From Halobacterium noricense (GTDB taxonomy: Archaea > Halobacteriota > Halobacteria > Halobacteriales > Halobacteriaceae): a DNA stretch of 64,000 bases. The position numbers were made by a program, and so were the translations under genes. The notes beneath the pieces were generated by a model. It was not told where the DNA came from and made no database searches. It saw nothing but the letters and a program-made list of their open reading frames with translations. Below, piece by piece: positions 1-64,000 of this stretch (its first letter is position 1; every line of letters starts with the position of its first letter). The stretch spans positions 2,108,001-2,172,000 of the forward strand of contig NZ_CP089468.1 of NCBI RefSeq assembly GCF_021233435.1. Direction: 5' to 3'.

Positions 1-401
1 GCGGAGACGGACGCGAAGTAGCCGGCGGCGTCACCGAAGTACGCGCCGGTTGCGCTCCCGAAGACGTACCGGATAACCCAGCCACCGACGACGCTGTAGT
101 AGGAGAGAATCCACAGGCCCGTGAGCAGGCCGATTGCGCCCACGACCGTCCACGCGGGGTGTTTCAGTCGGTCGAACGCTTCGACGGCGTTGATGTTCGC
201 GCGCCGCCCGACGACGAACTCCCCGAGGATGGCGGGGAGCCCGATGAGCAGGGCGGCGAGCAGGTAGACGAAGACGAACGCCGCGCCGCCGTTCGTCCCC
301 GTCTTGAACGGGAACTGCCAGATGTTTCCGAGGCCGACCGCCGACCCGACGGCCGCGAGGATGAAGCCGAGTCTCGTGGCCCAGGTTTCTCGTTCTGTCA
401 T
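1..401 (-). CDS. Sodium-dependent (SNF/NSS family) transporter, partial
   Basis: The reverse strand reads from ATG at 401 off the left edge, so only about the first 133 residues are visible. They contain the first-helix signature GSAVGLGNIWQFPF (about residues 19-32) of the sodium:neurotransmitter symporter family, followed by further hydrophobic segments and a short basic loop (VVGRRANIN). Family members are sodium-coupled importers of amino acids or related solutes with 11-12 membrane helices. The substrate cannot be told from this fragment. The family call is firm; the C-terminus lies outside the window. Confidence 0.9.
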   Translation of the reverse strand, partial: MTERETWATRLGFILAAVGSAVGLGNIWQFPFKTGTNGGAAFVFVYLLAALLIGLPAILGEFVVGRRANINAVEAFDRLKHPAWTVVGAIGLLTGLWILSYYSVVGGWVIRYVFGSATGAYFGDAAGYFASVS

Positions 402-485
402 GGTGTACCACGCCGTATCCGCGCCGCCAGTTAAAAAGCGTACGGTTTGCGAGCGAAGCCCACGCCACAGCCCCGCGAACGAGCG

Positions 486-863
486 TCAGGCCTCGTGGGT
501 GGCCGCGCGGTACGTCAGGTCGGCCATCGCGACGAAGAGGAGCGTGCCCGCGACGAACGCCAGCGAGTGCAGCGGCGGCATCGAGAGCCCTTCCGCGGCG
601 ACGACGCTCCCCGGGACGACCCACTGCCCGACGACGTAGAACCACTGGACGAGCGAGCGCTCCCGACCTTGCAGGTCGTAGTGGTCGACGGCGAACCCGA
701 CGACGACCGCGAGGATGGAGAGCACGCCGAGGTGGGCGTGCGCGCCGACCATCCACCCCGGAAGGTTCGGCCCGCCGGGCATGACGAGGTAGGCGTTCTG
801 CATCCCGTACAGCATCTGGACTGCGAGGCCGAGGAATCCCGACGTCTTCAGCACGCGTGTCAT
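486..863 (-). CDS. Small four-helix membrane protein
   Basis: A 125-residue, mostly hydrophobic protein with about four predicted membrane segments. The second segment carries a histidine-rich motif, GAHAHLG (about residues 40-46), and DHYD follows the next helix. Such histidines in a four-helix bundle could bind heme, and there is a loose resemblance to the styrene-oxide-isomerase-like fold, but I cannot assign a function. Upstream on the reverse strand, near 885-897, is a GAAACGTTAAT promoter-like stretch about 25-30 bp before the ATG, consistent with a leaderless transcript. It lies about 85 bp beyond the transporter start, on the same strand. Confidence 0.7.
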   Translation of the reverse strand: MTRVLKTSGFLGLAVQMLYGMQNAYLVMPGGPNLPGWMVGAHAHLGVLSILAVVVGFAVDHYDLQGRERSLVQWFYVVGQWVVPGSVVAAEGLSMPPLHSLAFVAGTLLFVAMADLTYRAATHEA

Positions 864-1188
864 GAGCGTTGCATTTCAGGTAAGACAGATTAACGTTTCT
901 ATCCGTTGTCACTGGTGGCACAGAACGGCCGCGAGCGCGGCGCGCCAGTTCGAGCGGAAGATTTCACGTACGCGCGCTGGTTCGCCCGTCGCTCCCACGC
1001 CCGCAATCGCGGTCGTGTCGTCCGGCTGCTCGTTTTCTCTGTCCCAACGTCGGGACTAACGCAGCCCCCCGAAACCGTACGACTACAGCAGGGTCGAATC
1101 GCCTCTGCGACCCGACCGCCCGAAAGCGGCAGGGGTGAGTGAGAAGGGTTGGCTTTATGCGAGCCCGCGACAGCCTTTCGAGTGCAAA
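864..1188. other. Divergent intergenic region upstream of sucC
   Basis: About 325 bp with no convincing gene. The left end carries the reverse-strand promoter of the membrane protein gene (TTAAT near 890). The right end carries the sucC promoter, with TTTATG at 1154-1159, about 30-35 bp before the sucC ATG. I see nothing else recognisable here. Confidence 0.5.
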
Positions 1189-2337
1189 ATGAAGCTCCAC
1201 GAGTATCAGGCGAAGCAGGTCTTCGCCGAGGCGGGCATCCCGACTCCCGGGTCGACGCTCGCCACGTCCGTCGACGAGGTCGTCGAGGCCGCGAGTGACC
1301 TCGGCTACCCCGTCGCGGTGAAGGCCCAGGTACACGTCGGCGGCCGCGGCAAGGCCGGCGGCATCAAGCTCGCCGAGAACGAAACCGAAGCCCGCGAGGC
1401 CGCCGAGTCCATCCTCGGCATGGACCTCAAGGGGTACACGGTCGACAAAGTTCTCGTCGAGGAAGCGGTCGACTTCACGAACGAACTGTACGTCGGCGTC
1501 ACCATGGACCGCGGCGAGGGCAAGCCCGTCGTGATGGTCTCCGAGAAGGGTGGCGTCAACATCGAGGAAGTCGCGGAGGAAGACCCCGAGGCCATCGCCC
1601 GGGAGCACGTCGACCCCGCGTTCGGCCTCCATCCCTTCCAGGCACGGAAGGTCGTCTACGACGCCGGTATCCCCCGCGAGGTCGCGGGCGACGTCGCGTC
1701 CATCCTGACGACCCTCTACGAACTCTACGAGGACCGCGACGGCAGCGACGTCGAGGTCAACCCCCTGATGGTCACCAGCGACGACGAAGTCATCGCGGCC
1801 GACGCCGTGATGAACATCGACGAGGACGCGCTGTTCCGGCAGCCGGAACTCGCGGAGATGGAGGACGAGGCCGCCGAGGACGAACTCGAAGCCAAGGCCA
1901 ACGAGTACGGCTTCGACTACGTGCGCCTCGACGGCAACGTCGGCATCATCGGCAACGGCGCCGGGCTCGTGATGACGACGCTGGACCTCGTGGACTACTA
2001 CGGCGGCGAGCCCGCGAACTTCCTGGACATCGGCGGCGGCGCGAAAGCCGAACGCGTCGCGAACGCCCTCGACATGGTGTTCAGCGACGAGAACGTCGAC
2101 AGCGTCGTGTTCAACATCTTCGGCGGCATCACGCGCGGCGACGAGGTCGCGAAGGGCATCAACACCGCGCTCGAACAGTTCGACGAGATTCCCAAGCGCG
2201 TCGTGGTGCGCCTCGCCGGCACGAACGCCGAGGAGGGCCGCGAGATTCTCAACGACGAGCTGGTGACCGTCGAGGAAACGCTCGAAGGCGCCGTGCAGCG
2301 CGCCGTCGAATACGCTGACACGGAGGCAGGACAATGA
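1189..2337 (+). CDS. sucC: Succinyl-CoA synthetase beta subunit
   Basis: Beta subunit of succinate-CoA ligase (ADP- or GDP-forming), which interconverts succinyl-CoA and succinate with substrate-level phosphorylation in the TCA cycle. The 382 residues match the family length. The N-terminus ([12 protein letters not shown]) begins the ATP-grasp domain, and the C-terminal CoA-ligase domain contains GNGAGLVM and [16 protein letters not shown] 1189 is chosen because homologues begin here and a TTTATG box lies about 30-35 bp upstream, as expected for a leaderless haloarchaeal mRNA. The longer in-frame extension to 1135 would cross this promoter. Its end overlaps sucD by 4 bp (ATGA). Confidence 0.97.
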
Positions 2338-3203
2338 GCATTCTAGTCGACGACGACACCCGCGTCGTGGTACAGGGCATCACCGGCGGGGAAGGGAAGT
2401 TCCACGCCGAACAGATGATTGACTACGGCACGAACGTCGTCGCGGGCGCGGTGCCGGGCAAGGGCGGCCAGGAGGTCGCCGGCGTCCCGGTGTACGACAC
2501 TGTCCACGACGCCGTCGACGAGGAGAACGCCGACGCCTCGGTCATCTTCGTGCCGCCGGCGTTCGCCGCGGACGCCATCTTCGAGGCGCTGGATACGGAC
2601 CTCGACCTCGCCGTCGCCATCACCGAAGGCATCCCCACGCAGGACATGGCGAAGGTGAACAAGCGCCTGCAGGAGACCGACACCCGCCTGCAGGGGCCGA
2701 ACTGCCCGGGCATCATCACGCCCGGCGAGGCGAAACTCGGCATCCTCCCCGGGAACATCTTCTCGGAGGGGAAGGTCGGGCTCGTCTCCCGCTCCGGCAC
2801 GCTGACCTACCAGGTCGTGGACTCGCTCACCCAGCGCGGCATCGGCCAGACCACCGCCATCGGCATCGGGGGCGACCCCATCATCGGGACGGACTTCATC
2901 GACGCCCTCGAACTGTTCGAGGCCGACGAGGAGACCGAAGCGGTCGTGATGTGTGGCGAAATCGGCGGCGAGGACGAGGAGGAGGCCGCCGAGTACATCG
3001 CGCAGAACATGGACACGCCGGTCGCCGGCTTCATCGCGGGCCGCACCGCGCCGCCGGGCAAGCGCATGGGCCACGCGGGTGCCATCGTCTCCGGCAGCGG
3101 CACCGGCACCGCCGAGTCCAAAATCAACGCGCTCAACGAGGCGGGCGTCCCCGTCGGCGACACCCCCGAGGAAGTTGCGGACGACATCGAAGACCTGCTG
3201 TAG
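2334..3203 (+). CDS. sucD: Succinyl-CoA synthetase alpha subunit
   Basis: Alpha subunit of succinyl-CoA synthetase, 289 residues. The N-terminal CoA-binding Rossmann domain has [12 protein letters not shown], and the segment [11 protein letters not shown] is typical of the family. The phosphorylated active-site histidine lies in GHAGAIVSG (about residue 246). Its ATG overlaps the sucC stop, so the two subunits are translationally coupled and co-transcribed. Together they form the heteromeric TCA-cycle enzyme. Confidence 0.97.
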
Positions 3204-3508
3204 TCGGCACGCGCCGCTCTTCTTTCGGAGACGGACCGAGGGAGCAGCCGAGAGCGGTGGCTGTGCGGTGAGAAACGTGAGGACGGAGCGCCGGTCGCTG
3301 CGCGCTCGGACACCCCTGGCCGAGCCACGCCACCGGCGTGTGAACGCACACCACGCTGGTGGTTAGGTCCGACGGCCGCGGCCAGCAGTTCTGGTTCTCC
3401 ACAGCGTCGCAGCAGCTCGTAAACCGTCGTTAATTCGGTTTAACCGTCCTAAAACGGCGACCACGGTATCCCCGGTTTATACTCTAGCCGATTGACTGGT
3501 CGGACACG
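3204..3508. other. Intergenic region with inverted repeat and promoter
   Basis: About 305 bp without a convincing gene. A 7-bp perfect inverted repeat (TAAACCG, 9-nt gap, CGGTTTA) spans 3420-3442 in an AT-rich patch; it may be an operator or a terminator for sucCD. The sequence GGTTTATACT at 3475-3484 is the likely TATA element of the small zinc-ribbon gene that starts at 3509. Confidence 0.5.
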
Positions 3509-3706
3509 ATGACCACCACCGCCCCCGACTCGCACCTCCGGGAGTTCTGCCAGGACTGCGACCGAGCGACCCGCCACGCGGTCCGCATCGAGCTCCGCGT
3601 GGAGAACCACGCCGTGGACAACCCCGGCTGCTCGCGGGAGCCCTACCGCGTGAGCCGGTGTCTGGTCTGCGACGCCACCGACGCGCGCCGCATGAGCGAC
3701 GCCTGA
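3509..3706 (+). CDS. Small zinc-ribbon-like protein
   Basis: A 65-residue haloarchaeal protein with cysteine pairs that suit zinc binding: CQDC near residues 14-17 and CLVC near residues 51-54. Many such one-domain zinc-finger proteins occur in haloarchaea, and their roles are mostly unknown. ATG 3509 lies about 28-33 bp after a TTTATA box, consistent with leaderless transcription. It is followed at 45 bp by the methylase gene on the same strand, so it may share a transcript with it. Confidence 0.7.
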   Translation: MTTTAPDSHLREFCQDCDRATRHAVRIELRVENHAVDNPGCSREPYRVSRCLVCDATDARRMSDA

Positions 3707-3750
3707 CGCCAGCGAAACGCCTACGTGTCGGCGTGCGGACGACTGAGTGA

Positions 3751-4776
3751 ATGGAGACCACCCACCGCGTCCACGTCGGCGATGCCCGCGACCTCCCGCT
3801 CGCCGACGACTCCGTGGACCTCGTGGTCACGTCGCCGCCGTATCCGATGATAGAGATGTGGGACGACGTCTTCGCCGCCCTCGACCCCGCCGTCGGCGAC
3901 GCGCTCGACGCCGGCGACGGCGACCGCGCCCACGACCTGATGCTCTCCGTGCTCGACGACGCGTGGGCGGAACTCGCGCGCGTGCTCGCCCCGGGCGGCA
4001 TCGCCGTCGTCAACGTCGGCGACGCCACGCGCAACCTCGGCCGGTTCCGCGTCTACGACAACCACGCGCGCGTCACCGACGCCTTCCAGTCGCTGGGCTT
4101 CGACCCGCTCCCGGGCGTGCTCTGGCGCAAACCCGCCAACTCCGCCGCGAAGTTCATGGGCAGCGGGATGGTGCCGCCGAACGCGTACGTCACGCTCGAA
4201 CGCGAGCACGTCCTCGTCTTCCGGAACGGCCAGCGCCGCGAGTTCGAGCCGCGCGCCGACCGCCGCTACGAGGCCGCCTACTTCTGGGAGGAGCGCAACC
4301 GCTGGTTCTCGGACGTCTGGGACGACCTCAACGGCGAACACCAGACGCTCGCCGACCCCGAGTTGCGCGAGCGCTCGGCGGCGTTCCCGCTGGAACTCCC
4401 CTACCGCCTCGTGAACATGTACTCCGTCTACGGCGACACCATCCTCGACCCGTTCTGGGGGACCGGCACCACGAGCCTCGCCGCTGCAATCGCCGGTCGT
4501 CACTCCGTCGGCGTCGAACGCGACGACGGCCTCGCCGACGCCTTCGACGACCGCATCCGCGACGCTCCCGCGCTCTCTCGGGAGTTCGCCGCCAGCCGCC
4601 TCGACGACCACCGCGCGTTCGTCGACGCCTCGGGCGACGACTTCGAGTACGCCGCCGACCACTACGACACGCGCGTCCGAACGAAACAAGAGCAAGCGAT
4701 TCGCCTCTACGGAGTCACGGACGTCGAACCGACGCTCGACGGCTGGGAAGCGACGCACGAACCGTACGAGGGGTAG
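3751..4776 (+). CDS. zim: Orphan beta-class DNA methyltransferase (Zim-like, probable CTAG methylase)
   Basis: A 341-residue amino-methyltransferase of the N4/N6 type. The catalytic motif TSPPYPM is at about residues 27-33, near the N-terminus. The AdoMet-binding motif DPFWGTGTT lies in the C-terminal third, which is the beta-class order. TSPPY suggests N4-cytosine methylation. No restriction endonuclease partner is adjacent in the same operon. Its length and motif layout match the solitary haloarchaeal 'CTAG modification methylase' (Zim). The target CTAG is inferred from that family and from the scarcity of CTAG in this window, not proven. Confidence 0.8.
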   Translation: METTHRVHVGDARDLPLADDSVDLVVTSPPYPMIEMWDDVFAALDPAVGDALDAGDGDRAHDLMLSVLDDAWAELARVLAPGGIAVVNVGDATRNLGRFRVYDNHARVTDAFQSLGFDPLPGVLWRKPANSAAKFMGSGMVPPNAYVTLEREHVLVFRNGQRREFEPRADRRYEAAYFWEERNRWFSDVWDDLNGEHQTLADPELRERSAAFPLELPYRLVNMYSVYGDTILDPFWGTGTTSLAAAIAGRHSVGVERDDGLADAFDDRIRDAPALSREFAASRLDDHRAFVDASGDDFEYAADHYDTRVRTKQEQAIRLYGVTDVEPTLDGWEATHEPYEG

Positions 4777-4940
4777 ATTGGGCGGGGGAGCACGCATTTC
4801 GCTCGTCGAAGTAGTCCGCGTGGATTTGAATCGCCACTAGAAGCTCGGTTCGCTCACCAGCCTGCTCGGGGACAGTATCTTGTAAGACTGGGTTGCCCAG
4901 GTCGCTTGGACGCCCCAAACACCCACTTATGTCGGGTCGG

Positions 4941-6314
4941 CTACAGCGTCGCCTGAAACGAGTCCGCCCACTGCTTCGGTACCGGAAGGTTCGACAGAAC
5001 TCGTGACTGCAGCCGATAGTAGCCGTTATTTGCTCTCTGGCAGTTCGCTTTCATCCACATGCGTGCGTCTGCCGAATTCAAGTGCTCGACGAGCTCGTTT
5101 ACCGAGACGCCGTCCTTCGGCACAGCGTAGTACACCGAGTGTTTCGGCACGACTGTGCCTCGCTCTTCTATCCAGAAATTCGGTTCCTGGACGAGGTCAC
5201 GGAACACGATTTTCGGTTGCAGAATGTCTTCCATCGGGGGAGTTTCGTGCCACGCGTACCACGTCTTCCCGCTTTTGACACACGAGCGGTCCTCCAGTCG
5301 TTCACGGTGATCTTCGAGCCACGAGAAGAACTCGCCCAGCTCTTCCTCATCAGCGAGCGTTCCGTCATCCCTGTACGGGCACAAAAACACGCTATCCGTG
5401 TACGGTCCGTCGAACTCCCGTAACTGACTCCCGCTCACCGTGGGACGGACCCACTTCTCCTCGATTTGTTCCGGAACCTGATCGGCTTTCGTCACGAACA
5501 CGTTGTCCGCTCCAGTCGCTAACCCGGGGCTAATCCGCTCAGTGACGTCACTCAGCGTCGCGCCGGTTTGCATGTCTTGCAGGTCGGCATTTCTGATTTG
5601 GCTCGCCCAACTACTCCCGTCGCTGGGCAGAACAGCCGTGTGAGACGTCCCGTCTCGAAGTGTCACTCGCGTCTCACGCGAGTCCGCGTTGTTTCCTGCA
5701 CGCCGAACTGTGGTGATGCACGGAAATGTCACGAGATCCGTAAACGCATCTTCGTCGATGTGGTGTATTTCCTCGACGTACACGTCACCGGTCATCAATA
5801 GCCGACGGAGTGGTTCGGCCGTATCGACGTACTCGAACTTCTCCGGCGTCACGAACGATAGCGTTCCGTCCGGTGCGAGTGACTCTCGTGACCGTTCAAA
5901 AAAGAGCAAGTACAGGTCGAAGCGCCCGACTGCCGTGCGGAACTTGGACTTGTACCGTTCTTTTTCCTCCTCAGATAGGCCTTCTATCGGGACGTACGGC
6001 GGATTCCCGACGATGTACGTAAACGGCCCGTAATCACGCATCTCGTCGGCGAGATAGTCCTGCTGCTCAAACTCGACGTGACGCAAACCACGAGCACGTG
6101 CCTTTTCGAGGTGTTCTGGGTTCGTTTCGACGCCCAATCCTTCCGGGTACGTCCAGCCTTCCGCATCGCATACGCGTTCGACCGCAGCAGCGAACGGCGC
6201 ACTCCCACAGCCAGGGTACAGGATACGTGCGTCGCTCGTCGGCGGGACGTCTCGGAACAACCGCCTGACTATTTGCTCGGCCAAATCATCGGGCGTAGGG
6301 ACATGCCCTTTCAT
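4941..6314 (-). CDS. Type II gamma-class N6-adenine DNA methyltransferase (modification subunit)
   Basis: A 457-residue methyltransferase. Motif I is ILYPGCGSAPF (residues 31-41) and the catalytic motif NPPY is at 104-107, the gamma-class m6A order. A C-terminal TaqI-like target-recognition region follows (about residues 230-450). It lies 46 bp after the restriction gene on the same strand, so the pair forms one operon. The partner endonuclease belongs to the PaeR7I family, whose companion methylases modify the adenine in CTCGAG; the same target is inferred here. Base composition is visibly less GC-rich than the flanks, which suggests horizontal acquisition. Confidence 0.92.
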   Translation of the reverse strand: MKGHVPTPDDLAEQIVRRLFRDVPPTSDARILYPGCGSAPFAAAVERVCDAEGWTYPEGLGVETNPEHLEKARARGLRHVEFEQQDYLADEMRDYGPFTYIVGNPPYVPIEGLSEEEKERYKSKFRTAVGRFDLYLLFFERSRESLAPDGTLSFVTPEKFEYVDTAEPLRRLLMTGDVYVEEIHHIDEDAFTDLVTFPCITTVRRAGNNADSRETRVTLRDGTSHTAVLPSDGSSWASQIRNADLQDMQTGATLSDVTERISPGLATGADNVFVTKADQVPEQIEEKWVRPTVSGSQLREFDGPYTDSVFLCPYRDDGTLADEEELGEFFSWLEDHRERLEDRSCVKSGKTWYAWHETPPMEDILQPKIVFRDLVQEPNFWIEERGTVVPKHSVYYAVPKDGVSVNELVEHLNSADARMWMKANCQRANNGYYRLQSRVLSNLPVPKQWADSFQATL

Positions 6315-6360
6315 TCAGTACCCCGGATTATCGCTCCGTAGTACTTGTACGTACGTAAAC

Positions 6361-7119
6361 TCACTCACTCGCTCCATCCCCGTCCGTGTCGAGGTCTCGT
6401 TGAATATCGATGTGCCCGCGGACGTGCGATGCGAGAGACCGAGCGAAACGTCTGAATTTGAGTTCCTCGTTTGGCTCCCAGTACTCGCCGTTCATTCCCC
6501 GTTCCTCGTCACTCAAGACGAATGCGGCGTCGTTGACCACTCGTTGTCGAACCATCCGCTTACAGAATAGTTCCATTCTATCGACGTACGTCGCGTCTTC
6601 GAACTCGTCGTCGACAGAGAAGTTCACCTCCCGCACGTCTGGTACGTTTCTCGACTCCTCGTTGTCAGCCATGAGCATCAAATACCCAATAAATGGCTGT
6701 GGTGACGGTTCAAACACGCCGTCTTCGTACGCCTGGATGAGGTCGGTGAAGCTCCCGATCCCTTCCTCGACTCTATTGTTCAGATTGTTTCCGAAACTGG
6801 AAGCTTGGCTTTTGTACTCAACGACTGCGAGTAACTCGCCGTCGTGTACGACTGCGGTATCCCACCCCTTTTCGTGTCGATAGTAGCCCGGGAGCGTCGC
6901 GTAGTAATCGTGTTTCACCGAGGACTCCGGCACACCTGCCTCGATTAGGATGTCCTGGACGAGACCGGCGAATGAATCCATCTGCTTCCCGCCGAGGACT
7001 TCCGCGCGTTTCCCGCGTGTCGAGTCTTCCGAGTCGCGTTGGTCTTCGGCCTGCCCCGACCGAGTTTCCCAGTACCACTGCACCGCATCGCCAACTTCGG
7101 ACTCGAAGTCGTCTATCAT
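6361..7119 (-). CDS. PaeR7I-family (XhoI-like) type II restriction endonuclease
   Basis: A 252-residue endonuclease related to PaeR7I/XhoI. The family region RGKRAEVLGGKQMD precedes a PD-(D/E)xK-like core: GWD followed by AVVEYKSQ (Asp about residue 87, Glu and Lys about residues 101 and 103), then SFGNNLNNRVEEGIGS, highly typical of the family. ATG 7119 is preferred over the in-frame GTG at 7128 because it gives the usual family length. It is transcribed just ahead of its methyltransferase. Cleavage of CTCGAG is predicted from family knowledge. Confidence 0.92.
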   Translation of the reverse strand: MIDDFESEVGDAVQWYWETRSGQAEDQRDSEDSTRGKRAEVLGGKQMDSFAGLVQDILIEAGVPESSVKHDYYATLPGYYRHEKGWDTAVVHDGELLAVVEYKSQASSFGNNLNNRVEEGIGSFTDLIQAYEDGVFEPSPQPFIGYLMLMADNEESRNVPDVREVNFSVDDEFEDATYVDRMELFCKRMVRQRVVNDAAFVLSDEERGMNGEYWEPNEELKFRRFARSLASHVRGHIDIQRDLDTDGDGASE

Positions 7120-7128
7120 GCTTGGCAC

Positions 7129-7398
7129 TGACTAGGGAAACACTGTATGCATGCCGATTCAGAGTGATAATCGGAAATCTTAGCATCCAAGCTAGTAGTT
7201 GTTATACTCACACTCCTTGGAGCGGGAGGCGGATCCAGCGACGAATAGGACCCCTGTTCGACGGATATCCTGGGTGATGTCCTTCTGCTTGGAGGTCACC
7301 GTTCACGACGCGGAGGCAGTACAGTTAGATGTCGACCGTTCGAATCCACGCCTCGCCACTGCGCGTTTTCGCTTCACTTCGTTCCGCGAAAATGCTCA
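7129..7398. other. AT-richer intergenic region between R-M pair and tRNA-Val
   Basis: About 270 bp without a supported gene. Its left part should hold the promoter of the R-M operon. At 7339-7351 there is TTCGAATCCACGC, which resembles the T-loop and 3' end of a tRNA, but the neighbouring bases cannot form the T-stem, so it is at most a remnant. Confidence 0.4.
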
Positions 7399-7473
7399 TG
7401 GGTCGGGGCGGATTCGAACCGCCGACCTGCTCCGTGTGAAGGAGCCGTCATAACCGGACTAGACCACCGACCC
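7399..7473 (-). tRNA. tRNA-Val (anticodon CAC)
   Basis: The reverse strand folds as a standard tRNA. The acceptor stem is GGGTCGG/CCGACCC with discriminator A. The D-arm begins TGGTCTAG. The anticodon stem GCTCC/GGAGC encloses loop TTCACAC, giving anticodon CAC (Val, GTG codons). The T-arm is GGCGG-TTCGAAT-CCGCC. No CCA is encoded and no intron is seen. A TTAATG-like box lies about 30 bp upstream on the reverse strand (near 7502-7510). The R-M island lies downstream of the tRNA 3' end. Confidence 0.96.
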
Positions 7474-7580
7474 GCGCACCAGTTAGTACCCGTAGGCCGC
7501 CATTAAGGCTTGCGTTTAGTCGACGCGCGAAGCGATGCACCGAACCACGTCCCGATGCCCGCCACCGATAGATTTTAGTC

Positions 7581-7600
7581 GTTTTGGGCAAACCTAAAAC
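7581..7600. promoter_or_regulatory. 20-bp imperfect palindrome resembling a DtxR/SirR-type box
   Basis: GTTTTGGGCAAACCTAAAAC is an almost perfect dyad, with 8-bp arms and one mismatch. It resembles [14 protein letters not shown] (DtxR family) operators of the TTAGGT-type. It lies between the 3' end of pduO and the tRNA-Val promoter and does not sit in front of any gene I can support. A function is therefore uncertain. Confidence 0.35.
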
Positions 7601-7709
7601 TCGTGCGGCGGACGCCGCCGGCCGTCCGTCCGCGTCTGTCCCAGCCTGTCACCCGTCGGCACCAACCGCGTCCCACACGGGACGAAGGCATCATCTCGTC
7701 CGCGCGCCG

Positions 7710-8246
7710 TCAGTACGACGGCGACTCCTCGCGGACACCCGCTTGTAGGTTCGCCAGCCGCGCGAACACGAAGAGGGCGTCGGAGAGCCGGTTCAGGTAC
7801 GCGATTGCGGTCTCGTTGACTTCCTCCTCGTGGTCGGCGAGCGCGACCGCGCGGCGCTCGGCGCGCCGGCAGACTGCTCGCGCGTGGTGGAGGCTCGCGC
7901 CCGACTCGTCGCCGCCCGGTAGAATGAACGACTCCAGCGGCTCCAGTTGTTCCTCGCAGGCGTCGATCCACACCTCGACCTGGTCCACGTGCTCCTCCGT
8001 GACGACCGGGGCGCCCTCCTCGGGTTCGGGGTTGGCGAGGTCGGCCTGCACGACGTGGAGGTGGTTTTGCGCGGCCTCCAGGTACTCGTCGAGTTCGTCG
8101 ACGCCGGTCGGGCGCACCGTCCCGAGCAAGGCGTTCACCTCGTCGACGGTGCCGTACGCTTCGATGCGCGGGCTGGTCTTCGACACCCGCGTCATGTCCC
8201 GGAGGTCCGTCTTCCCGGTGTCGCCGCGGCGCGTGTAGATTTTCAT
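7710..8246 (-). CDS. pduO: PduO-type ATP:cob(I)alamin adenosyltransferase
   Basis: A 178-residue trimeric-type corrinoid adenosyltransferase that transfers the adenosyl group of ATP to cob(I)alamin, giving coenzyme B12. The family signature TRRGDTGKTDL is at about residues 4-14, and the C-terminal helix carries CRRAERRAVAL and NRLSDALFV. ATG 8246 is chosen because it matches the conserved N-terminus (MKIYTRRGD). It overlaps the glutaredoxin stop by 4 bp. It is distinct from the CobA-type enzyme encoded at 29279, so this organism has two unrelated adenosyltransferases, one probably for salvage. Confidence 0.93.
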   Translation of the reverse strand: MKIYTRRGDTGKTDLRDMTRVSKTSPRIEAYGTVDEVNALLGTVRPTGVDELDEYLEAAQNHLHVVQADLANPEPEEGAPVVTEEHVDQVEVWIDACEEQLEPLESFILPGGDESGASLHHARAVCRRAERRAVALADHEEEVNETAIAYLNRLSDALFVFARLANLQAGVREESPSY

Positions 8247-8482
8247 GCGAGGGTGCGTTCGACGTACGTCAGGATGTTCTCGCTCTCGGCCATCGTCACG
8301 CCGTGGTCGTCGTCCACGAGCACGGGGACGCCGCGCTGCCCGCTCACGCGCTTGACCTCGTTGCGCTCGGAGTGCATCGCGTCCACCCACACCGTCTCGT
8401 AGTCGACGCCCGCGTCGTCGAGCGCGTCCGCGGCCTTCTCGCAGTACGGGCAGCCGTCCAGTTCGTAGAGTGTCAGACCCAT
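8243..8482 (-). CDS. Glutaredoxin-like protein
   Basis: A 79-residue thioredoxin-fold protein with the redox motif CPYC at residues 11-14 and the cis-proline segment GVPVLVDDD. ATG 8482 gives the usual single-domain glutaredoxin length. It is translationally coupled to pduO (4-bp overlap). A role in reducing thiols, or in keeping the cobalamin adenosyltransferase or its corrinoid substrate reduced, is plausible from this coupling but not shown. Confidence 0.88.
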   Translation of the reverse strand: MGLTLYELDGCPYCEKAADALDDAGVDYETVWVDAMHSERNEVKRVSGQRGVPVLVDDDHGVTMAESENILTYVERTLA

Positions 8483-8556
8483 ACCGTCCCTTGGCGGGGC
8501 GGCGGCAAAGTAGTTGGTCCCGAACCGTTTTGCCCCCGCACTCCGTCGCCTCGGGC

Positions 8557-8880
8557 GTGCCATCGAACCGCTTCGAGACGACGTTCGCCGTCGGCGAAGT
8601 CGTCGCCGCGGAACCGTTCCCGGAAGCCCGCAAACCCGAACTCGCGAAACTCGAAGTCGACCTCGGAGACGAGGTCGTCCAGTCGGCCGCCCAGACCGGC
8701 TACAACTACGACCCCGACGGCCTCGTCGGTCGGCAGGTGTTGTGTGCGACGAACCTCGGCACCGTCAACATCGCGGGCTACGAGTCGGAAGTGCTCACCG
8801 TCGGCGTCCCGGACGAAGACGGCAACCCCGTGCTCGTCGGCCCGGACGAGGACGTGCCGCCGGGCGGCGAACTCTACTAG
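8557..8880 (+). CDS. tRNA-binding (CsaA-like, OB-fold) domain protein
   Basis: A 107-residue protein made almost entirely of one tRNA-binding OB-fold, as in CsaA and the C-terminal domain of methionyl-tRNA synthetases. The conserved segments are ARKPELAKLEVDLGD, near the start, and GRQVLCATNLGTVNIAGYESEVL. The GTG at 8557 (MPSNRFETTF) is preferred, because the upstream extension would overlap the divergent glutaredoxin promoter. It probably acts as an RNA-binding chaperone-like protein. Confidence 0.85.
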   Translation: MPSNRFETTFAVGEVVAAEPFPEARKPELAKLEVDLGDEVVQSAAQTGYNYDPDGLVGRQVLCATNLGTVNIAGYESEVLTVGVPDEDGNPVLVGPDEDVPPGGELY

Positions 8881-9693
8881 TCACTGGTCGCCGGCTTCGA
8901 CGACCTCGTAGCCGACGTTGCGCTCGCGCAACGGGTCGGTGTGCTCGGAGAGCCGGTCGGTCGTCGCCACGAGCAGCACGGACAGTCCCTTGCTGGCGGC
9001 CTCCGGGACGGCCTCGGCAGTCCCGAAGCGGATGTCGGGTTCGACGCCAGCGTCCCGCACGGCGACGAGTGCTTCGACGCCCGCAGCGGCGACGCGGTCG
9101 TGTTCCGCGAGCCGGTCTTCGACGACGTCCTCGGCGAGCGCGCGACTCCCACCCTCTCGAACAGTAGGAACCGAGAGCACGGTGACCTCGCCGGGCTGGT
9201 AGTCGAGCATCCCCTCGAACTCCGCGGCACCCACGTCCTGACCGGGTTCGGCCGACGTGACCGCGACGGCTGTGGCGCTGCCGACGTCGCCGGGCGTGGC
9301 GTGCATCACGCCGTCCTGCATCGCGAGCGTGACGCGCTGGCCCTCCTGAATTTCGGCGGTTGCGATGGCGGTGTCGACCTCGACCTCCTCGATGACGTTC
9401 TCGGAGACGTACTCCACGAACGACCGGAGGTCGTCGGTCTGGGAGATGAGCCAGTCGACGCCCTCCTTGGTGACCTCGTAGCGGCCGCGGCCGTGCTTGC
9501 GCACGTGGCCGTCCTCCACGAGGTCGCCGAGGTAGTCGCTGACCGCTTGCGCGGTGACGCCGATGGCTTCCGCGATTTCGCGCTGGCTGACCGCGGGCTG
9601 GCGTTCGGCGATTTCGACGAGTATCTGGTAGCGTGTGGCGTTGCGCTTGCTCCGGAGAACCCCCAGCTCCCCGACGGTGCTCGAATCGCTCAT
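8881..9693 (-). CDS. Winged-helix transcriptional regulator, candidate B12-regulon repressor
   Basis: A 270-residue protein. A MarR-like winged helix occupies about residues 15-80 (recognition helix region at 36-55), with a basic wing KHGRGRYEVT. The larger C-terminal part has no obvious catalytic motif and may sense a ligand. ATG 9693 is preferred to the longer start at 9747 because the promoter/operator lies between them. The gene is divergent from the cbi operon, and both promoters contain the same AATTCAA-N6-TTG element. I infer that it controls cobalamin genes and its own synthesis; NikR (38413) is an alternative regulator. The ligand is unknown. Confidence 0.75.
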   Translation of the reverse strand: MSDSSTVGELGVLRSKRNATRYQILVEIAERQPAVSQREIAEAIGVTAQAVSDYLGDLVEDGHVRKHGRGRYEVTKEGVDWLISQTDDLRSFVEYVSENVIEEVEVDTAIATAEIQEGQRVTLAMQDGVMHATPGDVGSATAVAVTSAEPGQDVGAAEFEGMLDYQPGEVTVLSVPTVREGGSRALAEDVVEDRLAEHDRVAAAGVEALVAVRDAGVEPDIRFGTAEAVPEAASKGLSVLLVATTDRLSEHTDPLRERNVGYEVVEAGDQ

Positions 9694-9712
9694 TACCGCT
9701 ACCTGACGCGTC

Positions 9713-9731
9713 CCTAATTCAAGTATCTTTG
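9713..9731. promoter_or_regulatory. Candidate cob-regulon operator A (regulator promoter)
   Basis: CCTAATTCAA-GTATCT-TTG. It lies 20-38 bp upstream of the regulator start codon (9693, reverse strand), where a TATA/BRE would sit, so a bound protein should block transcription. It shares CCTAATTCAA-N6-TTG without gaps with the sites at 9795 and 20227. Confidence 0.65.
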
Positions 9732-9794
9732 TGCAAACTGCGTCCACGGTTGCGCTACTGGCCGTTTCGCCGGCCGTAACAAAAGTAAACTTTT

Positions 9795-9820
9795 CCTAAT
9801 TCAACCAAAATTGTTTTAGG
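9795..9820. promoter_or_regulatory. Candidate cob-regulon operator B (cbiT promoter)
   Basis: CCTAATTCAA-CCAAAA-TTGTTTTAGG is an imperfect dyad (8 of 10 arm positions pair). Its core ends 31 bp before the cbiT ATG, overlapping the expected promoter. A separate perfect dyad, AAAAGT-AA-ACTTTT, lies just upstream at 9781-9794. Confidence 0.7.
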
Positions 9821-9843
9821 CGCTACTGCTGTTGTGTTCGGTG

Positions 9844-10416
9844 ATGGCTCAGACCCGACTCCCCCACGACGCCAAAGCCGGACCGACCAAATCTGAGGTG
9901 CGAGCGGTCCTCCGGGCCAAGCTCGCGCTCGGCCCCGACGACCACTTCGCCGAAGTCGGCTCCTGCACGGGCGCAGTCACGGCGGACGCCGCCCGCGACG
10001 CCGGCCGCGTCACCGCCGTCGAGCGCAAGCGCGAGCGCGTCGAGACCACCGAACGGAACCTCGCGGCGAACGACCTCTCGGACGCCGTCGACGTCCGCCA
10101 CGCCGAAGCCCCCGACGGACTCCCCGAAGCCGCCGACGCGCTGTTCCTCGGCGGTAGCCGGAACTACGAGGCCGTCCTCGACTACGCCGTCGACGCGGGC
10201 GTCGACCGCGTCGTGATGAACGTCTCCCGGCTGGAGGTCGCGGGCGCTGCCACCGAGGCGTTCCGCGAGCGCGACCTCCTGGAGGAGGTCGTCCAGTTTC
10301 AGGTGAGCCACGGCTACGAGCTCGCAGGCGCGACCTCCTTCGACTCCCAGAACCCCGTCTACATGCTCGTCGGGAGCGCCAGCGACACGGCGGCAGACGC
10401 GGAGGGCGACCGATGA
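9844..10416 (+). CDS. cbiT: Cobalt-precorrin-7 (C15)-methyltransferase / decarboxylase CbiT
   Basis: A 190-residue class I AdoMet methyltransferase that methylates C15 and decarboxylates the ring-C acetate in corrin synthesis, completing the step begun by CbiE. The AdoMet-binding motif EVGSCTGAVT is at residues 37-46, and GGSRN (about residue 105) is typical of CbiT. ATG 9844 is chosen over upstream in-frame codons that run into the promoter. First gene of the ten-gene corrin operon; its stop overlaps cbiL (ATGA). Confidence 0.93.
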   Translation: MAQTRLPHDAKAGPTKSEVRAVLRAKLALGPDDHFAEVGSCTGAVTADAARDAGRVTAVERKRERVETTERNLAANDLSDAVDVRHAEAPDGLPEAADALFLGGSRNYEAVLDYAVDAGVDRVVMNVSRLEVAGAATEAFRERDLLEEVVQFQVSHGYELAGATSFDSQNPVYMLVGSASDTAADAEGDR

Positions 10417-11141
10417 CCCTCTACGGCGTCGGCCTCGGCCCCGGCGAAGCCGACCTCGTGACCGTGCGCGGGAAGCGCGTGCTCGAAACCGCGGATGTCG
10501 TCTACTCACCCGGCCGGCTCTCGCGGACGGTCGCCACTGAACACGTCCCCGAGTCGCGCATCGGCGACCTCGACTTCCCGATGACGCGGGACCCACAGGA
10601 ACTCCGCGACGCGTGGCGGGACGCCGCCGCAGAGGTCGCGCCCTGCGCCCGCGACGGGAACGCCGCGTTCGTGACGCTCGGCGACCCGAACGTCTACTCG
10701 ACGTTCGGCCACCTCCGCCGCACGCTCGACGCCTTCCACCCCGACGTGGACGTGGACGTCGTCCCGGGCGTCAGCGCGGTCACCGCGTTCGCCACCGCGC
10801 TCGGCATCGAAATCGACGCGGGCGCGGGGCTCGCGCTCCGCGAGGCCGCGCAGGGAAAATCCCCGACTGGCCCGGATCGGATGGTCCTGTTCAAGGTCAC
10901 GGACGCGCCCGCGACCCACGACGGCCTCGTGGACGCTGGCTACGACGTCACGTACGGCCGCCGGCTGTTCATGGAGCAGGGCGACGAGCGCGTGACGAGC
11001 GACCCCACCGAACTCGACGAGCGGGACTACTACACGCTCGCGTACGCCGAACGCGCGGACTTACAGAAGGACCGCCCGACGGCCTTCGAGGACGTTCGCG
11101 ACGGCGCGGACGGTCCTAATGGAGTGGTCGGTGGTGACTGA
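10413..11141 (+). CDS. cbiL: Cobalt-factor II / precorrin-2 C20-methyltransferase
   Basis: A 242-residue tetrapyrrole (corrin/porphyrin) methylase. The N-terminal GVGLGPGEADLVT is the class III AdoMet-binding loop. TLGDPNVYSTF and VVPGVSAVTAFA are the conserved central motifs. CbiL methylates C20 of (cobalt-)precorrin-2. It overlaps cbiT upstream and cbiF downstream, indicating translational coupling within the operon. Confidence 0.93.
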   Translation: MTLYGVGLGPGEADLVTVRGKRVLETADVVYSPGRLSRTVATEHVPESRIGDLDFPMTRDPQELRDAWRDAAAEVAPCARDGNAAFVTLGDPNVYSTFGHLRRTLDAFHPDVDVDVVPGVSAVTAFATALGIEIDAGAGLALREAAQGKSPTGPDRMVLFKVTDAPATHDGLVDAGYDVTYGRRLFMEQGDERVTSDPTELDERDYYTLAYAERADLQKDRPTAFEDVRDGADGPNGVVGGD

Positions 11142-12009
11142 CGCGACCGACCCGCAGGCTGCCATCGACGCCGCCAGCGAGCAGCGCGAACGCGGCCGCG
11201 ACCCCCGCGTCTACGAGCACACCGCCGGCGACGTGCAAGAGGGCATCCCGTTCATCGGCGCCGGCCCCGGCGACCCCGGCCTGCTCACGGTGACCGGGAA
11301 GGAGCTCGTCGAGGACGCGGACCTCGTCGTGCACGCCGGCTCGCTCGTGAACAGCGAACTCCTGGACGAGTACTGCGCCGACGCCGAGACCGTCTCCTCC
11401 GTGGGGAAGGACCTCGAAGAGCTGATTCCGCTGATGCGGGACGCCCACGAGGACGGCCGGACCGCCGTCCGCCTGCACAGCGGCGACCCCGCCATCTACG
11501 GCGCGGCCTTAGAGCAGATGGACGCCCTCGAACAGGAAGGCGTCCCGACCTACATCGTCCCCGGCGTCACGTCGGCGTTCGCCGCATCGGCGACGCTGCG
11601 CACGCAACTCACGCTGAACGGCACCGCGAACCACGTCGCGTTCACGCGCCCGCAGGGCCGCACGCTCGACCCCGAGGACGACCACGTCTCCGAGTTCGTC
11701 GAGATGGGCGACGTGACGACCTGCATCTACCTCGGCACCCACGCCATCCCGGACGTGATGGACCGGCTCCGCGACGACGGTCACGACCCCGACACCCCCG
11801 TCACTGTCGTCTACCACGCGTCGTGGCCGGACGAAGACGTCATCGAGGGTACCGTCGAAACCATCGGCGAGAAGGTCGAGAATGCTGGCTACCGTGCGTC
11901 CGCGCTCGTCGTCATCGGCGACGCTGGCGCGGGCGCGAACTACGACCGCTCGTACCTCTACGGCGACTGGGCGAACCGCAGCGGCAGCGAGAGCGAGGCG
12001 GACGACTAA
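11134..12009 (+). CDS. cbiF: Cobalt-precorrin-4 C11-methyltransferase
   Basis: A tetrapyrrole methylase of about 291 residues with IGAGPGDPGLLTV (AdoMet loop), LHSGDPAIYGA and VPGVTSAFAASA. The motif combination and PQGRT (about residue 188) identify CbiF/CobM, which methylates C11. An ATG at 11119 and a GTG at 11131 are also in frame; GTG 11134 is preferred because it gives the usual short GTGACTGA overlap with the cbiL stop. The N-terminal extension of about 35 residues is hydrophilic, as in other haloarchaeal members. Confidence 0.92.
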   Translation: MTDATDPQAAIDAASEQRERGRDPRVYEHTAGDVQEGIPFIGAGPGDPGLLTVTGKELVEDADLVVHAGSLVNSELLDEYCADAETVSSVGKDLEELIPLMRDAHEDGRTAVRLHSGDPAIYGAALEQMDALEQEGVPTYIVPGVTSAFAASATLRTQLTLNGTANHVAFTRPQGRTLDPEDDHVSEFVEMGDVTTCIYLGTHAIPDVMDRLRDDGHDPDTPVTVVYHASWPDEDVIEGTVETIGEKVENAGYRASALVVIGDAGAGANYDRSYLYGDWANRSGSESEADD

Positions 12010-12011
12010 CC

Positions 12012-12986
12012 ATGAGCACCGACAGCAACGACAGCGACGGTTCTGGAGCGCACTGTTCGACGCCCGACTCCGACGGCGAGGTCGCCGAAGACATCGCCAT
12101 CGTGGCGTTCGAGCGGAAGATGAGCACTGCGGAGGAAATCGTGGCGGGCATCGGCGACCGCTACGACTCCATCGAGATTCTGGAGTACCACGGCGACGTG
12201 TTCGCCGAGCACTGGGGCGAGTACGACTGCTTCGTCGGCCTGATGGCCTCCGGCATCGCGATGCGCAAGACCGCGGGGCTGCTCGACGACAAGTGGGACG
12301 ACCCAGCGGTCGTCGTGGTCGACGAGGAACTGACGTGGGCGATTCCCCTCACGGGCGGCCACCACGGCGCGAACCAGGTCGCCGACGACCTCGCGTCGAT
12401 GGGCGCGGTGCCGGCCGTGACCACGGCCAGCGAGGCCGCGGGCAAGCAGGGCGTCGAGGAGCGCGCGCGAGCCCTCGACGCGCACGTCGTCAACGGCGAC
12501 TCCACAGTCGCGACGAACCTCGCGGTCCTCGACGAGAATCTCGGCCCAGTCGCGCGCCTCGACGGCCCCGCGGCCGTGCTCGCTGACGACGACGTCACCG
12601 TCCTCAAGCGCAACAGTAATGACGGCGTCGTCCTCGGGACAGGCAGCGTCTCCGGCGCGAAGAAACAGCAGTTCCTCGACGCGTGGGCGGCCAGCCTCGA
12701 ACCCACGGACTACGACCTCGACGACGTGGAGTTCGTCGCCACGGGCATTCGAAAAGCGGACGAAGACGGACTGCTCGCCGCCGCGGAGGAACTCGACGTG
12801 GGCGTCGTTTCCTTCGAGAAGGAGACCCTCGAAGACCACGAGGGTCCGACGCCCTCCCGGTCGAAGGAACTCATCGGCTGGCCCGGCATCGCAGAGGCGT
12901 CCGCAATCGCGGGCGGCCGCGACCACGACCTGCTCGTCGAGAAGGAGCGCTACGACGAGGCGGTAACGGTGGCGGTCGGCAAATGA
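12012..12986 (+). CDS. cbiG: Cobalt-precorrin-5A hydrolase CbiG
   Basis: A 324-residue protein that opens the delta-lactone ring of cobalt-precorrin-5A and releases acetaldehyde in the oxygen-independent pathway. GLMASGIAMRK and PLTGGHHGANQVADDLA mark the N-terminal/core domain. The C-terminal CbiG domain has FVATGIRKADEDGLLAA and ATG-type corrin-binding segments. An acidic/serine-rich head of about 25 residues precedes the domain. Its presence shows that ring contraction follows the anaerobic-type chemistry. Confidence 0.93.
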   Translation: MSTDSNDSDGSGAHCSTPDSDGEVAEDIAIVAFERKMSTAEEIVAGIGDRYDSIEILEYHGDVFAEHWGEYDCFVGLMASGIAMRKTAGLLDDKWDDPAVVVVDEELTWAIPLTGGHHGANQVADDLASMGAVPAVTTASEAAGKQGVEERARALDAHVVNGDSTVATNLAVLDENLGPVARLDGPAAVLADDDVTVLKRNSNDGVVLGTGSVSGAKKQQFLDAWAASLEPTDYDLDDVEFVATGIRKADEDGLLAAAEELDVGVVSFEKETLEDHEGPTPSRSKELIGWPGIAEASAIAGGRDHDLLVEKERYDEAVTVAVGK

Positions 12987-13939
12987 GCGGCGAGGCCGAG
13001 CGCAACGAGGCCGCGGAATCAGCGAGTAGCGAGGGACAGGGTCCCTCGGACCGTTCGAGCGGGCGGAGCCCGCGAGAAGACGGGGAGGAACGACCCGCGA
13101 GCAGCGACGCCGCCACTGCTACCGACACCAGCGACTACGGCACGCTGTACGTCGTCGGCATCGGCCCCGGCCTCCCCGGCGGGATGACTCAGCGCGCGAA
13201 GGACGTGGTTCGGACGGCGGACTGCGTGGTCGCGTCGAACCTCTACCAGGAGTTCCTGCGGCGCGACGGCACGCTCCCGCCAGAGGACGCCGGCGAGCGT
13301 CCCGAGCAGGAAATCGTGCGTTCGACGATGGGGCGGCAGGTCGAACTCGCGCGCGAGGCGTTCGAGCGCGTCCGCGACGGCGAGGACGTCGCGCACGTCT
13401 CCGGCGGCGACCCGAACGTCTACGGGAAGTCAGATTTGGTCTACCTGATGGCCGAGGAGGACGAAGCATACGACGTCCCTATCGAAATCGTGCCGGGCGT
13501 GACGGCGGCGCTGGGCGGCGCGGCGAACCTCGGCGCGCCGCTGTCGAACGACTTCTGCACCATCTCCCTCTCGGAGAAGTGGCGCGGCTGGGAGGAAATC
13601 GAGGAGAAACTCCGCGCGGCCGCCATCAGCGGGTTCGTCGTCGTTCTCTACAACTGCTGGCGGGATTACGAGCGCGCCGTCCAGGTACTCCGCGAGGAGC
13701 GCGCGGACGACGTGCCCGTCGCCATCATCAACGACGCGGGGCGGGGCGACGCCGGCCGGAACACCGAGGGCGAGACGCACACCGTGACGACGCTCGGGGA
13801 GGTCGCCGACCACGACGAGAAGGTCGGCGGCATGGGCACCTCGGTTCTCGTCGGGAACCACGAGACGGAGGTATGGACCAACGACCACCGCGAACACCTC
13901 GTCACCCCGCGCGGCGGGCGTGACGTCGAGGACTTCTGA
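12983..13939 (+). CDS. cbiH: Cobalt-precorrin-3 C17-methyltransferase, first paralogue
   Basis: A 318-residue tetrapyrrole methylase with GIGPGLPGGMT, VSGGDPNVYGKSD, IVPGVTAALGGAANLGAPL and IINDAGR, which identify CbiH/CobJ, the ring-contraction methylase (C17). The first 50 or so residues are a hydrophilic extension. It is partly encoded by two perfect triloop hairpins (13031-13047 and 13059-13073), which look like repeat insertions that kept the frame. It is followed at once by a second CbiH-like gene (TGATG overlap). Confidence 0.92.
   Translation: MSGEAERNEAAESASSEGQGPSDRSSGRSPREDGEERPASSDAATATDTSDYGTLYVVGIGPGLPGGMTQRAKDVVRTADCVVASNLYQEFLRRDGTLPPEDAGERPEQEIVRSTMGRQVELAREAFERVRDGEDVAHVSGGDPNVYGKSDLVYLMAEEDEAYDVPIEIVPGVTAALGGAANLGAPLSNDFCTISLSEKWRGWEEIEEKLRAAAISGFVVVLYNCWRDYERAVQVLREERADDVPVAIINDAGRGDAGRNTEGETHTVTTLGEVADHDEKVGGMGTSVLVGNHETEVWTNDHREHLVTPRGGRDVEDF
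13031..13073. repeat. Two triloop hairpins inside cbiH1
   Basis: GAGGGAC-agg-GTCCCTC (13031-13047) and GCGGGC-gga-GCCCGC (13059-13073) are perfect stems with 3-nt loops in the poorly conserved N-terminal extension of cbiH1. The same style of hairpin recurs in cobN and in intergenic clusters of this window. Confidence 0.7.
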
Positions 13940-14895
13940 TGAGCACTGACGACACCACCACCGAGACCGACGCATCGACTTCCAACTGTGGCGCGAGCAC
14001 GACGGAGACGTCCAGCGAGTCGAAGTGCGGCGCGTCCAGCAGCACCGACTCGTCCTCGTCGTGTGGCGCGTCCGAGAGCACCGAGGAGAAGGTCGGCTCG
14101 ACTGTCGACGACTTCGACGCCGACCCCGGCAAACTCACCGCAGTGGGCCTCGGCCCCGGTCAGCCCGAGGGGATGACCGAGCGCGCGAAGGCCGCGCTCG
14201 GGGACGCCGAGCACATCGTCGGGTACACGACGTACATCGACCTCGTCCCGGACGACATCACCGACGACGCGGAGGCCATCTACGACACGCCGATGTGCGG
14301 CGAAGTCTCCCGCACGGAGGAGGCCATCGACCGCGCGCTCGCGGGCAACGACGTCGCCATCGTCGGGAGCGGCGACCCGAACGTCTACGCGCTGGCGGGG
14401 CTGGCACTCGAAATCGTGGAGTCGAAGGGCGCGACCGCGTCGACGCTGGACTTCGAGGTCGTACCGGGCGTCCCCGCGGCGCAGTCCTGTGGGGCGCGGC
14501 TCGGCGCACCCCTCGTGAACGACTCCGTGAGCGTCTCGCTGTCCGACCACCTGACACCGATGCCGGAAATCGAGTCGCGGCTGCACGCCGTCGCCGGCGA
14601 GAAGTTCACCATCTCCATCTACAACCCGTGGAGCCGCAAGCGCCGCGAGAACTTCCAGAAGGCCTGCGAGATTCTGCTCGCGCACCGCGACGCGGACACT
14701 CCCGTGGGTATCGTCCACGGAGCGGGCCGCGAGGACGAGGAAGTCGAACTCACGACGCTGGGCGAGCTGGAGTCGTACGGAGAGACCGACCTCGTGGACA
14801 TGACCACGACCGTCGTCGTCGGCAACGAGGACACGTACGTCTTCGACGACCGGATGGTCACCCCGCGCGGCTACGAGACGAAGTACGACTACTGA
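13939..14895 (+). CDS. cbiH: Cobalt-precorrin-3 C17-methyltransferase paralogue with CGAS-repeat N-terminus
   Basis: A 318-residue second CbiH/CobJ-type methylase with VGLGPGQPEGMTERA, VGSGDPNVYALAG, VVPGVPAAQSCGARLGAPL and IYNPWSRKR. Haloarchaea often carry two adjacent CbiH genes. The unusual part is the first 50 residues, a Ser/Thr/Glu-rich tail with three regularly spaced Cys-Gly-Ala-Ser motifs. A free cysteine array like this could bind cobalt or an Fe-S cluster or dock a partner; this is inference. Which paralogue does the C17 step is unknown. Confidence 0.88.
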   Translation: MSTDDTTTETDASTSNCGASTTETSSESKCGASSSTDSSSSCGASESTEEKVGSTVDDFDADPGKLTAVGLGPGQPEGMTERAKAALGDAEHIVGYTTYIDLVPDDITDDAEAIYDTPMCGEVSRTEEAIDRALAGNDVAIVGSGDPNVYALAGLALEIVESKGATASTLDFEVVPGVPAAQSCGARLGAPLVNDSVSVSLSDHLTPMPEIESRLHAVAGEKFTISIYNPWSRKRRENFQKACEILLAHRDADTPVGIVHGAGREDEEVELTTLGELESYGETDLVDMTTTVVVGNEDTYVFDDRMVTPRGYETKYDY

Positions 14896-15170
14896 TGTAC
14901 CGAGTGACAATCGACCGCGACGCCTGCGACGGCGTGTTCGCGTGCCTGACGCGGGACCCGCGGTTCGTCGAGGACGCCGACGGCATCGCCACGCTTGACC
15001 CTGACGCGGACCCCGCGCCGCCCGACGACAGCGACGACGGCACCATCGAGCGAGACGACGACACAGTAGTCGGAACGTTCGACGACGAGCGCGTCGCCGA
15101 CGCGGAGGACGCCGCGGCGGCGTGCCCGTTCGACGCCATCACCGTCGAAGACGTGGAGGGCGAGCCGTGA
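14895..15170 (+). CDS. Ferredoxin-like protein of the cobalamin operon
   Basis: A 91-residue small ferredoxin. The N-terminal MYRVTIDRDACDGVFAC and the C-terminal AAAACPFDAITVE are the two halves of a bacterial-type single-cluster ferredoxin. They are separated by an Asp-rich halophilic insert of about 45 residues. Only three cluster cysteines are obvious (about residues 11, 16 and 76), so a [3Fe-4S] cluster or an Asp-ligated [4Fe-4S] cluster is likely. Its place inside the operon suggests electron supply to a corrin reduction step such as the missing precorrin-6A reductase. Confidence 0.85.
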   Translation: MYRVTIDRDACDGVFACLTRDPRFVEDADGIATLDPDADPAPPDDSDDGTIERDDDTVVGTFDDERVADAEDAAAACPFDAITVEDVEGEP

Positions 15171-15865
15171 GTACCGACGAGTCCGACGTGGCCGTGCCGG
15201 CGTCCGCGCTCGCCGCGCACCCCGAGACCGCGTACTTCTGGGGGTACGTCGCGGGCGCGGGCGAACTCGGCGACGCCTGCGTGACCGTCGAGACGAGTGA
15301 CGAGGCCGTCGCCGACAAGCTCGCGGCAATCGCGGGCGGCGAGCGCACCGGCCATCGCGTGGACGAACGCGAGTACGCCCACGACACGTCGATTACGCGC
15401 CGCGAGGACGAGTACACGGTGCAGGTGTTCGGCGGGCTCGCGGCCCGCGCGGCCGCCGCGTTCGGCCTGCCCATCTCGGGCGACGCGGGCGGCTACCGGC
15501 TGGACGCGCTCGCCGACCACGACCGCCAGCTCCTCCGCGGGCTCGTGGAAGCCTGCGGCACGGTCTGCTTCAAGTCCTCGTCGGGCACCGTGGGACTCTC
15601 GTTCGTCCACGACGACCGCGCGCTCCTCGACACCGTTCAGTCGCTCCTCGACGACGCGCCCGTGGACGCGCCGTACGGCGAAGTGGCCGACGCCTCCTCG
15701 GGCTACTACTTCAGCGTCGAGGACGACGCCGTCCCCGAACTCGGCGCGTGGCTGTACGAGGGCAGCGAGGCGTCTGGGCTGTTCGCGCCGTCGCGCTGCC
15801 GGAAGCTCCGGCGGAGCCTCGAACAGGCCGAGAACGTCGACGTCTCGCTGGAGGTGGGGCCGTGA
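15167..15865 (+). CDS. LAGLIDADG-fold protein lacking catalytic acids, in cobalamin operon
   Basis: A 232-residue protein with two internally similar halves. Each begins with a degenerate LAGLIDADG helix, FWGYVAGAG (residues 24-32) and LRGLVEACG (123-131), followed by beta-rich segments. The second half ends with a WLYEGSEASGLF...RKL-type tail, like LAGLIDADG endonucleases. The catalytic eighth position is Ala31 and Cys130 instead of Asp, so nuclease activity is unlikely. It starts at a GTG overlapping the ferredoxin stop and ends overlapping cbiX1. The fold is inferred by eye from motifs; its role in B12 synthesis is unknown. Confidence 0.75.
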   Translation: MSTDESDVAVPASALAAHPETAYFWGYVAGAGELGDACVTVETSDEAVADKLAAIAGGERTGHRVDEREYAHDTSITRREDEYTVQVFGGLAARAAAAFGLPISGDAGGYRLDALADHDRQLLRGLVEACGTVCFKSSSGTVGLSFVHDDRALLDTVQSLLDDAPVDAPYGEVADASSGYYFSVEDDAVPELGAWLYEGSEASGLFAPSRCRKLRRSLEQAENVDVSLEVGP

Positions 15866-17085
15866 GCCGCACCGACGAGGCGACGGCCAGCCTGAACGAC
15901 GAGGCCGTCCTGCTGGTCGGCCACGGCTCGCGCCGCGAGGAGTCCAACGAGCAAGTGCGCACGCTCGCTGCGGACCTCGAAGCGCGGCTGGGCGTGCCCG
16001 TGGACGCGGGGTTCCTCGAACTCGCGGAGCCGTCGATTGCGGACGCCATCGACGCGCTCGCGCCCGCCGTCTCCAGCATCTCCGTGGTCCACCTGTCGCT
16101 GTTCGCTGCCAGCCACGTCAAGAACGACGTTCCCGCGGCGCTCCGGCAGGCACGCGCCGACCACCCCGACGTGGCCTTCGACAACGGCTCGCACCTCGGC
16201 GTCCACCCGGCCATCGTCGACCTGCTGGACGACCGCGCGGCCAGCGTCGAGGCCGACCTCGGTGTCGACCGGGCGAGCGACGACGTGGCTGTCGTGCTGT
16301 GCGCTCGCGGGTCTAGCGACCCGGACGCGAACGCCGACGTTCACAAACTCGCGCGCCTACTCTACGAGGGGCGGGAGTTCTCCCGCGTGGACGCGACGTT
16401 CATCGGTGTCACGGAGCCGACGCTCGCCGACACGCTCCACGACGTCGCCAAGCACCGCCCGGACGCCGTGGTCGTCCTGCCCTACATGCTCGGCGACGGC
16501 GTGCTCACCGGCCGCATCCGGGACGGCACGGCCGATTTTGACGCCGAATACCCCTACGTCGAGGCGGCCTGTGGCGACCCACTTGGCACGGACCCCCGGC
16601 TGCTGGACGTGCTCGGCGACCGCTGGCAGGAAGCCCGCACGGGCAGCGTCGAGATGTCCTGTGACACCTGCAAGTACAAGGTCGAATTGGACGGCTACGA
16701 GGAGGACGTCGGCGGCGCGAAGGCGATGCTGCGCGCGCTCGACCACCGCGAAGCCCACGCCGACCGCGAGAACGTCGCCGACGACCCCCACGCCCACGAC
16801 GCGCCGGACAAGCACGTCGCCGTCTGCACGAACCAGACGTGCGCGGCGGACGGCGCGCCGGCGGTCCTCGAACGCCTCCGGCAGGCCGCCCGGGACGCCG
16901 ACGGCGGGAGCGTGCGCGTTACGCGCTCGTCGTGTCTCGGCCAGTGCGGTGACGGCCCGAACGTCGCCGTCTACCCGGACGGCGTCTGGTACCAGCGCGT
17001 CGCCCCCGACGACGCCGACCGCATCGTCACCTCGCACCTCGACCGCGAGCGCGTCGTCGCCGACCTCGACGCCCAACTGCTATGA
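15862..17085 (+). CDS. cbiX: Sirohydrochlorin cobaltochelatase CbiX fused to a [2Fe-2S] ferredoxin domain
   Basis: A 407-residue fusion. Residues about 10-260 form a two-domain CbiX with LLVGHGSRREESNEQV and ASHVKNDVP, inserting Co2+ into sirohydrochlorin at the start of the corrin pathway. MSCDTC (about 264-269) matches the MXCXXC metal-cluster motif known from long bacterial CbiX. A His/Asp-rich linker (about 294-318) could store metal. The C-terminus is a thioredoxin-like ferredoxin with CTNQTC and CLGQC. It starts at GTG, overlapping the preceding gene. A second, simpler CbiX is encoded at 26041. Confidence 0.92.
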   Translation: MSRTDEATASLNDEAVLLVGHGSRREESNEQVRTLAADLEARLGVPVDAGFLELAEPSIADAIDALAPAVSSISVVHLSLFAASHVKNDVPAALRQARADHPDVAFDNGSHLGVHPAIVDLLDDRAASVEADLGVDRASDDVAVVLCARGSSDPDANADVHKLARLLYEGREFSRVDATFIGVTEPTLADTLHDVAKHRPDAVVVLPYMLGDGVLTGRIRDGTADFDAEYPYVEAACGDPLGTDPRLLDVLGDRWQEARTGSVEMSCDTCKYKVELDGYEEDVGGAKAMLRALDHREAHADRENVADDPHAHDAPDKHVAVCTNQTCAADGAPAVLERLRQAARDADGGSVRVTRSSCLGQCGDGPNVAVYPDGVWYQRVAPDDADRIVTSHLDRERVVADLDAQLL

Positions 17086-17453
17086 CTTGCCACGAACTCG
17101 AAGCCCTACGACTCGGCCTCATGAACGTCCTCGGTACCGACGACCGGAGCGCCCGCGAGCACGCCGAGAAGGAACTAGAGGGACACCTCGACGGCCCCAT
17201 CGAGGGGCTGGCCAACGCCGACTCGCTGTCGGCGCTCCAGCGCCACCTCGACGCCGCGCTCGTCGACCTCGAAGAGCAGGTCGCCGCGACCGACGAGGAC
17301 GACCAAGAGTACGACTACCTCCGCGGCCGCCTCGTCGCGGTGCGGGACGCCGAGCGCTCGCTGGCGCGCCTCGCCGACCACGGCGACTCGCTGCTCGCGG
17401 ACCTCGGCGAGACCCACCACTCGCTGCACGACGCGTTCCCCGCAGAAGACTAA
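17082..17453 (+). CDS. DUF3209 family protein of the cobalamin operon
   Basis: A 123-residue acidic, helical protein beginning MTCHELEALRLGLMNVLG, which I recognise as the DUF3209 family, repeatedly found in haloarchaeal cobalamin operons. Its ATG overlaps the cbiX1 stop, so it is translationally coupled to the chelatase. The conserved N-terminal Cys-His (residues 3-4) could bind metal. No biochemical function is known to me; a cobalt chaperone or a missing pathway step are guesses from context. It ends the operon. T-rich sequence between it and the convergent transporter gene (17454-17463) may stop transcription. Confidence 0.8.
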   Translation: MTCHELEALRLGLMNVLGTDDRSAREHAEKELEGHLDGPIEGLANADSLSALQRHLDAALVDLEEQVAATDEDDQEYDYLRGRLVAVRDAERSLARLADHGDSLLADLGETHHSLHDAFPAED

Positions 17454-17463
17454 TTCCTTCTTT

Positions 17464-18180
17464 TCAGGCCAGTAACTGCACAGCGAATGCGAGCACGACG
17501 ACGCTCGCGCAGAGTTCGACCGCAGCGTGGGCGTGCTGGCCGCGCTCGCGCGCTGCCGTGAACACGCCGCCGAGGCCGGTGCCGACGCCGACCATCGTGA
17601 CGGTGAGCGCGACGGCGTAGACGCCGACGCTGGCGGCTGTCGCGGGGAGCCCGGCGGTCGGCAGGACGGCGGAGACGAGCGCGAGCATGCTCACCGGCGG
17701 CGACAGCGCAAACAGCGAACCCACGACACCCGTACGGAGGTAGTCGCGGCGGGTCTCGTGGCTGTGACTGTGGAGGTGGGCGTGCGCCCGTGCCAGGACG
17801 CGGCCGACCAGATTCGAGGCGTCCTCGGGCGACGGCCGCGCGGAGCGTCCGCGGAGCCGGCGCGCGCCGGTGACGGCGAGCAGCGCGGCGACGGCGACGA
17901 GAATCCCGCCCGCGACCAGCGTCCCGAACTCGTCGACGACCGCGGGCACGGTGCTGGCGGCGGTGCCGAGCAGCGTGAGCACGGCGACCCACGCGACCAC
18001 GACGAGGACGTGCCCGACGGCGAAACTCCCGCCGACGAACGCGGCGTGCGTCCACCGGTCCGTGTCGCTGGTGAGCGCGGAGATGCCGGCCGCGTGGTCG
18101 GGTTCGAGCGCGTGCGTCACGCCCAGCACGGCCGCCGCGCCGAGCACGCCGAGGCCGGCACCAGCGCCGAGGCCGGCCAT
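17464..18180 (-). CDS. NicO/RcnA-type nickel/cobalt transporter
   Basis: A 238-residue membrane protein with about six helices. The first carries GVTHALEPDHAAGI (about residues 19-32), the metal-binding signature of the NicO/HupE-UreJ/RcnA superfamily. A cytoplasmic loop is rich in histidines (AHAHLHSHSHET). Such proteins move Ni2+ or Co2+; the B12 context points to cobalt, and import is more likely than efflux here. Its start overlaps the ChlID stop, so it is co-transcribed behind the chelatase. Confidence 0.85.
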   Translation of the reverse strand: MAGLGAGAGLGVLGAAAVLGVTHALEPDHAAGISALTSDTDRWTHAAFVGGSFAVGHVLVVVAWVAVLTLLGTAASTVPAVVDEFGTLVAGGILVAVAALLAVTGARRLRGRSARPSPEDASNLVGRVLARAHAHLHSHSHETRRDYLRTGVVGSLFALSPPVSMLALVSAVLPTAGLPATAASVGVYAVALTVTMVGVGTGLGGVFTAARERGQHAHAAVELCASVVVLAFAVQLLA

Positions 18181-20240
18181 CAGCGCTCACCCCCCGCAGT
18201 GCGGACGGCCCCGTCGATTCGCTCGGGCGTCAGCGCGTCCAAGGGCACGCGCTCGCCGCCAGCAGCCCGTACCACGTCGTCCACGAGGCTCACGCGACCG
18301 CCGTCCCCGGCGTCCACGACGAGCACTTCCGCGCCGCGGTCGGCAAACGCGCTCGCGGCCTTCCGGGTGTCCGCGGTCGGCGCGTCCGTGCCGGCGTTCG
18401 CCCGGCCGTCCGTGACGACGACTACGACCGCGGCGTCCGGGTTCGCACGCGCCAGCACGTCGTCGGCGGCGCGCAAGCCCGCGGGCAGCGGCGTGCGGTC
18501 GCCGGTCGGCAGCGACTTGAGGTGGCGCGCCGCCAGCGTCACGCTGTCCGTCGGCGGCAGGACGACGTTCGCGTCCTCGCCTGCAAACGTCACGACGGCG
18601 ACCTCGTCGCGGCGCTCGTAGGCGTCCCACAGCACGTCCAACGCGACGCCCTTCGCGGCGCGCATCGGCCCGCGCATCGACGCGCTGGCGTCCACCGCGA
18701 ACACGACGAGCGCGGACGCCGACCCCGCTCGCACGGACTGCCGGAGGTCCCGCCGTTCGACCCCCTCCGCGCCGCGCGCCGCGGCCGCTCGCACCGACGC
18801 CGCGGCGTCCACGCTATTCGTCCCGGACGCCCGCTCGGTGCGCACGCGCGGCCCACGACCGTCCGTGCTCGGTGTCGCGGTCGCCCCGCCAGTTCCGGCG
18901 GGTCGCTCCGCGCTCGCTGCCGCCGTCTCCGGCGCGGCACCCGCACCCGGCTCGGCCGTCTCCGAGCGCGACTGCCCGGGAACGAGCGGCGCGGCGTCCT
19001 CGGTGTCGTCGCCCTCGCTGCCCGATTCGTTCTCGGCCTGTTCGGCCTCGCCGACGTTCCCGTCGCCTTCGTGCTCGTCTCCCGAGCCGCTGGAGTCGGG
19101 GTTTGACGGGGACTCGTCGCCGTACTCGTCGTCCGGCTCGGGGTCCGCTCCCGAGTCGTCGCCCGTGTCGGCATTTGATTCCTCGCTCTCTCCGTCGTGC
19201 TCCGCGTCGTCCGTTCCGTCCTCGAAGTGGTCGTCAACGACGTCCTCGGGGTCGGGCGCGTCCTCGAACGGCCGGGACTGGAGGCGGTGCGGGAGCGCGA
19301 ACTCCGCGGCGCGCTGGACGTCGGCCTCCGTGACCGTTGGTCGGCCCTCGAGCGCGGCGAACGTGCGCGCGGCGCGAGCGATGGCGACGTCGGCGCGGTG
19401 GCCGTCGACGCCCGCGTCCCGGCAGAGTTCGGAAATCTCCCGGACGAGCGATTCCGGGAGGTCCACTTCGGAGAGCATGTCGCGCGCACCGAGCAGGCGC
19501 TCGCGGACCTGGTCGGTCTCCTCGCCGTAGTCGCCGTCGAAGCCGTCGAGCGCGCGCGAGACGATTGCCGCGCGGTCGTCGAGGTCGTCGCTGCCCGCGA
19601 CGCGCACCTGGAGCGCGAAGCGGTCGCGGAACTGCGGGCGGAGCTCGCCCTCCTCGGGGTTCATCGTCCCGATCAGGGTGAACGCCGCGGGGTGGGTGAC
19701 GCTGACGCCGTCGCGTTCGACGCGGTTGACGCCGGCGGCGGCGGCGTCGAGGAGGACGTCGACGAGGTGGTCGTCGAGGAGGTTCACTTCGTCGACGTAG
19801 AGGACGCCGCGGTTCGCCCGCGCGAGTAAACCAGGGTTGAACTCGGCGTCGCCGTCGAGCGCGTCCGGCACGGACAGCGATCCGATGACGCGGTCGCGGG
19901 ACGCGCCGAGCGGGAGCGTCACGAACGGGACTGGTCGCGTCTCGACGGGTGGGTCGTCTCGTGCCCGGCAGTCCGCGCACTGGCACTTCGGGTCGTCGGG
20001 CGGGCAGCCGTAGGGACAGTCGGCGACGGCGCGCTGGTCGGGGAGGAGGTCGGTGAGCGCCCGCGCCGCCGTGGACTTCGCGGTGCCCTTCTCGCCAGCC
20101 GCGAGGAGGCCGTCGAGGGCGTCGTTGGCGGCGACCGCGAGGAGCGCGTCCTTGAGGTCGCGCTGGCCGACGACGGCCGGGAACGGCACCGCGGCACGGC
20201 TCGCCTGCGACAGCTTTTTGCCGCTTCCTAATTCAACCAT
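18180..20240 (-). CDS. chlID: ChlID-type chelatase subunit (AAA+ and VWA domains), partner of CobN
   Basis: A 686-residue fusion of Mg-chelatase-like I and D subunits. Walker A GEKGTAKST is at about 49-57, a Cys-rich CPYGC...CQCADC loop follows, Walker B is VLYVDEVN near 146, and there is an AAA+ lid. A long acidic linker spans about 330-470. A C-terminal VWA domain has the MIDAS motif DASASM and TDGRANAG. In haloarchaea this protein replaces CobS/CobT as the ATPase of cobaltochelatase. The start codon (20238-20240) lies inside operator C, and a TATTAAA box lies about 25 bp upstream, implying a leaderless mRNA. Confidence 0.92.
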   Translation of the reverse strand: MVELGSGKKLSQASRAAVPFPAVVGQRDLKDALLAVAANDALDGLLAAGEKGTAKSTAARALTDLLPDQRAVADCPYGCPPDDPKCQCADCRARDDPPVETRPVPFVTLPLGASRDRVIGSLSVPDALDGDAEFNPGLLARANRGVLYVDEVNLLDDHLVDVLLDAAAAGVNRVERDGVSVTHPAAFTLIGTMNPEEGELRPQFRDRFALQVRVAGSDDLDDRAAIVSRALDGFDGDYGEETDQVRERLLGARDMLSEVDLPESLVREISELCRDAGVDGHRADVAIARAARTFAALEGRPTVTEADVQRAAEFALPHRLQSRPFEDAPDPEDVVDDHFEDGTDDAEHDGESEESNADTGDDSGADPEPDDEYGDESPSNPDSSGSGDEHEGDGNVGEAEQAENESGSEGDDTEDAAPLVPGQSRSETAEPGAGAAPETAAASAERPAGTGGATATPSTDGRGPRVRTERASGTNSVDAAASVRAAAARGAEGVERRDLRQSVRAGSASALVVFAVDASASMRGPMRAAKGVALDVLWDAYERRDEVAVVTFAGEDANVVLPPTDSVTLAARHLKSLPTGDRTPLPAGLRAADDVLARANPDAAVVVVVTDGRANAGTDAPTADTRKAASAFADRGAEVLVVDAGDGGRVSLVDDVVRAAGGERVPLDALTPERIDGAVRTAGGER

Positions 20241-20250
20241 AGTTGTAATA
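20227..20250. promoter_or_regulatory. Candidate cob-regulon operator C in the chlID-cobN divergent promoter
   Basis: CCTAATTCAA-CCATAG-TTGTAATA. It aligns without gaps to operators A, B and D. It overlaps the chlID start codon on the reverse strand and ends about 30 bp before the cobN ATG at its TATA position, so one bound protein could silence both genes. CTATTAAA (20263-20270, reverse strand) is the likely chlID TATA box. Confidence 0.7.
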
Positions 20251-20274
20251 CCACAACGGAGGTTTAATAGACTT

Positions 20275-23200
20275 ATGCCTAAGATTGCACTCTACACCGC
20301 GACCGAGAACGAACTCGGCTCCATCCAGGCGGCCGCCGAGCGCGTCGAGGCTGACCTCCTCGCGCGCTCGGAGAGCGACCTCGACGACGACACCGACGTC
20401 GAGGCGTTCGCCGACGCCGCCGCGGACGCCGACGCCGCCGTGTTCTGGCTACACGGTGCCGAGGACAGCATGCCCGGCTACGACCGCGCGACCCGACGGC
20501 TCGCCGACGAGGGCGTCCCGCTCGTCGTCAACTCCACGGGCGACGCCTACGCCCTCGAGGATACCACCGTCGCCGCGGAAGACCGCGACGCCGTCTACGA
20601 GTACCTCGACCGGGGTGGCACGGCGAACGTCGCCAACTGCCTGCGCTACCTCGTCGACCATTACTCGCCCGCCGACCGCGCGTACGACGACCCCGTCGCG
20701 CTCCCCACGGAGGGCGTCTACCACCCCGACTACCCGGGCGTCGCGTACGACGAACTCCGCGCGACCTTCGACCCCGACGCGCCGACCGTCGCGGTCTGGT
20801 TCTACGAGTCCCACTGGACCCACGAGAACACCCGCTACGTCGACAGCGTCGTCCGGGCGTTAGAGGCGCAGGGTGCGAACGCGCTCCCCATCTTCTGTAA
20901 TCCAGCGACGGACAGCGACGAGCAGGAGGACGCCGAGTGGGTGACCGACGAGTGGCTCCTGGAAGACGGTGAGCCCGTCGTCGACGCCGTGCTCTCGTCG
21001 TTCATGTTCTCGCTGTCGATGGACGAGCGCGGCCGCTCGGCCGACGACGAGGGCGACTCCGCGGAGGACGTCTTCCTCGACCGCCTCGGCGTCCCGGTGC
21101 TCCAGACCGTCACGACGATGCGCTCGCGGTCCCGGTACGAGTCCGCGGACACGGGCGTGATGGGGTTCGAACTCGCGCTCTCGGTCGCGCTCCCGGAGTT
21201 CGACGGCAACGTCATCACGCACCCGATTTCGGGGAAGGAGCGCACCGACGACGACGCGGGCATCGGCACCGCGCCGAAACAGCACTTCCCCATCGAGGAC
21301 CGCGTCGACCACGCCGCCAGCCTCGCGGTGAACTGGGCGCGCCTCCGCCACCTCGACAACGACGAGAAGCACGTCGCCGTCGTGCTCCACAACTACCCGC
21401 CCAGCGACGACGGCATCGGCACCGCGTTCGGCCTCGACACGCCCGAGAGCACGGTCAATCTGCTCGACGAACTGGACGCACGCGGGTACGAATTAGGTAG
21501 CGAGGCGCTTCGCGCCTCGAAACAGTCGAGCGGGGAGCACAGCGACCCGCGAGACGGAGCGAGCCCACCGGAGGGACAGGCGCTCATCGAGCAGTTGACG
21601 AGCCAGCTCACGCTGGACGACCGCTGGGTCGCGCCAGAGGACGTCGCCGAACGGAGCGTCGACGTGGTGTCGACTGACGAGTACGCGGACTGGTGGGCGG
21701 ACGCGGACCCGGAATTCCGCGAGAACGTGGTCGAAGAGTGGGGCGAGCCGCCCGAGCGCCCGTTCGCGATTCCGGGCGTCGAGTACGGGAACGTGCTCGT
21801 GACCGTCCAGCCGCCCCGCGGGTTCAGCATGGACCCACAGAAGGTCTACCACGACAGCGACCTCCAGCCGCCACACGACTACTACGCGTTCTACGCGTGG
21901 CTCCGCGAGGACTTCGACGCGGACGCGGTCGTCCACCTCGGCACGCACGGCAGTCTGGAGTGGCTGCCCGGGAAGACCGTCGGCCTCGATTCGGCGAGTG
22001 CGCCGGACGCGCTGCTCGGCGACCTGCCGAACGTCTACCCGTACATCGTCAACAACCCCGGCGAGGGCACGCAGGCCAAGCGCCGGTCGTACGCCGCGGT
22101 CGTGGACTACCTCACGCCCGTGATGCGCAACGCGGGCACGTACGACGAACTCGCGGAACTCGAAGAACTGGCGTCGCGCTACCGAGAAGCCGGCACTGGC
22201 TCGGGCGCCGACAGCGAGGCCCACCTCGCCGAGCGCATCCGCGAGCACGTCGACGACCTCGACCTCGCGGTCGAACTCGGGATCGCGGGCGAGATTTCGG
22301 AGAAAGCCGACGTGAGAGGTCCCGAGGAAGCCGGCACGTCGCTCGCAGAAGGCGACGTATCGGGTGACGACGTAGACATCGAGGAACTGGTCGAGCGCGT
22401 CCACGAGTACGTGACGGACGTGAAGACGACCCAGATTCGACTGGGGCTCCACACGATGGGTGAACCCCCGGAAGGCGACCGCCTCGTGGAGTACCTCGTG
22501 GCGCTCACGCGCCTCGAGAACCCGGGCGCGCCGTCGCTGCGCGAGAGCGTCGCGGGCGTGCTCGGCGTGGACTACGAGACGATGCTGGACTCCCCGGGCG
22601 CGTACAGTGAGGAATTGGGGATGACGTACGCCGAGGCCGCCGACGAGGTGTACGAGACGAGCGTCGACCTCGTGGAGACACTCGCCGCCGAGAACTTCGA
22701 CGTGCCCGCGTCGAACGTCGAAGCAGGCCCCGAAGACGAGGTGAACATGAATCTGCTCGTGGTCGACAGGGAGGCGTCGGAGACGCCTCTTGCAGCCGGC
22801 GAAGCCGGCGACGTCGACACGCTCGGCGACGCCCGCGCGAAGTCCGGCGCACACGACGACCTCCGTGACGTTCTCGCATTCATCTGCGAGGAGGCCGCGC
22901 CGCGGGTGTTTGGCGCGGAGACCGAGATTCCCCAGACTGCGGACGCGCTGAACGGCGAGTACGTCGAACCGGGCGGGAGCGGCGCGCCGACGCGCGGCGG
23001 CGTCGACCTGCTGCCGACGGGCCGGAACTTCTACACGCTGGACCCGCGGAAGGTGCCCGCGAAGACCGCCTGGGACGTGGGGAAGGAAGTCGCAGACGGC
23101 ATCGCCCAGCGCCACAGAGAAGAGAGTGCGGCGCGAAGCGCCGTGGACCAGTCGAGCGGGGAGCACAGCGACCCGCGAGACGAGGGCGAGTACCCCGATG

Positions 23201-24318
23201 AGGTCGGGGTCGTCGCGTGGGGGACGCCGACCGTGCGGACGCGTGGGGAGACTATCGCGCAGGTGCTCGGCCTGATGGGCGTCCGGCCGGTGTGGACCGA
23301 CGCCGGGCGCGTGGACAGCGTGGAGCCGATTCCGCTGGACGAACTCGGCCGCCCCAGAATCGACGTGACGACGCGCGTCTCCGGGCTGTTCCGGGACGCG
23401 TTCCCGCAGGCGGCGGGCGTGATTCACGACGCCGTCGACGCTGTCGTCGCCCTCGACGAGTCCCACGACCAGAACTACGTGAAAAAGCACGTCGAGGCGG
23501 ACGCCGCGGAACTCGAAGCTGAGGGCGTCGAGAACCCCGAGGAGGCAGCCAAGCATCGCGTGTTCACGACGCGCCCGGGCGGCTACGGCGCGGGCACGAA
23601 CAAGGCCGTCGACGAGGGCGAGTGGGAGGACCGCTCGGACCTCGCGGACGTCTACGTCCAGTGGGGCGGCTACGCGATGGGGTCGCGGGGCCGCGTCTCG
23701 GAAGCCCACGACGCCTTCGAGCGCCGCCTCGGGAACGTCGACGCCACCGCGAAAATCGAGGACACGATGGAGCAAGACGAGTTCGACTCCTCGGACTGGT
23801 ACGCGTTCCACGGTGGGTTCATCACGGCCGTCGCGGAGGAGTCCGGCGAGGAGCCCGCCTCCTACGTGGGGGACTCCAGCGACCCGGACAACGTGGACGT
23901 CTACACGAACGAGGAGAAGGTCCGGAAGGCGATGCGCGCCCGCGTGCTCAACCCCGAGTGGCTGGACTCGATGGAGGAGCACGGCTACAAGGGCGGGGGC
24001 GACCTCTCGTCGACGGTCGACGTGACGCTCGGCTGGGACGCCACCACGGGCGTCGTCTCCGACCGCCTCTGGGAAGACGTCGCCGAGCAGTACGCCTTCG
24101 ACGAGGACCGACAGGAATGGCTGCGGGACGTGAACCCGTGGGCGCTGGACTCCATCACGGACACGCTGCTGGAAGCCATCGAGCGCGGGCTCTGGGACGC
24201 CGACGACGAGACGGCCGAGCGCCTGCGCGACCTGAACCTCCAGGTGGAGGGCGACCTCGAAGCGAAAGCCAGCGACTCCCCCGCCGCGACTCAGGAGGTG
24301 TCCTCGGATGACGACTGA
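20275..24318 (+). CDS. cobN: Cobaltochelatase large subunit CobN
   Basis: A 1347-residue CobN/BchH family protein, the corrin/porphyrin-binding subunit of ATP-dependent chelatase. Typical segments are FGLDTPES, HLGTHGSLEWLPGK, LPNVYPYIVNNPGEGTQAKR and GGFITAV. ATG 20275 is set by the promoter and by the conserved start MPKIALYTATENELGSIQ. Three stretches look like in-frame repeat insertions: two near-identical 30-bp copies encoding SSGEHSDPRD (21526-21555 and 23149-23178) and a double hairpin (22771-22809). It overlaps cbiC by 11 bp. Confidence 0.96.
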   Translation: MPKIALYTATENELGSIQAAAERVEADLLARSESDLDDDTDVEAFADAAADADAAVFWLHGAEDSMPGYDRATRRLADEGVPLVVNSTGDAYALEDTTVAAEDRDAVYEYLDRGGTANVANCLRYLVDHYSPADRAYDDPVALPTEGVYHPDYPGVAYDELRATFDPDAPTVAVWFYESHWTHENTRYVDSVVRALEAQGANALPIFCNPATDSDEQEDAEWVTDEWLLEDGEPVVDAVLSSFMFSLSMDERGRSADDEGDSAEDVFLDRLGVPVLQTVTTMRSRSRYESADTGVMGFELALSVALPEFDGNVITHPISGKERTDDDAGIGTAPKQHFPIEDRVDHAASLAVNWARLRHLDNDEKHVAVVLHNYPPSDDGIGTAFGLDTPESTVNLLDELDARGYELGSEALRASKQSSGEHSDPRDGASPPEGQALIEQLTSQLTLDDRWVAPEDVAERSVDVVSTDEYADWWADADPEFRENVVEEWGEPPERPFAIPGVEYGNVLVTVQPPRGFSMDPQKVYHDSDLQPPHDYYAFYAWLREDFDADAVVHLGTHGSLEWLPGKTVGLDSASAPDALLGDLPNVYPYIVNNPGEGTQAKRRSYAAVVDYLTPVMRNAGTYDELAELEELASRYREAGTGSGADSEAHLAERIREHVDDLDLAVELGIAGEISEKADVRGPEEAGTSLAEGDVSGDDVDIEELVERVHEYVTDVKTTQIRLGLHTMGEPPEGDRLVEYLVALTRLENPGAPSLRESVAGVLGVDYETMLDSPGAYSEELGMTYAEAADEVYETSVDLVETLAAENFDVPASNVEAGPEDEVNMNLLVVDREASETPLAAGEAGDVDTLGDARAKSGAHDDLRDVLAFICEEAAPRVFGAETEIPQTADALNGEYVEPGGSGAPTRGGVDLLPTGRNFYTLDPRKVPAKTAWDVGKEVADGIAQRHREESAARSAVDQSSGEHSDPRDEGEYPDEVGVVAWGTPTVRTRGETIAQVLGLMGVRPVWTDAGRVDSVEPIPLDELGRPRIDVTTRVSGLFRDAFPQAAGVIHDAVDAVVALDESHDQNYVKKHVEADAAELEAEGVENPEEAAKHRVFTTRPGGYGAGTNKAVDEGEWEDRSDLADVYVQWGGYAMGSRGRVSEAHDAFERRLGNVDATAKIEDTMEQDEFDSSDWYAFHGGFITAVAEESGEEPASYVGDSSDPDNVDVYTNEEKVRKAMRARVLNPEWLDSMEEHGYKGGGDLSSTVDVTLGWDATTGVVSDRLWEDVAEQYAFDEDRQEWLRDVNPWALDSITDTLLEAIERGLWDADDETAERLRDLNLQVEGDLEAKASDSPAATQEVSSDDD
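21526..21555 (+). repeat. Dispersed repeat copy 1 inside cobN
   Basis: AGTCGAGCGGGGAGCACAGC plus the following CGACCCGCGAGA, encoding SSGEHSDPRD in frame. It is almost identical to the copy at 23149-23178 and related to the core GAGCGGGGAGCGTAGCGACC of the 77-bp array at 60907. Confidence 0.75.
22771..22809. repeat. Double triloop hairpin inside cobN
   Basis: GAGGCGTC-gga-GACGCCTC (22771-22789) and GCCGGC-gaa-GCCGGC (22795-22809) are perfect stems with 3-nt loops. They encode a linker segment EASETPLAAGEAGD in CobN without breaking the frame. Confidence 0.7.
23149..23178 (+). repeat. Dispersed repeat copy 2 inside cobN
   Basis: Second in-frame copy of the element at 21526-21555, again encoding SSGEHSDPRD, about 1.6 kb downstream in the same gene. 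It sits in a hydrophilic linker region. Confidence 0.75.
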
Positions 24319-25003
24319 CGGCGACTTCGAGTCGTACGCGGACCTCGGCGCGACCACTGAGAACGCGATGGACATCGCGGAGACGAGCATGGACCGCGTG
24401 CGCGAGCTCGTCCCCGACGAGACGCTCGCGGACCGCGTGCGGCAGAAGTCCGTACACGCGACCGGCGACCCCGAGTTCCAGCACCTCGTGCGGTTCACGG
24501 GCAGCGACGACTCCGAGCCCGTCCGCGCCGGTGCCCGCGCGGTGCTCGACGAGGCACCCATCGTGACGGACATCACGATGGTGAAAGCAGGAATTACGGG
24601 CCGCGGCCACGACTGCGCGGTGCACAAGGCCATCGGGAACGGTGCCGAGTTGGCGGCCGAGACCGGGATGACCCGCACGGCCGCCTCCGTGCTCGAACTC
24701 GACAGGGAGGGCGTCTACGACGGCGCGATAGCCGTGGTCGGGAACGCGCCGACCGCGGCGCTCGCGCTCGCGGACTGCATCGCGGACGGCACCCGGCCCG
24801 CGGTCGTCGTCGCGACGCCCGTCGGCTTCGTGAAGGCCGCGGAGAGCCGCCAGCGCCTCCGCGAAGTCGCGGGCGAGCACGGCGTGCCCGCCATCACGAA
24901 CGTCGGGCGGCGCGGCGGCAGCGGGCTCGCCGCCGGGCTGACGAACGAACTGGTCCACGTCGCCAGTGACGCCCGTGACGGCGACCTCGACCTCGAACAG
25001 TGA
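24308..25003 (+). CDS. cbiC: Cobalt-precorrin-8 methylmutase
   Basis: A 231-residue CbiC/CobH protein that shifts the C11 methyl group to C12, giving (cobalt-)hydrogenobyrinate/cobyrinate. The catalytic histidine is probably His50 in QKSVHATGD. VTDITMVKAGITG and the C-terminal GFVKAAESRQ and GRRGGSGLAAG complete the family pattern. It overlaps cobN upstream and cbiE downstream. Confidence 0.94.
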   Translation: MTTDGDFESYADLGATTENAMDIAETSMDRVRELVPDETLADRVRQKSVHATGDPEFQHLVRFTGSDDSEPVRAGARAVLDEAPIVTDITMVKAGITGRGHDCAVHKAIGNGAELAAETGMTRTAASVLELDREGVYDGAIAVVGNAPTAALALADCIADGTRPAVVVATPVGFVKAAESRQRLREVAGEHGVPAITNVGRRGGSGLAAGLTNELVHVASDARDGDLDLEQ

Positions 25004-25749
25004 GCGACGACTACGACCTCGATTCGGAGCCGGACCCGGCGGCGTTCGCGGCCAGCGAGCCGGAATCAGCCAAGGAGAACGGAGCCGTCGTGCACGCCGT
25101 CGGCGTCGGCCCCGGGAACCCCGAGTTCCTGACGCCACGCGGCGAGCGTGCGATACGAGACGCGGACGTCGTCGTTGGATTCGAGACGGTCGTGGAGTTC
25201 GTCGCGGACCACACGGAGGCCGACCTGCTGACGTGTGGCTACCGCGACGAGGGCGAGACGCTGGCGGCGTTCGCGGAGCGCGTCGCGGCCGGCGAGCGCG
25301 GGACCGCGGTGCTGATGGGCGACCCGAACCACTCGGGCTACCAGTTCCTCGGGAAGGTCGGGTGCGCGGTGGAGCCACCCGTGCGAGTGGTTCCGGGCAT
25401 CTCGTCGCTCCAGGTGGCAGCGAGTCGGGCGCGCACGCCGATGGAGGACACCGAATTCGTCACGCTCCACAAGAGCGGCGACCTCGCGCCCGACCTCGCA
25501 CGGCTCCGCGAAGCCGTGGGCGAGCGCCACCTGCTCGTGCTGCCGCGGCCGTTCGACCTGATGCCCGGGGACGTCGCCGCGGACCTACTGGACGCGGGCG
25601 CAAGTCCCGACTTGCGGGCGCTCGTACTCGAACGACTCACGCACGACGACGAGACGATTACGCGGACGACGCTCGGCGACCTCGCCGAGCACGCCGGCGA
25701 GGAGACGCCGTTCTCTGATTTGTCGGTGCTGGCCGTCCGGCGGGCGTAG
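25000..25749 (+). CDS. cbiE: Cobalt-precorrin-7 C5-methyltransferase
   Basis: A 249-residue tetrapyrrole methylase, the CobL N-terminal/CbiE type, acting on C5 and working with CbiT, which supplies the C15 methylation and decarboxylation. The motifs are VGVGPGNPEFLTPRG, MGDPNHSGYQF and VVPGISSLQVAASRARTPMED. It starts at GTG 25000, inside the cbiC end. A hydrophilic head of about 28 residues precedes the domain. CbiE and CbiT are encoded in different operons here, about 15 kb apart. Confidence 0.93.
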   Translation: MSDDYDLDSEPDPAAFAASEPESAKENGAVVHAVGVGPGNPEFLTPRGERAIRDADVVVGFETVVEFVADHTEADLLTCGYRDEGETLAAFAERVAAGERGTAVLMGDPNHSGYQFLGKVGCAVEPPVRVVPGISSLQVAASRARTPMEDTEFVTLHKSGDLAPDLARLREAVGERHLLVLPRPFDLMPGDVAADLLDAGASPDLRALVLERLTHDDETITRTTLGDLAEHAGEETPFSDLSVLAVRRA

Positions 25750-25752
25750 CCG

Positions 25753-25950
25753 TCAGTCTCGGCCGGCAATCGCTTCGAGCGCGGCGAGCAGCCGCCACGC
25801 GAAGTAGCCGACGCCGACCACGAGCGCGGGGAGCAAGCCGAGCAGCGGCTGGTGGGCGATTAGCACCGAGTACGCGAACACGGCCACGAGGAAGGCGACG
25901 ATGACGACGGTCCACGAGCGCGGGAGGGATGGGGGCGAGTAGTCGGACAC
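25753..25950 (-). CDS. Small two-helix membrane protein
   Basis: A 65-residue protein with two hydrophobic segments (about residues 12-30 and 35-58). It is convergent with cbiE, with only 3 bp between the stops, and lies downstream of cbiX2 on the same strand. No motif identifies it. The GC-rich codon pattern and plausible topology support a real gene; no function can be assigned. Confidence 0.6.
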   Translation of the reverse strand: MSDYSPPSLPRSWTVVIVAFLVAVFAYSVLIAHQPLLGLLPALVVGVGYFAWRLLAALEAIAGRD

Positions 25951-26040
25951 ACGCCGAGTACCACGAGAAGCGACATAGTAGTTGCCGCAAGGAACACGAA
26001 CGAATCTCGGACAGTACGTAATTCGAGCGCGAACCGACCG

Positions 26041-26814
26041 CTACCGGCCGTCGCCGTCGGCGGCGAATGCGGCGGCGTCGGCGGTCAGCGACGCCTCGAA
26101 CGTCGTGCCGGCGTCGTGGCTGGCGAGCACGCGTTGTTGGGCGAGTTGGGCTTCGACGGCGTCCGTCAAGCGCGGGTGAGCACCGAGCGGGTCGGCGTAC
26201 GCGAGGCCGCCGCGGTCGAGTTCGAGGCGGTCGGGGATGTCGCGGTCGGTGGCGTCGCCGCCGGCGACGAACAGCGGGACGGCGACGGCGTGGTCGGCGT
26301 CGAGGTTGTAGCGCAGGCACTCCGCGGCGGGGTTCTGGACGAGGTAGCTGGTGGCGACGTCGTCGTAGTCGCCGTTCGCGCGCAGGCGGGCGGCGTGGTA
26401 CTCCGCGACCTGTCGGTGGTAGGGCCGGGAGCTCGCGCCGAGCGCGACGAGACCGACCGCGTCCGGGGTGCCGTCGGCAGCGTCGACAGCACGGTCGCGG
26501 AGCGCGTCGGTGACCACGGGACTGCGACAGACCGGTTCGCAGTAGTGGACGGCCGCGTCGAGGCGGTCGAGCGCGGAGGGGACGCCGACGGTCGTTTCGC
26601 GGCCGTGCGCGGCCGTCATCGGGACGGCGAACGCGCGGTCGGCGTCGACGGCCGCGAGCTGGTCGCGGAGGTCCCGCCGCGGCTCGTGGCGGAAGTAGCA
26701 GGCGTGGACCGCGTCCGCGACGCCGCGGTCGCGCAGGCGGCTGGCGTGGGTGGCGAGCGTTTCGCGGGCGTGGGGCGTGTCCCGGCCGAGCAGGACGAGA
26801 GCGTCGCGTGTCAT
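26041..26814 (-). CDS. cbiX: CbiX-family sirohydrochlorin chelatase, second paralogue
   Basis: A 257-residue two-domain CbiX-like protein. The half-domains begin with LVLLGRDTPHARETL and LVALGASSRPYHRQVAEYHA, the positions of the metal-binding GHGSR-type motif. In the first half this is GRDTP, so the usual histidine is missing there; histidines occur in HACYFRHEPR and AAHGRE. It lacks the Cys motif and the ferredoxin of CbiX1. It may insert cobalt or another metal, or act as an accessory. Its own promoter carries operator D, 20-38 bp upstream of the ATG. Confidence 0.8.
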   Translation of the reverse strand: MTRDALVLLGRDTPHARETLATHASRLRDRGVADAVHACYFRHEPRRDLRDQLAAVDADRAFAVPMTAAHGRETTVGVPSALDRLDAAVHYCEPVCRSPVVTDALRDRAVDAADGTPDAVGLVALGASSRPYHRQVAEYHAARLRANGDYDDVATSYLVQNPAAECLRYNLDADHAVAVPLFVAGGDATDRDIPDRLELDRGGLAYADPLGAHPRLTDAVEAQLAQQRVLASHDAGTTFEASLTADAAAFAADGDGR

Positions 26815-26822
26815 GGTAATAA

Positions 26823-26852
26823 AGTTGGATTGTCCTAATCCAACTCGGGTTG
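26823..26852. promoter_or_regulatory. Candidate cob-regulon operator D (cbiX2 promoter)
   Basis: A perfect 9-bp inverted repeat, AGTTGGATT-gtcct-AATCCAACT (26823-26845), overlaps the regulon core CCTAATCCAA-CTCGGG-TTG (26834-26852). Distance to the cbiX2 start is the same as for operator A (20 bp). Confidence 0.65.
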
Positions 26853-26932
26853 CATAACGTCGTGGGCGCGCCCCCCTAATAGCTTGCGCTGGCCGTCCCG
26901 AACGAAGCCCTCGCTGACGAACCCGACCGCCG

Positions 26933-26948
26933 AATTAAAGTTCGCTTG
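26933..26948. promoter_or_regulatory. Candidate cob-regulon operator F (cobT promoter)
   Basis: AATTAAA-GTTCGC-TTG ends 17 bp before the cobT GTG, the same spacing as site E before 31572. It is the weakest match (one core change, C to A) but aligns without gaps. Confidence 0.5.
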
Positions 26949-26964
26949 TGTTCTCTCGGGGAAC

Positions 26965-27987
26965 GTGACTGACACGCCCGAGACGCTGTTCGCGCTCGTG
27001 GCCGGTGCCACCGAGACGGCGACCATCGACGGCATCAGCGCCGCCGGCGCGGACCCCACACTGATGGCGCACACGCCCAGCGCGGACGGCGAAATTCTCG
27101 CGTACGGCCGGCCCGTGCGAGCACCGGTCGTCCCCGTCAGCCCCTCCGGCTGCCCGACGCCCGCGGTCGTCACGCGCGCCGTCCGCGAGCGCGTGGACTT
27201 CGAGAGCATCGTTGTCGACGCCGGCCTCGCGGAACCGACTGGCGCGCCCACCGTCGACGTCGGTGCGGCGCGCGGTGGCGACGCACGCGACCCCGAACCC
27301 GTCCCCGACGCTGGCTCGATATTCGCGGACGCGCGGCGCTTCGGCGGTGACCTCCCCACGGAACGCCTCGCGCTCGCGGAGACGATTCCCGGCGGCACCA
27401 CCACCGCGATGGGCGTCCTCGCCGCGCTCGGCGAACGCCGCGCGGTCTCTTCGTCGCTCCCCGAGAACCCCCTCGAACTCAAACGCGAGGTTGTCGACGC
27501 GGGCCTCGATGCCAGCGGCCTCGCCCGCGGCGACCTCGCCGGCCAGCCCACGGAGGCCGTCCGGCAGATGGGCGACCCCGTGCTCGCCGCCGTCGCCGGC
27601 CTCGCGGTCGGCGCGCTCGAAGCCGACACCGAGGTCGTGCTCGCGGGCGGCACCCAACTCGCCACCGCGGGCGCGCTCGTCCGGCACGCCGGCCTCACGG
27701 CCGACCTCGAACTCGCGACCACGTCGTTCGTCGCAAGCGACGACTCCGCGGACGTCCGCGCGCTCGCCGCCGACAACGACCTCGCGCTCACCGTCACCGA
27801 CCCCGGCTTCGAGCGACGCGACGGCCACCCCGCGATGGCCGCGTACCTCGCCGGCGAAGCCAAAGAGGGCGTCGGGATGGGCGGCGCGCTCGCACTCGCC
27901 GACGAGGCGGGTGTCGGAATGGACTCGATTCGGGACGCAATCGCGGCGGTCTACGACCGCGTCACTGAGCGGGAGGCCGCGCCGTGA
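26965..27987 (+). CDS. cobT: Nicotinate-nucleotide-dimethylbenzimidazole phosphoribosyltransferase-like protein CobT
   Basis: A 340-residue archaeal CobT-type protein that activates the lower-ligand base as its riboside phosphate for nucleotide-loop assembly. Recognisable parts are [22 protein letters not shown] at the start, [16 protein letters not shown] and [13 protein letters not shown] 26965 is chosen because homologues begin near here and operator F precedes it; upstream ATG 26884 would place the operator inside the gene. First gene of the nine-step late B12 operon. It overlaps cbiA by 4 bp. Confidence 0.9.
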
Positions 27988-29282
27988 GGGGCGTCGTCCT
28001 CGGCGGCACGGCCTCCGGCGTCGGGAAGACCGTCGCGACGCTGGCGACCCTGCGCGCGCTCGAAACCGCGCGCTACGACCCGCAGCCAGCGAAGGCGGGT
28101 CCAGACTTCATCGACCCGAGCCACCACGAGCCAGTCGCGGGCAAGCCCTCGCGCTCGCTGGACCCGTGGCTCTCCGGCGACGAGGGCGTGCGCCGGAACT
28201 ACTACCGCGGCGACGGCGGCGTCTGCGTCGTCGAGGGGATGATGGGGCTGTACGACGGCAGCGTCGCCAGTACCGCGAACGTCGCCGAGGTCCTCGACCT
28301 CCCGGTCGTGTTGGTCGTGGACGCGAGCGCGGGGATGCAGAGCGTCGGCGCGACCGCGCTCGGCTTCCGCGAGTACGCTGCCGAAGCCGGCTACGACGTG
28401 GACGTGGTCGGCGTGCTCGCCCAGCGCGCGCACGGCGGCCGCCACGCCGAGGGCATCCGGGACGCGCTCCCAGAGGACCTCGCGTACCTCGGCCGCATTC
28501 CGCCGACGGAGAACCTGGACATCCCGGACCGCCACCTCGGCCTCCACATGGGCGACGAAGCGCCCGTCGAGCTGAAGGCCGTCGACGCGGCCGCCGAACA
28601 CGTCGATGCCGAACAGATTGCCGAACTCGCGCGCGAACCGCCGCGACCCGAGCCCGCGGAGTCGAAGCCCGCGACCGGCAAGCGCGTCGCCGTTGCGTCC
28701 GACGCAGCGTTCTGTTTCGAGTACCCGGCGACCCGGGAGCGCCTGCGCGAGCGCGCCGACGTGGTGCCGTTCTCGCCGGTCGCGGGCGACGACCTGCCCG
28801 AGTGCGACGGCGTCTACCTACCCGGCGGCTACCCAGAACTCCACGCGAACGCGCTCGCAGACTCGCCCGCGCTCGACGCGCTCTCTGAACGGGCGGCGGA
28901 CGGCCTGCCCGTGCTCGGCGAGTGCGGCGGCCTGATGGCGCTCGCGGAGTCGCTGACGACGACGGACGGCGAGACGTACGGGATGGCGGGCGTGCTCCCC
29001 GCGGACGTGACGATGCAGGAGCGCTACCAGGCGCTCGACCACGTGGAACTGCGGGCTCGCGGCGACGCGCTCACCGCGAGCGCGGGCGAGACGCTACGTG
29101 GTCACGAGTTCCACTACTCCGAAGCAGCAGTTGCGAGTGACGCGCGGTTCGCGTTCGACGTCGAGCGCGGGACGGGCATCACCGACGAGCGGGACGGACT
29201 GACCGAGTATCAGACGCTGGGCACGTACGCGCACGTCCACGCCGACAGCGGCGCGTTCGACGCATTCATCGAGAACCTATGA
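27984..29282 (+). CDS. cbiA: Cobyrinate a,c-diamide synthase
   Basis: A 432-residue CbiA/CobB enzyme that amidates the a and c carboxylates of cobyrinate with glutamine and ATP. The N-terminal P-loop-like [11 protein letters not shown] begins a dethiobiotin-synthetase-like domain. The C-terminal glutamine amidotransferase has its nucleophile cysteine in [10 protein letters not shown] (about residue 313). It starts at a GTG overlapping cobT and ends overlapping cobA. Confidence 0.95.
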
Positions 29283-29974
29283 CCGACGAACCAGATGCGA
29301 CCGACGAGCAGGCCGACCAGCACGCCCGAACACCCGGTAAGGGGCGGACGCCGACCGCGCGCGACATCACGCCGAGCGCGCCCGAGGAGTTCGGCCTCGT
29401 GCAGGTCTGGTGGGGCGACGGCAAGGGCAAGACCACCGCGGCGCTCGGGATGGGGTTCCGGGCGGCCGGCCACGGTCACCGCGTCCACCTCCTCCAGTTC
29501 ATGAAGGGCGGCACCGCCAGCGTCGAGGACGTCCGCGGCGAGTACAACGCCATCGCCGAGATGCCGGGGTTCACGTACGAGAACTCCGGGCACTACGGCT
29601 GGCACGGCTTCCTCGACGGCAGCGACGACGACGAACACGGCGCTCGCGCACGAGGCGGGCTCGCTCGCGCCCGCGAACTCGTCGACGCCGCCCGCGACGC
29701 CGACGGCGAACTCCCGCTCGACGCGCCGGCCGACGATGGCGTCCACATGCTGATTCTGGACGAACTCCTGTACGCCGCGAACCGCGGACTCGTCGACCCC
29801 GAGGACGTGGTTTCGCTCGTCGAGGACAAACCCGCGAACCTCGAACTCGTGCTCACGGGCGGGCACGACGAACCCGCGTACGCCACCGAGCGCGCGGACC
29901 TCGTGACCGAAGTCCGCAAGCAGACCCACCCAATCGACGCGGGCCAGCGCGCCCGCAAGGGCACCGAGTACTGA
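29279..29974 (+). CDS. cobA: CobA-type cob(I)yrinic acid a,c-diamide adenosyltransferase
   Basis: A 231-residue CobA/CobO/BtuR protein with a P-loop [17 protein letters not shown] (about residues 44-60) and [13 protein letters not shown]. It adenosylates the corrinoid intermediate during de novo synthesis. The first 35 residues are a hydrophilic extension. It lies between cbiA and cbiP, in pathway order, with 4-bp and 1-bp overlaps. It is unrelated in sequence to the PduO enzyme at 7710. Confidence 0.94.
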
Positions 29975-31527
29975 TGGCCGACTGCCGCACGCTGCTCGTC
30001 GCGGGGACGGCCTCCCACGTCGGCAAGAGCACCGTCGCCGCCGGGCTCTGCCGCCACCTCGCCGACGCGGGCGTGTCGGTCGCACCGTTCAAGGCCCAGA
30101 ACATGAGCAACAACGCGCGCGCCGTCCCCGCTTCGGAGGGCACACCCGAGGCCGCGTGGGGCGAAATCGGCGTCTCGCAGTACGTGCAGGCGCGAGCCGC
30201 TCGCGTTCCCGCAAACACTGACCACAACCCTGTCCTCCTGAAGCCGCGCGGGGACGCCGAGAGCCAGCTCGTCCTCGACGGGCAAGCCGTCGGCCACTAC
30301 GCCGCCGGCGACTACTACGACGAGCACTGGGACGAGGCCCGGGAGACCGCAGAAGCAGCCCACGAACGTCTCGCTGCTGAGCACGACATCATCGTCGCGG
30401 AGGGCGCGGGCAGCATCGCGGAGGTCAATCTCCACGACCGCGACCTCGCGAACGTCGAAACCGCGCGGTTCGCGGACCGCGTCGCGCCGCAGGCGCGACG
30501 AAATGGCCGAGCGGCGGAGCCGGGAGGCGCGGACGTGCTCGTCGTCGTGGACATCGAGCGCGGCGGCGCGTTCGCCAGCCTCTACGGCACGCTCGAACTG
30601 CTCCCCGAGGACGTCCGCGAGCGCGTCGTCGGCGCAGTCATCACGAAGTTCCGCGGCGACCCAGCGCTCCTCGACGCTGGCATCGAAGAAATCGAGGAAC
30701 GGACCGGCGTCCCAATCTTGGGCGTGCTCCCGTACGACGACCCCGGGCTCCCCGAGGAAGACAGTCTCTCGCTCCCCGACAGCGACGAGCGCGCACTGTT
30801 GGGTGACGACGAGATTCTCGACGAACACGCCGTCACGGTTGCGGTCCCGCGGCTGCCCCGCATCTCGAACTTCACGGACCTCGAACCGCTCGCGCGCGTC
30901 CCCGGCGTCCGCGTCGCGTACGTGCCGTCCGAAACCGGGCTCGACGACGCGGACGCGGTCGTGCTCCCGGGCACGAAGAACACCGTCGACGACCTCCGCG
31001 ACCTCCGCACAGCCGGGTTCGGCGACGCGCTCGCGCGCTTCGACGGTCCCGTCGTCGGGCTCTGTGGCGGCTACCAGTTGCTCGGCGAGCGCATCGTGAA
31101 CGCCGGCGTCGAGTCCACCGACGACCTCGATGCTGTCGAGGGGTTCGGGCTGCTCCCCGTCGAGACGACGTTCCGCGAGGACAAGCGCGTGGAAGCAGTC
31201 ACCCACGAACTGGACGGCGCGGGCCCGCTCGCGGGCGCGACGGGCGAGGTGTCGGGCTACGAGATTCATATGGGCCGGACCGAGGTCCCCGAGTCGCTGC
31301 CGAATCCGGTCGGGGCGACGAGCGCCGCGACCGAGCGCGTGCTCGGCACCTACCTCCACGGGCTCTTCAAGAACGAAAACGCGCGAGAGGCGTTCGTAGA
31401 CGCGGTCTACGAACACGCGGGCCGGGAGCGCCCGGACGCAGCCAGCGACCAGCAGTCGCCGTACGACGCGGCCGCCGACCTCGTGCGGGAGCACGTCGAC
31501 CTCGACGCGCTGGACCTCCCGCCGTAG
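29974..31527 (+). CDS. cbiP: Cobyric acid synthase
   Basis: A 517-residue CbiP/CobQ glutamine-dependent amidotransferase that adds four amides (b, d, e, g) to adenosyl-cobyrinate diamide. [18 protein letters not shown] begins the ATP-binding domain and [10 protein letters not shown] is a family hallmark. The amidotransferase cysteine is in [10 protein letters not shown] (about residue 364). A variable loop near 30497-30530 ([12 protein letters not shown]) is hairpin-rich and may be a small repeat insertion. ATG 29974 overlaps the cobA stop (TGATG). Confidence 0.95.
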
Positions 31528-31539
31528 TGCCCACCGAGC

Positions 31540-31555
31540 AATTCAAGTCCACTTG
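31540..31555. promoter_or_regulatory. Candidate cob-regulon operator E (HAD remnant/cbiB promoter)
   Basis: AATTCAA-GTCCAC-TTG, containing the perfect dyad CAAGT-cc-ACTTG, ends 17 bp before GTG 31572. It suggests a second internal promoter for cbiB-cobS-cobY-cobD-cbiZ. Confidence 0.6.
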
Positions 31556-31571
31556 CAGTAAGTAAAGCACA

Positions 31572-31679
31572 GTGCCAACGACGTTCGACCGCTTCGGGAC
31601 GCTGATCGCCGCCGAGCGCCCCGACGAAACGCTGCCCGGTTCGATTCCGTCGGAACTGGAGGGCGTAGCGTGGCGCTGA
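31572..31679 (+). pseudogene. Short HAD-like N-terminal fragment upstream of cbiB
   Basis: A 35-codon ORF starting at GTG. Its beginning, TTFDRFGTLIAAERP, resembles the first motif of HAD-superfamily hydrolases (FDxFGTL), but the nucleophile pattern is altered and the rest of the domain is absent. The ORF runs into cbiB with a 10-bp overlap. From memory, other haloarchaea carry a full HAD gene at this place, so I read this as an internally deleted remnant that kept its promoter (operator E) and its coupling to cbiB. A functional small peptide is the alternative. Confidence 0.5.
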
Positions 31680-32575
31680 CTGCAGTTGCAGCAGTCGCGC
31701 TCGCGTTCGTGCTCGAAGTCGTGCTGGCGGAGCCACCCGCGAGCGTCCACCCCGTCGCGTGGCTCGGGCGCACAGTCGCGCCATTCGACCGCGAGTGGGC
31801 GCACCCCAAAGTTGTCGGCGCGCTCGTCGCCCTCGTCATCCCGCTGGTGGCCGCCGCTCTCGTCGCCTCGTTGGTCGCGTTGGCGGGGCGCGTCGACCGG
31901 CTTCTCGCCGCCGCCATCGCCGGACTCGCGCTGTTCACGACGACCAGTCTGCGGATGCTGCTGGGGGAAGCCCGTGCGGTCGTCGCGGCCACCGATGGCG
32001 ACCTCGACGCCGCGCGCGAACGCCTCGAGTCGCTGGCCGGGCGGGACGCGAGCGACCTCTCCGCGGGCGAGGTGCGGAGCGCGGCTGTCGAGAGCGCCGC
32101 GGAGAATCTCGCGGACGGCCTCGTCGCGCCGCTGCTCGCGTTCGCGGTCGGTGCACTCGTCTCGCTGCCGGTCGCGGCGGGCGCGGCGGCGTGGGTGAAA
32201 GGCGTGAACACGCTCGACTCGATGCTCGGCTACCGCTCGAAGCCCGTCGGGACCGCGAGCGCGCGCCTCGACGACGCCGTGATGTGGCTGCCCGCGCGCC
32301 TGAGCGCGGTGCTCGTCGCGGTTGCTGGACTGGACCTGAGTGCGCTGACTCGCGCCAGCGAGCACGCCGACGCGCCGCCGTCGCCGAACTCCGGGTGGCC
32401 GATGGCGACGCTCGCCGCGGTGCTCGGCGTCCGCCTCGCGAAGCCGGGCGTCTACGACCTGCCGCTCGGCGAAGAGTTCCCGACTGTCGCGGAGAGCGAG
32501 CGCGGCGTCCGCGTCGTCGGCGTCGCTGGCGCGCTCTCGTACGCGCTCGCCGCGGGGGTGGTTGCGTGGTCGTGA
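31670..32575 (+). CDS. cbiB: Adenosylcobinamide-phosphate synthase CbiB
   Basis: A 301-residue membrane protein that joins aminopropanol phosphate (or aminopropanol) to adenosylcobyric acid. Family motifs are HPVAWLGR near residue 24, AVESAAENLADGLVAPL near 143 and VKGVNTLDSMLGYRS near 178; several hydrophobic helices lie between them. It begins at GTG 31670 and overlaps cobS at the end. It is the first intact gene after internal operator E. Confidence 0.95.
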   Translation: MALTAVAAVALAFVLEVVLAEPPASVHPVAWLGRTVAPFDREWAHPKVVGALVALVIPLVAAALVASLVALAGRVDRLLAAAIAGLALFTTTSLRMLLGEARAVVAATDGDLDAARERLESLAGRDASDLSAGEVRSAAVESAAENLADGLVAPLLAFAVGALVSLPVAAGAAAWVKGVNTLDSMLGYRSKPVGTASARLDDAVMWLPARLSAVLVAVAGLDLSALTRASEHADAPPSPNSGWPMATLAAVLGVRLAKPGVYDLPLGEEFPTVAESERGVRVVGVAGALSYALAAGVVAWS

Positions 32576-33315
32576 CCGCGCTCCGCGGCGCGCTCGGATT
32601 CCTGACGCGGCTCCGCGTCGGCCACAGCGAGCACGCGTGGGCGGCGTTCCGCGAATCTCCGTGGGCGTTCCCGCTGGCCGGCTACGTTGTCGGCGCGTTG
32701 CTCGCGGTCCCGTTCGTGTTCGACGTGCTCCCGGCAGGAACCGTCGCGTTCGCGTACCTGGCCGCAATCTTCGTCGTCACGGGCATCAACCACCTCGACG
32801 GCGTCGCGGACGTCGGCGACGCGCTCGTCGTCCACGGCGACAGCGGGGAGCGCACGCGCGTACTCAAGGACACGAAAGTCGGCGTCGGGGCAGTCGCAGC
32901 GGTCGCGGTCGCAGTCGCCGCGCTCACGCTCGGCGCGCTCGGCGTTGCGGAGCTGCCGACCCGCGCGGCGATTGCGGTCGTCGTCGCCGCGGAAGTCGGC
33001 GCGAAACTCGGGATGGCGACGGTGGCCTGTCTCGGCACCGCCGCGCACGAGGGGCTGGGCTCGCAGTTCACGGAACGCGCGAGCCGCCGCGACTTGCTCT
33101 CCGTCGTCCTCGTCGCCGTTCCTGCCGCCGTACTCTCGTGGCCGACGCCGGCAGCGGCGGCCACGCTCGTTGGCGCTTCCCTCGCCGGATTGCTCGTACT
33201 CTGGCGACTCCAAGGACTACTCGGCGGCGTGAACGGCGACGTCTTCGGCGCGGTCAACGAGGTCGGCCGCGTCGTCGGCCTCCATCTGGGGGTGGTCGCG
33301 TGGACGCTCTGCTGA
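32572..33315 (+). CDS. cobS: Adenosylcobinamide-GDP ribazoletransferase (cobalamin synthase)
   Basis: A 247-residue integral membrane enzyme that joins alpha-ribazole (phosphate) to adenosyl-GDP-cobinamide. GALGFLTRLRVG opens the protein, HLDGVADVGDAL (about residues 73-84) holds the conserved acidic residues, and GGVNGDVFGAVNEVGR is near the end. GTG 32572 is used; an in-frame GTG at 32566 is possible. It overlaps cbiB (4 bp) and cobY (16 bp). Confidence 0.95.
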   Translation: MTALRGALGFLTRLRVGHSEHAWAAFRESPWAFPLAGYVVGALLAVPFVFDVLPAGTVAFAYLAAIFVVTGINHLDGVADVGDALVVHGDSGERTRVLKDTKVGVGAVAAVAVAVAALTLGALGVAELPTRAAIAVVVAAEVGAKLGMATVACLGTAAHEGLGSQFTERASRRDLLSVVLVAVPAAVLSWPTPAAAATLVGASLAGLLVLWRLQGLLGGVNGDVFGAVNEVGRVVGLHLGVVAWTLC

Positions 33316-33893
33316 TGTGCGGCGGTCGCGGGACGCGCCTCGATAGCGACGTCGAGAAGCCGCTGTTCGTGATTTCGGGCCGGCCGATGGTCGACTACGT
33401 CCGCGACGCGCTCGCCGAGAGCCGGGTCGAAACCACGCACGCCGTCGTCTCACCGCACGCGCCGGAGACACGCGCGCATCTCCGCGGTGAGCTTCCAGTT
33501 ATCGAGACGGCAGGCGAGGGCTACGTCGCGGACTTGACCACCGCACTCGACGCCGTGGAGACGCCCGTGTTGACCGTCGCCGCGGACCTCCCACTGTTGG
33601 ACGGCGATGTCGTGAACACCGTACTGGATGCCGCGGACGGCTCGACGAGCGTGCGCGTCCCGTCCGCGCTGAAGGACGCGCTCGGCGCGAGCACTGACGA
33701 AGAAGGCGAGTGGGTTCCGACGGGCGTGAACGTCGTCGCGGATGACGAGGATTCGGTGTTCCGGAGCGACGACACACGGCTCGCTGTGAACGTGAACCGC
33801 CGGTCGGACGCCGCGCTCGCCGAGCGCCTGCTCGCGCCGCGAACCGACGCACCGAAACCCGGTAGGGGCGTGGAGGGAGACGATGGACCCTGA
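33300..33893 (+). CDS. cobY: Adenosylcobinamide-phosphate guanylyltransferase CobY
   Basis: A 197-residue archaeal nucleotidyltransferase that makes adenosylcobinamide-GDP, replacing bacterial CobU. LLMCGGRGTRLDSDVEKPL is the GTP-binding signature and AADLPLLDGD the metal-binding segment. It starts at GTG 33300 inside cobS and overlaps cobD by 11 bp. CobY rather than CobU is a mark of archaeal B12 assembly. Confidence 0.94.
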   Translation: MDALLMCGGRGTRLDSDVEKPLFVISGRPMVDYVRDALAESRVETTHAVVSPHAPETRAHLRGELPVIETAGEGYVADLTTALDAVETPVLTVAADLPLLDGDVVNTVLDAADGSTSVRVPSALKDALGASTDEEGEWVPTGVNVVADDEDSVFRSDDTRLAVNVNRRSDAALAERLLAPRTDAPKPGRGVEGDDGP

Positions 33894-34893
33894 CGCCGTC
33901 CGCGACGCCAGCCGCGTGCCACACGGCGGCAGCGACGACCCGGACGTGCTGGACTTCTCCGCGAACGTGAACCCCCGGATGCCGCCGGGCGTGCGCGAGG
34001 TGTACGAGGCCGCGCTCGACGACGCCGCCCGCTACCCGAACGACGGCTATCCGGAGTTCCGGGCGGCTGCGGCGGAGTACGTCGACTGTACCGCCGAGCG
34101 CGTCGTCCCGACGCCGGGCGGGCTCGCGGGTATCCGGCTCGCCATCGAGACGCGCGTCGAACCCGGCGATAGCGTGCTCGTCCCGTACCCGAGCTTCGGC
34201 GAGTACGCGCGCGAAGTCGAACTCCAGGGTGCCGACCCCGCGTTCGTTCCGCACGACGAACTCCTCGACGCGGACCCCAACGAGCACGCGATGGCCGTCG
34301 TCTGCAACCCGAACAATCCCACGGGTGACCGCTACGACGTCGACGCACTCCGCGAGTTCGCACGGCGATGCCGAGAATCCGACACGGAACTGCTCGTCGA
34401 CGAGGCGTTCCTCGGCTTCACCGAAGCAGCGTCGCTGGCTGGGACGCCGGGCGTCGTCGTCGCGCGCTCGCTCACCAAACTGTTCGGGCTGCCCGGCATC
34501 CGCGCGGGCTTCCTCGTGGCGTCCGGTCATCGACTGGACGACCTCCAGACGGCGCGGCGGGCGTGGAACCTCGGCACGCCCGCCGCAGCCGTCGGCGCAC
34601 ACGCGATGCGCCAGCACGAGTTCGTGTTCGAGACCCGCGAGCGCGTCGCCAGCGAGCGTCAGCGAATGTCACAAGAGCTCGCCGATGGCTTCACTGTCCA
34701 CGATTCGGACGCGCCGTTCCTGCTGCTGGGTGTCGGTGGCCGCGACGTGGACGACCTCCTGGTCGAGACTGAAGCGCGCGGCGTCGCAATCCGGGACGCC
34801 ACGACGTTCAGCGGGCTCGACAGCCACGTGCGCGTGGCTGTCTGCACCCCCGAGGAGAACGACCGCCTGCTGGCGGTGCTCGGCGATGTTTGA
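33883..34893 (+). CDS. cobD: L-threonine-O-3-phosphate decarboxylase
   Basis: A 336-residue PLP enzyme of aminotransferase fold (CobD/CobC family) that makes aminopropanol phosphate for the CbiB step. It has DFSANVNPRMPP, CNPNNPTGDRYD and the PLP lysine in SLTKLFGLPGIRAG (about residue 202). The histidinol-phosphate aminotransferase family is related, but the B12 context decides. No threonine kinase gene (PduX type) is seen in this window. Confidence 0.92.
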   Translation: MDPDAVRDASRVPHGGSDDPDVLDFSANVNPRMPPGVREVYEAALDDAARYPNDGYPEFRAAAAEYVDCTAERVVPTPGGLAGIRLAIETRVEPGDSVLVPYPSFGEYAREVELQGADPAFVPHDELLDADPNEHAMAVVCNPNNPTGDRYDVDALREFARRCRESDTELLVDEAFLGFTEAASLAGTPGVVVARSLTKLFGLPGIRAGFLVASGHRLDDLQTARRAWNLGTPAAAVGAHAMRQHEFVFETRERVASERQRMSQELADGFTVHDSDAPFLLLGVGGRDVDDLLVETEARGVAIRDATTFSGLDSHVRVAVCTPEENDRLLAVLGDV

Positions 34894-35596
34894 CGCGTCG
34901 GAGCGGGACGGCGTGCTCGCGCTCGAACGCGAGCGAACACGCTGGCTCTCCACCGGCTGGGACGGCGGGCTCGTCGACGCCGACCGCGCGTTCAACGTCA
35001 CCGTCCCCGAAGGCTGGAATCCCGACGACCTCGACGCGTACGTCGATGGGCGGCTCGCGGACGCGGGATTCTCCCGGACCAGCGACGACCCGGTGTTGCT
35101 CACGGGCGTCGCGCAGCGCCACGCTCGCGGCGCGCGGTGTGGTCCCGTCGAAGCCGTCGCGACTGTCGGCGTCTCGAACCCGGCGGCGCTCCCGATGGAG
35201 CCCGCGGGCGGGACGCTCCCCGAGGAGCCCGAAGTCGTCGCCGGGACGGTGAACGTGTTCGTCGGAACGACGCGCGCGCTCGACGACGCCGCGCTCGCGA
35301 ACCTCGTCGCCGTCGCCGCCGAAGCGAAGACTGCTACGCTTCTCGATACAGTCGGCTTCCCAGGGACCACGACGGACGCGGTCATCGCGGCCTGCGACCC
35401 GACGGGCGATAGTGCGGCGTTCTCCGGGAGTGCCACGCGCGTCGGTGCCGCGGCGCGCGCTTGCGTCCGGGACGCAGTGCGCGCGAGCTACACCAGCCGA
35501 TACGGCGACGACGAGCCACCGAAATCCGTCGCTGACGCCAGACACGGCGTGCAGACGGACGTCCGGGGCGACGTGTTCGTTCCCGACGATCAGTAG
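34886..35596 (+). CDS. cbiZ: Adenosylcobinamide amidohydrolase CbiZ
   Basis: A 236-residue CbiZ protein that cleaves the aminopropanol arm of salvaged adenosylcobinamide to adenosylcobyric acid, allowing remodelling. TWLSTGWDGG-like N-terminus, LLTGVAQRHARGA, TVGVSNPAA, NVFVGTTRALDDAAL and GTTTDAVIAA fit the family. ATG 34886 overlaps the cobD stop. Last gene of the operon; it links de novo synthesis to salvage. Confidence 0.93.
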   Translation: MFDASERDGVLALERERTRWLSTGWDGGLVDADRAFNVTVPEGWNPDDLDAYVDGRLADAGFSRTSDDPVLLTGVAQRHARGARCGPVEAVATVGVSNPAALPMEPAGGTLPEEPEVVAGTVNVFVGTTRALDDAALANLVAVAAEAKTATLLDTVGFPGTTTDAVIAACDPTGDSAAFSGSATRVGAAARACVRDAVRASYTSRYGDDEPPKSVADARHGVQTDVRGDVFVPDDQ

Positions 35597-35691
35597 TTTC
35601 GTATCTCAGTATAGAGTTTATGAGTTCGATTCGTGGCGTCTCGGTCCCGGAAACCAGTACGTTGAATGGGGTGGCTCGCCGAACGCCGAGT

Positions 35692-35862
35692 ATGGCTCGC
35701 GAACTCGACCACGAGTGTCCGAACTGCGGCGAGGAACAGACGTTCTACCGCGCCGCGGCGACCCAGATCCACCTCGGGCAGAAGACGAAGTGGAACTGTC
35801 CCGACTGCGGGTACGGGTTCATCCGAATCGACGGCGACATCGACTCCTCGGCCAGCGCCTGA
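35692..35862 (+). CDS. Small zinc-ribbon protein
   Basis: A 56-residue protein with CPNCG (near residue 9) and CPDCG (near residue 38), a classic two-knuckle zinc ribbon. An ATG at 35620 would add 24 residues; 35692 (MARELDHECPNCG) is preferred because haloarchaeal homologues start shortly before the first knuckle. Function unknown; probably nucleic-acid or protein binding. Confidence 0.75.
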   Translation: MARELDHECPNCGEEQTFYRAAATQIHLGQKTKWNCPDCGYGFIRIDGDIDSSASA

Positions 35863-36611
35863 CGAGCACCACCGCTTCTAGAGCCCGCTTCTCGACCCGC
35901 GAACCCGAGGGTATCACCCGGAGATACCGGTTCGATTCTCCCGTCGTTCGCGTTCCGCATCGTTCTCTTCACGCGCAGGCAGGTGTGACCGGGATCGCTG
36001 AGTGAAGCGAGCGCTGCAATCGCCGACCGGCTCGGGCTGCTACGGCGGTCGAAGTCACATCGAGATAGAGTTTACAGTAGGCGATGGAACAGTAACCCCC
36101 GCTACCAGCGCGAAGTGCTATTACCCTGCTGTGACGGCCACACGCCGTCAGAACGGGCGACAAGAGTTGAGAGAGGAGAAGTAGGTCAGGAACTCGAGCT
36201 GACCGTCGCAGTACCTGCACTCGAGAGCGACTTCGCCCTCCTCGACATGTTTGAACCACTTTGCGGCCTCGTTCTCCGAGACACCCTGTGCCGTGAGGGA
36301 GAGGGAATGACCTGTGGGACGGGCGCCGGTGGAGGCGACCACACTGAGGCCTGGTTTAGCGAAGGCTTCCTGGAGAGGTTGCCGTAGCACGGAAGAAGTC
36401 GCGCGTGGTGTCCCGGTTCGACGAGCGAAAGGCAGTCGTACCAGGGTCGGATTGTATGGTTCTTGTAGACTGCTTACCGCAGTAACCCTGCTACAAACAC
36501 CAATACAGGGTGGAACGTGGGCACTCTCCTGGTCCCTATGGTGGGCTTATCTCCCTAATCCGCCCACAGACCCCAAACCGTTATCCACCCACCGCACGAC
36601 AGTCAGCACAA
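35863..36611. other. Lower-GC intergenic/mobile-element-like region
   Basis: About 750 bp of lower and uneven GC content with no confident gene, upstream of the DUF5805-integrase pair. It includes a weak reverse-strand ORF (36148-36390), an inverted repeat GGTATC-acccgga-GATACC (about 35911-35929) followed by a tRNA-T-loop-like GGTTCGATTC, and the promoter of the DUF5805 gene. It may be an eroded integrative element. Confidence 0.45.
36148..36390 (-). CDS. Hypothetical small protein in eroded region
   Basis: An 80-codon ORF from GTG 36390. The C-terminal half contains a CRYC knuckle (about residues 58-61) and a final Cys, and the helix-like segment GVSENEAAKWFKHVEEG looks protein-like. Codon bias is weaker than in neighbours. 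It could be a real accessory gene or a decayed fragment; I do not recognise it. Confidence 0.3.
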   Translation of the reverse strand: MLRQPLQEAFAKPGLSVVASTGARPTGHSLSLTAQGVSENEAAKWFKHVEEGEVALECRYCDGQLEFLTYFSSLNSCRPF

Positions 36612-36986
36612 ATGACCGAGGACGTGAAACTCAACGTCGCCGTCCCCGAACACCAGCGTAACGTCTACGACGAGGAGGCCGAACAGATGGGGTTCGCCAG
36701 CCGGTCCGCCTACGTCCGAGCGATGGTCAACGCTGGACGGCGGAATTTCGGCCTCGACCCCCAGGGTCCAGGCGGCGAAGACGCCACTCTAGCGGACGTC
36801 ATCGAGCAGCGTATCGTCACCATCATCGACGACGCCGACGGTGCCAGTCGCGACGCCGTCGTCGAAGAGATCACCGGCGACATCGAGCAGACGGTCACGG
36901 ATTGCCTCGCTCGCCTCAACGACGCCGGGAAGATCGACTACGACATCCAGCAGGACGGTCTCGTCGTCCGCACGGAGAGTGACTGA
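36612..36986 (+). CDS. DUF5805 family protein (ribbon-helix-helix-like), partner of integrase
   Basis: A 124-residue protein. Its N-terminus (VKLNVAVPEHQRNVYDEEA) looks like a ribbon-helix-helix DNA-binding domain, followed by a small winged-helix-like part (about residues 60-120). I recognise the DUF5805 family, which in haloarchaea is usually encoded directly before a tyrosine recombinase, as here (2-bp gap). It may regulate or assist the integrase; this is inference. ATG 36612 is chosen by similarity. Confidence 0.8.
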   Translation: MTEDVKLNVAVPEHQRNVYDEEAEQMGFASRSAYVRAMVNAGRRNFGLDPQGPGGEDATLADVIEQRIVTIIDDADGASRDAVVEEITGDIEQTVTDCLARLNDAGKIDYDIQQDGLVVRTESD

Positions 36987-36988
36987 CC

Positions 36989-38047
36989 GTGGCCCAGCGC
37001 GACACCGCGACTGACTACGACCACGGACCCGTGCAGACGTTCCTCGACGAGATGGAGCTGTACGGCCGGTCTACCAGCACCATCGGGGACTACCGGACGA
37101 CGCTCCGGCAGCTCCGTGCGTTCCTCACTGCCCACGACACGCCCATCGAGGACGCGACTCGGGGGGACTGCCTCCAGTGGATTCAGTCCCTGCGCGAGGA
37201 CGACTACGCTCCGGGGTCGATTCGCACGAAGGCCGTCCACGTCAACCGCTTCTACGGGTACATGGTACAGACGGGCGAGTTCGACGAGAATCCGATGGTC
37301 GTCGTGATGGAGGAGATGAGCGAACGCGGCGACTCGTCACCGACTCGGCGGCGCATCGCCGTCGAAGAGATGAGGGAGTTCGTCGGCTCGATTCGGAATC
37401 CGCTGCACCGCGCCATCGTGCTGGTGCTGGCGAAGACCGGCATCCGCGTCGGGGAGCTGTGCAACCTCGATTTACGAGACGTCAACCTCGCTCACCCCGC
37501 GATAGCGGAGTACTACGGCAGCCGGCCGCGAGCAGCCATCAGCGACCGCGAAAACACCCTGTTCGTGACGAGCGACATTAACGTCGACGATACTGTGAAC
37601 GGCGAGGAGCGCACGGAAGGAAACAAGCGCCACCGCGACACGCGCATCCCCGTCGACGCCGAAGTGGAGCGCGCGATCGTGGAGTGGCTGGCAATCCGTC
37701 CGGACGTGGAATCGGCGGCAGAGCCGCTGTTCGTGAACGTTTCCGAGAGCTACGGCGAGCGGCTGACGAGCGAGATGGTGCGGGCGTACGTCACCGGCTT
37801 AGCACGGGAGAACGGCTGGTACACGACGGGAGCGGGCGTCGAGGAGAACGTCACGCCGCACTACTTTCGACACTTTTTCACGACAGAGATGCGCCAACGG
37901 ACGGACGACGGCTACCTCGTGAAGTACCTTCGCGGCGACGTTGGCGACGTGATGGACCGGTACACCCACAACTGGCAGCAGCTGGTCGCCGAGCCCTACA
38001 CTCAGTCCGTGTACCACCTGACCACTCGTCGGAGACGCAGCTCGTAA
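36989..38047 (+). CDS. Tyrosine recombinase / XerC/D-like integrase
   Basis: A 352-residue site-specific recombinase. The N-terminal SAM-like core-binding domain covers residues 10-110. The catalytic domain has Arg in KTGIRVGELCNLDLRDV (about residue 153), the HxxR box in TPHYFRHFF (about 290-293) and the nucleophile tyrosine in DRYTHNW (about 324). An insert of about 40 residues in the catalytic domain (near residues 170-210) is common in haloarchaeal members. It starts at GTG, two bases after the DUF5805 stop. No attachment site was identified. Confidence 0.9.
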   Translation: MAQRDTATDYDHGPVQTFLDEMELYGRSTSTIGDYRTTLRQLRAFLTAHDTPIEDATRGDCLQWIQSLREDDYAPGSIRTKAVHVNRFYGYMVQTGEFDENPMVVVMEEMSERGDSSPTRRRIAVEEMREFVGSIRNPLHRAIVLVLAKTGIRVGELCNLDLRDVNLAHPAIAEYYGSRPRAAISDRENTLFVTSDINVDDTVNGEERTEGNKRHRDTRIPVDAEVERAIVEWLAIRPDVESAAEPLFVNVSESYGERLTSEMVRAYVTGLARENGWYTTGAGVEENVTPHYFRHFFTTEMRQRTDDGYLVKYLRGDVGDVMDRYTHNWQQLVAEPYTQSVYHLTTRRRRSS

Positions 38048-38152
38048 ACTTCATATCGCTATATCAAAATCCGTCGGTCGGCGGCCGTTTCTGGGAGGAG
38101 CCAAACACCTAACTATCCGCCCGTCGTCCCCGAACGTGTATGGCAGAGACCA

Positions 38153-38416
38153 GTGGTCGTTTTTGCCGACGGTAACGACGCACCGACACCCGACCGGGAC
38201 AGCTTAGCCGACCTGCCGCCGAGCGCGAAACTCGTGTTCAAGGTTCTGGAGTACGACTCGCCGCTCACGCAGGCGGAGTTGCGCGACCGGACGCGGCTCT
38301 CGAAGCGCACGACGCGCCACGGGCTCTCGCTGCTGAAAGAGGCCGACCTCGTCGAGGAGCGCGTCTACATCCCGGACGCGAGAAAACGCATCTACGAGCC
38401 GCGGGTGGTCGACTAG
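38153..38416 (+). CDS. MarR-like winged-helix regulator, possible 5' frameshift
   Basis: The winged helix begins at [25 protein letters not shown] and continues to the stop. From GTG 38153 the product is 87 residues. An ATG at 38140, 27 bp after an AACTATCC box, would be the natural start but is out of frame. Removing one T from the TTTTT run at 38159-38163 would fuse it perfectly ([18 protein letters not shown]). So this is either a sequencing slip, a real frameshift, or a GTG start. Its end overlaps the nikR stop by 4 bp, convergent. Confidence 0.7.
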
Positions 38417-38838
38417 CGCTCGGACAGCGGTGTGAAGCCGTCGACGGGAATCACCGAGTAGTCCACCGTGATCGTGTCCTTCGTGGCGCGCACGCGCCCC
38501 ACGAACTCCGAGATTTCGTCGAGTTTACCTTCGAGGATGAACAGCTCCATGCAGTAGTGGTCGCCGACGTGGTTGTGGACGTTGCTCGTCACGAGGCCCT
38601 CGTACTCGTGGCGGAGGTTCATCATGCGCTCCTCGACGGTGGAGTTCTCGTAGCTGAACAGGACGGTGACGACGCCGATGAGCGGGCGGTCCTCCAGTTG
38701 TTTGTCCTCGAACTCGCCGAGGAGGTTGCGCGCGGCCTCCCGGACGACCTCGCTGCGGCCGGTGTAGCCGTGGTCCTCGGAGAACTCGTCGAGTCGTTCG
38801 AGGAGTTCGTCGGGCATCGAAACGCTGACGACGGTCAT
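38413..38838 (-). CDS. nikR: NikR-type nickel-responsive regulator (CopG family)
   Basis: A 141-residue protein. The N-terminal ribbon-helix-helix ([19 protein letters not shown]) precedes an ACT-like metal-sensing domain. That domain has [18 protein letters not shown] (about residues 83-100), carrying the conserved His/His/Cys nickel ligands. It probably represses nickel and perhaps cobalt uptake genes; the NicO transporter of the B12 island is a possible target. It has a promoter-like TATTAAT just upstream (38841-38847). Confidence 0.92.
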
Positions 38839-38902
38839 GTATTAATCGAGGCGGGTTCGAGTAATAAGGATTGGCTAAATATGCGCGCTCAGAAGACCCG
38901 GG

Positions 38903-40324
38903 TTAGTCGAGGTCGCGCCACGATAGCCGCGGGTTCCGGGCGGCGCTCGTCTGGTCGATGCGCCGAGCCGTAGTCCGGTTGGGCGCGCTCTCGAGCGTCT
39001 CCGTATCGTCGGCAGCGACAGCGTTGAACGCGTCGGCGAGGTCGTCGAGGTTGTCCATCGTCTCGACCTCCGTGGGTTCGGTCATCAGCGCTTCGTCGAC
39101 GAGTTCGGGCCAGTTCGTCGTCGGCGGGTGGACGCCGTAGTCGAGCATGCGCTTGGCGACATCGGCGGCGTCCTGGTCGCCAGCGCTCGCGACGAACTCG
39201 TGGTGGAACGGGCCGAGGGGGACGTCGTAGTCCACCTGCTCGGCGAGGTAGTTGGCGTTCAGTACGGCTTTCGCGGATGCGTCGCTGAGGCCGTCGTCGC
39301 CGAGGCGGTCGATGTACGCGAACGCCTTAATCAGGACGAGCCAGTTCCCGGCGAAGCCGTGGACCTTCCCGACGGAGTGCGCGGGCGTGTAGCGCTCGTA
39401 CTTCCCGCCCTCAGTTTGTCGGATATGCGGTTCGGGGAGGAATTCGGCGACCTCCTCGGTGACGCCGACCGGTCCTGCGCCCGGGCCACCGCCGCCGTGG
39501 GGCGTCGCGAACGTCTTGTGGACGTTGAAGTGCATGATGTCGAAGCCCATATCGCCGGGGCGAGCGCGGCCGAGCAGGGCGTTGAGATTCGCGCCGTCGT
39601 AGTAGAGCAGGCCGCCCGCGTCGTGGACCATGTCCGCGATTCGCTCGATGTCGCGCTCGAAGAGCCCGAGCGTGTTCGGGTTCGTGAGCATCAGTGCGGC
39701 CGTGTTCTCGCCGAGCGCGGCGTCGAGGGCGTCGAGGTCGACGCGGCCGTCGTCGCCCGAGGGGAGTTCGACGACGTCGTAGCCGCCCAGCGCCGCCGAG
39801 GCGAAGTTCGTGCCGTGCGCGGAGTCCGGAATGAGCACTTCGTCGCGGTGGCCATCGTCGTTGGCCTCGTGGTAGGCGTCCGCGAGCAGGATGCCCGCGA
39901 ACTCGCCCGCAGCGCCCGCGGGCGGCTGGAGCGTGACGGCGTCCATGCCGCCGATGCGCCCGAGGTAGTCCTGGAGGTCGTACTGGAGTTCGAGCGTTCC
40001 CTGGACGCTCTCGGCGGAGCGGTCCGGATGGACGCTCGCGGCGTCGAGCGCGGCGACGTCCTCCGTGAACCGGGGGTTGTACTTCATCGTGCACGAGCCC
40101 AGCGGGTACGGGCCGGAATCGACGCCGTAGTTTTGCTGGCTGAGCCGGACGTAGTGGCGCGCGAGCTCGGGTTCGGCGAGGCTCGGCAGTTCGAGTTCGT
40201 CCCGCGTCAGCTCGTCGGGCAGCGACGACTCGACTTCCGTGGTCGTCTCGTCTTTCTCGGCGAGCAGCGGCTCGTACTGGTCGTCGGCGGCCTGCTCGTA
40301 GGCGGCCTGGTCGTAATGCTCCAT
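38903..40324 (-). CDS. gcvPB: Glycine dehydrogenase (decarboxylating) subunit 2
   Basis: A 473-residue half of the P-protein of the glycine cleavage system, which decarboxylates glycine and loads the aminomethyl group on GcvH. The PLP lysine is in NVHKTFATPHGGGGPGAG (about residue 267). YPLGSCTMKYNP near residue 75 is typical. Its ATG overlaps the gcvPA stop by 1 bp. A split P-protein is standard in archaea. Confidence 0.96.
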   Translation of the reverse strand: MEHYDQAAYEQAADDQYEPLLAEKDETTTEVESSLPDELTRDELELPSLAEPELARHYVRLSQQNYGVDSGPYPLGSCTMKYNPRFTEDVAALDAASVHPDRSAESVQGTLELQYDLQDYLGRIGGMDAVTLQPPAGAAGEFAGILLADAYHEANDDGHRDEVLIPDSAHGTNFASAALGGYDVVELPSGDDGRVDLDALDAALGENTAALMLTNPNTLGLFERDIERIADMVHDAGGLLYYDGANLNALLGRARPGDMGFDIMHFNVHKTFATPHGGGGPGAGPVGVTEEVAEFLPEPHIRQTEGGKYERYTPAHSVGKVHGFAGNWLVLIKAFAYIDRLGDDGLSDASAKAVLNANYLAEQVDYDVPLGPFHHEFVASAGDQDAADVAKRMLDYGVHPPTTNWPELVDEALMTEPTEVETMDNLDDLADAFNAVAADDTETLESAPNRTTARRIDQTSAARNPRLSWRDLD

Positions 40325-41658
40325 CAGTGGGTCACCTCCTCGACCGCGGCGACGAGGCGGTCGACGGCGTGCTCGTTGGCGTCCGTGACGCAGACCTGCA
40401 GCCGGTGGTCACCGACGGCGTGGACGGCGAACCCGTCTGCTTCGAGGTCGCTGGCGATGGCGGGCGCGGGCTGGTCGGTGTGCGCGAGGAACTCCCGGAA
40501 GTGGTGGCGGTCGTGGACGGGCGCGCGGACGCCCGTGATGTCGTCGATGTCGGCCGCGAGGTCGCGCGGCAGTTCGACCATGCGCTCGGCGAGGTTCACG
40601 AGCCCCTCGGAGCCCAGCGACGCGGCGTGGATGGCGGCACGGAGCGCGACCCACGCCTGATTCGTGCAGATGTTCGATGTCGCGCGCTCCTTGCGGATGT
40701 GCTGTTCGCGCGTCTGGAGCGTGAGCGTGTACGCGCGATTGTCGTCCGCATCTTCACTTGCGCCGACGAGTCGCCCCGGGACCTGCCGGAGGAAGTCCTC
40801 GCGGCACGCGAACACGCCCAGGCCCATCCCGTAGCTCGTGGGGAGGCCGAGGACGCTGGCGTCGCCGACGACGACGTCCGCGCCGACGTCGACGGGCCGC
40901 TGGAGGAGCGAGAGCGCGACCGGGTCGGAGCCGAGGCAGAACAGCGCGTCGTGGTCGTCCGCGAGGTCGCCGACAGCGTCGAGGTGCTCCTCGACCGCGC
41001 CGGTCGTCGTGGGGTTCTCCGCGTACACCATCACGACGTCGTCGGCGATGGCGTCGGCGAGCGCGTCGGTGTCGACGTTCCCGGCGTCAGTGCCGTAGCG
41101 TTCGACGACGACCTCCGCGCCGTTCGTGTAGTTTTCGAGGACGCTGACGTGGCCGTTGCGGACGTACTCGGGGACGAGCACACGGTCGCCGTCCGCGGCG
41201 CGCACGCGCTTGGCGAGCAGTGCGGCCTCCGCGAGCGCGGTCGCCTCGTCGTACATCGAACAGTTCGCGACGCCCAGCCCCGTGAGTTCGACGAGCATCG
41301 ACTGGTACTCGAAGAGCGCTTGCAGGAACCCCTGCGTGACTTCGGGCTGGTACTGCGTGTACGAGGTCAAAAACTCCGAGCGCTGGGCGAGGTGGTCGAC
41401 CAGCGACGGCACGTAGTGCTCGTAGTGGCCGCGCCCGAGGAACTCCGTCAAGTCGTCGTTGCGCCGCAGACGCTTTTTCGCCTCCACGACGGCTTCCTGC
41501 TCGGACTTGGCGTCGATGCCGAACTCGTCGTCGAAGCGCACCGAGTCGGGGATGTCGAACAGGGCTTCGACGTCGTCGACGCCGACGGCGTCCAGCATCG
41601 CTTCGGTCTCGGCGTCCGTGTGTGGCGCGTACGGGCTGCCGCTCTCACGCCCGCTCAT
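40324..41658 (-). CDS. gcvPA: Glycine dehydrogenase (decarboxylating) subunit 1
   Basis: A 444-residue P-protein subunit 1 of the glycine cleavage system, with [29 protein letters not shown] and [16 protein letters not shown] 41658 ([15 protein letters not shown]) is chosen over longer in-frame starts because homologues begin with the YAPHTDAE segment. Co-transcribed with gcvPB; gcvH and gcvT lie upstream on the same strand with one small gene between. Confidence 0.96.
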
Positions 41659-41846
41659 AGTCGTCCTCCCGGCGACGGACTGCCATCGAATCCAGACATA
41701 CGCGGGAGTTGCGCAGCGGCCACCAAGATACCCCCGGTTCCGGAACACCACCGACCGGAAAAGTATGCACGGATGTGGTGCGATAGGCGATAAAGAGCGT
41801 CTAAATAGTCACGAATAGGGTGGTCGAGCGGCAAGCGTTGCGAGCC

Positions 41847-42125
41847 TCAATCCTCGCGAAGCACCTCCGCGATGGCTTCGAGGTCCGCCTTCCGGAACGC
41901 TCCACCCGCGCTCTCGGGGTCCGCCTCGTCGGCAAGCCCGACGCGCGCCCGGATTTCCGCGCGCATCACGGACTTCGACGGGAGACTCCCCTTCTTGACG
42001 TCGTACCCCAGCGCCCCGCAGATGGCCGCCAGCGCCTCCTTGGTGAAGCCGGTAGACTCGACGCGCGTGTACCGCCCGACGGACTCTCGAATCTCGTTGC
42101 GCAGGTCGTCGACAGTCGGTGCCAT
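41847..42125 (-). CDS. Conserved small haloarchaeal protein
   Basis: A 92-residue acidic, helical protein beginning MAPTVDDLRNEIRESVGRYTRVESTGFTKEAL. The segment structure (two helices, then ALGYDVKKGSLPSKSVMRAEI) suggests a SAP-like or helix-loop-helix domain. I cannot assign a function. ATG 42125 is chosen because the longer start adds a Cys-rich tail of unlikely composition. Confidence 0.65.
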   Translation of the reverse strand: MAPTVDDLRNEIRESVGRYTRVESTGFTKEALAAICGALGYDVKKGSLPSKSVMRAEIRARVGLADEADPESAGGAFRKADLEAIAEVLRED

Positions 42126-42396
42126 TCGCGAACAGTCGCGCCGGCACGACAAGAACGTTCGGCACGAAACAGCGAGCATCCGTGACCCGAGCGGCGCGAG
42201 GCGCGAGGTACGAGCGCCTCGGCCTGCGCGAACGGGGAGCGTAGCGACCCGTGAGCGGGTCGAAGACCCCGGAAGGGTCGCGGTTCACCGAGCGCGAATC
42301 GCTCGGGCCGACGAACCCCCGATAGGGGGTGAGGACGGCTTTTAGCGTAGCTTTTGCCAGCGAGAGAGCGAAGCGAACGAGCGCAGCAAAAGGTAC
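42126..42396. repeat. Hairpin-rich intergenic repeat cluster
   Basis: Between gcvH and the small gene lies a run of hairpins (about 42225-42330): GACCCG-tgag-CGGGTC, GACCC-cggaa-GGGTC, CGAGCG-cgaat-CGCTCG and CCCCC-gata-GGGGG. It includes CGAACGGGGAGCGTAGCGACC, related to the core of the 77-bp array at 60907. It may end gcvTH transcription. No gene is seen in it. Confidence 0.6.
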
Positions 42397-42771
42397 CTAT
42401 GCGATTTGCTCGGCGTACTCGTCGGCGTCCAGCAGGCCGTCGAGCGCCGATTCGTCGAAGTCGAGTTCGACGAGCCAGCCGTCGCCGAAGGGGTCGTCGT
42501 TGACGAGTTCGGGCTGGTCTTCGAGGGCGTCGTTGACGTCCGTGACTTCACCCGAGACGGGCGCGTAGATGTCCGAGACGGCTTTGATGGATTCGACGAC
42601 GCCGAGTTCGTCGTTCCGCTGGAGGTCGTTGCCGACGGCGGGGAGTTCGACGAAGACGACGTCGCCGAGTTCGTCCTGCGCGAAGTCCGAGATGCCGACG
42701 CGGCCGGTGTCGGGGTCTATCCATTCGTGCGAGTCGAGGTAGTACAGGTCTTGGGGCACGTCGAAGCTCAT
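42397..42771 (-). CDS. gcvH: Glycine cleavage system H protein
   Basis: A 124-residue lipoyl carrier. The lipoylated lysine is in [15 protein letters not shown] (about residue 63). ATG 42771 overlaps the gcvT stop by 4 bp. It shuttles the aminomethyl intermediate between GcvPA/B, GcvT and the lipoamide dehydrogenase. Confidence 0.97.
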
Positions 42772-43862
42772 GAGTCGATGAAAGGTGTGGGGGTGATGGT
42801 TGCTCGTTTGCCGGTGCCGCGGACGACGACCTCGACGCTCGTGCCGTCGTCGGCGTAGTCGGTGTCGACGTAGCCAAGGCCGATGGGCTCGTCGAGTGTC
42901 GGGCTCATCGTCCCGCTCGTGACTTCGCCGACAGCGTCGCCGTCCTTCTGGATGTCGTAGCCGTGGCGGGGGACGCCGCGCTCCTCCAGGACGAAGCCGA
43001 CGAACTCCTCGTCGACGCCAGCCTCTTTCTGGGCGGCGAGGCGGTCGCGACCGACGAACTCGGTGTCGAGGTTGACGACGAAGCCGATGCCAGCCTCGTA
43101 GGGCGTGCGCGGGTTCCCCTCGTGGTGGAAGTCCTGTCCGGAGAGTAGGAGGCCGACCTCCAGCCGGAGCGTGTCGCGCGCACCGAGCCCGCAGGGCTGG
43201 CAGTCGTTGGCGAACGCGTCCCAGACCGCGCCCGCGCCGTCCGCCGGGAACACGAGTTCGAAGCCGTCCTCGCCCGTGTAGCCGGTGTTGGCGACCCAGC
43301 ACTCGACGCCCGCGACGTCGGCGTACTCCGCCTCGAAGCGCCCGAGGTCGAGCACCGAGTCGCCGGCGCGCGCCGCGACGAGTTCGGGGGCGTCGGGGCC
43401 TTGCACGGCGACCATGCCGTACTCGCCGGTGACGTTGTCGACAGTCGCCGTGAGGTCGTGGTCGTCGCGGTAGTCGGCCCACCGCTCGTACATCTGCTCG
43501 TCGTGGCCGGCGTTCGGCACGAACAGGTACTCGGCGTCGTTGCCCTCGGGAAGCCGGTAGACGACGGTGTCGTCGAGCACGACGCCCTCGTCGTCCGTAA
43601 TCGCCGAATACTGGGCGTTGCCGGGGTCGAGCGCGGCGACGTCGTTGGTCGTGAGCCGTTGCATCAACCGCTCGGCGTCCGGACCGCCGACTTCGATTTC
43701 GCCCATATGGGAGACGTCGAAGACGCCGGCCGACTCCCGGACAGCGGCGTGCTCGGTCCGGATGGAGTCGAACTCGACGGGCATCTCCCACCCGCCGAAC
43801 TCCGTGAACTGCGCGCCGCGGTCGTCGTGGCGACCGTACAGCGGCGGCATTCGGAGTGCCAT
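42768..43862 (-). CDS. gcvT: Glycine cleavage system T protein (aminomethyltransferase)
   Basis: A 364-residue folate-dependent aminomethyltransferase with [11 protein letters not shown] near residue 53, [15 protein letters not shown] near 190 and [16 protein letters not shown] 43862 ([12 protein letters not shown]) is preferred to a start eight codons upstream. First gene of the gcvT-gcvH unit. Confidence 0.96.
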
Positions 43863-43906
43863 ACTCGTGGCGTCGGCGGCCGGCAAGTAATGTTTTCGTA
43901 TCCCGG

Positions 43907-44074
43907 TTAGGCGGGTTCGACGACGATGTCGCCGTCGCGCTTCTTGAAGACGACGAGGTCTCCCTCCTCGACGTCCTCGCCCTGTTCGGCGAACTCCTCG
44001 CGGACGGCCTTGATGAGACTGATGCGCCAGCGGTCGGTGACTTTCGTGGTGCCGAGGATGCGGTCGTCGCTCAT
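43907..44074 (-). CDS. AbrB/SpoVT-type small regulator
   Basis: A 55-residue ORF read directly from the reverse strand (ATG 44074, TAA 43907). The product starts [20 protein letters not shown] and ends [18 protein letters not shown], the swapped-hairpin AbrB/MazE fold that binds DNA as a dimer. It lies 44 bp upstream of gcvT on the same strand. Many haloarchaea encode such orphan proteins; no toxin partner is adjacent. Confidence 0.8.
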
Positions 44075-44136
44075 GGTGGAATCGTCGGCATCGGCACCAT
44101 TATGCCCTCGTAGCTATTCCGACGATATAGTCACAA

Positions 44137-44508
44137 ATGACTTCGTCGCTGCCGGTGGCGCTCGCCGGTCCGCCCGCCGAGCGCCCGCAACCGAGGGTAA
44201 CTGTCGCTCACCGTCGCGGCTGCGTGAACACCGGCGACGGGCGTCCGTTTCGATTCGTCGTCCGGTACGTCGTAGACGGCCGGACGAAACTGGTCGTGGA
44301 CGCCTCGACGGCCGCAGCCGCGGCGCGACGCGGTGCAGCGGTCGTTCGCGCGCACCGGCCGCGTGCCGTCTGGCTGGTAGACGAAACTACCGGGAGCGGG
44401 CGCTTTGGGTTCGTCGCGGACGCGTGGCGGATGCTCGCGCGGGCGGCCGACAACGTACGGGCGGCATTCGTCGAGTGGACCGCGAGCGCCGATGGCGTCG
44501 GCGCGTGA
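44137..44508 (+). CDS. Hypothetical protein
   Basis: A 123-residue protein I do not recognise. The central segment FRFVVRYVVDGRTKLVVDA followed by an Ala/Arg-rich helix looks like a real small alpha/beta domain. A GATATAG box lies at 44124-44130, about 10 bp before ATG 44137, which is too near for a leaderless start, so the exact start is uncertain. It is divergent from the AbrB-like gene. Confidence 0.5.
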   Translation: MTSSLPVALAGPPAERPQPRVTVAHRRGCVNTGDGRPFRFVVRYVVDGRTKLVVDASTAAAAARRGAAVVRAHRPRAVWLVDETTGSGRFGFVADAWRMLARAADNVRAAFVEWTASADGVGA

Positions 44509-44511
44509 AAC

Positions 44512-44658
44512 TCACGCGACGTGCGTGCTCTCGCAGGCCGCACACGTCAGCGTCGTCGACCACGACGGCTCGCGGGCGCTCCCGTCAGCGAGGAGGACCG
44601 CGCACTCGACGGACAACACGAATCGCGCGTCGTTACCGCAGTTCTGACAGACTACCAC
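44512..44658 (-). CDS. Tiny double-knuckle zinc-finger protein
   Basis: A 48-residue reverse-strand ORF from GTG 44658 to TGA 44512 (MVVCQNCGNDARF ... TLTCAACESTHVA). The two CxxC knuckles (CQNC and CAAC), about 34 residues apart, strongly suggest zinc binding, and this spacing would be unlikely in a random frame. It is convergent with the hypothetical gene ending at 44508. Function unknown. Confidence 0.65.
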   Translation of the reverse strand: MVVCQNCGNDARFVLSVECAVLLADGSAREPSWSTTLTCAACESTHVA

Positions 44659-44786
44659 ATTATCAGCCGGCTGGTGGGTTCTCGACGCCGGCGCGCGGGG
44701 TTGGCTCGCTCCCGCACTTGAACGTTCGCGGGCGCTCGCGTGCCGCCTTCCGGCACGCTCTTGTCGGGCCGCCCCCGAACGCGGGT

Positions 44787-45236
44787 ATGCAGCGACTCAG
44801 TAGCCTGCTGGACGGGGACGGCGACGCAGCCGTCGCCCTGTTCGTGGACGGGCCGAACGTCCTCCGCGAGGAGTTCGACGTGGACTTGGACGACGTCCGG
44901 GAGACGGCAGAAGCCGCCGGCCGGCTGGCCGTGACGCGGCTGTACGTCGACGAGCACGCGACGCCCGAACTGATGCAGGCCGCGGAGGCCCGCGGCTACG
45001 ACATCCGCGTGACCAGCGGGGACGTGGACGTGAAGCTCGCGGTGGACGCGACCGAACTCGTCGTCGGGGGCAGCGTGGACGTGCTCGCGGTCGCCTCGCG
45101 CGACACGGATTTCAAGCCCGTGCTGGAGACCGCGGGGCGGCGCGGCATCCGCACGCTCGCCATCGCACCCGGCGAGCACGGGCGGTCGGACGCGCTCCGG
45201 AACGCCGCCGACGACGCGGTCGTGCTCGGCGAGTAG
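44787..45236 (+). CDS. NYN/PIN-like domain protein (TIGR00288 type)
   Basis: A 149-residue protein with VALFVDGPNVLREEF near residue 14, KLAVDATELVVGG and VASRDTDFKPVLETAGRRG. These are the acidic residues of the NYN (PIN-like) nuclease fold, in the archaeal TIGR00288 subfamily. It may process RNA. ATG 44787 gives the compact domain. It lies 39 bp before the TatD-like gene on the same strand. Confidence 0.88.
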   Translation: MQRLSSLLDGDGDAAVALFVDGPNVLREEFDVDLDDVRETAEAAGRLAVTRLYVDEHATPELMQAAEARGYDIRVTSGDVDVKLAVDATELVVGGSVDVLAVASRDTDFKPVLETAGRRGIRTLAIAPGEHGRSDALRNAADDAVVLGE

Positions 45237-45275
45237 ACGAACAGCTTTTCGAGGGCGACGCGCCAACCACGGGCC

Positions 45276-46121
45276 ATGACCGACCTCGGGACGCCCGTAC
45301 TGGACGACCACCTCCACCTCGACGCCGACAACCGCGGCATCGACGCCGTCGAGGACTTCGTTCACCTCGGCGGAACACACCTGCTCGTCGTGAACAAGCC
45401 GTCGTGGCACCACGGTATCGAAGCCGACGAGGGCGCGGACTTCCGGCCTGTCTTCGAGGAGACCATCGACCTCGTCGAGCGAGCCAGCGAGGCCCTGCCG
45501 GGCCGGGCGTGGCCCGTGCTCGGCGTCCACCCCGGCCTGATTTCGCGATTGGTTGACGACCGCGGCTTCGCGCCCGAGGAAGCGGGCGAACTGATGCGCG
45601 CGGGCATCGACGTCGCGGCGGAGTACGCCAGCGACGGCCACGCGGTCGCACTGAAGTCCGGTCGCCCGCATTACGACGTCAGCGACACAGTGTGGGAGGC
45701 CTCGAACGAGGTTATCCGCCACGCCTGCAGGCGCGCCGCCGAGACCGGGGTCGCGCTCCAGCTCCACACCGAAGCGACCGAGGACCTTACGGACGTCGCG
45801 GAGTGGGCCGAGGCCGCCGGCCTGCCGCCCGAGCGCGTGGTGAAACACTACGCGGGCGGCGAACTCGACGGCGTCACGAAGAGCGTGATGTGCGACAAAG
45901 AGTACCTGGAGACCGCCGTGGAGGTCGGCGAACCGTTCCTGATGGAGACGGATTTCGTGGACGACGCCGACCGCCGGGGCGCAGTAATGGGTCCGAAGAC
46001 GGTGCCGCGGCGCGTCCGCCGGCTCCAAGAACAGGGCCACGACGACGCCGTCCGGCTCGCGCACGTCGAGACCCCCGAAGCCGTCTACGGCATCGACACT
46101 CGCGGGACGCTCGACGAGTAG
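45276..46121 (+). CDS. TatD-like metal-dependent hydrolase
   Basis: A 281-residue amidohydrolase-fold protein. DDHLHLDADNRG near the start is the HxH metal motif. LGVHPGL, HTEATEDL and METDFVDDADR carry later metal ligands. The family includes 3'-5' DNA exonucleases, but archaeal members of this branch are uncharacterised. It probably shares a transcript with the NYN gene. Confidence 0.85.
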   Translation: MTDLGTPVLDDHLHLDADNRGIDAVEDFVHLGGTHLLVVNKPSWHHGIEADEGADFRPVFEETIDLVERASEALPGRAWPVLGVHPGLISRLVDDRGFAPEEAGELMRAGIDVAAEYASDGHAVALKSGRPHYDVSDTVWEASNEVIRHACRRAAETGVALQLHTEATEDLTDVAEWAEAAGLPPERVVKHYAGGELDGVTKSVMCDKEYLETAVEVGEPFLMETDFVDDADRRGAVMGPKTVPRRVRRLQEQGHDDAVRLAHVETPEAVYGIDTRGTLDE

Positions 46122-46222
46122 CACGGAAGCGGTGGGCTCAGGCTGTCACGGACCGTGCGGACGCGTGACTCGCCGCTCCGGTGAAGGAAAGGCCTTTGTC
46201 TCGGGCGGCCGGCGTACGGAGT

Positions 46223-46801
46223 ATGAGTGCCCCCGAGGAGGAGTTCTACTCCGAGGAACGCTGGCAGAACTGGCTCGACCGGCTGCGCGACGAGGACATC
46301 GACCCGGAGGACGAGGACTCCGCGCGCCTCCTGTTGAACCTCCAGGACGACGTCGCCATCGCGGTCGCGAAAATCCTGAAGGCGTACGACAACGACGCCA
46401 TCGACGACGAGGAAGCCCTCGAAGAGCTCACCGACATCCGCGAGGTCGTGCTCTCCGAGCCCGACTTCGAGGACGAGGACAAGCTCATGCTCGTCGACGG
46501 CGTCCAGACGAGCCTCGTCTGCGTGTTCTACAGCGCCGAGCAGTATATCGCCGACGGCGTCGCCGACGAGACTGACGTCACCGGCTACGTCCAGGCCGCC
46601 GTCGAAGCCGAACAGGAAGAGGACCTCGACCGCGCGCTCGGCCTGAGCGCCTGCGCCGGCACGCGCGTCATCGACGGCGACGACCTCGATATGGGCGTCC
46701 TCGACGACGTCGAGTACGGCCTCGTCACGGAGTGGGTCAACGGCCTCGACAGCCTCCAGAGCGCGCTCTCGGACCCGGAAGTCATCGAAGACGACGACTG
46801 A
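46223..46801 (+). CDS. DUF2150 family protein
   Basis: A 192-residue, strongly acidic, helical protein (EEFYSEERWQNWLDRL ... ARLLLNLQDDVAIAVAKIL), which I recognise as the archaeal DUF2150 family. No catalytic motif is visible. ATG 46223 is preferred to an upstream in-frame ATG at 46181 because the promoter lies between. Function unknown. Confidence 0.8.
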   Translation: MSAPEEEFYSEERWQNWLDRLRDEDIDPEDEDSARLLLNLQDDVAIAVAKILKAYDNDAIDDEEALEELTDIREVVLSEPDFEDEDKLMLVDGVQTSLVCVFYSAEQYIADGVADETDVTGYVQAAVEAEQEEDLDRALGLSACAGTRVIDGDDLDMGVLDDVEYGLVTEWVNGLDSLQSALSDPEVIEDDD

Positions 46802-46891
46802 CGACCGCGAGCCAGCCTGCCGCAGGCTACTGTTGGCGACGCCGCAGTAGGCGTCGCGTTTATGCCGCTGCCCGCACGAGTCCACACAACC

Positions 46892-48841
46892 GTGCGTTTC
46901 AGGGACGACAACAGGGCTGTCACGGTCCAGATCGGGGCCGTGTTGCTCTTCGCCACGCTCATCATCGCGCTCTCGCTCTACCAGGCGACAGTCGTCCCCT
47001 CGCAGAACGCCGACGTCGAGTACAAGCACAGCCAGACCGTCCAGAACCAGCTGACGGACGTGCGGAACGGACTCCTCCGTTCGGCCGCGACCGGCAACGC
47101 ACAGCCGGTCTCGGTCACGCTCGGCACCCAGTACCCCTCCCGGGTCTTCCTGATGAACCCGCCGCCAGCGACGGGAACGCTACGGACGGGGAGTTACGAC
47201 AATAACACGATTCGCGTTTCGAACGTCGACGCGACCAACGAGGAGACCAAAGACTTCCTGGACGGGTCGTGGAACGCGTCCACGAAGTACCTCGAATACG
47301 AGCCGAACTACCACGAGTACGACAACGCGCCGGACCTGCTGTACGAATCCTCGATACTTTCGAACTTCTACCCGAACACGAACAACGGTACCGCGATTCC
47401 GCTCACCGACCAGGTGGTCGTGGACAACGAGACGCGGACCATCACGCTCGTCACCCTCAACGGCTCGCTGAGCACGACGCGCGCGAGTTCGGTGACCGTG
47501 AGCCCGGAAACGCTGAGCGCGCCCTACCAGCGCGTGCAGGTGACGAACAACACCAGCGGTCCGGTGAAGGTCTCCGTGCCGACGCGGCTCTCGGCGAGCC
47601 GATTAGAGGACCGAACTGACCTCGGCAGTCATCCCGGCGTCATTAACGTCGTTAATGTGGCTGACGAGGACCGCGTGGTCGTCCAAGTGAACTGGACGGG
47701 TCAGTTTATACTCCAGACCGCGCGCGTCGGCGTCGGGAGCGGGACAGAGAATCCACCGGCACATTACCTCACGCTCGTGGAAAACCGCGGCGACCGCGTG
47801 ACTGTCGAGGCACGAGACCAGTTCAACAACGCGGAGAGCGGCGTGACCGTCAGCGTGAACGGCACGAACCCGTTCTACGAGTCGAGCAAGCAGACCGACG
47901 AGAATGGGCAGGCGACCTTCGTGGTCGAGGACAACGGGCGGACTGACGCCACGCTGGAGATTCTGGACGGCGGCGAAGCGCGCGAGCGCGTCGTCCAGCA
48001 GACTGGAGGCGGAGGCGGAGGCGGTGGCGGGGGCGGTGGCGGTGGCGGCAGTTCACTGCCGCCGAACACGGTGGCGTTCGACGACGTCGACGGGGACGGA
48101 AACTACGAGCCGAGCGACGGCGAACAGTCCTACCGCACGTCTGAGTTCGCCCAACAGGACCTCCCGGGAGTCAACCTCGTCGTGCGCAGAAATGCGGAAG
48201 CGTCCTCGTTCGACACGTCGGCGGACCGGATAACCGTCGAATCGGGCGTCAGCTTGGAATCGACGAACGGGCCGGTGACGCTTCGGTCGACATCCGGACC
48301 TACGAGCGTCCAAGGAGTCATCGACTCGACGGCGGTGGACGGGAGAGCGATAACTCTGACGGGCCAGAGTGTAGACGCGACGAGCGGAGAACTCTACGCG
48401 TCGGGCCCAATCAGCCTCGAGTCTAACACCGGCGACGTTGCCCTGCAGAACGCCCGCCTCGATACGTCTGCGGTGGACGGACAACAGGTCACCATCACGG
48501 CGGCGGCCGCCATCGACGTCACCGGTGCGACCGTCCGCTCGACGGACTCGCTGTCGATGACCGCGCAGGGCGGGGAGCTCGTCGCTAGCTCCGCGTCCCT
48601 CGACGCGAGCCTCGTGGACGGGATGGACATCTCACTAGAGTCGAACGGCAACATGCGGGTGGACTCCGCCACGCTCCGAATCGGATCCGGCGGCTCCATG
48701 AGTGGGGACTTGAATCAGGATGGACGGACGATATTCGTCGACCAAGCGAGGTTCCTCCAAGAGGGCACCGGGACGACCTTCGACTACAGTCCCGACGGAG
48801 TGACGAAGGACGGGACGGTGGCCGAGGGGACCGCTCAGTGA
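46892..48841 (+). CDS. Pilin-like secreted surface protein with poly-glycine linker
   Basis: A 649-residue protein. The N-terminus DDNRAVTVQIGAVLLFATLI is a class III (archaellin/pilin-like) signal with one membrane helix. The ectodomain has many Asn-X-Ser/Thr sequons, an Ig-like segment (about residues 310-370), then exactly 15 glycines, then an acidic calcium-like loop DDVDGDGNYEPSDG and a repetitive beta-strand (parallel-helix-like) region rich in Ser/Thr. GTG 46892 is chosen over ATG 46862 because a TTTATG box lies about 28-33 bp before it. Probably cell-surface anchored. Confidence 0.8.
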   Translation: MRFRDDNRAVTVQIGAVLLFATLIIALSLYQATVVPSQNADVEYKHSQTVQNQLTDVRNGLLRSAATGNAQPVSVTLGTQYPSRVFLMNPPPATGTLRTGSYDNNTIRVSNVDATNEETKDFLDGSWNASTKYLEYEPNYHEYDNAPDLLYESSILSNFYPNTNNGTAIPLTDQVVVDNETRTITLVTLNGSLSTTRASSVTVSPETLSAPYQRVQVTNNTSGPVKVSVPTRLSASRLEDRTDLGSHPGVINVVNVADEDRVVVQVNWTGQFILQTARVGVGSGTENPPAHYLTLVENRGDRVTVEARDQFNNAESGVTVSVNGTNPFYESSKQTDENGQATFVVEDNGRTDATLEILDGGEARERVVQQTGGGGGGGGGGGGGGGSSLPPNTVAFDDVDGDGNYEPSDGEQSYRTSEFAQQDLPGVNLVVRRNAEASSFDTSADRITVESGVSLESTNGPVTLRSTSGPTSVQGVIDSTAVDGRAITLTGQSVDATSGELYASGPISLESNTGDVALQNARLDTSAVDGQQVTITAAAAIDVTGATVRSTDSLSMTAQGGELVASSASLDASLVDGMDISLESNGNMRVDSATLRIGSGGSMSGDLNQDGRTIFVDQARFLQEGTGTTFDYSPDGVTKDGTVAEGTAQ

Positions 48842-48914
48842 CACCACAGCTGTTCGACAGCCGTCGAAAACAACCATCGACAAACCCATATGACCGTTTC
48901 GCGTAGACGAGGGC

Positions 48915-50252
48915 ATGACTAGCGTCGGCATCGACGCCATCGAAGTGCGAACGGGGCGGCTGAAACTCGACCTCGCGGAGACGTTCGCGCCCGAGCAGGG
49001 CGACGACCCCGAGAAGTACACGAAGGGACTGGGCCTGTTCTCGTCGTCGTTCCCGGACGCCTACGAGGACATCGTGACGATGGGTGCGAACGCCGCGCAT
49101 CGGCTGATGGAGCGCAAGGGCCTCGAACCCGAGGACGTCGGGCGCATCGACGTCGCGACGGAGTCGTCGTTCGACAACTCGAAGCCGGTGTCGACGTACA
49201 TCGCCGGCTGTCTCGAACAGGTCTACGACGGTGACTTCCACCACGCGAACAAGGGCGAGCGGAAGTTCGCGTGCATCGCGGGCACGCAGAGCCTCGACGA
49301 CGCGGTGAACTGGATTCTCGCGGGGCGGAACCGCGGGCGCGGCGCGCTCGTCATCGCGACCGACACCGCGCTGTACGCGCGGGACTCCTCCGGCGAGGCG
49401 ACGCAGGGCGCTGGCGCGGTCGCCATGTACATCACCGAGGACCCGGACCTCGTGGAACTCTCCACGGAGCAGGGATACGGCTCCGCGGACGAGACGGACT
49501 TCCTGAAGCCGAACCAGCAGTTCCCGAGCGTGGACGGCAAGCGCTCGGTGCAGGTGTACCTCGCGCGGATGCGCGAAGCGCTGGAGGACTTCGAGCGCGC
49601 CGCGGGCGACACCCACCCCGACGACTACGCGTTCATCCCGTTCCACACGCCGTTCCCCGGAATGGTGCGGAAGGCCGCGGTGCTGGGCTACCGGCACATG
49701 ATTCGCGGGACGGACGTCGAGGACGCGCTCGCCGACGACATCGGCCGGCAGCCGCGCCGCGACGACTTCGACTCCCCCGAGGCGTTCGAGGAGGCCACCC
49801 GAGGGTACGTCGACGACCTCAAAGAGACCGACGCGTACCGCGAGTGGTACGGCGAGGCCATCGAGCCCACCCTCGACATCTCCAGTCAGGTCGGGAACTG
49901 GTACACGGGCTCGGTCCACATCGCGCGCGTCGGCGCGCTCAAGCGCGCAGCCGAGCAGGGCCGCGACCTCGCCGCGGAGAAGCTCCTCGTGGCGTCGTAC
50001 GGCTCCGGCGCGCAGGCCGAGATTCACGAGGAGACCGTCCAGCCCGGCTTCGAGGACGAAGTCGCGGCGCTGAACGTCGACGAGCAGGTCGAGCGCCGCT
50101 ACGACCTCTCCTTTGCGGAGTACGAGCAGATTCACGACCGGCACAACCACGAGAAGTCCGTCGAGCTGGAGCCGTTCACGCGGCCCGACAGCGAGTTCGT
50201 CTTCGACGGCTGGGGCCCGATGAACGAGCGCCAGTACACGTACGTCGAGTAG
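48915..50252 (+). CDS. mvaS: Hydroxymethylglutaryl-CoA synthase
   Basis: A 445-residue thiolase-fold enzyme that condenses acetoacetyl-CoA and acetyl-CoA to HMG-CoA for mevalonate and archaeal ether lipids. The active-site cysteine is in FACIAGTQSLDDAV (about residue 120). VGIDAIEVRTGRLKLDL and FHTPFPGMVRKA are family segments. A convergent HTH regulator gene follows. Confidence 0.95.
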   Translation: MTSVGIDAIEVRTGRLKLDLAETFAPEQGDDPEKYTKGLGLFSSSFPDAYEDIVTMGANAAHRLMERKGLEPEDVGRIDVATESSFDNSKPVSTYIAGCLEQVYDGDFHHANKGERKFACIAGTQSLDDAVNWILAGRNRGRGALVIATDTALYARDSSGEATQGAGAVAMYITEDPDLVELSTEQGYGSADETDFLKPNQQFPSVDGKRSVQVYLARMREALEDFERAAGDTHPDDYAFIPFHTPFPGMVRKAAVLGYRHMIRGTDVEDALADDIGRQPRRDDFDSPEAFEEATRGYVDDLKETDAYREWYGEAIEPTLDISSQVGNWYTGSVHIARVGALKRAAEQGRDLAAEKLLVASYGSGAQAEIHEETVQPGFEDEVAALNVDEQVERRYDLSFAEYEQIHDRHNHEKSVELEPFTRPDSEFVFDGWGPMNERQYTYVE

Positions 50253-50281
50253 GTAGCGGTCTTCGAGCGCGAGCGCGGACT

Positions 50282-50989
50282 TTACGCGTGTTCGCGGAGC
50301 GCGGCGAGCATCTCCTCGATGTCCATCTCCGTGACCGCCAGCGAGTAGCCGTCGCGCTGGGCGAGCGCGGGCGCGTGCTCCCAGAGGTCGTCCGTGGAGA
50401 GGCCGTGGAGGAGCACGGCGTTCGGCGTGGGGTTGACGACGCGCAGCGCGACCAGCGGGCTCTCGCCGCGTGAGACGTTCGTAAAGGAAAGCACGCGGCT
50501 CGTGGACTGGCCGTAGAGCCGGTAGAACTCGTCGGCGCGCAGCCGGCGGATGGCTTCGATGGAGTCGATGACGGTGTGGCCGGTGACGGTGTCGCGGTCG
50601 CCCTCGACGACTTCGGTGGCGTCGACGGCGTCGTACAGTTCGCCGGCGGGGAGCGCGGTCGGGTACTCCTGGAGGTCGAGGACGACGTCGCTGTCGAAGC
50701 CCGCCGAGAGCACGCGGCCGTACTGGCGGATGTGGTCGCCGCCGCGGCGCTCGTCGATGTCCAGCAGCGCCTCGACGACGCGCGTGACGAGCGCGATGCC
50801 GGGGCTGGAGCGCCGGCCGCTCTCGTAGTCGGAGACGACAGACGACGAAACGTCGAGCTCGTCTGCGAGGGCGGTCTGGGAGACGTCGAAATCCGTGCGC
50901 CACTTCCGGAGCGTGGCTCCAGGGTCGTCGCTGAGCGTGATGTCGCCGGCGATGCGCTCGGCGAGGTCCGCGCGCGGGTCGTCAGTCAT
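50282..50989 (-). CDS. XRE-type helix-turn-helix regulator
   Basis: A 235-residue protein. The Cro/CI-type HTH spans about residues 25-65 (DVSQTALADELDVSSSVVSD). The C-terminal domain of about 150 residues resembles the archaeal type in which a ligand-binding region follows the HTH. It is convergent with mvaS (29 bp), a linkage that may reflect control of lipid synthesis, but the target is unknown. ATG 50989 is chosen; the long upstream extension is out of character. Confidence 0.85.
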   Translation of the reverse strand: MTDDPRADLAERIAGDITLSDDPGATLRKWRTDFDVSQTALADELDVSSSVVSDYESGRRSSPGIALVTRVVEALLDIDERRGGDHIRQYGRVLSAGFDSDVVLDLQEYPTALPAGELYDAVDATEVVEGDRDTVTGHTVIDSIEAIRRLRADEFYRLYGQSTSRVLSFTNVSRGESPLVALRVVNPTPNAVLLHGLSTDDLWEHAPALAQRDGYSLAVTEMDIEEMLAALREHA

Positions 50990-51107
50990 GGCCGAAATTC
51001 GGGTGTCGCCGGCAAAAAGTCTGCCGGAGAACTTCGACACGTGCCGAAGAGAAAGACCCATTCTCACGTGAGACAGTGACACACGTATACCTTCGACGGT
51101 CGTCCAC

Positions 51108-51482
51108 GTGGCGTTCGGCGCGCTGGTCGTATGGGACACGCGCCGCGCGGAGTCGTGGCTCCACGCGAAGTTCGGCCGCGACGGCCCGCACGTCGCGGTC
51201 GTGGGCGTCGTCGCGCTCCTGTTCGGCGGCATCCTCCCGGACCTGATGACGAGCGGCGTGAACCTCTTCTTCCCGCTGCACGACCGCTTCTACACGTTCG
51301 CGGGGTCGCTGGAACTCTCCAGCACGGAGGGCGTCGTCCAGACGTTCGTCGACCTCGAACGCGGCAGCGACCCCGCGAACGCCGAGCGCGTGTTCCCCGT
51401 CGTCTCCTCGGGCTTCCAGTTGGTCGTCGTGCTCACCGCGATTGCGGGCGTCGTCGGGCGGTTCCGGGAGGCCAAACGCTAA
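51108..51482 (+). CDS. Small two-helix membrane protein
   Basis: A 124-residue protein with membrane segments at about residues 28-48 and 100-118 and a conserved-looking GGILPDLMTSGVNLFFPLHD between them. It starts at GTG 51108, with GTATACC about 25 bp upstream, supporting a leaderless start. Function unknown. Confidence 0.65.
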   Translation: MAFGALVVWDTRRAESWLHAKFGRDGPHVAVVGVVALLFGGILPDLMTSGVNLFFPLHDRFYTFAGSLELSSTEGVVQTFVDLERGSDPANAERVFPVVSSGFQLVVVLTAIAGVVGRFREAKR

Positions 51483-51506
51483 CGCCGCGACGGTTCAAGC
51501 AGAGGT

Positions 51507-51989
51507 ATGGTCAGGTCGTACACGGACGCGGACAGCGACGCCCTCTGGGCGCTGAAGCGCGGGTTCGAGACGGGACTCGGCGAAGGGACGGGCGACGAGG
51601 CCAAGCAGGCCGCCTACGAGGCGAAACTCGACGAGGCGTACCGCCGCGACTGGCTGGACTGGGTCGAGCGCTGCGTCCGCGAGAACGAGCGCTGCGTGCA
51701 AGTCGTCGAGGACGAGGACCGGCTCGCGGGCTACGTCTTCGTGCTCCCGGCGTCGATGGCGTTCGTCTGGGACGCCGCCGTCCTCAACGAGATTTACGTT
51801 GCACCCGAGTTCCGCGGGACGGGCGTCGCGGACGACCTGATGGACGCCGCGCTCGCCGTCGCGCGCGAGCAGTCGCTGCCGCTGGACCGGATGGTGTTAG
51901 ACGTGGACCGGCAGAACGAGCGCGCGAAGGCGTTCTACGAGCGCTACGGCTTCGAGCACTGGGGCGAGCTGGTCGCCCGGGACCTCTAG
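51507..51989 (+). CDS. GNAT-family N-acetyltransferase
   Basis: A 160-residue GCN5-like acyltransferase. The acetyl-CoA motif A covers LNEIYVAPEFRGTGVADDLMD, and RMVLDVDRQNERAKAFYERYGFE is motif B. The substrate is unknown. It follows the small membrane protein gene on the same strand by 24 bp and overlaps the convergent gene by 4 bp. Confidence 0.9.
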   Translation: MVRSYTDADSDALWALKRGFETGLGEGTGDEAKQAAYEAKLDEAYRRDWLDWVERCVRENERCVQVVEDEDRLAGYVFVLPASMAFVWDAAVLNEIYVAPEFRGTGVADDLMDAALAVAREQSLPLDRMVLDVDRQNERAKAFYERYGFEHWGELVARDL

Positions 51990-52561
51990 GTCGACGTGAC
52001 GGCACCGAGTGCGCCGCCGATACCGCCGAAGACCGCGGGGTGGACGACGCCGGCGAGCAGCACACCGAGCGCGTACTCGGGATGAATCGCGCTCCCACCC
52101 GCGGCGTACTCGAAGACGAACAGGCCGACGACCGCGAGCACGACGTAGCCGAGGACGACGCGAGCGCCGATTTGTGCGCCGCCGGACGCGTCGGTCGCGT
52201 TCGCGCGGCGTGCGAGCACGAAGCCAGCGAGCGCGACGACGACCGCGGGTACGAGGTACAGCAGCATCGGCGCGCTCCCGTCCGCGATGAGGTTCCGGGT
52301 GGCCTGCCCGCTGCCGAGCGACGGGACGGTGAAGGAGACGCCGTGGGCGTTGTAGAACAGCCAGCCGACGGCCTTCCACGTCGGAATCGGGTCGCCGCCG
52401 AGGAGTTCCACGACGGCGTTGTAGCCTTCGAGTCGTTCCTGAACGGACGACCCCTGCCAGAGGTACGTGAGGAGGTAGCCGAGCACGTAGGCGACGGCAC
52501 CCGCGGCAGCACCGATGCCGAGGTCGGTGCTGCGGGAGTTACTGGGGACTCGTTCGGACAT
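51986..52561 (-). CDS. Multi-pass membrane protein of haloarchaea
   Basis: A 191-residue membrane protein with about five hydrophobic segments, including GIGAAAGAVAYVLGYLLTYLW near the start and a Gly-rich C-terminus. The conserved loop VVELLGGDPIPTWKAVGWLFYNAHGV suggests a family limited to haloarchaea. No function can be assigned. Confidence 0.75.
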   Translation of the reverse strand: MSERVPSNSRSTDLGIGAAAGAVAYVLGYLLTYLWQGSSVQERLEGYNAVVELLGGDPIPTWKAVGWLFYNAHGVSFTVPSLGSGQATRNLIADGSAPMLLYLVPAVVVALAGFVLARRANATDASGGAQIGARVVLGYVVLAVVGLFVFEYAAGGSAIHPEYALGVLLAGVVHPAVFGGIGGALGAVTST

Positions 52562-52662
52562 GGTTGTGATGCTCGCCGTGGAGTAAAAAGGCTTTGTGGC
52601 GACTGAACCACCTCGAATTCCCGAGCGGCGCGCAGCGTCGCCGAGAGGTGAGCGACGCCCGG

Positions 52663-54357
52663 TTACGGGTTCAGGCCCGAGAGCCCGGCGCGAACGAACA
52701 CGAGCACGGGGATGATTTCGAGGCGGCCGACCCACATGTTGAGCGTGAACATCGCTTCCGCGAGCGGCGACATCGTCGGCCCCGTGATGCCCGAGGAGAG
52801 CCCGACGTTGCCCTGCGCGCTAGCGACCTCGAAGAGCGCGTCGGCGTACCCGAACTCCGGCCCGACGAGGTTCACGAGGACGATGCTGGTGGCGGCGAGC
52901 ACGAGCAGCCACAGCAGCGAGACGATGGCCGCCTCGCTGAACTCGCGTTCCATCGACTCGCGGTCGAGCGTCCGGTCGCCGATACGGGCGGTGACGACGG
53001 CGTTCTTCGGCAGGAACACGCGGGAGAACTGCCAGATAATGCCGCGGGCAATCGTGTATCCGCGGATGATCTTGATGCCGCCGACGGTCGACCCGGCTGC
53101 GCCGCCGAGGACCATCGCGCCGACGACCATCACTTTCGCGCCGGCCAGCCAGCGGCCGATGGGCGCGGACTGGAACCCGGTACAGCTCAGCGCGCTCACC
53201 CACTGGAACGTGGAGTCGCGGACGGCGTCCAGTTGCGCCGCGTCGAGCGACGGCACGGAGAACGGGATAAACGACTGCGTCGCGAACGCACCCGACGTGG
53301 ACGGAACGGACAGCACGTTCTGCGCGGAGAGGACGGCGACCCCGAGCGTCAGCAGGACGAACAGCCAGCGTGTCTGGAGGTCCGAGACGAGTTCGCTGAC
53401 CTTCCGGTCCCGGAGCACGACGTAGTGGACCGGGAACGCGATGGCCCCGATAATCATAATCGGGAGGAGGACCATCTCGACGAGCGGCGAGTTGTAGGTC
53501 GCAATCGAGTTGTCCGTCACGGAGAACCCGCCGGTCGTGAGCCCCGTCATCGCGTGGTTGAGCGCCTGCCACGCGACCGCCCAGAGCTCCAGCGACTGGG
53601 CGTACTCGCTGTCGCTGTAGCGAATCGCGCCGAACAGCAGGACGAACGACAGCACGGTGTAGCCGACGACGAGCTTCCAGACCGTGCGGACGGTGGAGAC
53701 GACGCTCGGGTGGATCTTCTCCTCGCGGGCCTCGCTCTGGTAGAGCGCGTAACTCCCGCTGCCGGGCCGGGAGAGAATCGAGACGGTGAGGACGATGACG
53801 CCGACGCCGCCGACCCACTGGATGAACGATCGCCACCACTGAATCGCCCGCGGGAGCGACGGCTCGTGAATCGCCATCGTGAGGCCGCTGCCCGTCCACC
53901 CGCTCATGCTCTCGAAGAACGCGTGCAGGGGGTCACGGAAGTACGCGAGACTGGACAGCGTCGTCGTGCCGGCGACGCCGATCGGCTCCCACGTGCTCGT
54001 GTCGGTGGCCGCCGGGACGAACGCCTCCATGGCGGCCGGCGGCGTCAGCCACGCCGTCAGGAAGAACGGGAGCGCGCCGAACGCTGCGACCATCAGCCAC
54101 CCGCCGGCGGCGATGACCATCCCGTGTTTCATCTTCGGGTTCGGCGCGTCCGCGAACGCGCGGTTCGCCGCGCCGCCGACGGCGGCCGTCACGCCCCCCG
54201 CGAGGAAGATTGCGAGGGCGGCGTAGTACTCCCGGAATCCGAGCGCGACGAGCGACGTAATCGCCATCAGGCCGGCCTCCATCAACACCAGCGACCCGAC
54301 GTCGCGGGCGATGATTCGCAGGTCCGTCGGGAGCACGCCGCCGTTCTTCCGGGACAT
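52663..54357 (-). CDS. trkH: TrkH-type potassium uptake membrane subunit
   Basis: A 564-residue potassium channel-like transporter with many helices and repeated selectivity-filter loops (SMSGWTGSGLTM, MTGLTTGGFSV, SCTGFQSAP, GGAAGSTVGGIK). It works with the cytoplasmic TrkA, encoded just upstream on the same strand (1-bp spacer). In salt-in halophiles this supports accumulation of molar K+. Confidence 0.94.
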   Translation of the reverse strand: MSRKNGGVLPTDLRIIARDVGSLVLMEAGLMAITSLVALGFREYYAALAIFLAGGVTAAVGGAANRAFADAPNPKMKHGMVIAAGGWLMVAAFGALPFFLTAWLTPPAAMEAFVPAATDTSTWEPIGVAGTTTLSSLAYFRDPLHAFFESMSGWTGSGLTMAIHEPSLPRAIQWWRSFIQWVGGVGVIVLTVSILSRPGSGSYALYQSEAREEKIHPSVVSTVRTVWKLVVGYTVLSFVLLFGAIRYSDSEYAQSLELWAVAWQALNHAMTGLTTGGFSVTDNSIATYNSPLVEMVLLPIMIIGAIAFPVHYVVLRDRKVSELVSDLQTRWLFVLLTLGVAVLSAQNVLSVPSTSGAFATQSFIPFSVPSLDAAQLDAVRDSTFQWVSALSCTGFQSAPIGRWLAGAKVMVVGAMVLGGAAGSTVGGIKIIRGYTIARGIIWQFSRVFLPKNAVVTARIGDRTLDRESMEREFSEAAIVSLLWLLVLAATSIVLVNLVGPEFGYADALFEVASAQGNVGLSSGITGPTMSPLAEAMFTLNMWVGRLEIIPVLVFVRAGLSGLNP

Positions 54358-54358
54358 G

Positions 54359-55042
54359 CTACGAGTGGTCTTCCGTGTGGCCGAAGACGTCGGTTACCTC
54401 GGGCGTCGCGCCCTTGCTGGAGTAGACCGTGAGGAGGTCGCCGGCCTCGATGCGGGTGTTCCCGCGGGGCGTTATCGGTTCGCCCTCGCCGTCGCGCTCG
54501 ATGGCGACGACGAGCAACTCGCCTTCGAGCAGCCCCGCCTCGTCGGCCTCCCGCAGCGTCTTCCCCGTGATCGGGGCGTCCCGTTCGACGGTAATCTCGA
54601 ACACCTCGGCCTCCTCGCCGATGCGCATGAAGTCGACGATGGACGGCCGCTTGACCGCCCGATAGAGGTACTCCGCGATGAGGTGCTGGGGGTTCTGCAT
54701 CGTGTTCACGCCGATCTGGCGGAACAGGTTCATGTGCTCGGGGTCGTGGACGACGGAGACGACGTCCGGGACCTCCAGTTCCTGCGCAAGCAGACACACC
54801 ATCACGTTCGTAGCGTCCTGGTCGGTCGTCGAAATCAGGGCGTCCGCGCGGTCCGCGCCGGCGTCCTCCAGGGTCTCCTTCGACGTCGCGTCGTCGTTGA
54901 TGACCAGACAGTCGTACTCGCCCGAAATCCGCTCCGCGCGCTCCTCGTCGCGCTCGATGACCACGACCTCGTTGCCACCGTTCGTGGCAATCTCGGTGAG
55001 GGGGTCGCCGATGTCACCCGCGCCGACGATGACGATGTACAT
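54359..55042 (-). CDS. trkA: TrkA potassium uptake regulatory subunit (RCK domains)
   Basis: A 227-residue protein with RCK-N (Rossmann motif IVIVGAGDIGDPL at the start, acidic VVVIERDEE) followed by RCK-C (about residues 140-215). It binds nucleotide and gates TrkH. ATG 55042 is preferred; an in-frame GTG at 55051 adds three residues. Confidence 0.94.
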   Translation of the reverse strand: MYIVIVGAGDIGDPLTEIATNGGNEVVVIERDEERAERISGEYDCLVINDDATSKETLEDAGADRADALISTTDQDATNVMVCLLAQELEVPDVVSVVHDPEHMNLFRQIGVNTMQNPQHLIAEYLYRAVKRPSIVDFMRIGEEAEVFEITVERDAPITGKTLREADEAGLLEGELLVVAIERDGEGEPITPRGNTRIEAGDLLTVYSSKGATPEVTDVFGHTEDHS

Positions 55043-55365
55043 TAGCGACACGCTTCAGGGCCGACAACTGAAAGGCTGTCGCTCTATCTGACAATCCGGC
55101 ATACACGCCTCGGCAGCGGTTACGCACTCTCTGGACGGTGCGAGGGCGTGAAAATCCGTCGAGTGCCGTGGTCCGACTTCGGGCGACGCGTCGCGGAGAC
55201 AGTGGGGCTCGCGGGTCGCTTCGCTCGCGGCTCACGATGTTCGCCGCTCGGCATTCCGCGCTCTCCTCCGTCGAGCGCGCGCTCCCCGCTCGTGGTAACG
55301 TGGCTTCCCTTCGGTCAGCCACGCGCTCCGCAACCACTAAACGCGGCTCGCGCCTTCTTCCGGTA
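55043..55365. other. Intergenic region upstream of rfcL with diverged 77-bp-type repeat
   Basis: About 320 bp without a supported gene. It contains segments related to the tandem array at 60907 in reverse orientation: GCTCGCGGGTCGCTTCGCTC near 55207-55226 and a longer match at 55281-55338. Promoters of trkA (left) and rfcL (right) must lie here. Confidence 0.55.
55281..55338 (-). repeat. Solo diverged copy of the 77-bp repeat
   Basis: The plus strand here aligns over about 58 bp to the reverse complement of the 77-bp unit at 60907. Its hairpin CGTGGCT-N11-AGCCACG (55299-55323) replaces CGTGGTC-N11-GACCACG of the array. Both altered base pairs are still complementary and the loop differs at one position. 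Confidence 0.7.
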
Positions 55366-56808
55366 ATGACCGACTGGACGGAGAAGTACCGCCCGTCGTC
55401 GCTGTCGGAGGTCCGCGGGAACAACAAGGCCCGCGACGCGCTCCGGGAGTGGGCGGACACGTGGGAGGACCACCGGGAGGCCGTCATCCTCTACGGGAGT
55501 CCGGGCGTCGGCAAGACGTCGGCAGCGCACGCGCTGGCGGCCGACGAGGGCTGGGACGTCGTGGAGTTGAACGCGTCCGACCAGCGAACCGCCTCGGTCG
55601 TCGAGCGCGTCGCCGGCGAGGCCGCGAAGTCCGGGACGCTGGCGGGCGGGACGGGGGGCCGCAAGCTCGTCGTGATGGACGAGGCGGACAACCTCCACGG
55701 GAACGTCGACCGCGGCGGCTCTGCGGCCATCACGGACCTCGTGAAGGAGTCCACGCAGCCCATCGTGCTCATCGCCAACGAGTACTACGACATGAGCAAC
55801 ACGCTGCGGAACGCCTGTCAGGACATCGAGTTCCGGGACGTCTCCAAGCGCTCCATCGTCCCCGTGCTCCGGGACATCTGCCGGCGCGAGGGCATCGACT
55901 ACGACGAGGAGGCCCTAGAAGCCATCGCCGAACAGAACTCCGGGGACCTGCGGTCGGCGGTCAACGACCTGCAGGCGCTCGCGGAGACCGGGGAGACGCT
56001 CACCACCGACGACGTGGTGATGGGCGAGCGCGACCGCACCGAGGGCATCTTCGACTTCCTCGACGACCTCATCAAACAGCTCGGCGCGCAGGACGCGCTG
56101 GAAGCCGCCTACGACGTCGACGAGACGCCCGACGACCTCATCAACTGGGTCGAGGACAACGTGCCCAAGGACTACTACGGGGACGAGCTCGCGGACGCCT
56201 ACGAGTTCCTCTCGAACGCGGACGTCTGGCTGGGGCGGGTGCGTGCGACGCAGAACTACTCCTACTGGCGGTACGCGACGGACAACATCGCGGCGGGCGT
56301 CGCGGCGTCGCGCCAGCACGACCACGGCGGGTGGACGCGCTACGGGCCGCCGTCGTACTGGCGGAAACTCGGGTCTTCGCGGGCGACCCGGAACAAGCGC
56401 GACTACGTCGCGCGCAAGGTCGCGGAGGTCAGCGGCTGCAGCATGTCGACGGCGCGCCGCAAAACCGTGCCGTTCCTCGCGACGATGACCCACCACTGCA
56501 AGAACCGGGAGTTGACGGTGGCGATGACGGCGGCGTACGACCTCGACGCCGAGCACGTCTCGTTCGTCACGGGCTCCGGGGAGACGACGAACAAGGTCCA
56601 GTCCATCGTCGAGGACGCCGAACAACTACGGTCGGAGCGCGCCGTCGAGCACTCCGGCGGGGCTTTCGAGGGCGAGGCGAGCTTCGACGAAGCGGACGAG
56701 TCCAGCGAGGAAGCAGCGGCAGACGAGGAAGCCGAGTACGAAGATGAGGACGAGCAGGACGAGGCGGAGAGCGACGACGACCAGGCGGGCCTGGACGACT
56801 TCTTCTGA
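55366..56808 (+). CDS. rfcL: Replication factor C large subunit
   Basis: A 480-residue clamp-loader AAA+ ATPase that loads PCNA on DNA. Walker A is YGSPGVGKTSAAHAL (about residues 43-57) and Walker B VVMDEADNLHG (about 100-110). A long acidic C-terminus ends in a PCNA-interacting motif, QAGLDDFF. ATG 55366 matches the conserved start MTDWTEKYRP. Confidence 0.96.
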   Translation: MTDWTEKYRPSSLSEVRGNNKARDALREWADTWEDHREAVILYGSPGVGKTSAAHALAADEGWDVVELNASDQRTASVVERVAGEAAKSGTLAGGTGGRKLVVMDEADNLHGNVDRGGSAAITDLVKESTQPIVLIANEYYDMSNTLRNACQDIEFRDVSKRSIVPVLRDICRREGIDYDEEALEAIAEQNSGDLRSAVNDLQALAETGETLTTDDVVMGERDRTEGIFDFLDDLIKQLGAQDALEAAYDVDETPDDLINWVEDNVPKDYYGDELADAYEFLSNADVWLGRVRATQNYSYWRYATDNIAAGVAASRQHDHGGWTRYGPPSYWRKLGSSRATRNKRDYVARKVAEVSGCSMSTARRKTVPFLATMTHHCKNRELTVAMTAAYDLDAEHVSFVTGSGETTNKVQSIVEDAEQLRSERAVEHSGGAFEGEASFDEADESSEEAAADEEAEYEDEDEQDEAESDDDQAGLDDFF

Positions 56809-57753
56809 CTACTCCGTGGGGGAGCGTCCGCCCGCGGAGCCGCCGACGCCCGGAATCGCGACGCGCTTGCGGACCCACTCCATGGTGGTCGTCGCGGACA
56901 GCACGAGCAGGACGTAGACGACCGCCGCGAGCAGGAAGAGGTCGAGGAACCGGTAGTTCTCGTAGGCGGCGGTCTCGGCGGCGTGGTAGAGTTCGCTCAC
57001 CGTGATGAACGACGCCAGCGAGGAGTACTTCGTGAGGTAGACGAGTTCGTTGGTCCACGACGGAATGGCGAACCGCAACGCCTGCGGGAGGACGACGTGG
57101 CGAATCCCCCGGAACTGGGAGAGGCCGATGGCGCGCGCGGCCGTCAACTGGCCGGGGTCGACGCCCTCGATGGACCCCCGGATGTACTCGGCCTGGTAGG
57201 CGGCGCTGTTGATGGTGAAGCCGACGACGGCGACCCACACGGCTTGCGCGGGGACGATGCCGCTGCCGACCAGCGGGACGGCGGCAATCCACCGCGAGAG
57301 CGGGAGCGCGTAGTACAGCACGAACAGCTGCGCGAGCAGCGGCGTCCCGCGGATGAGTTCGATGAACGCCAGCGCGACCCAGTGGGTGACGCGGCCGTAG
57401 ACGCGGGCGGCCGCCAGCGGCACCGCCAGCACCAGCCCGAACACGATGCCGAGCGTCGTGAGCACGACGGTGAGCCACGCCCCCGCGGCGAGGTCCGGGA
57501 GGTAGACCATCGCGAACGAGACGGAGTCGAGCGCGCTCGCGACCCAGCCGACCGGCACGCCGAGGAGGCCCAGTCGGGCCGCAGTATCGCCGAGCGCGGT
57601 CGCGGCGTCGGCGACGGGCTGCGGGTCGAAGAACGGCTGGCCGGCGTCGACGAACACGCCGCCGAACCAGTCGTTGAGCAGGCGCGCACCGAACCACAAC
57701 CAGAAGGCCGCGAGAATCCCGTCCCGGACGAGTCGCTGCGTGCTCCGGCTCAT
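56809..57753 (-). CDS. Polar amino-acid ABC transporter permease
   Basis: A 314-residue HisM/GlnP-type permease. The permease core begins after an N-terminal extension of about 80 residues ([24 protein letters not shown]). [18 protein letters not shown] and the EAA-type loop [22 protein letters not shown] contact the ATPase. Last gene of a four-gene operon (binding protein, permease, ATPase, permease). Confidence 0.92.
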
Positions 57754-58496
57754 TGGCCGCCGTGGAGTTGGGTGAGGCGGCTGAGGAACGCCGCGGTGCG
57801 GTCCTTCTCGGGGTTCTCGAAGAGCTGTTCGGGCGGCCCCTGTTCGACGAGCTTGCCGCCGTCGAGGAACAACACGTCGGTCGCGGCCTGCTTGGCGAAG
57901 CCCATCTCGTGGGTGACCACGAGCATCGTCATCCCCTCCTCGGCGAGGTCGCGCATCACGGACAACACCTCGCCGATGAGTTCGGGGTCGAGCGCGGACG
58001 TCGGCTCGTCGAACAGCATCAGCTTGGGGTCCATCGCGAGCGCGCGGGCGATGCCGACGCGCTGCTGCTGCCCGCCCGACAGCTCGGCGGGGTAGGAGTT
58101 GGCTTGCTCGCGGAGCCCGACCTGTTCGAGCTGCCACGCGGCCTTCTCGACGGCCCGCCGGTCGCCGTAGTCGAGGACGTGCTTGAGGCCGAGCGTAACG
58201 TTTTCGAGGGCGGTGAGGTGCGCGAACAGGTTGAAGTCCTGGAACACCATCCCGACCTGTCGGCGCAGGTCGTCGGCGTCCATGTCGTAAATGGAGTCGC
58301 CGTCGAGGCGGATATCGCCCTCGTCGATGTCCGTGAGGCGGTTGACACAGCGGAGCATCGTCGACTTCCCGGAGCCGGAGGGGCCGACGAGCACCTTGAC
58401 GTCTTGGCGCTCCATATCGAAGGAGATGCCTTCGAGGACGCGTTCCTCACCGTAGCTCTGGTAGACGTCGTCGACGTCGAGTAGTGGGTCAGACAT
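57750..58496 (-). CDS. glnQ: Polar amino-acid ABC transporter ATP-binding protein
   Basis: A 248-residue ATPase with Walker [16 protein letters not shown] signature [15 protein letters not shown] and Walker [15 protein letters not shown]. It overlaps both permease genes (4 bp and 1 bp). The class typically serves glutamine or other polar amino acids; the actual substrate is not known. Confidence 0.95.
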
Positions 58497-59182
58497 TAGT
58501 GGTTACCTCCGGGAATCGCGACGCTGCTGTGGAGCACCTCGATGCCGCGGTTGACGGTGAACGTCAACACGAAGTAGATGAGCGACGCCGCCAGGAACAC
58601 TTCGAGGGCGGCGGTCGTCTGGATGGAGAAGAGGTCGTAACTGCGCTTCAACAGCTCCGCGACGCCGATGGCGTACGCGATGCTGGTGTCCTTGAGGACG
58701 ATGGTGAACTCGTTTTGGAAGCCGGGCACCGAGCGCCGCAGCGCCTGCGGCAACACGACGTGCCGGATGGCGTCGAGCTTCGAGAGCCCGACGGCGCGCG
58801 CGGCTTCCATCTGCCCGCCCTCGACGCTCTCGATGGCGCCGCGGAAGATTTGGCTCTGGTAGGCGGCCGAGCGCACGCCGAGCGCGAGCGTCGCCGCGAG
58901 GAATGCCGGCGAGATGCCGCCCGCGAAGTACGTCAGCGAGATGATGACGAGGATTGGCGTGCCACGGATGGCGACACCGAGCGGACGGACGACGCCCTTC
59001 GAGTACGTGCCGCCGTAGGCTTCGACGACGCCCGCGGGGAGGCCGAGCAGGAAGCCCAGCACCATGCTGAAGAACGTCAACTGGACGGCCAGTATCGTCC
59101 CGTCGACGAAGAACTGCCGCTGCCGCCAGACGAACTCCCAGTCGCCGAGTTCGGCTTGCAGTACGAGTTGCGTCGGGTCCAT
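58496..59182 (-). CDS. Polar amino-acid ABC transporter permease
   Basis: A 228-residue permease with about five membrane helices and the loop [23 protein letters not shown], homologous to that of the permease at 56809. The two permeases probably form the heterodimeric channel for the same substrate-binding protein. Confidence 0.92.
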
Positions 59183-59187
59183 CGGCG

Positions 59188-59976
59188 TTATTCGCTAGCG
59201 AACCACTTTGCGGTGAGGTCTGCGTACGTGCCGTTGTCCCGGACGGTCTGCAGGCCCTCGTTGAGTGCGCTCTGGAGGCCGCTGTCGCCCTGGGGGACGC
59301 CGAAGCCGTACTGCTCGCCGGTTTCGATGGTGAACGAGACGACGACGTCGCGGTTCGAGACGAACGTCTCCGCGACGGGCGTGTCCACGATGACGGCGTC
59401 CGTGTTGCCGTTCGTGAGGTCCTCGACGGCTAGCACGTAGTTCTCGTAGGTGTTGGCCTGCGAGCTACTGATGGTGCCGTTCTCGACGAGAGAGTCCATC
59501 TGGGATTTGCCGGTGGTCCCGGACTGCGCGCCGACGGGGTGGTCGGCGAGGTCGGACTTGCTGGACGGGCGGAAGCTCCCGCCTTCGCGGACGAGCACCG
59601 CCTGGTTGGCGTCGTAGTAGGGGTCCGTGAAGTCGATGTTCTGGTCGCGCTCGTCGTTGATGGTCATCGCCGCCGCGATGACGTCGATGTTGCCGTTCTG
59701 GAGTGCAGTGGTGAGCTGGGTGAACTCCAGGTCTTCCCACTCGCCGAGTTCGTACTCCGTCTGTTCGACGACCGCCGACAGGAGGTCGACGTCGAAGCCC
59801 ACGAGGTCGCCGGACTCGTTGACGAACTCGAATGGCGGGAAGCCCGACGCCGTGCCGGGGGTGATGGTGTTCGAGTCGCCGTTGCCGCCGGTGAGCTGCG
59901 AACAGCCCGCCAGCGACAGTGCGACGCCGGTACCGCCGACGCTCTTCAGGAACGTCCGCCGATTGAATTCAGACAT
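59188..59976 (-). CDS. Substrate-binding lipoprotein of the amino-acid ABC transporter
   Basis: A 262-residue solute-binding protein of family 3. The N-terminus has a Tat motif (NRRTFLKSVGG) and a lipobox (SLAGC, Cys about residue 25), so it is exported folded and lipid-anchored, as is usual in haloarchaea. FPPFEFVNESGDLVGFDVDL and DAVIVDTPVAE match the family. ATG 59976 is supported by a TATTTAAG box about 25-30 bp upstream. Confidence 0.94.
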   Translation of the reverse strand: MSEFNRRTFLKSVGGTGVALSLAGCSQLTGGNGDSNTITPGTASGFPPFEFVNESGDLVGFDVDLLSAVVEQTEYELGEWEDLEFTQLTTALQNGNIDVIAAAMTINDERDQNIDFTDPYYDANQAVLVREGGSFRPSSKSDLADHPVGAQSGTTGKSQMDSLVENGTISSSQANTYENYVLAVEDLTNGNTDAVIVDTPVAETFVSNRDVVVSFTIETGEQYGFGVPQGDSGLQSALNEGLQTVRDNGTYADLTAKWFASE

Positions 59977-60031
59977 ACCAAACCGATGCACGGGGAGGGA
60001 CTTAAATACAACCGAACCTGCACGACGTCGG

Positions 60032-60859
60032 CTACGGGGAGGCGGTAGCGCTCGCGCCGGTGGAGCGCACGGCGACGACGAACAGCGCGGCGACGAGCAC
60101 GGTGAGCGCGTAGTAGATGAGGTGGACGGTCGGGGAGAACTGCACGACGCCGGTCCCGATGAGAATCTGGACGGTGACGGCGGCAATCGTGGCGACCATC
60201 GCCTGCGCGGCGCGGCGGTTGTCGCGGCGGCGCGCCCACACGAGCGCGGCGAGCGCGGCGGTGAACACGAGCAGTTCGAGCGCGTGGTGGATCAGTTGGA
60301 CGCGCGTTCCGTACACCGCGAAGACGGTGTTCCGGGAGAACACCAGCGCGACCGGGAGCACCGCGAGGCCGGCCAGTGAGGCGGTTCGGACGCGCCCGAG
60401 GCCGTCGCCGACGAGTTCGCGCATCCGGAGCGTCGTGTAGCCGAGCGTCCCGAAGATGGCGAGCGCGGCGAGGTGGTGGACGGCCTGCGTGATGGGCATG
60501 TACCCCCACGGAACGAGGCCGCTGAACGTCACGGTCGTGCCGCCGAGAATCACCTGAATCGGCAGGAGGACCACGGCGAGCACGCCGCCGATTTTGACGT
60601 CGCGCTGGTCGAAGTCGCGCCACGCGACGGCACCGGTGCCGAGGATGAAGAAGCCGACGACCATCGCGAACCCGCGGTGGAACTGCTCGACGAAGTCGTG
60701 AATCTGGAGGCCCAGCGGGAGGAGTTGGCCGTTGCAGTCGGGCCACTGGAGCCCGCAGGTCGCGCCCGACCCGGAGACGGCGGTGTACTCGCCGACGAGG
60801 ATGAGCGCGAACGTCAGCACAGTCGTCACGGCCGCGAGCTGGTAGGAGCGGCGGTCCAT
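60032..60859 (-). CDS. ctaA: Heme A synthase (CtaA/COX15)
   Basis: A 275-residue membrane protein with eight predicted helices. SGSGATCGLQWPDCNGQLLP (about residues 30-49) has the conserved cysteine pair. The heme-ligand histidines lie in EQFHRGFAM, AVHHLAAL, LIHHALEL and the penultimate-helix HLIYYALT. It oxidises heme O to heme A for a cytochrome aa3-type oxidase. Its promoter lies just before the 77-bp tandem array. Confidence 0.92.
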   Translation of the reverse strand: MDRRSYQLAAVTTVLTFALILVGEYTAVSGSGATCGLQWPDCNGQLLPLGLQIHDFVEQFHRGFAMVVGFFILGTGAVAWRDFDQRDVKIGGVLAVVLLPIQVILGGTTVTFSGLVPWGYMPITQAVHHLAALAIFGTLGYTTLRMRELVGDGLGRVRTASLAGLAVLPVALVFSRNTVFAVYGTRVQLIHHALELLVFTAALAALVWARRRDNRRAAQAMVATIAAVTVQILIGTGVVQFSPTVHLIYYALTVLVAALFVVAVRSTGASATASP

Positions 60860-60906
60860 GGCTCGGATTTTTGGACGAGTGTACGTAGGCGTGTCGTATT
60901 GGGCGT

Positions 60907-61486
60907 GAGCGTGGTCGACCGCAGGGAGACCACGTTATAGCGAGCGGGGAGCGTAGCGACCCGCGAGCAGCGTGGTTCGGAGCGAGCGTGGTCGACCGCA
61001 GGGAGACCACGTTATAGCGAGCGGGGAGCGTAGCGACCCGCGAGCAGCGTGGTTCGGAGCGAGCGTGGTCGACCGCAGGGAGACCACGTTATAGCGAGCG
61101 GGGAGCGTAGCGACCCGCGAGCAGCGTGGTTCGGAGCGAGCGTGGTCGACCGCAGGGAGACCACGTTATAGCGAGCGGGGAGCGTAGCGACCCGCGAGCA
61201 GCGTGGTTCGGAGCGAGCGTGGTCGACCGCAGGGAGACCACGTTATAGCGAGCGGGGAGCGTAGCGACCCGCGAGCAGCGTGGTTCGGAGCGAGCGTGGT
61301 CGACCGCAGGGAGACCACGTTATAGCGAGCGGGGAGCGTAGCGACCCGCGAGCAGCGTGGTTCGGAGCGAGCGTGGTCGACCGCAGGGAGACCACGTTAT
61401 AGCGAGCGGGGAGCGTAGCGACCCGCGAGCAGCGTGGTTCGGAGCGAGCGTGGTCGACCGCAGGGAGACCACGTTATAGCGAGCGG
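60907..61486. repeat. Perfect 77-bp tandem repeat array (7 copies plus 41 bp)
   Basis: Units start at 60907, 60984, 61061, 61138, 61215, 61292, 61369 and 61446 (the last partial, 41 bp), with no differences seen by eye. Each unit has a hairpin CGTGGTC-gaccgcaggga-GACCACG and a GAGCGGGGAGCGTAGCGACC core. There are no spacers, so it is not a CRISPR. It fills most of the divergent region between ctaA and maeB and contains no gene. Confidence 0.97.
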
Positions 61487-61609
61487 CGTGGCGCGAAACG
61501 TTATTTCGAGAGGACTGCGTCCCTGGAAGCCGACTCGTTTCGACGCGTGACGTAACAACATTCGACGCGTTGGGATAGGTTTTTGGCCGTCGGCGCGGCA
61601 GACAACGAC
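61487..61609. promoter_or_regulatory. maeB upstream region
   Basis: About 120 bp between the repeat array and the maeB ATG, including AACGTTATTTC (61498-61508) and GATAGGTTTTTGG (61574-61586). The second, about 25-35 bp before ATG 61610, is the most likely promoter. Confidence 0.4.
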
Positions 61610-63856
<2,247 letters not shown>

Positions 63857-64000
63857 ACGCTAGCGTGCTCGGCGGAGCGAAGTGAGCACTCGGGCCGACG
63901 ACTGAACGGAGTCGTTCGAGAGAGCGAAGCTCTCTCGTGATGACGAGAGGCGCCAGCGGCGTCTCTCGAACCACGCAGCGAAGTGAAGGAGGAGTGCTTT
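63857..64000. repeat. Cluster of four hairpins downstream of maeB
   Basis: In order: GTGCTC...GAGCAC (63865-63889), ACGACT-gaacgg-AGTCGT (63898-63915), CGAGAGAGC-gaa-GCTCTCTCG (63917-63937, perfect) and CGAGAGGCGCC-agc-GGCGTCTCTCG (63944-63968, one G-T pair). They could terminate maeB transcription. They share the 3-nt GAA/AGC loop style of the hairpins inside cobN and cbiH1. No gene is seen here. Confidence 0.65.

Follow-up and report, generated by a model that had tools for sequence, protein, structure and literature searches.

A dispersed hairpin family of Halobacteria that may act as DNA at promoters

Introduction

Short palindromes repeated outside genes are known from the REP and BIME elements of bacteria, in which the stems of the GTAG and CGTC super-families vary by compensated changes while palindromy is kept (PMC3733652; PMC2817692). 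Among haloarchaeal elements, the PATEs of Haloquadratum have been tied to IS605-type transposons (PMC3119063). At the level of structure, DNA hairpins are known to be capped by GNA loops that contain sheared G.A pairs, and the telomere DNA structure of Streptomyces is thought to protect the exposed strand (PMC7205883).

The locus considered here lies in a window of 64,000 nt from the 3.32-Mb genome of Halobacterium noricense, where a solitary hairpin lies between rfcL and a trkA-like gene that diverges from it, and a tandem array of related hairpins stands at ctaA. A preliminary description had compared the two and proposed that the hairpin itself is selected. Work on the organism's own genome drew on sampled stretches and pattern searches, and genes were called with a simple hexamer model in a script of our own. 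The reading we prefer, at a probability of roughly 0.5, is that these hairpins belong to a dispersed family of Halobacteria that acts as DNA, one branch of it at promoters, and whose copies are exchanged as palindromic units.

The solo hairpin and the array

Features of the window are collected in Table 1, in which H1 denotes the form with a 7-bp stem and H2 the form with a 5-bp stem. The solo H1 parses as CGTGGCT-TC-CC-TTC-GG-TC-AGCCACG, and on the opposite strand presents a tandem GA/GA and a GAA triloop; its 3' end falls 42 bp ahead of the rfcL ATG (55366), with a TATA-like ctaaac at 55337-55342, that is, at -29 to -24. The layout seen from 55280 to 55298 onward, a half-unit followed by H1, is also met in other copies.

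Table 1. Hairpins, genes and promoter region of the window, with coordinates in the window
Feature	Position	Strand	Evidence
H1 hairpin (solo), CGTGGCT-TCCCTTCGGTC-AGCCACG	55299..55323	+	sequence and unbiased motif scan
Degenerate H2 half-unit with 9-nt spacer (cgctccccgctcgtggtaa), 5' of H1	55280..55298	+	inverted repeat, 82% to array
Second family hairpin in the same rfcL gap, GCGGC-TCACGATGTTC-GCCGC	55227..55247	+	motif scan
rfcL core promoter region, H1 to ATG	55324..55365	+	sequence
rfcL, replication factor C large subunit	55366..56808	+	AAA and RFC lid domains; orthologues in 13/13 congeners
77-bp tandem array, 7.5 units	60907..61486	-	period 77, 100% matches
Promoter-proximal array H1	60910..60934	-	3' end 50 bp ahead of ctaA start
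Haem A synthase gene of COX15/CtaA type, 3' of array	60032..60859	-	PF02628, 5e-14
Gene on far side of array	61610..63856	+	Pfam
Isolated H2-type hairpin, ACGGG-GAGCGTAGCGA-CCCGT	42232..42252	+	compensated relative to GCGGG..CCCGC

In the array, eight H1 (CGTGGTC-TCCCTGCGGTC-GACCACG) alternate with seven H2 (GCGGG-TCGCTACGCTC-CCCGC), and the TC strand faces ctaA. The other palindrome within each 77-bp unit (GCGGG-GAGCGTAGCGA-CCCGC) is built like H1, with mismatch, pairs and triloop. When up to three mismatches are allowed, the array hairpin occurs eight times in the window as against none in 100 shuffles. A CRISPR array is rejected, the entire 77-bp unit being identical and free of unique spacers, and so is an intrinsic terminator, since no stem followed by a T-tract occurs in 60840-61620 and the CGTG class precedes gene starts. 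The orthologous ctaA gap of genome G002 (61060-61349 of the merged L131-L140 stretch) measures ~289 bp and holds one H1; judged against it, the array at 60907-61486 looks like a recent expansion. Elsewhere in the window, the palindrome GCGGG-GAGCACAGCGA-CCCGC occurs twice within one predicted 4-kb coding region (21526-21554 and 23152-23180).

Direct reading of the sequence bears out the compared letters of the preliminary description: solo and array stems differ at two loop-adjacent pairs, each changed on both arms with pairing kept, the loops differ by a single base, and the solo copy is opposite in orientation, standing on the plus strand against eight array H1 on the minus strand. Two of its terms need narrowing. 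The "solo copy of the 77-bp repeat" comprises the hairpin and ~20 bp of the neighbouring half-unit rather than the full 77-bp unit, the shared stretch (55280-55324) being 82% complementary to the array over 45 nt; and the "11-nt loop", correct in its length and its single difference, is not free, for 2+2 of its 11 nt pair and covary.

A structured loop core

Read on the opposite strand, the loop has the form GA-xy-GNA-y'x'-GA, which comprises tandem G.A mismatches, two covarying base pairs and a GNA triloop. The loop motif has 64 sites in the organism's own genome, where copies with up to three mismatches vary inside the loop in paired fashion (TCCCTNCGGTC, TCGCTTCGCTC, TCACTTCGTTC, TCCTTACAGTC); the stems vary too, and stems and inner loops occur in many combinations. 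When hairpins were enumerated over 464 kb blind to their letters, 11-nt loops were in excess (122, where an order-5 Markov control gave 74). Of 102 deduplicated interrupted hairpins with 7-bp arms from seven species, 65 have GA/GA as their 2/2 mismatch, and the triloop is GNA in 62/79 interrupted hairpins with arms of at least 6 bp. Choice by an outer CGTG..CACG at the correct spacing gave 25 distinct hairpins with paired arms; every one has TC/TC, and Watson-Crick pairing holds for 49 of their 50 inner pairs. Four more TC/TC sites fall short of full pairing. The organism's own genome also has repeated copies of a distinct branch, CGGGAGAC-GAGCACTGCGA-GTCTCCCG, whose triloop is ACT or ATA (L072 1902, L069 781, L074 5773, L071 7181); these lie partly within long stretches that hold no called genes.

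Folding energies differ between the strands. As RNA, the GA strand is clearly the better folder (-16.2 vs -11.2 kcal/mol for H2; -14.2 vs -11.7 for H1); as DNA it is also slightly more stable than the TC strand, at modest energies of about -6 to -8 kcal/mol.

Covariation and coupled change of the arms

With sites seeded by the loop only, and thus picked without regard to the stem, Watson-Crick pairing proceeds outward as.88,.86,.74,.76,.74,.64 and.48 and then.29,.31 and.19, so that 74-88% of sites are paired over the five flanking positions and pairing reaches background past position 7; the reversed loop, used as a control, gave no sites in the same DNA. In the 35 distinct loop-seeded sites 78% of cells are paired, as against 61% when shuffled, and sliding gives no more than 44%; covariation scores 0.415 compared with 0.175 in shuffles, none of 500 of which attains that value. 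The covariation first suspected from two copies therefore holds when more are collected. Copies with uncompensated stem changes, which had been named as evidence against a selected hairpin, do exist, although the 2-4 of them are a minority beside 25 fully paired CGTG copies.

Orthologues of rfcL allow this to be followed at a single position. In the orthologue set of seven species, set against shuffle and slide controls, the hairpin is 100% paired and 8/9 pairs have changed on both sides. In G000, G002, G008, G010, G003 and G005 the H1 ends 37-43 bp 5' of the start codon, and G004 has a close equivalent of H1 upstream of rfcL; stems at this position include CGTGGCT, CGTGCTC, CGTGGCC, CGTTCCC and GTCGTCC, each fully paired, and the G007 copy is damaged by one base. 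Hairpins have been lost and gained between species: the one at rfcL is kept in 8/13 congeners, with five lacking it, and H1 was found at rfcL in none of 80 loci fetched from other records. The hairpin is therefore not essential at rfcL.

Across 15 pairwise comparisons, which are mutually non-independent, stem pairs of the rfcL orthologues show 27 double-sided and no one-sided differences, and G000 and G002, which differ at only 13% of fourfold sites, nonetheless differ in three of seven stem pairs. Independent stepwise compensation should leave one-sided intermediates, and these sequences point instead to both arms being altered at once, whether through copy replacement or through arm-templated repair. 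The proposal that the hairpin itself is selected must be qualified to this extent: its structure is constrained, but paired change of the arms with no one-sided intermediates fits copy replacement and arm-templated repair as well.

These same data speak for a neutral or selfish origin, in which palindromes would spread by recombination and their arms would be kept complementary by arm-templated repair or replacement of whole copies. Apart from the 27 double-sided and zero one-sided differences, stem pairs change far beyond the expectation for independent change at the fourfold-site rate; recent spread is shown by identical 77-bp units and by one stem/loop type in six own-genome contexts; and presence at rfcL is variable. 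Arm-templated repair alone is insufficient, however, because it would tend to erase the GA/GA (TC/TC) mismatch, which is kept and is invariant in paired copies.

Position relative to genes and promoters

Over 1.65 Mb, only 16 of 135 sites fall in called coding DNA, and most are intergenic. In the CGT-stem class, 40/44 copies of H1 face a gene start, and their gaps comprise 18 divergent, 6 tandem and 0 convergent ones (hand count). When the nearest H1 on each gap side is taken, 16/23 end within 34-52 bp of the start codon, their actual distances being 37-50 bp, where 1.5 would be expected from uniform placement (p<5e-5). The genes behind these hairpins number nine once the six rfcL cases are treated as orthologues, and they are unrelated: rfcL, ctaA, a glutaredoxin, DUF5789, an acyl-CoA dehydrogenase, a RIO-like kinase, hemC, pspA and one with no Pfam match.

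When AT content is profiled over 903 upstream regions, TATA stands out at -30 to -26, accompanied by a signal in the BRE region at -34/-33 and a further peak at -11/-10. Leaderless haloarchaeal promoters have this pattern, base composition being the only ground on which the genes are taken to be leaderless. The profile of the 16 H1 promoters is much like it, and taken with the distance at which H1 ends, this places H1 directly against the BRE. Where H2 precedes H1, their centres are usually 32 bp apart, and across all arrays 35/54 neighbours are spaced by 28-34 bp and 49/54 share the same orientation.

This positional lock bears on the neutral or selfish origin, under which the site just 5' of the BRE would merely be the nearest point that tolerates insertion. 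Tolerance alone predicts neither the single orientation nor the accumulation at 37-50 bp, nor does it predict the constant order and spacing of H2 and H1, and we regard such an origin as somewhat unlikely. The constant distance and orientation to TATA, along with the ~31-bp spacing, would also suit an operator in duplex DNA, its H1/H2 half-sites being bound by a dimeric regulator at intervals of three helical turns beside the BRE. Half-site letters should then be conserved, but those of the stem change with complementarity preserved; TC/TC forms a direct rather than an inverted repeat; and the downstream genes are functionally unrelated, all of which makes an operator of this kind quite improbable.

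Members of the family with other stems lie mostly where genes end or where two genes converge, and a promoter role therefore cannot cover the entire family. Their placement is one of several points in favour of an RNA element, in which antisense transcription from the neighbouring promoter, or read-through, would yield a GA-strand RNA that folds and terminates transcription, stabilises the transcript or recruits a protein. The better fold of the GA strand as RNA agrees with such a role, covariation is the usual sign of RNA, and in Haloferax volcanii a structured hairpin terminated 59% of transcripts (PMC7237163). Set against these points, H1 appears to lie upstream of the start of both flanking genes; the array region has no T-tract terminator, whereas the intergenic terminators of H. 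volcanii are T stretches (PMC7237163); and no Rfam match reached the gathering score within 54900-61800. An RNA element is unlikely on balance. Of the two alternatives that had been offered for the hairpin, RNA structure or a protein-bound cruciform, RNA is thus the less probable, because H1 lies 5' of the probable leaderless start, and folded DNA is favoured.

Distribution

The loop core is present in 145/145 Halobacteria genomes sampled. In a sample of the phylum, 11 Halobacteria gave 233 motif sites as against 35 reversed controls (hand sum), while 69 other Halobacteriota gave 234 as against 239, which is no enrichment. Other genera have different flanking stems again, often still paired, and six motif-rich genomes from such genera yielded no CGTG..CACG stem around this loop; it is only the loop core that is class-wide. 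Copies with the stem CGTGGCC occur on plasmids of Haloarcula and Salinirubellus. A single match on a viral contig has a stem that does not pair, and seems fortuitous. Three haloarchaeal plasmids (NC_002608.1, CP050019.1, NZ_CP147842.1) have in common a long, hairpin-rich non-coding stretch with family hairpins (L282 1500-1830, L283 1500-2140, L284 1430-1740), which is a candidate replication origin or non-coding RNA; the gene downstream of it, on the minus strand, is of OB-fold or TFB-family type or hypothetical. In genome G035 (L265, L268), the hairpin CGGCGCAC-TCCCTGCGGTC-GTGCGCCG, whose 5' arm resembles a tRNA 3' end, lies near a tRNA-Gly gene.

Dispersal of this kind raises the question of REP elements mobilised by a RAYT or an IS200/IS605 Y1 transposase, which the haloarchaeal hairpins recall in being palindromic, extragenic and clustered, with compensated stem variants (PMC3733652; PMC2817692). 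Y1_Tnp is nevertheless absent from G003, G004, G005 and G010, all of which have hairpins or arrays; in the organism's own genome, five of six Y1 matches have no hairpin within ~1.5 kb, and the sixth, a fragment, has one 0.4 kb away. With the transposase lacking from four hairpin-bearing congeners and no own-genome Y1 gene having copies on both sides, the link is rejected and mobilisation of this kind is very hard to credit.

A possible mode of action

With one branch at a nearly constant distance upstream of promoters in Halobacterium, the hairpins resemble a recurrent DNA structure that serves promoters more than random repeat debris. A family member is built of an outer stem of 5-8 bp that is nearly free in sequence, a tandem GA/GA mismatch, 2 bp and a GNA triloop, with H1 and H2 modules recurring about every 31 bp in the way that REPs build BIMEs. 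In the CGTG-stem branch of Halobacterium, found mostly in promoter-bearing gaps, H1 adjoins the BRE/TATA of probably leaderless genes, nearly always in one orientation. The palindrome may be extruded or folded once the DNA 5' of the promoter is negatively supercoiled or single-stranded, and negative supercoiling behind divergent promoters could drive extrusion; the GA strand would then take up a compact hairpin fold, with sheared G.A pairs and the GNA loop closing it. We can only guess at what follows, namely that the folded form might be recognised by a putative protein or serve as a promoter-side boundary, with some effect on transcription. Copies would spread and be exchanged as palindromic units, and for this reason both arms would change together. 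A bolder version, in which a class-wide DNA hairpin of conserved shape and near-free stem letters is stacked against the core promoter at intervals of three helical turns and recognised by shape in folded single-stranded DNA, is conceivable but doubtful.

If the preferred reading is true, a repeat family defined by shape and fixed at the edge of the archaeal core promoter would be a new kind of archaeal cis element, and would offer a natural test of cruciform action at promoters in vivo. It would also be a clean case in which covariation, usually taken as proof of selected RNA structure, may stem in part from coupled change of DNA arms.

Comparison with known systems

No description of the GA/GNA hairpin family was found in the open-access literature; subscription papers fell mostly outside the search, and a prior description is possible. 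The virion RNA polymerase promoters of phage N4 provide an analogy, with a short hairpin that is extruded by supercoiling, bears a GNA-type triloop and stands beside the promoter. We know of no tandem GA/GA in the N4 hairpins, and the polymerase differs. The hairpin terminators of Haloferax are haloarchaeal hairpins near transcript ends; they lie 5' of transcript 3' ends (PMC7237163), however, whereas the CGTG class precedes gene starts and lacks a T stretch. The telomere palindromes of Streptomyces resemble the family as a series of hairpins with GNA caps and sheared G.A pairing (PMC7205883), but they are terminal on linear replicons, while the haloarchaeal hairpins are internal, at promoters, and have in addition a tandem GA/GA that is separated from the loop by two base pairs.

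The PATEs, MITEs and SMRs of Haloquadratum are haloarchaeal, transposase-free and palindrome-bearing, as are the present hairpins, but they are longer insertions with palindromes or inverted repeats at their ends (PMC3119063), whereas the repeat unit of the present family is the hairpin itself. A PATE or IS605-type element was considered and set aside, as the hairpins stand singly or in arrays right at promoters and do not flank the Y1 genes of the organism's own genome. The bacterial REP and BIME elements, like the haloarchaeal hairpins, are extragenic palindromes of 20-40 bp that occur as singles, pairs and clusters (PMC3733652; PMC2817692), and the haloarchaeal hairpins are indeed short, mostly extragenic, clustered palindromes in many copies. 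Inspection by eye nevertheless showed no constant terminal GTAG/CGTC tag beside their stems, and they have no linked RAYT; they are archaeal and class-wide, one branch holds a fixed promoter-proximal position, and the family combines an invariant GA/GA and GNA core with a near-free stem.
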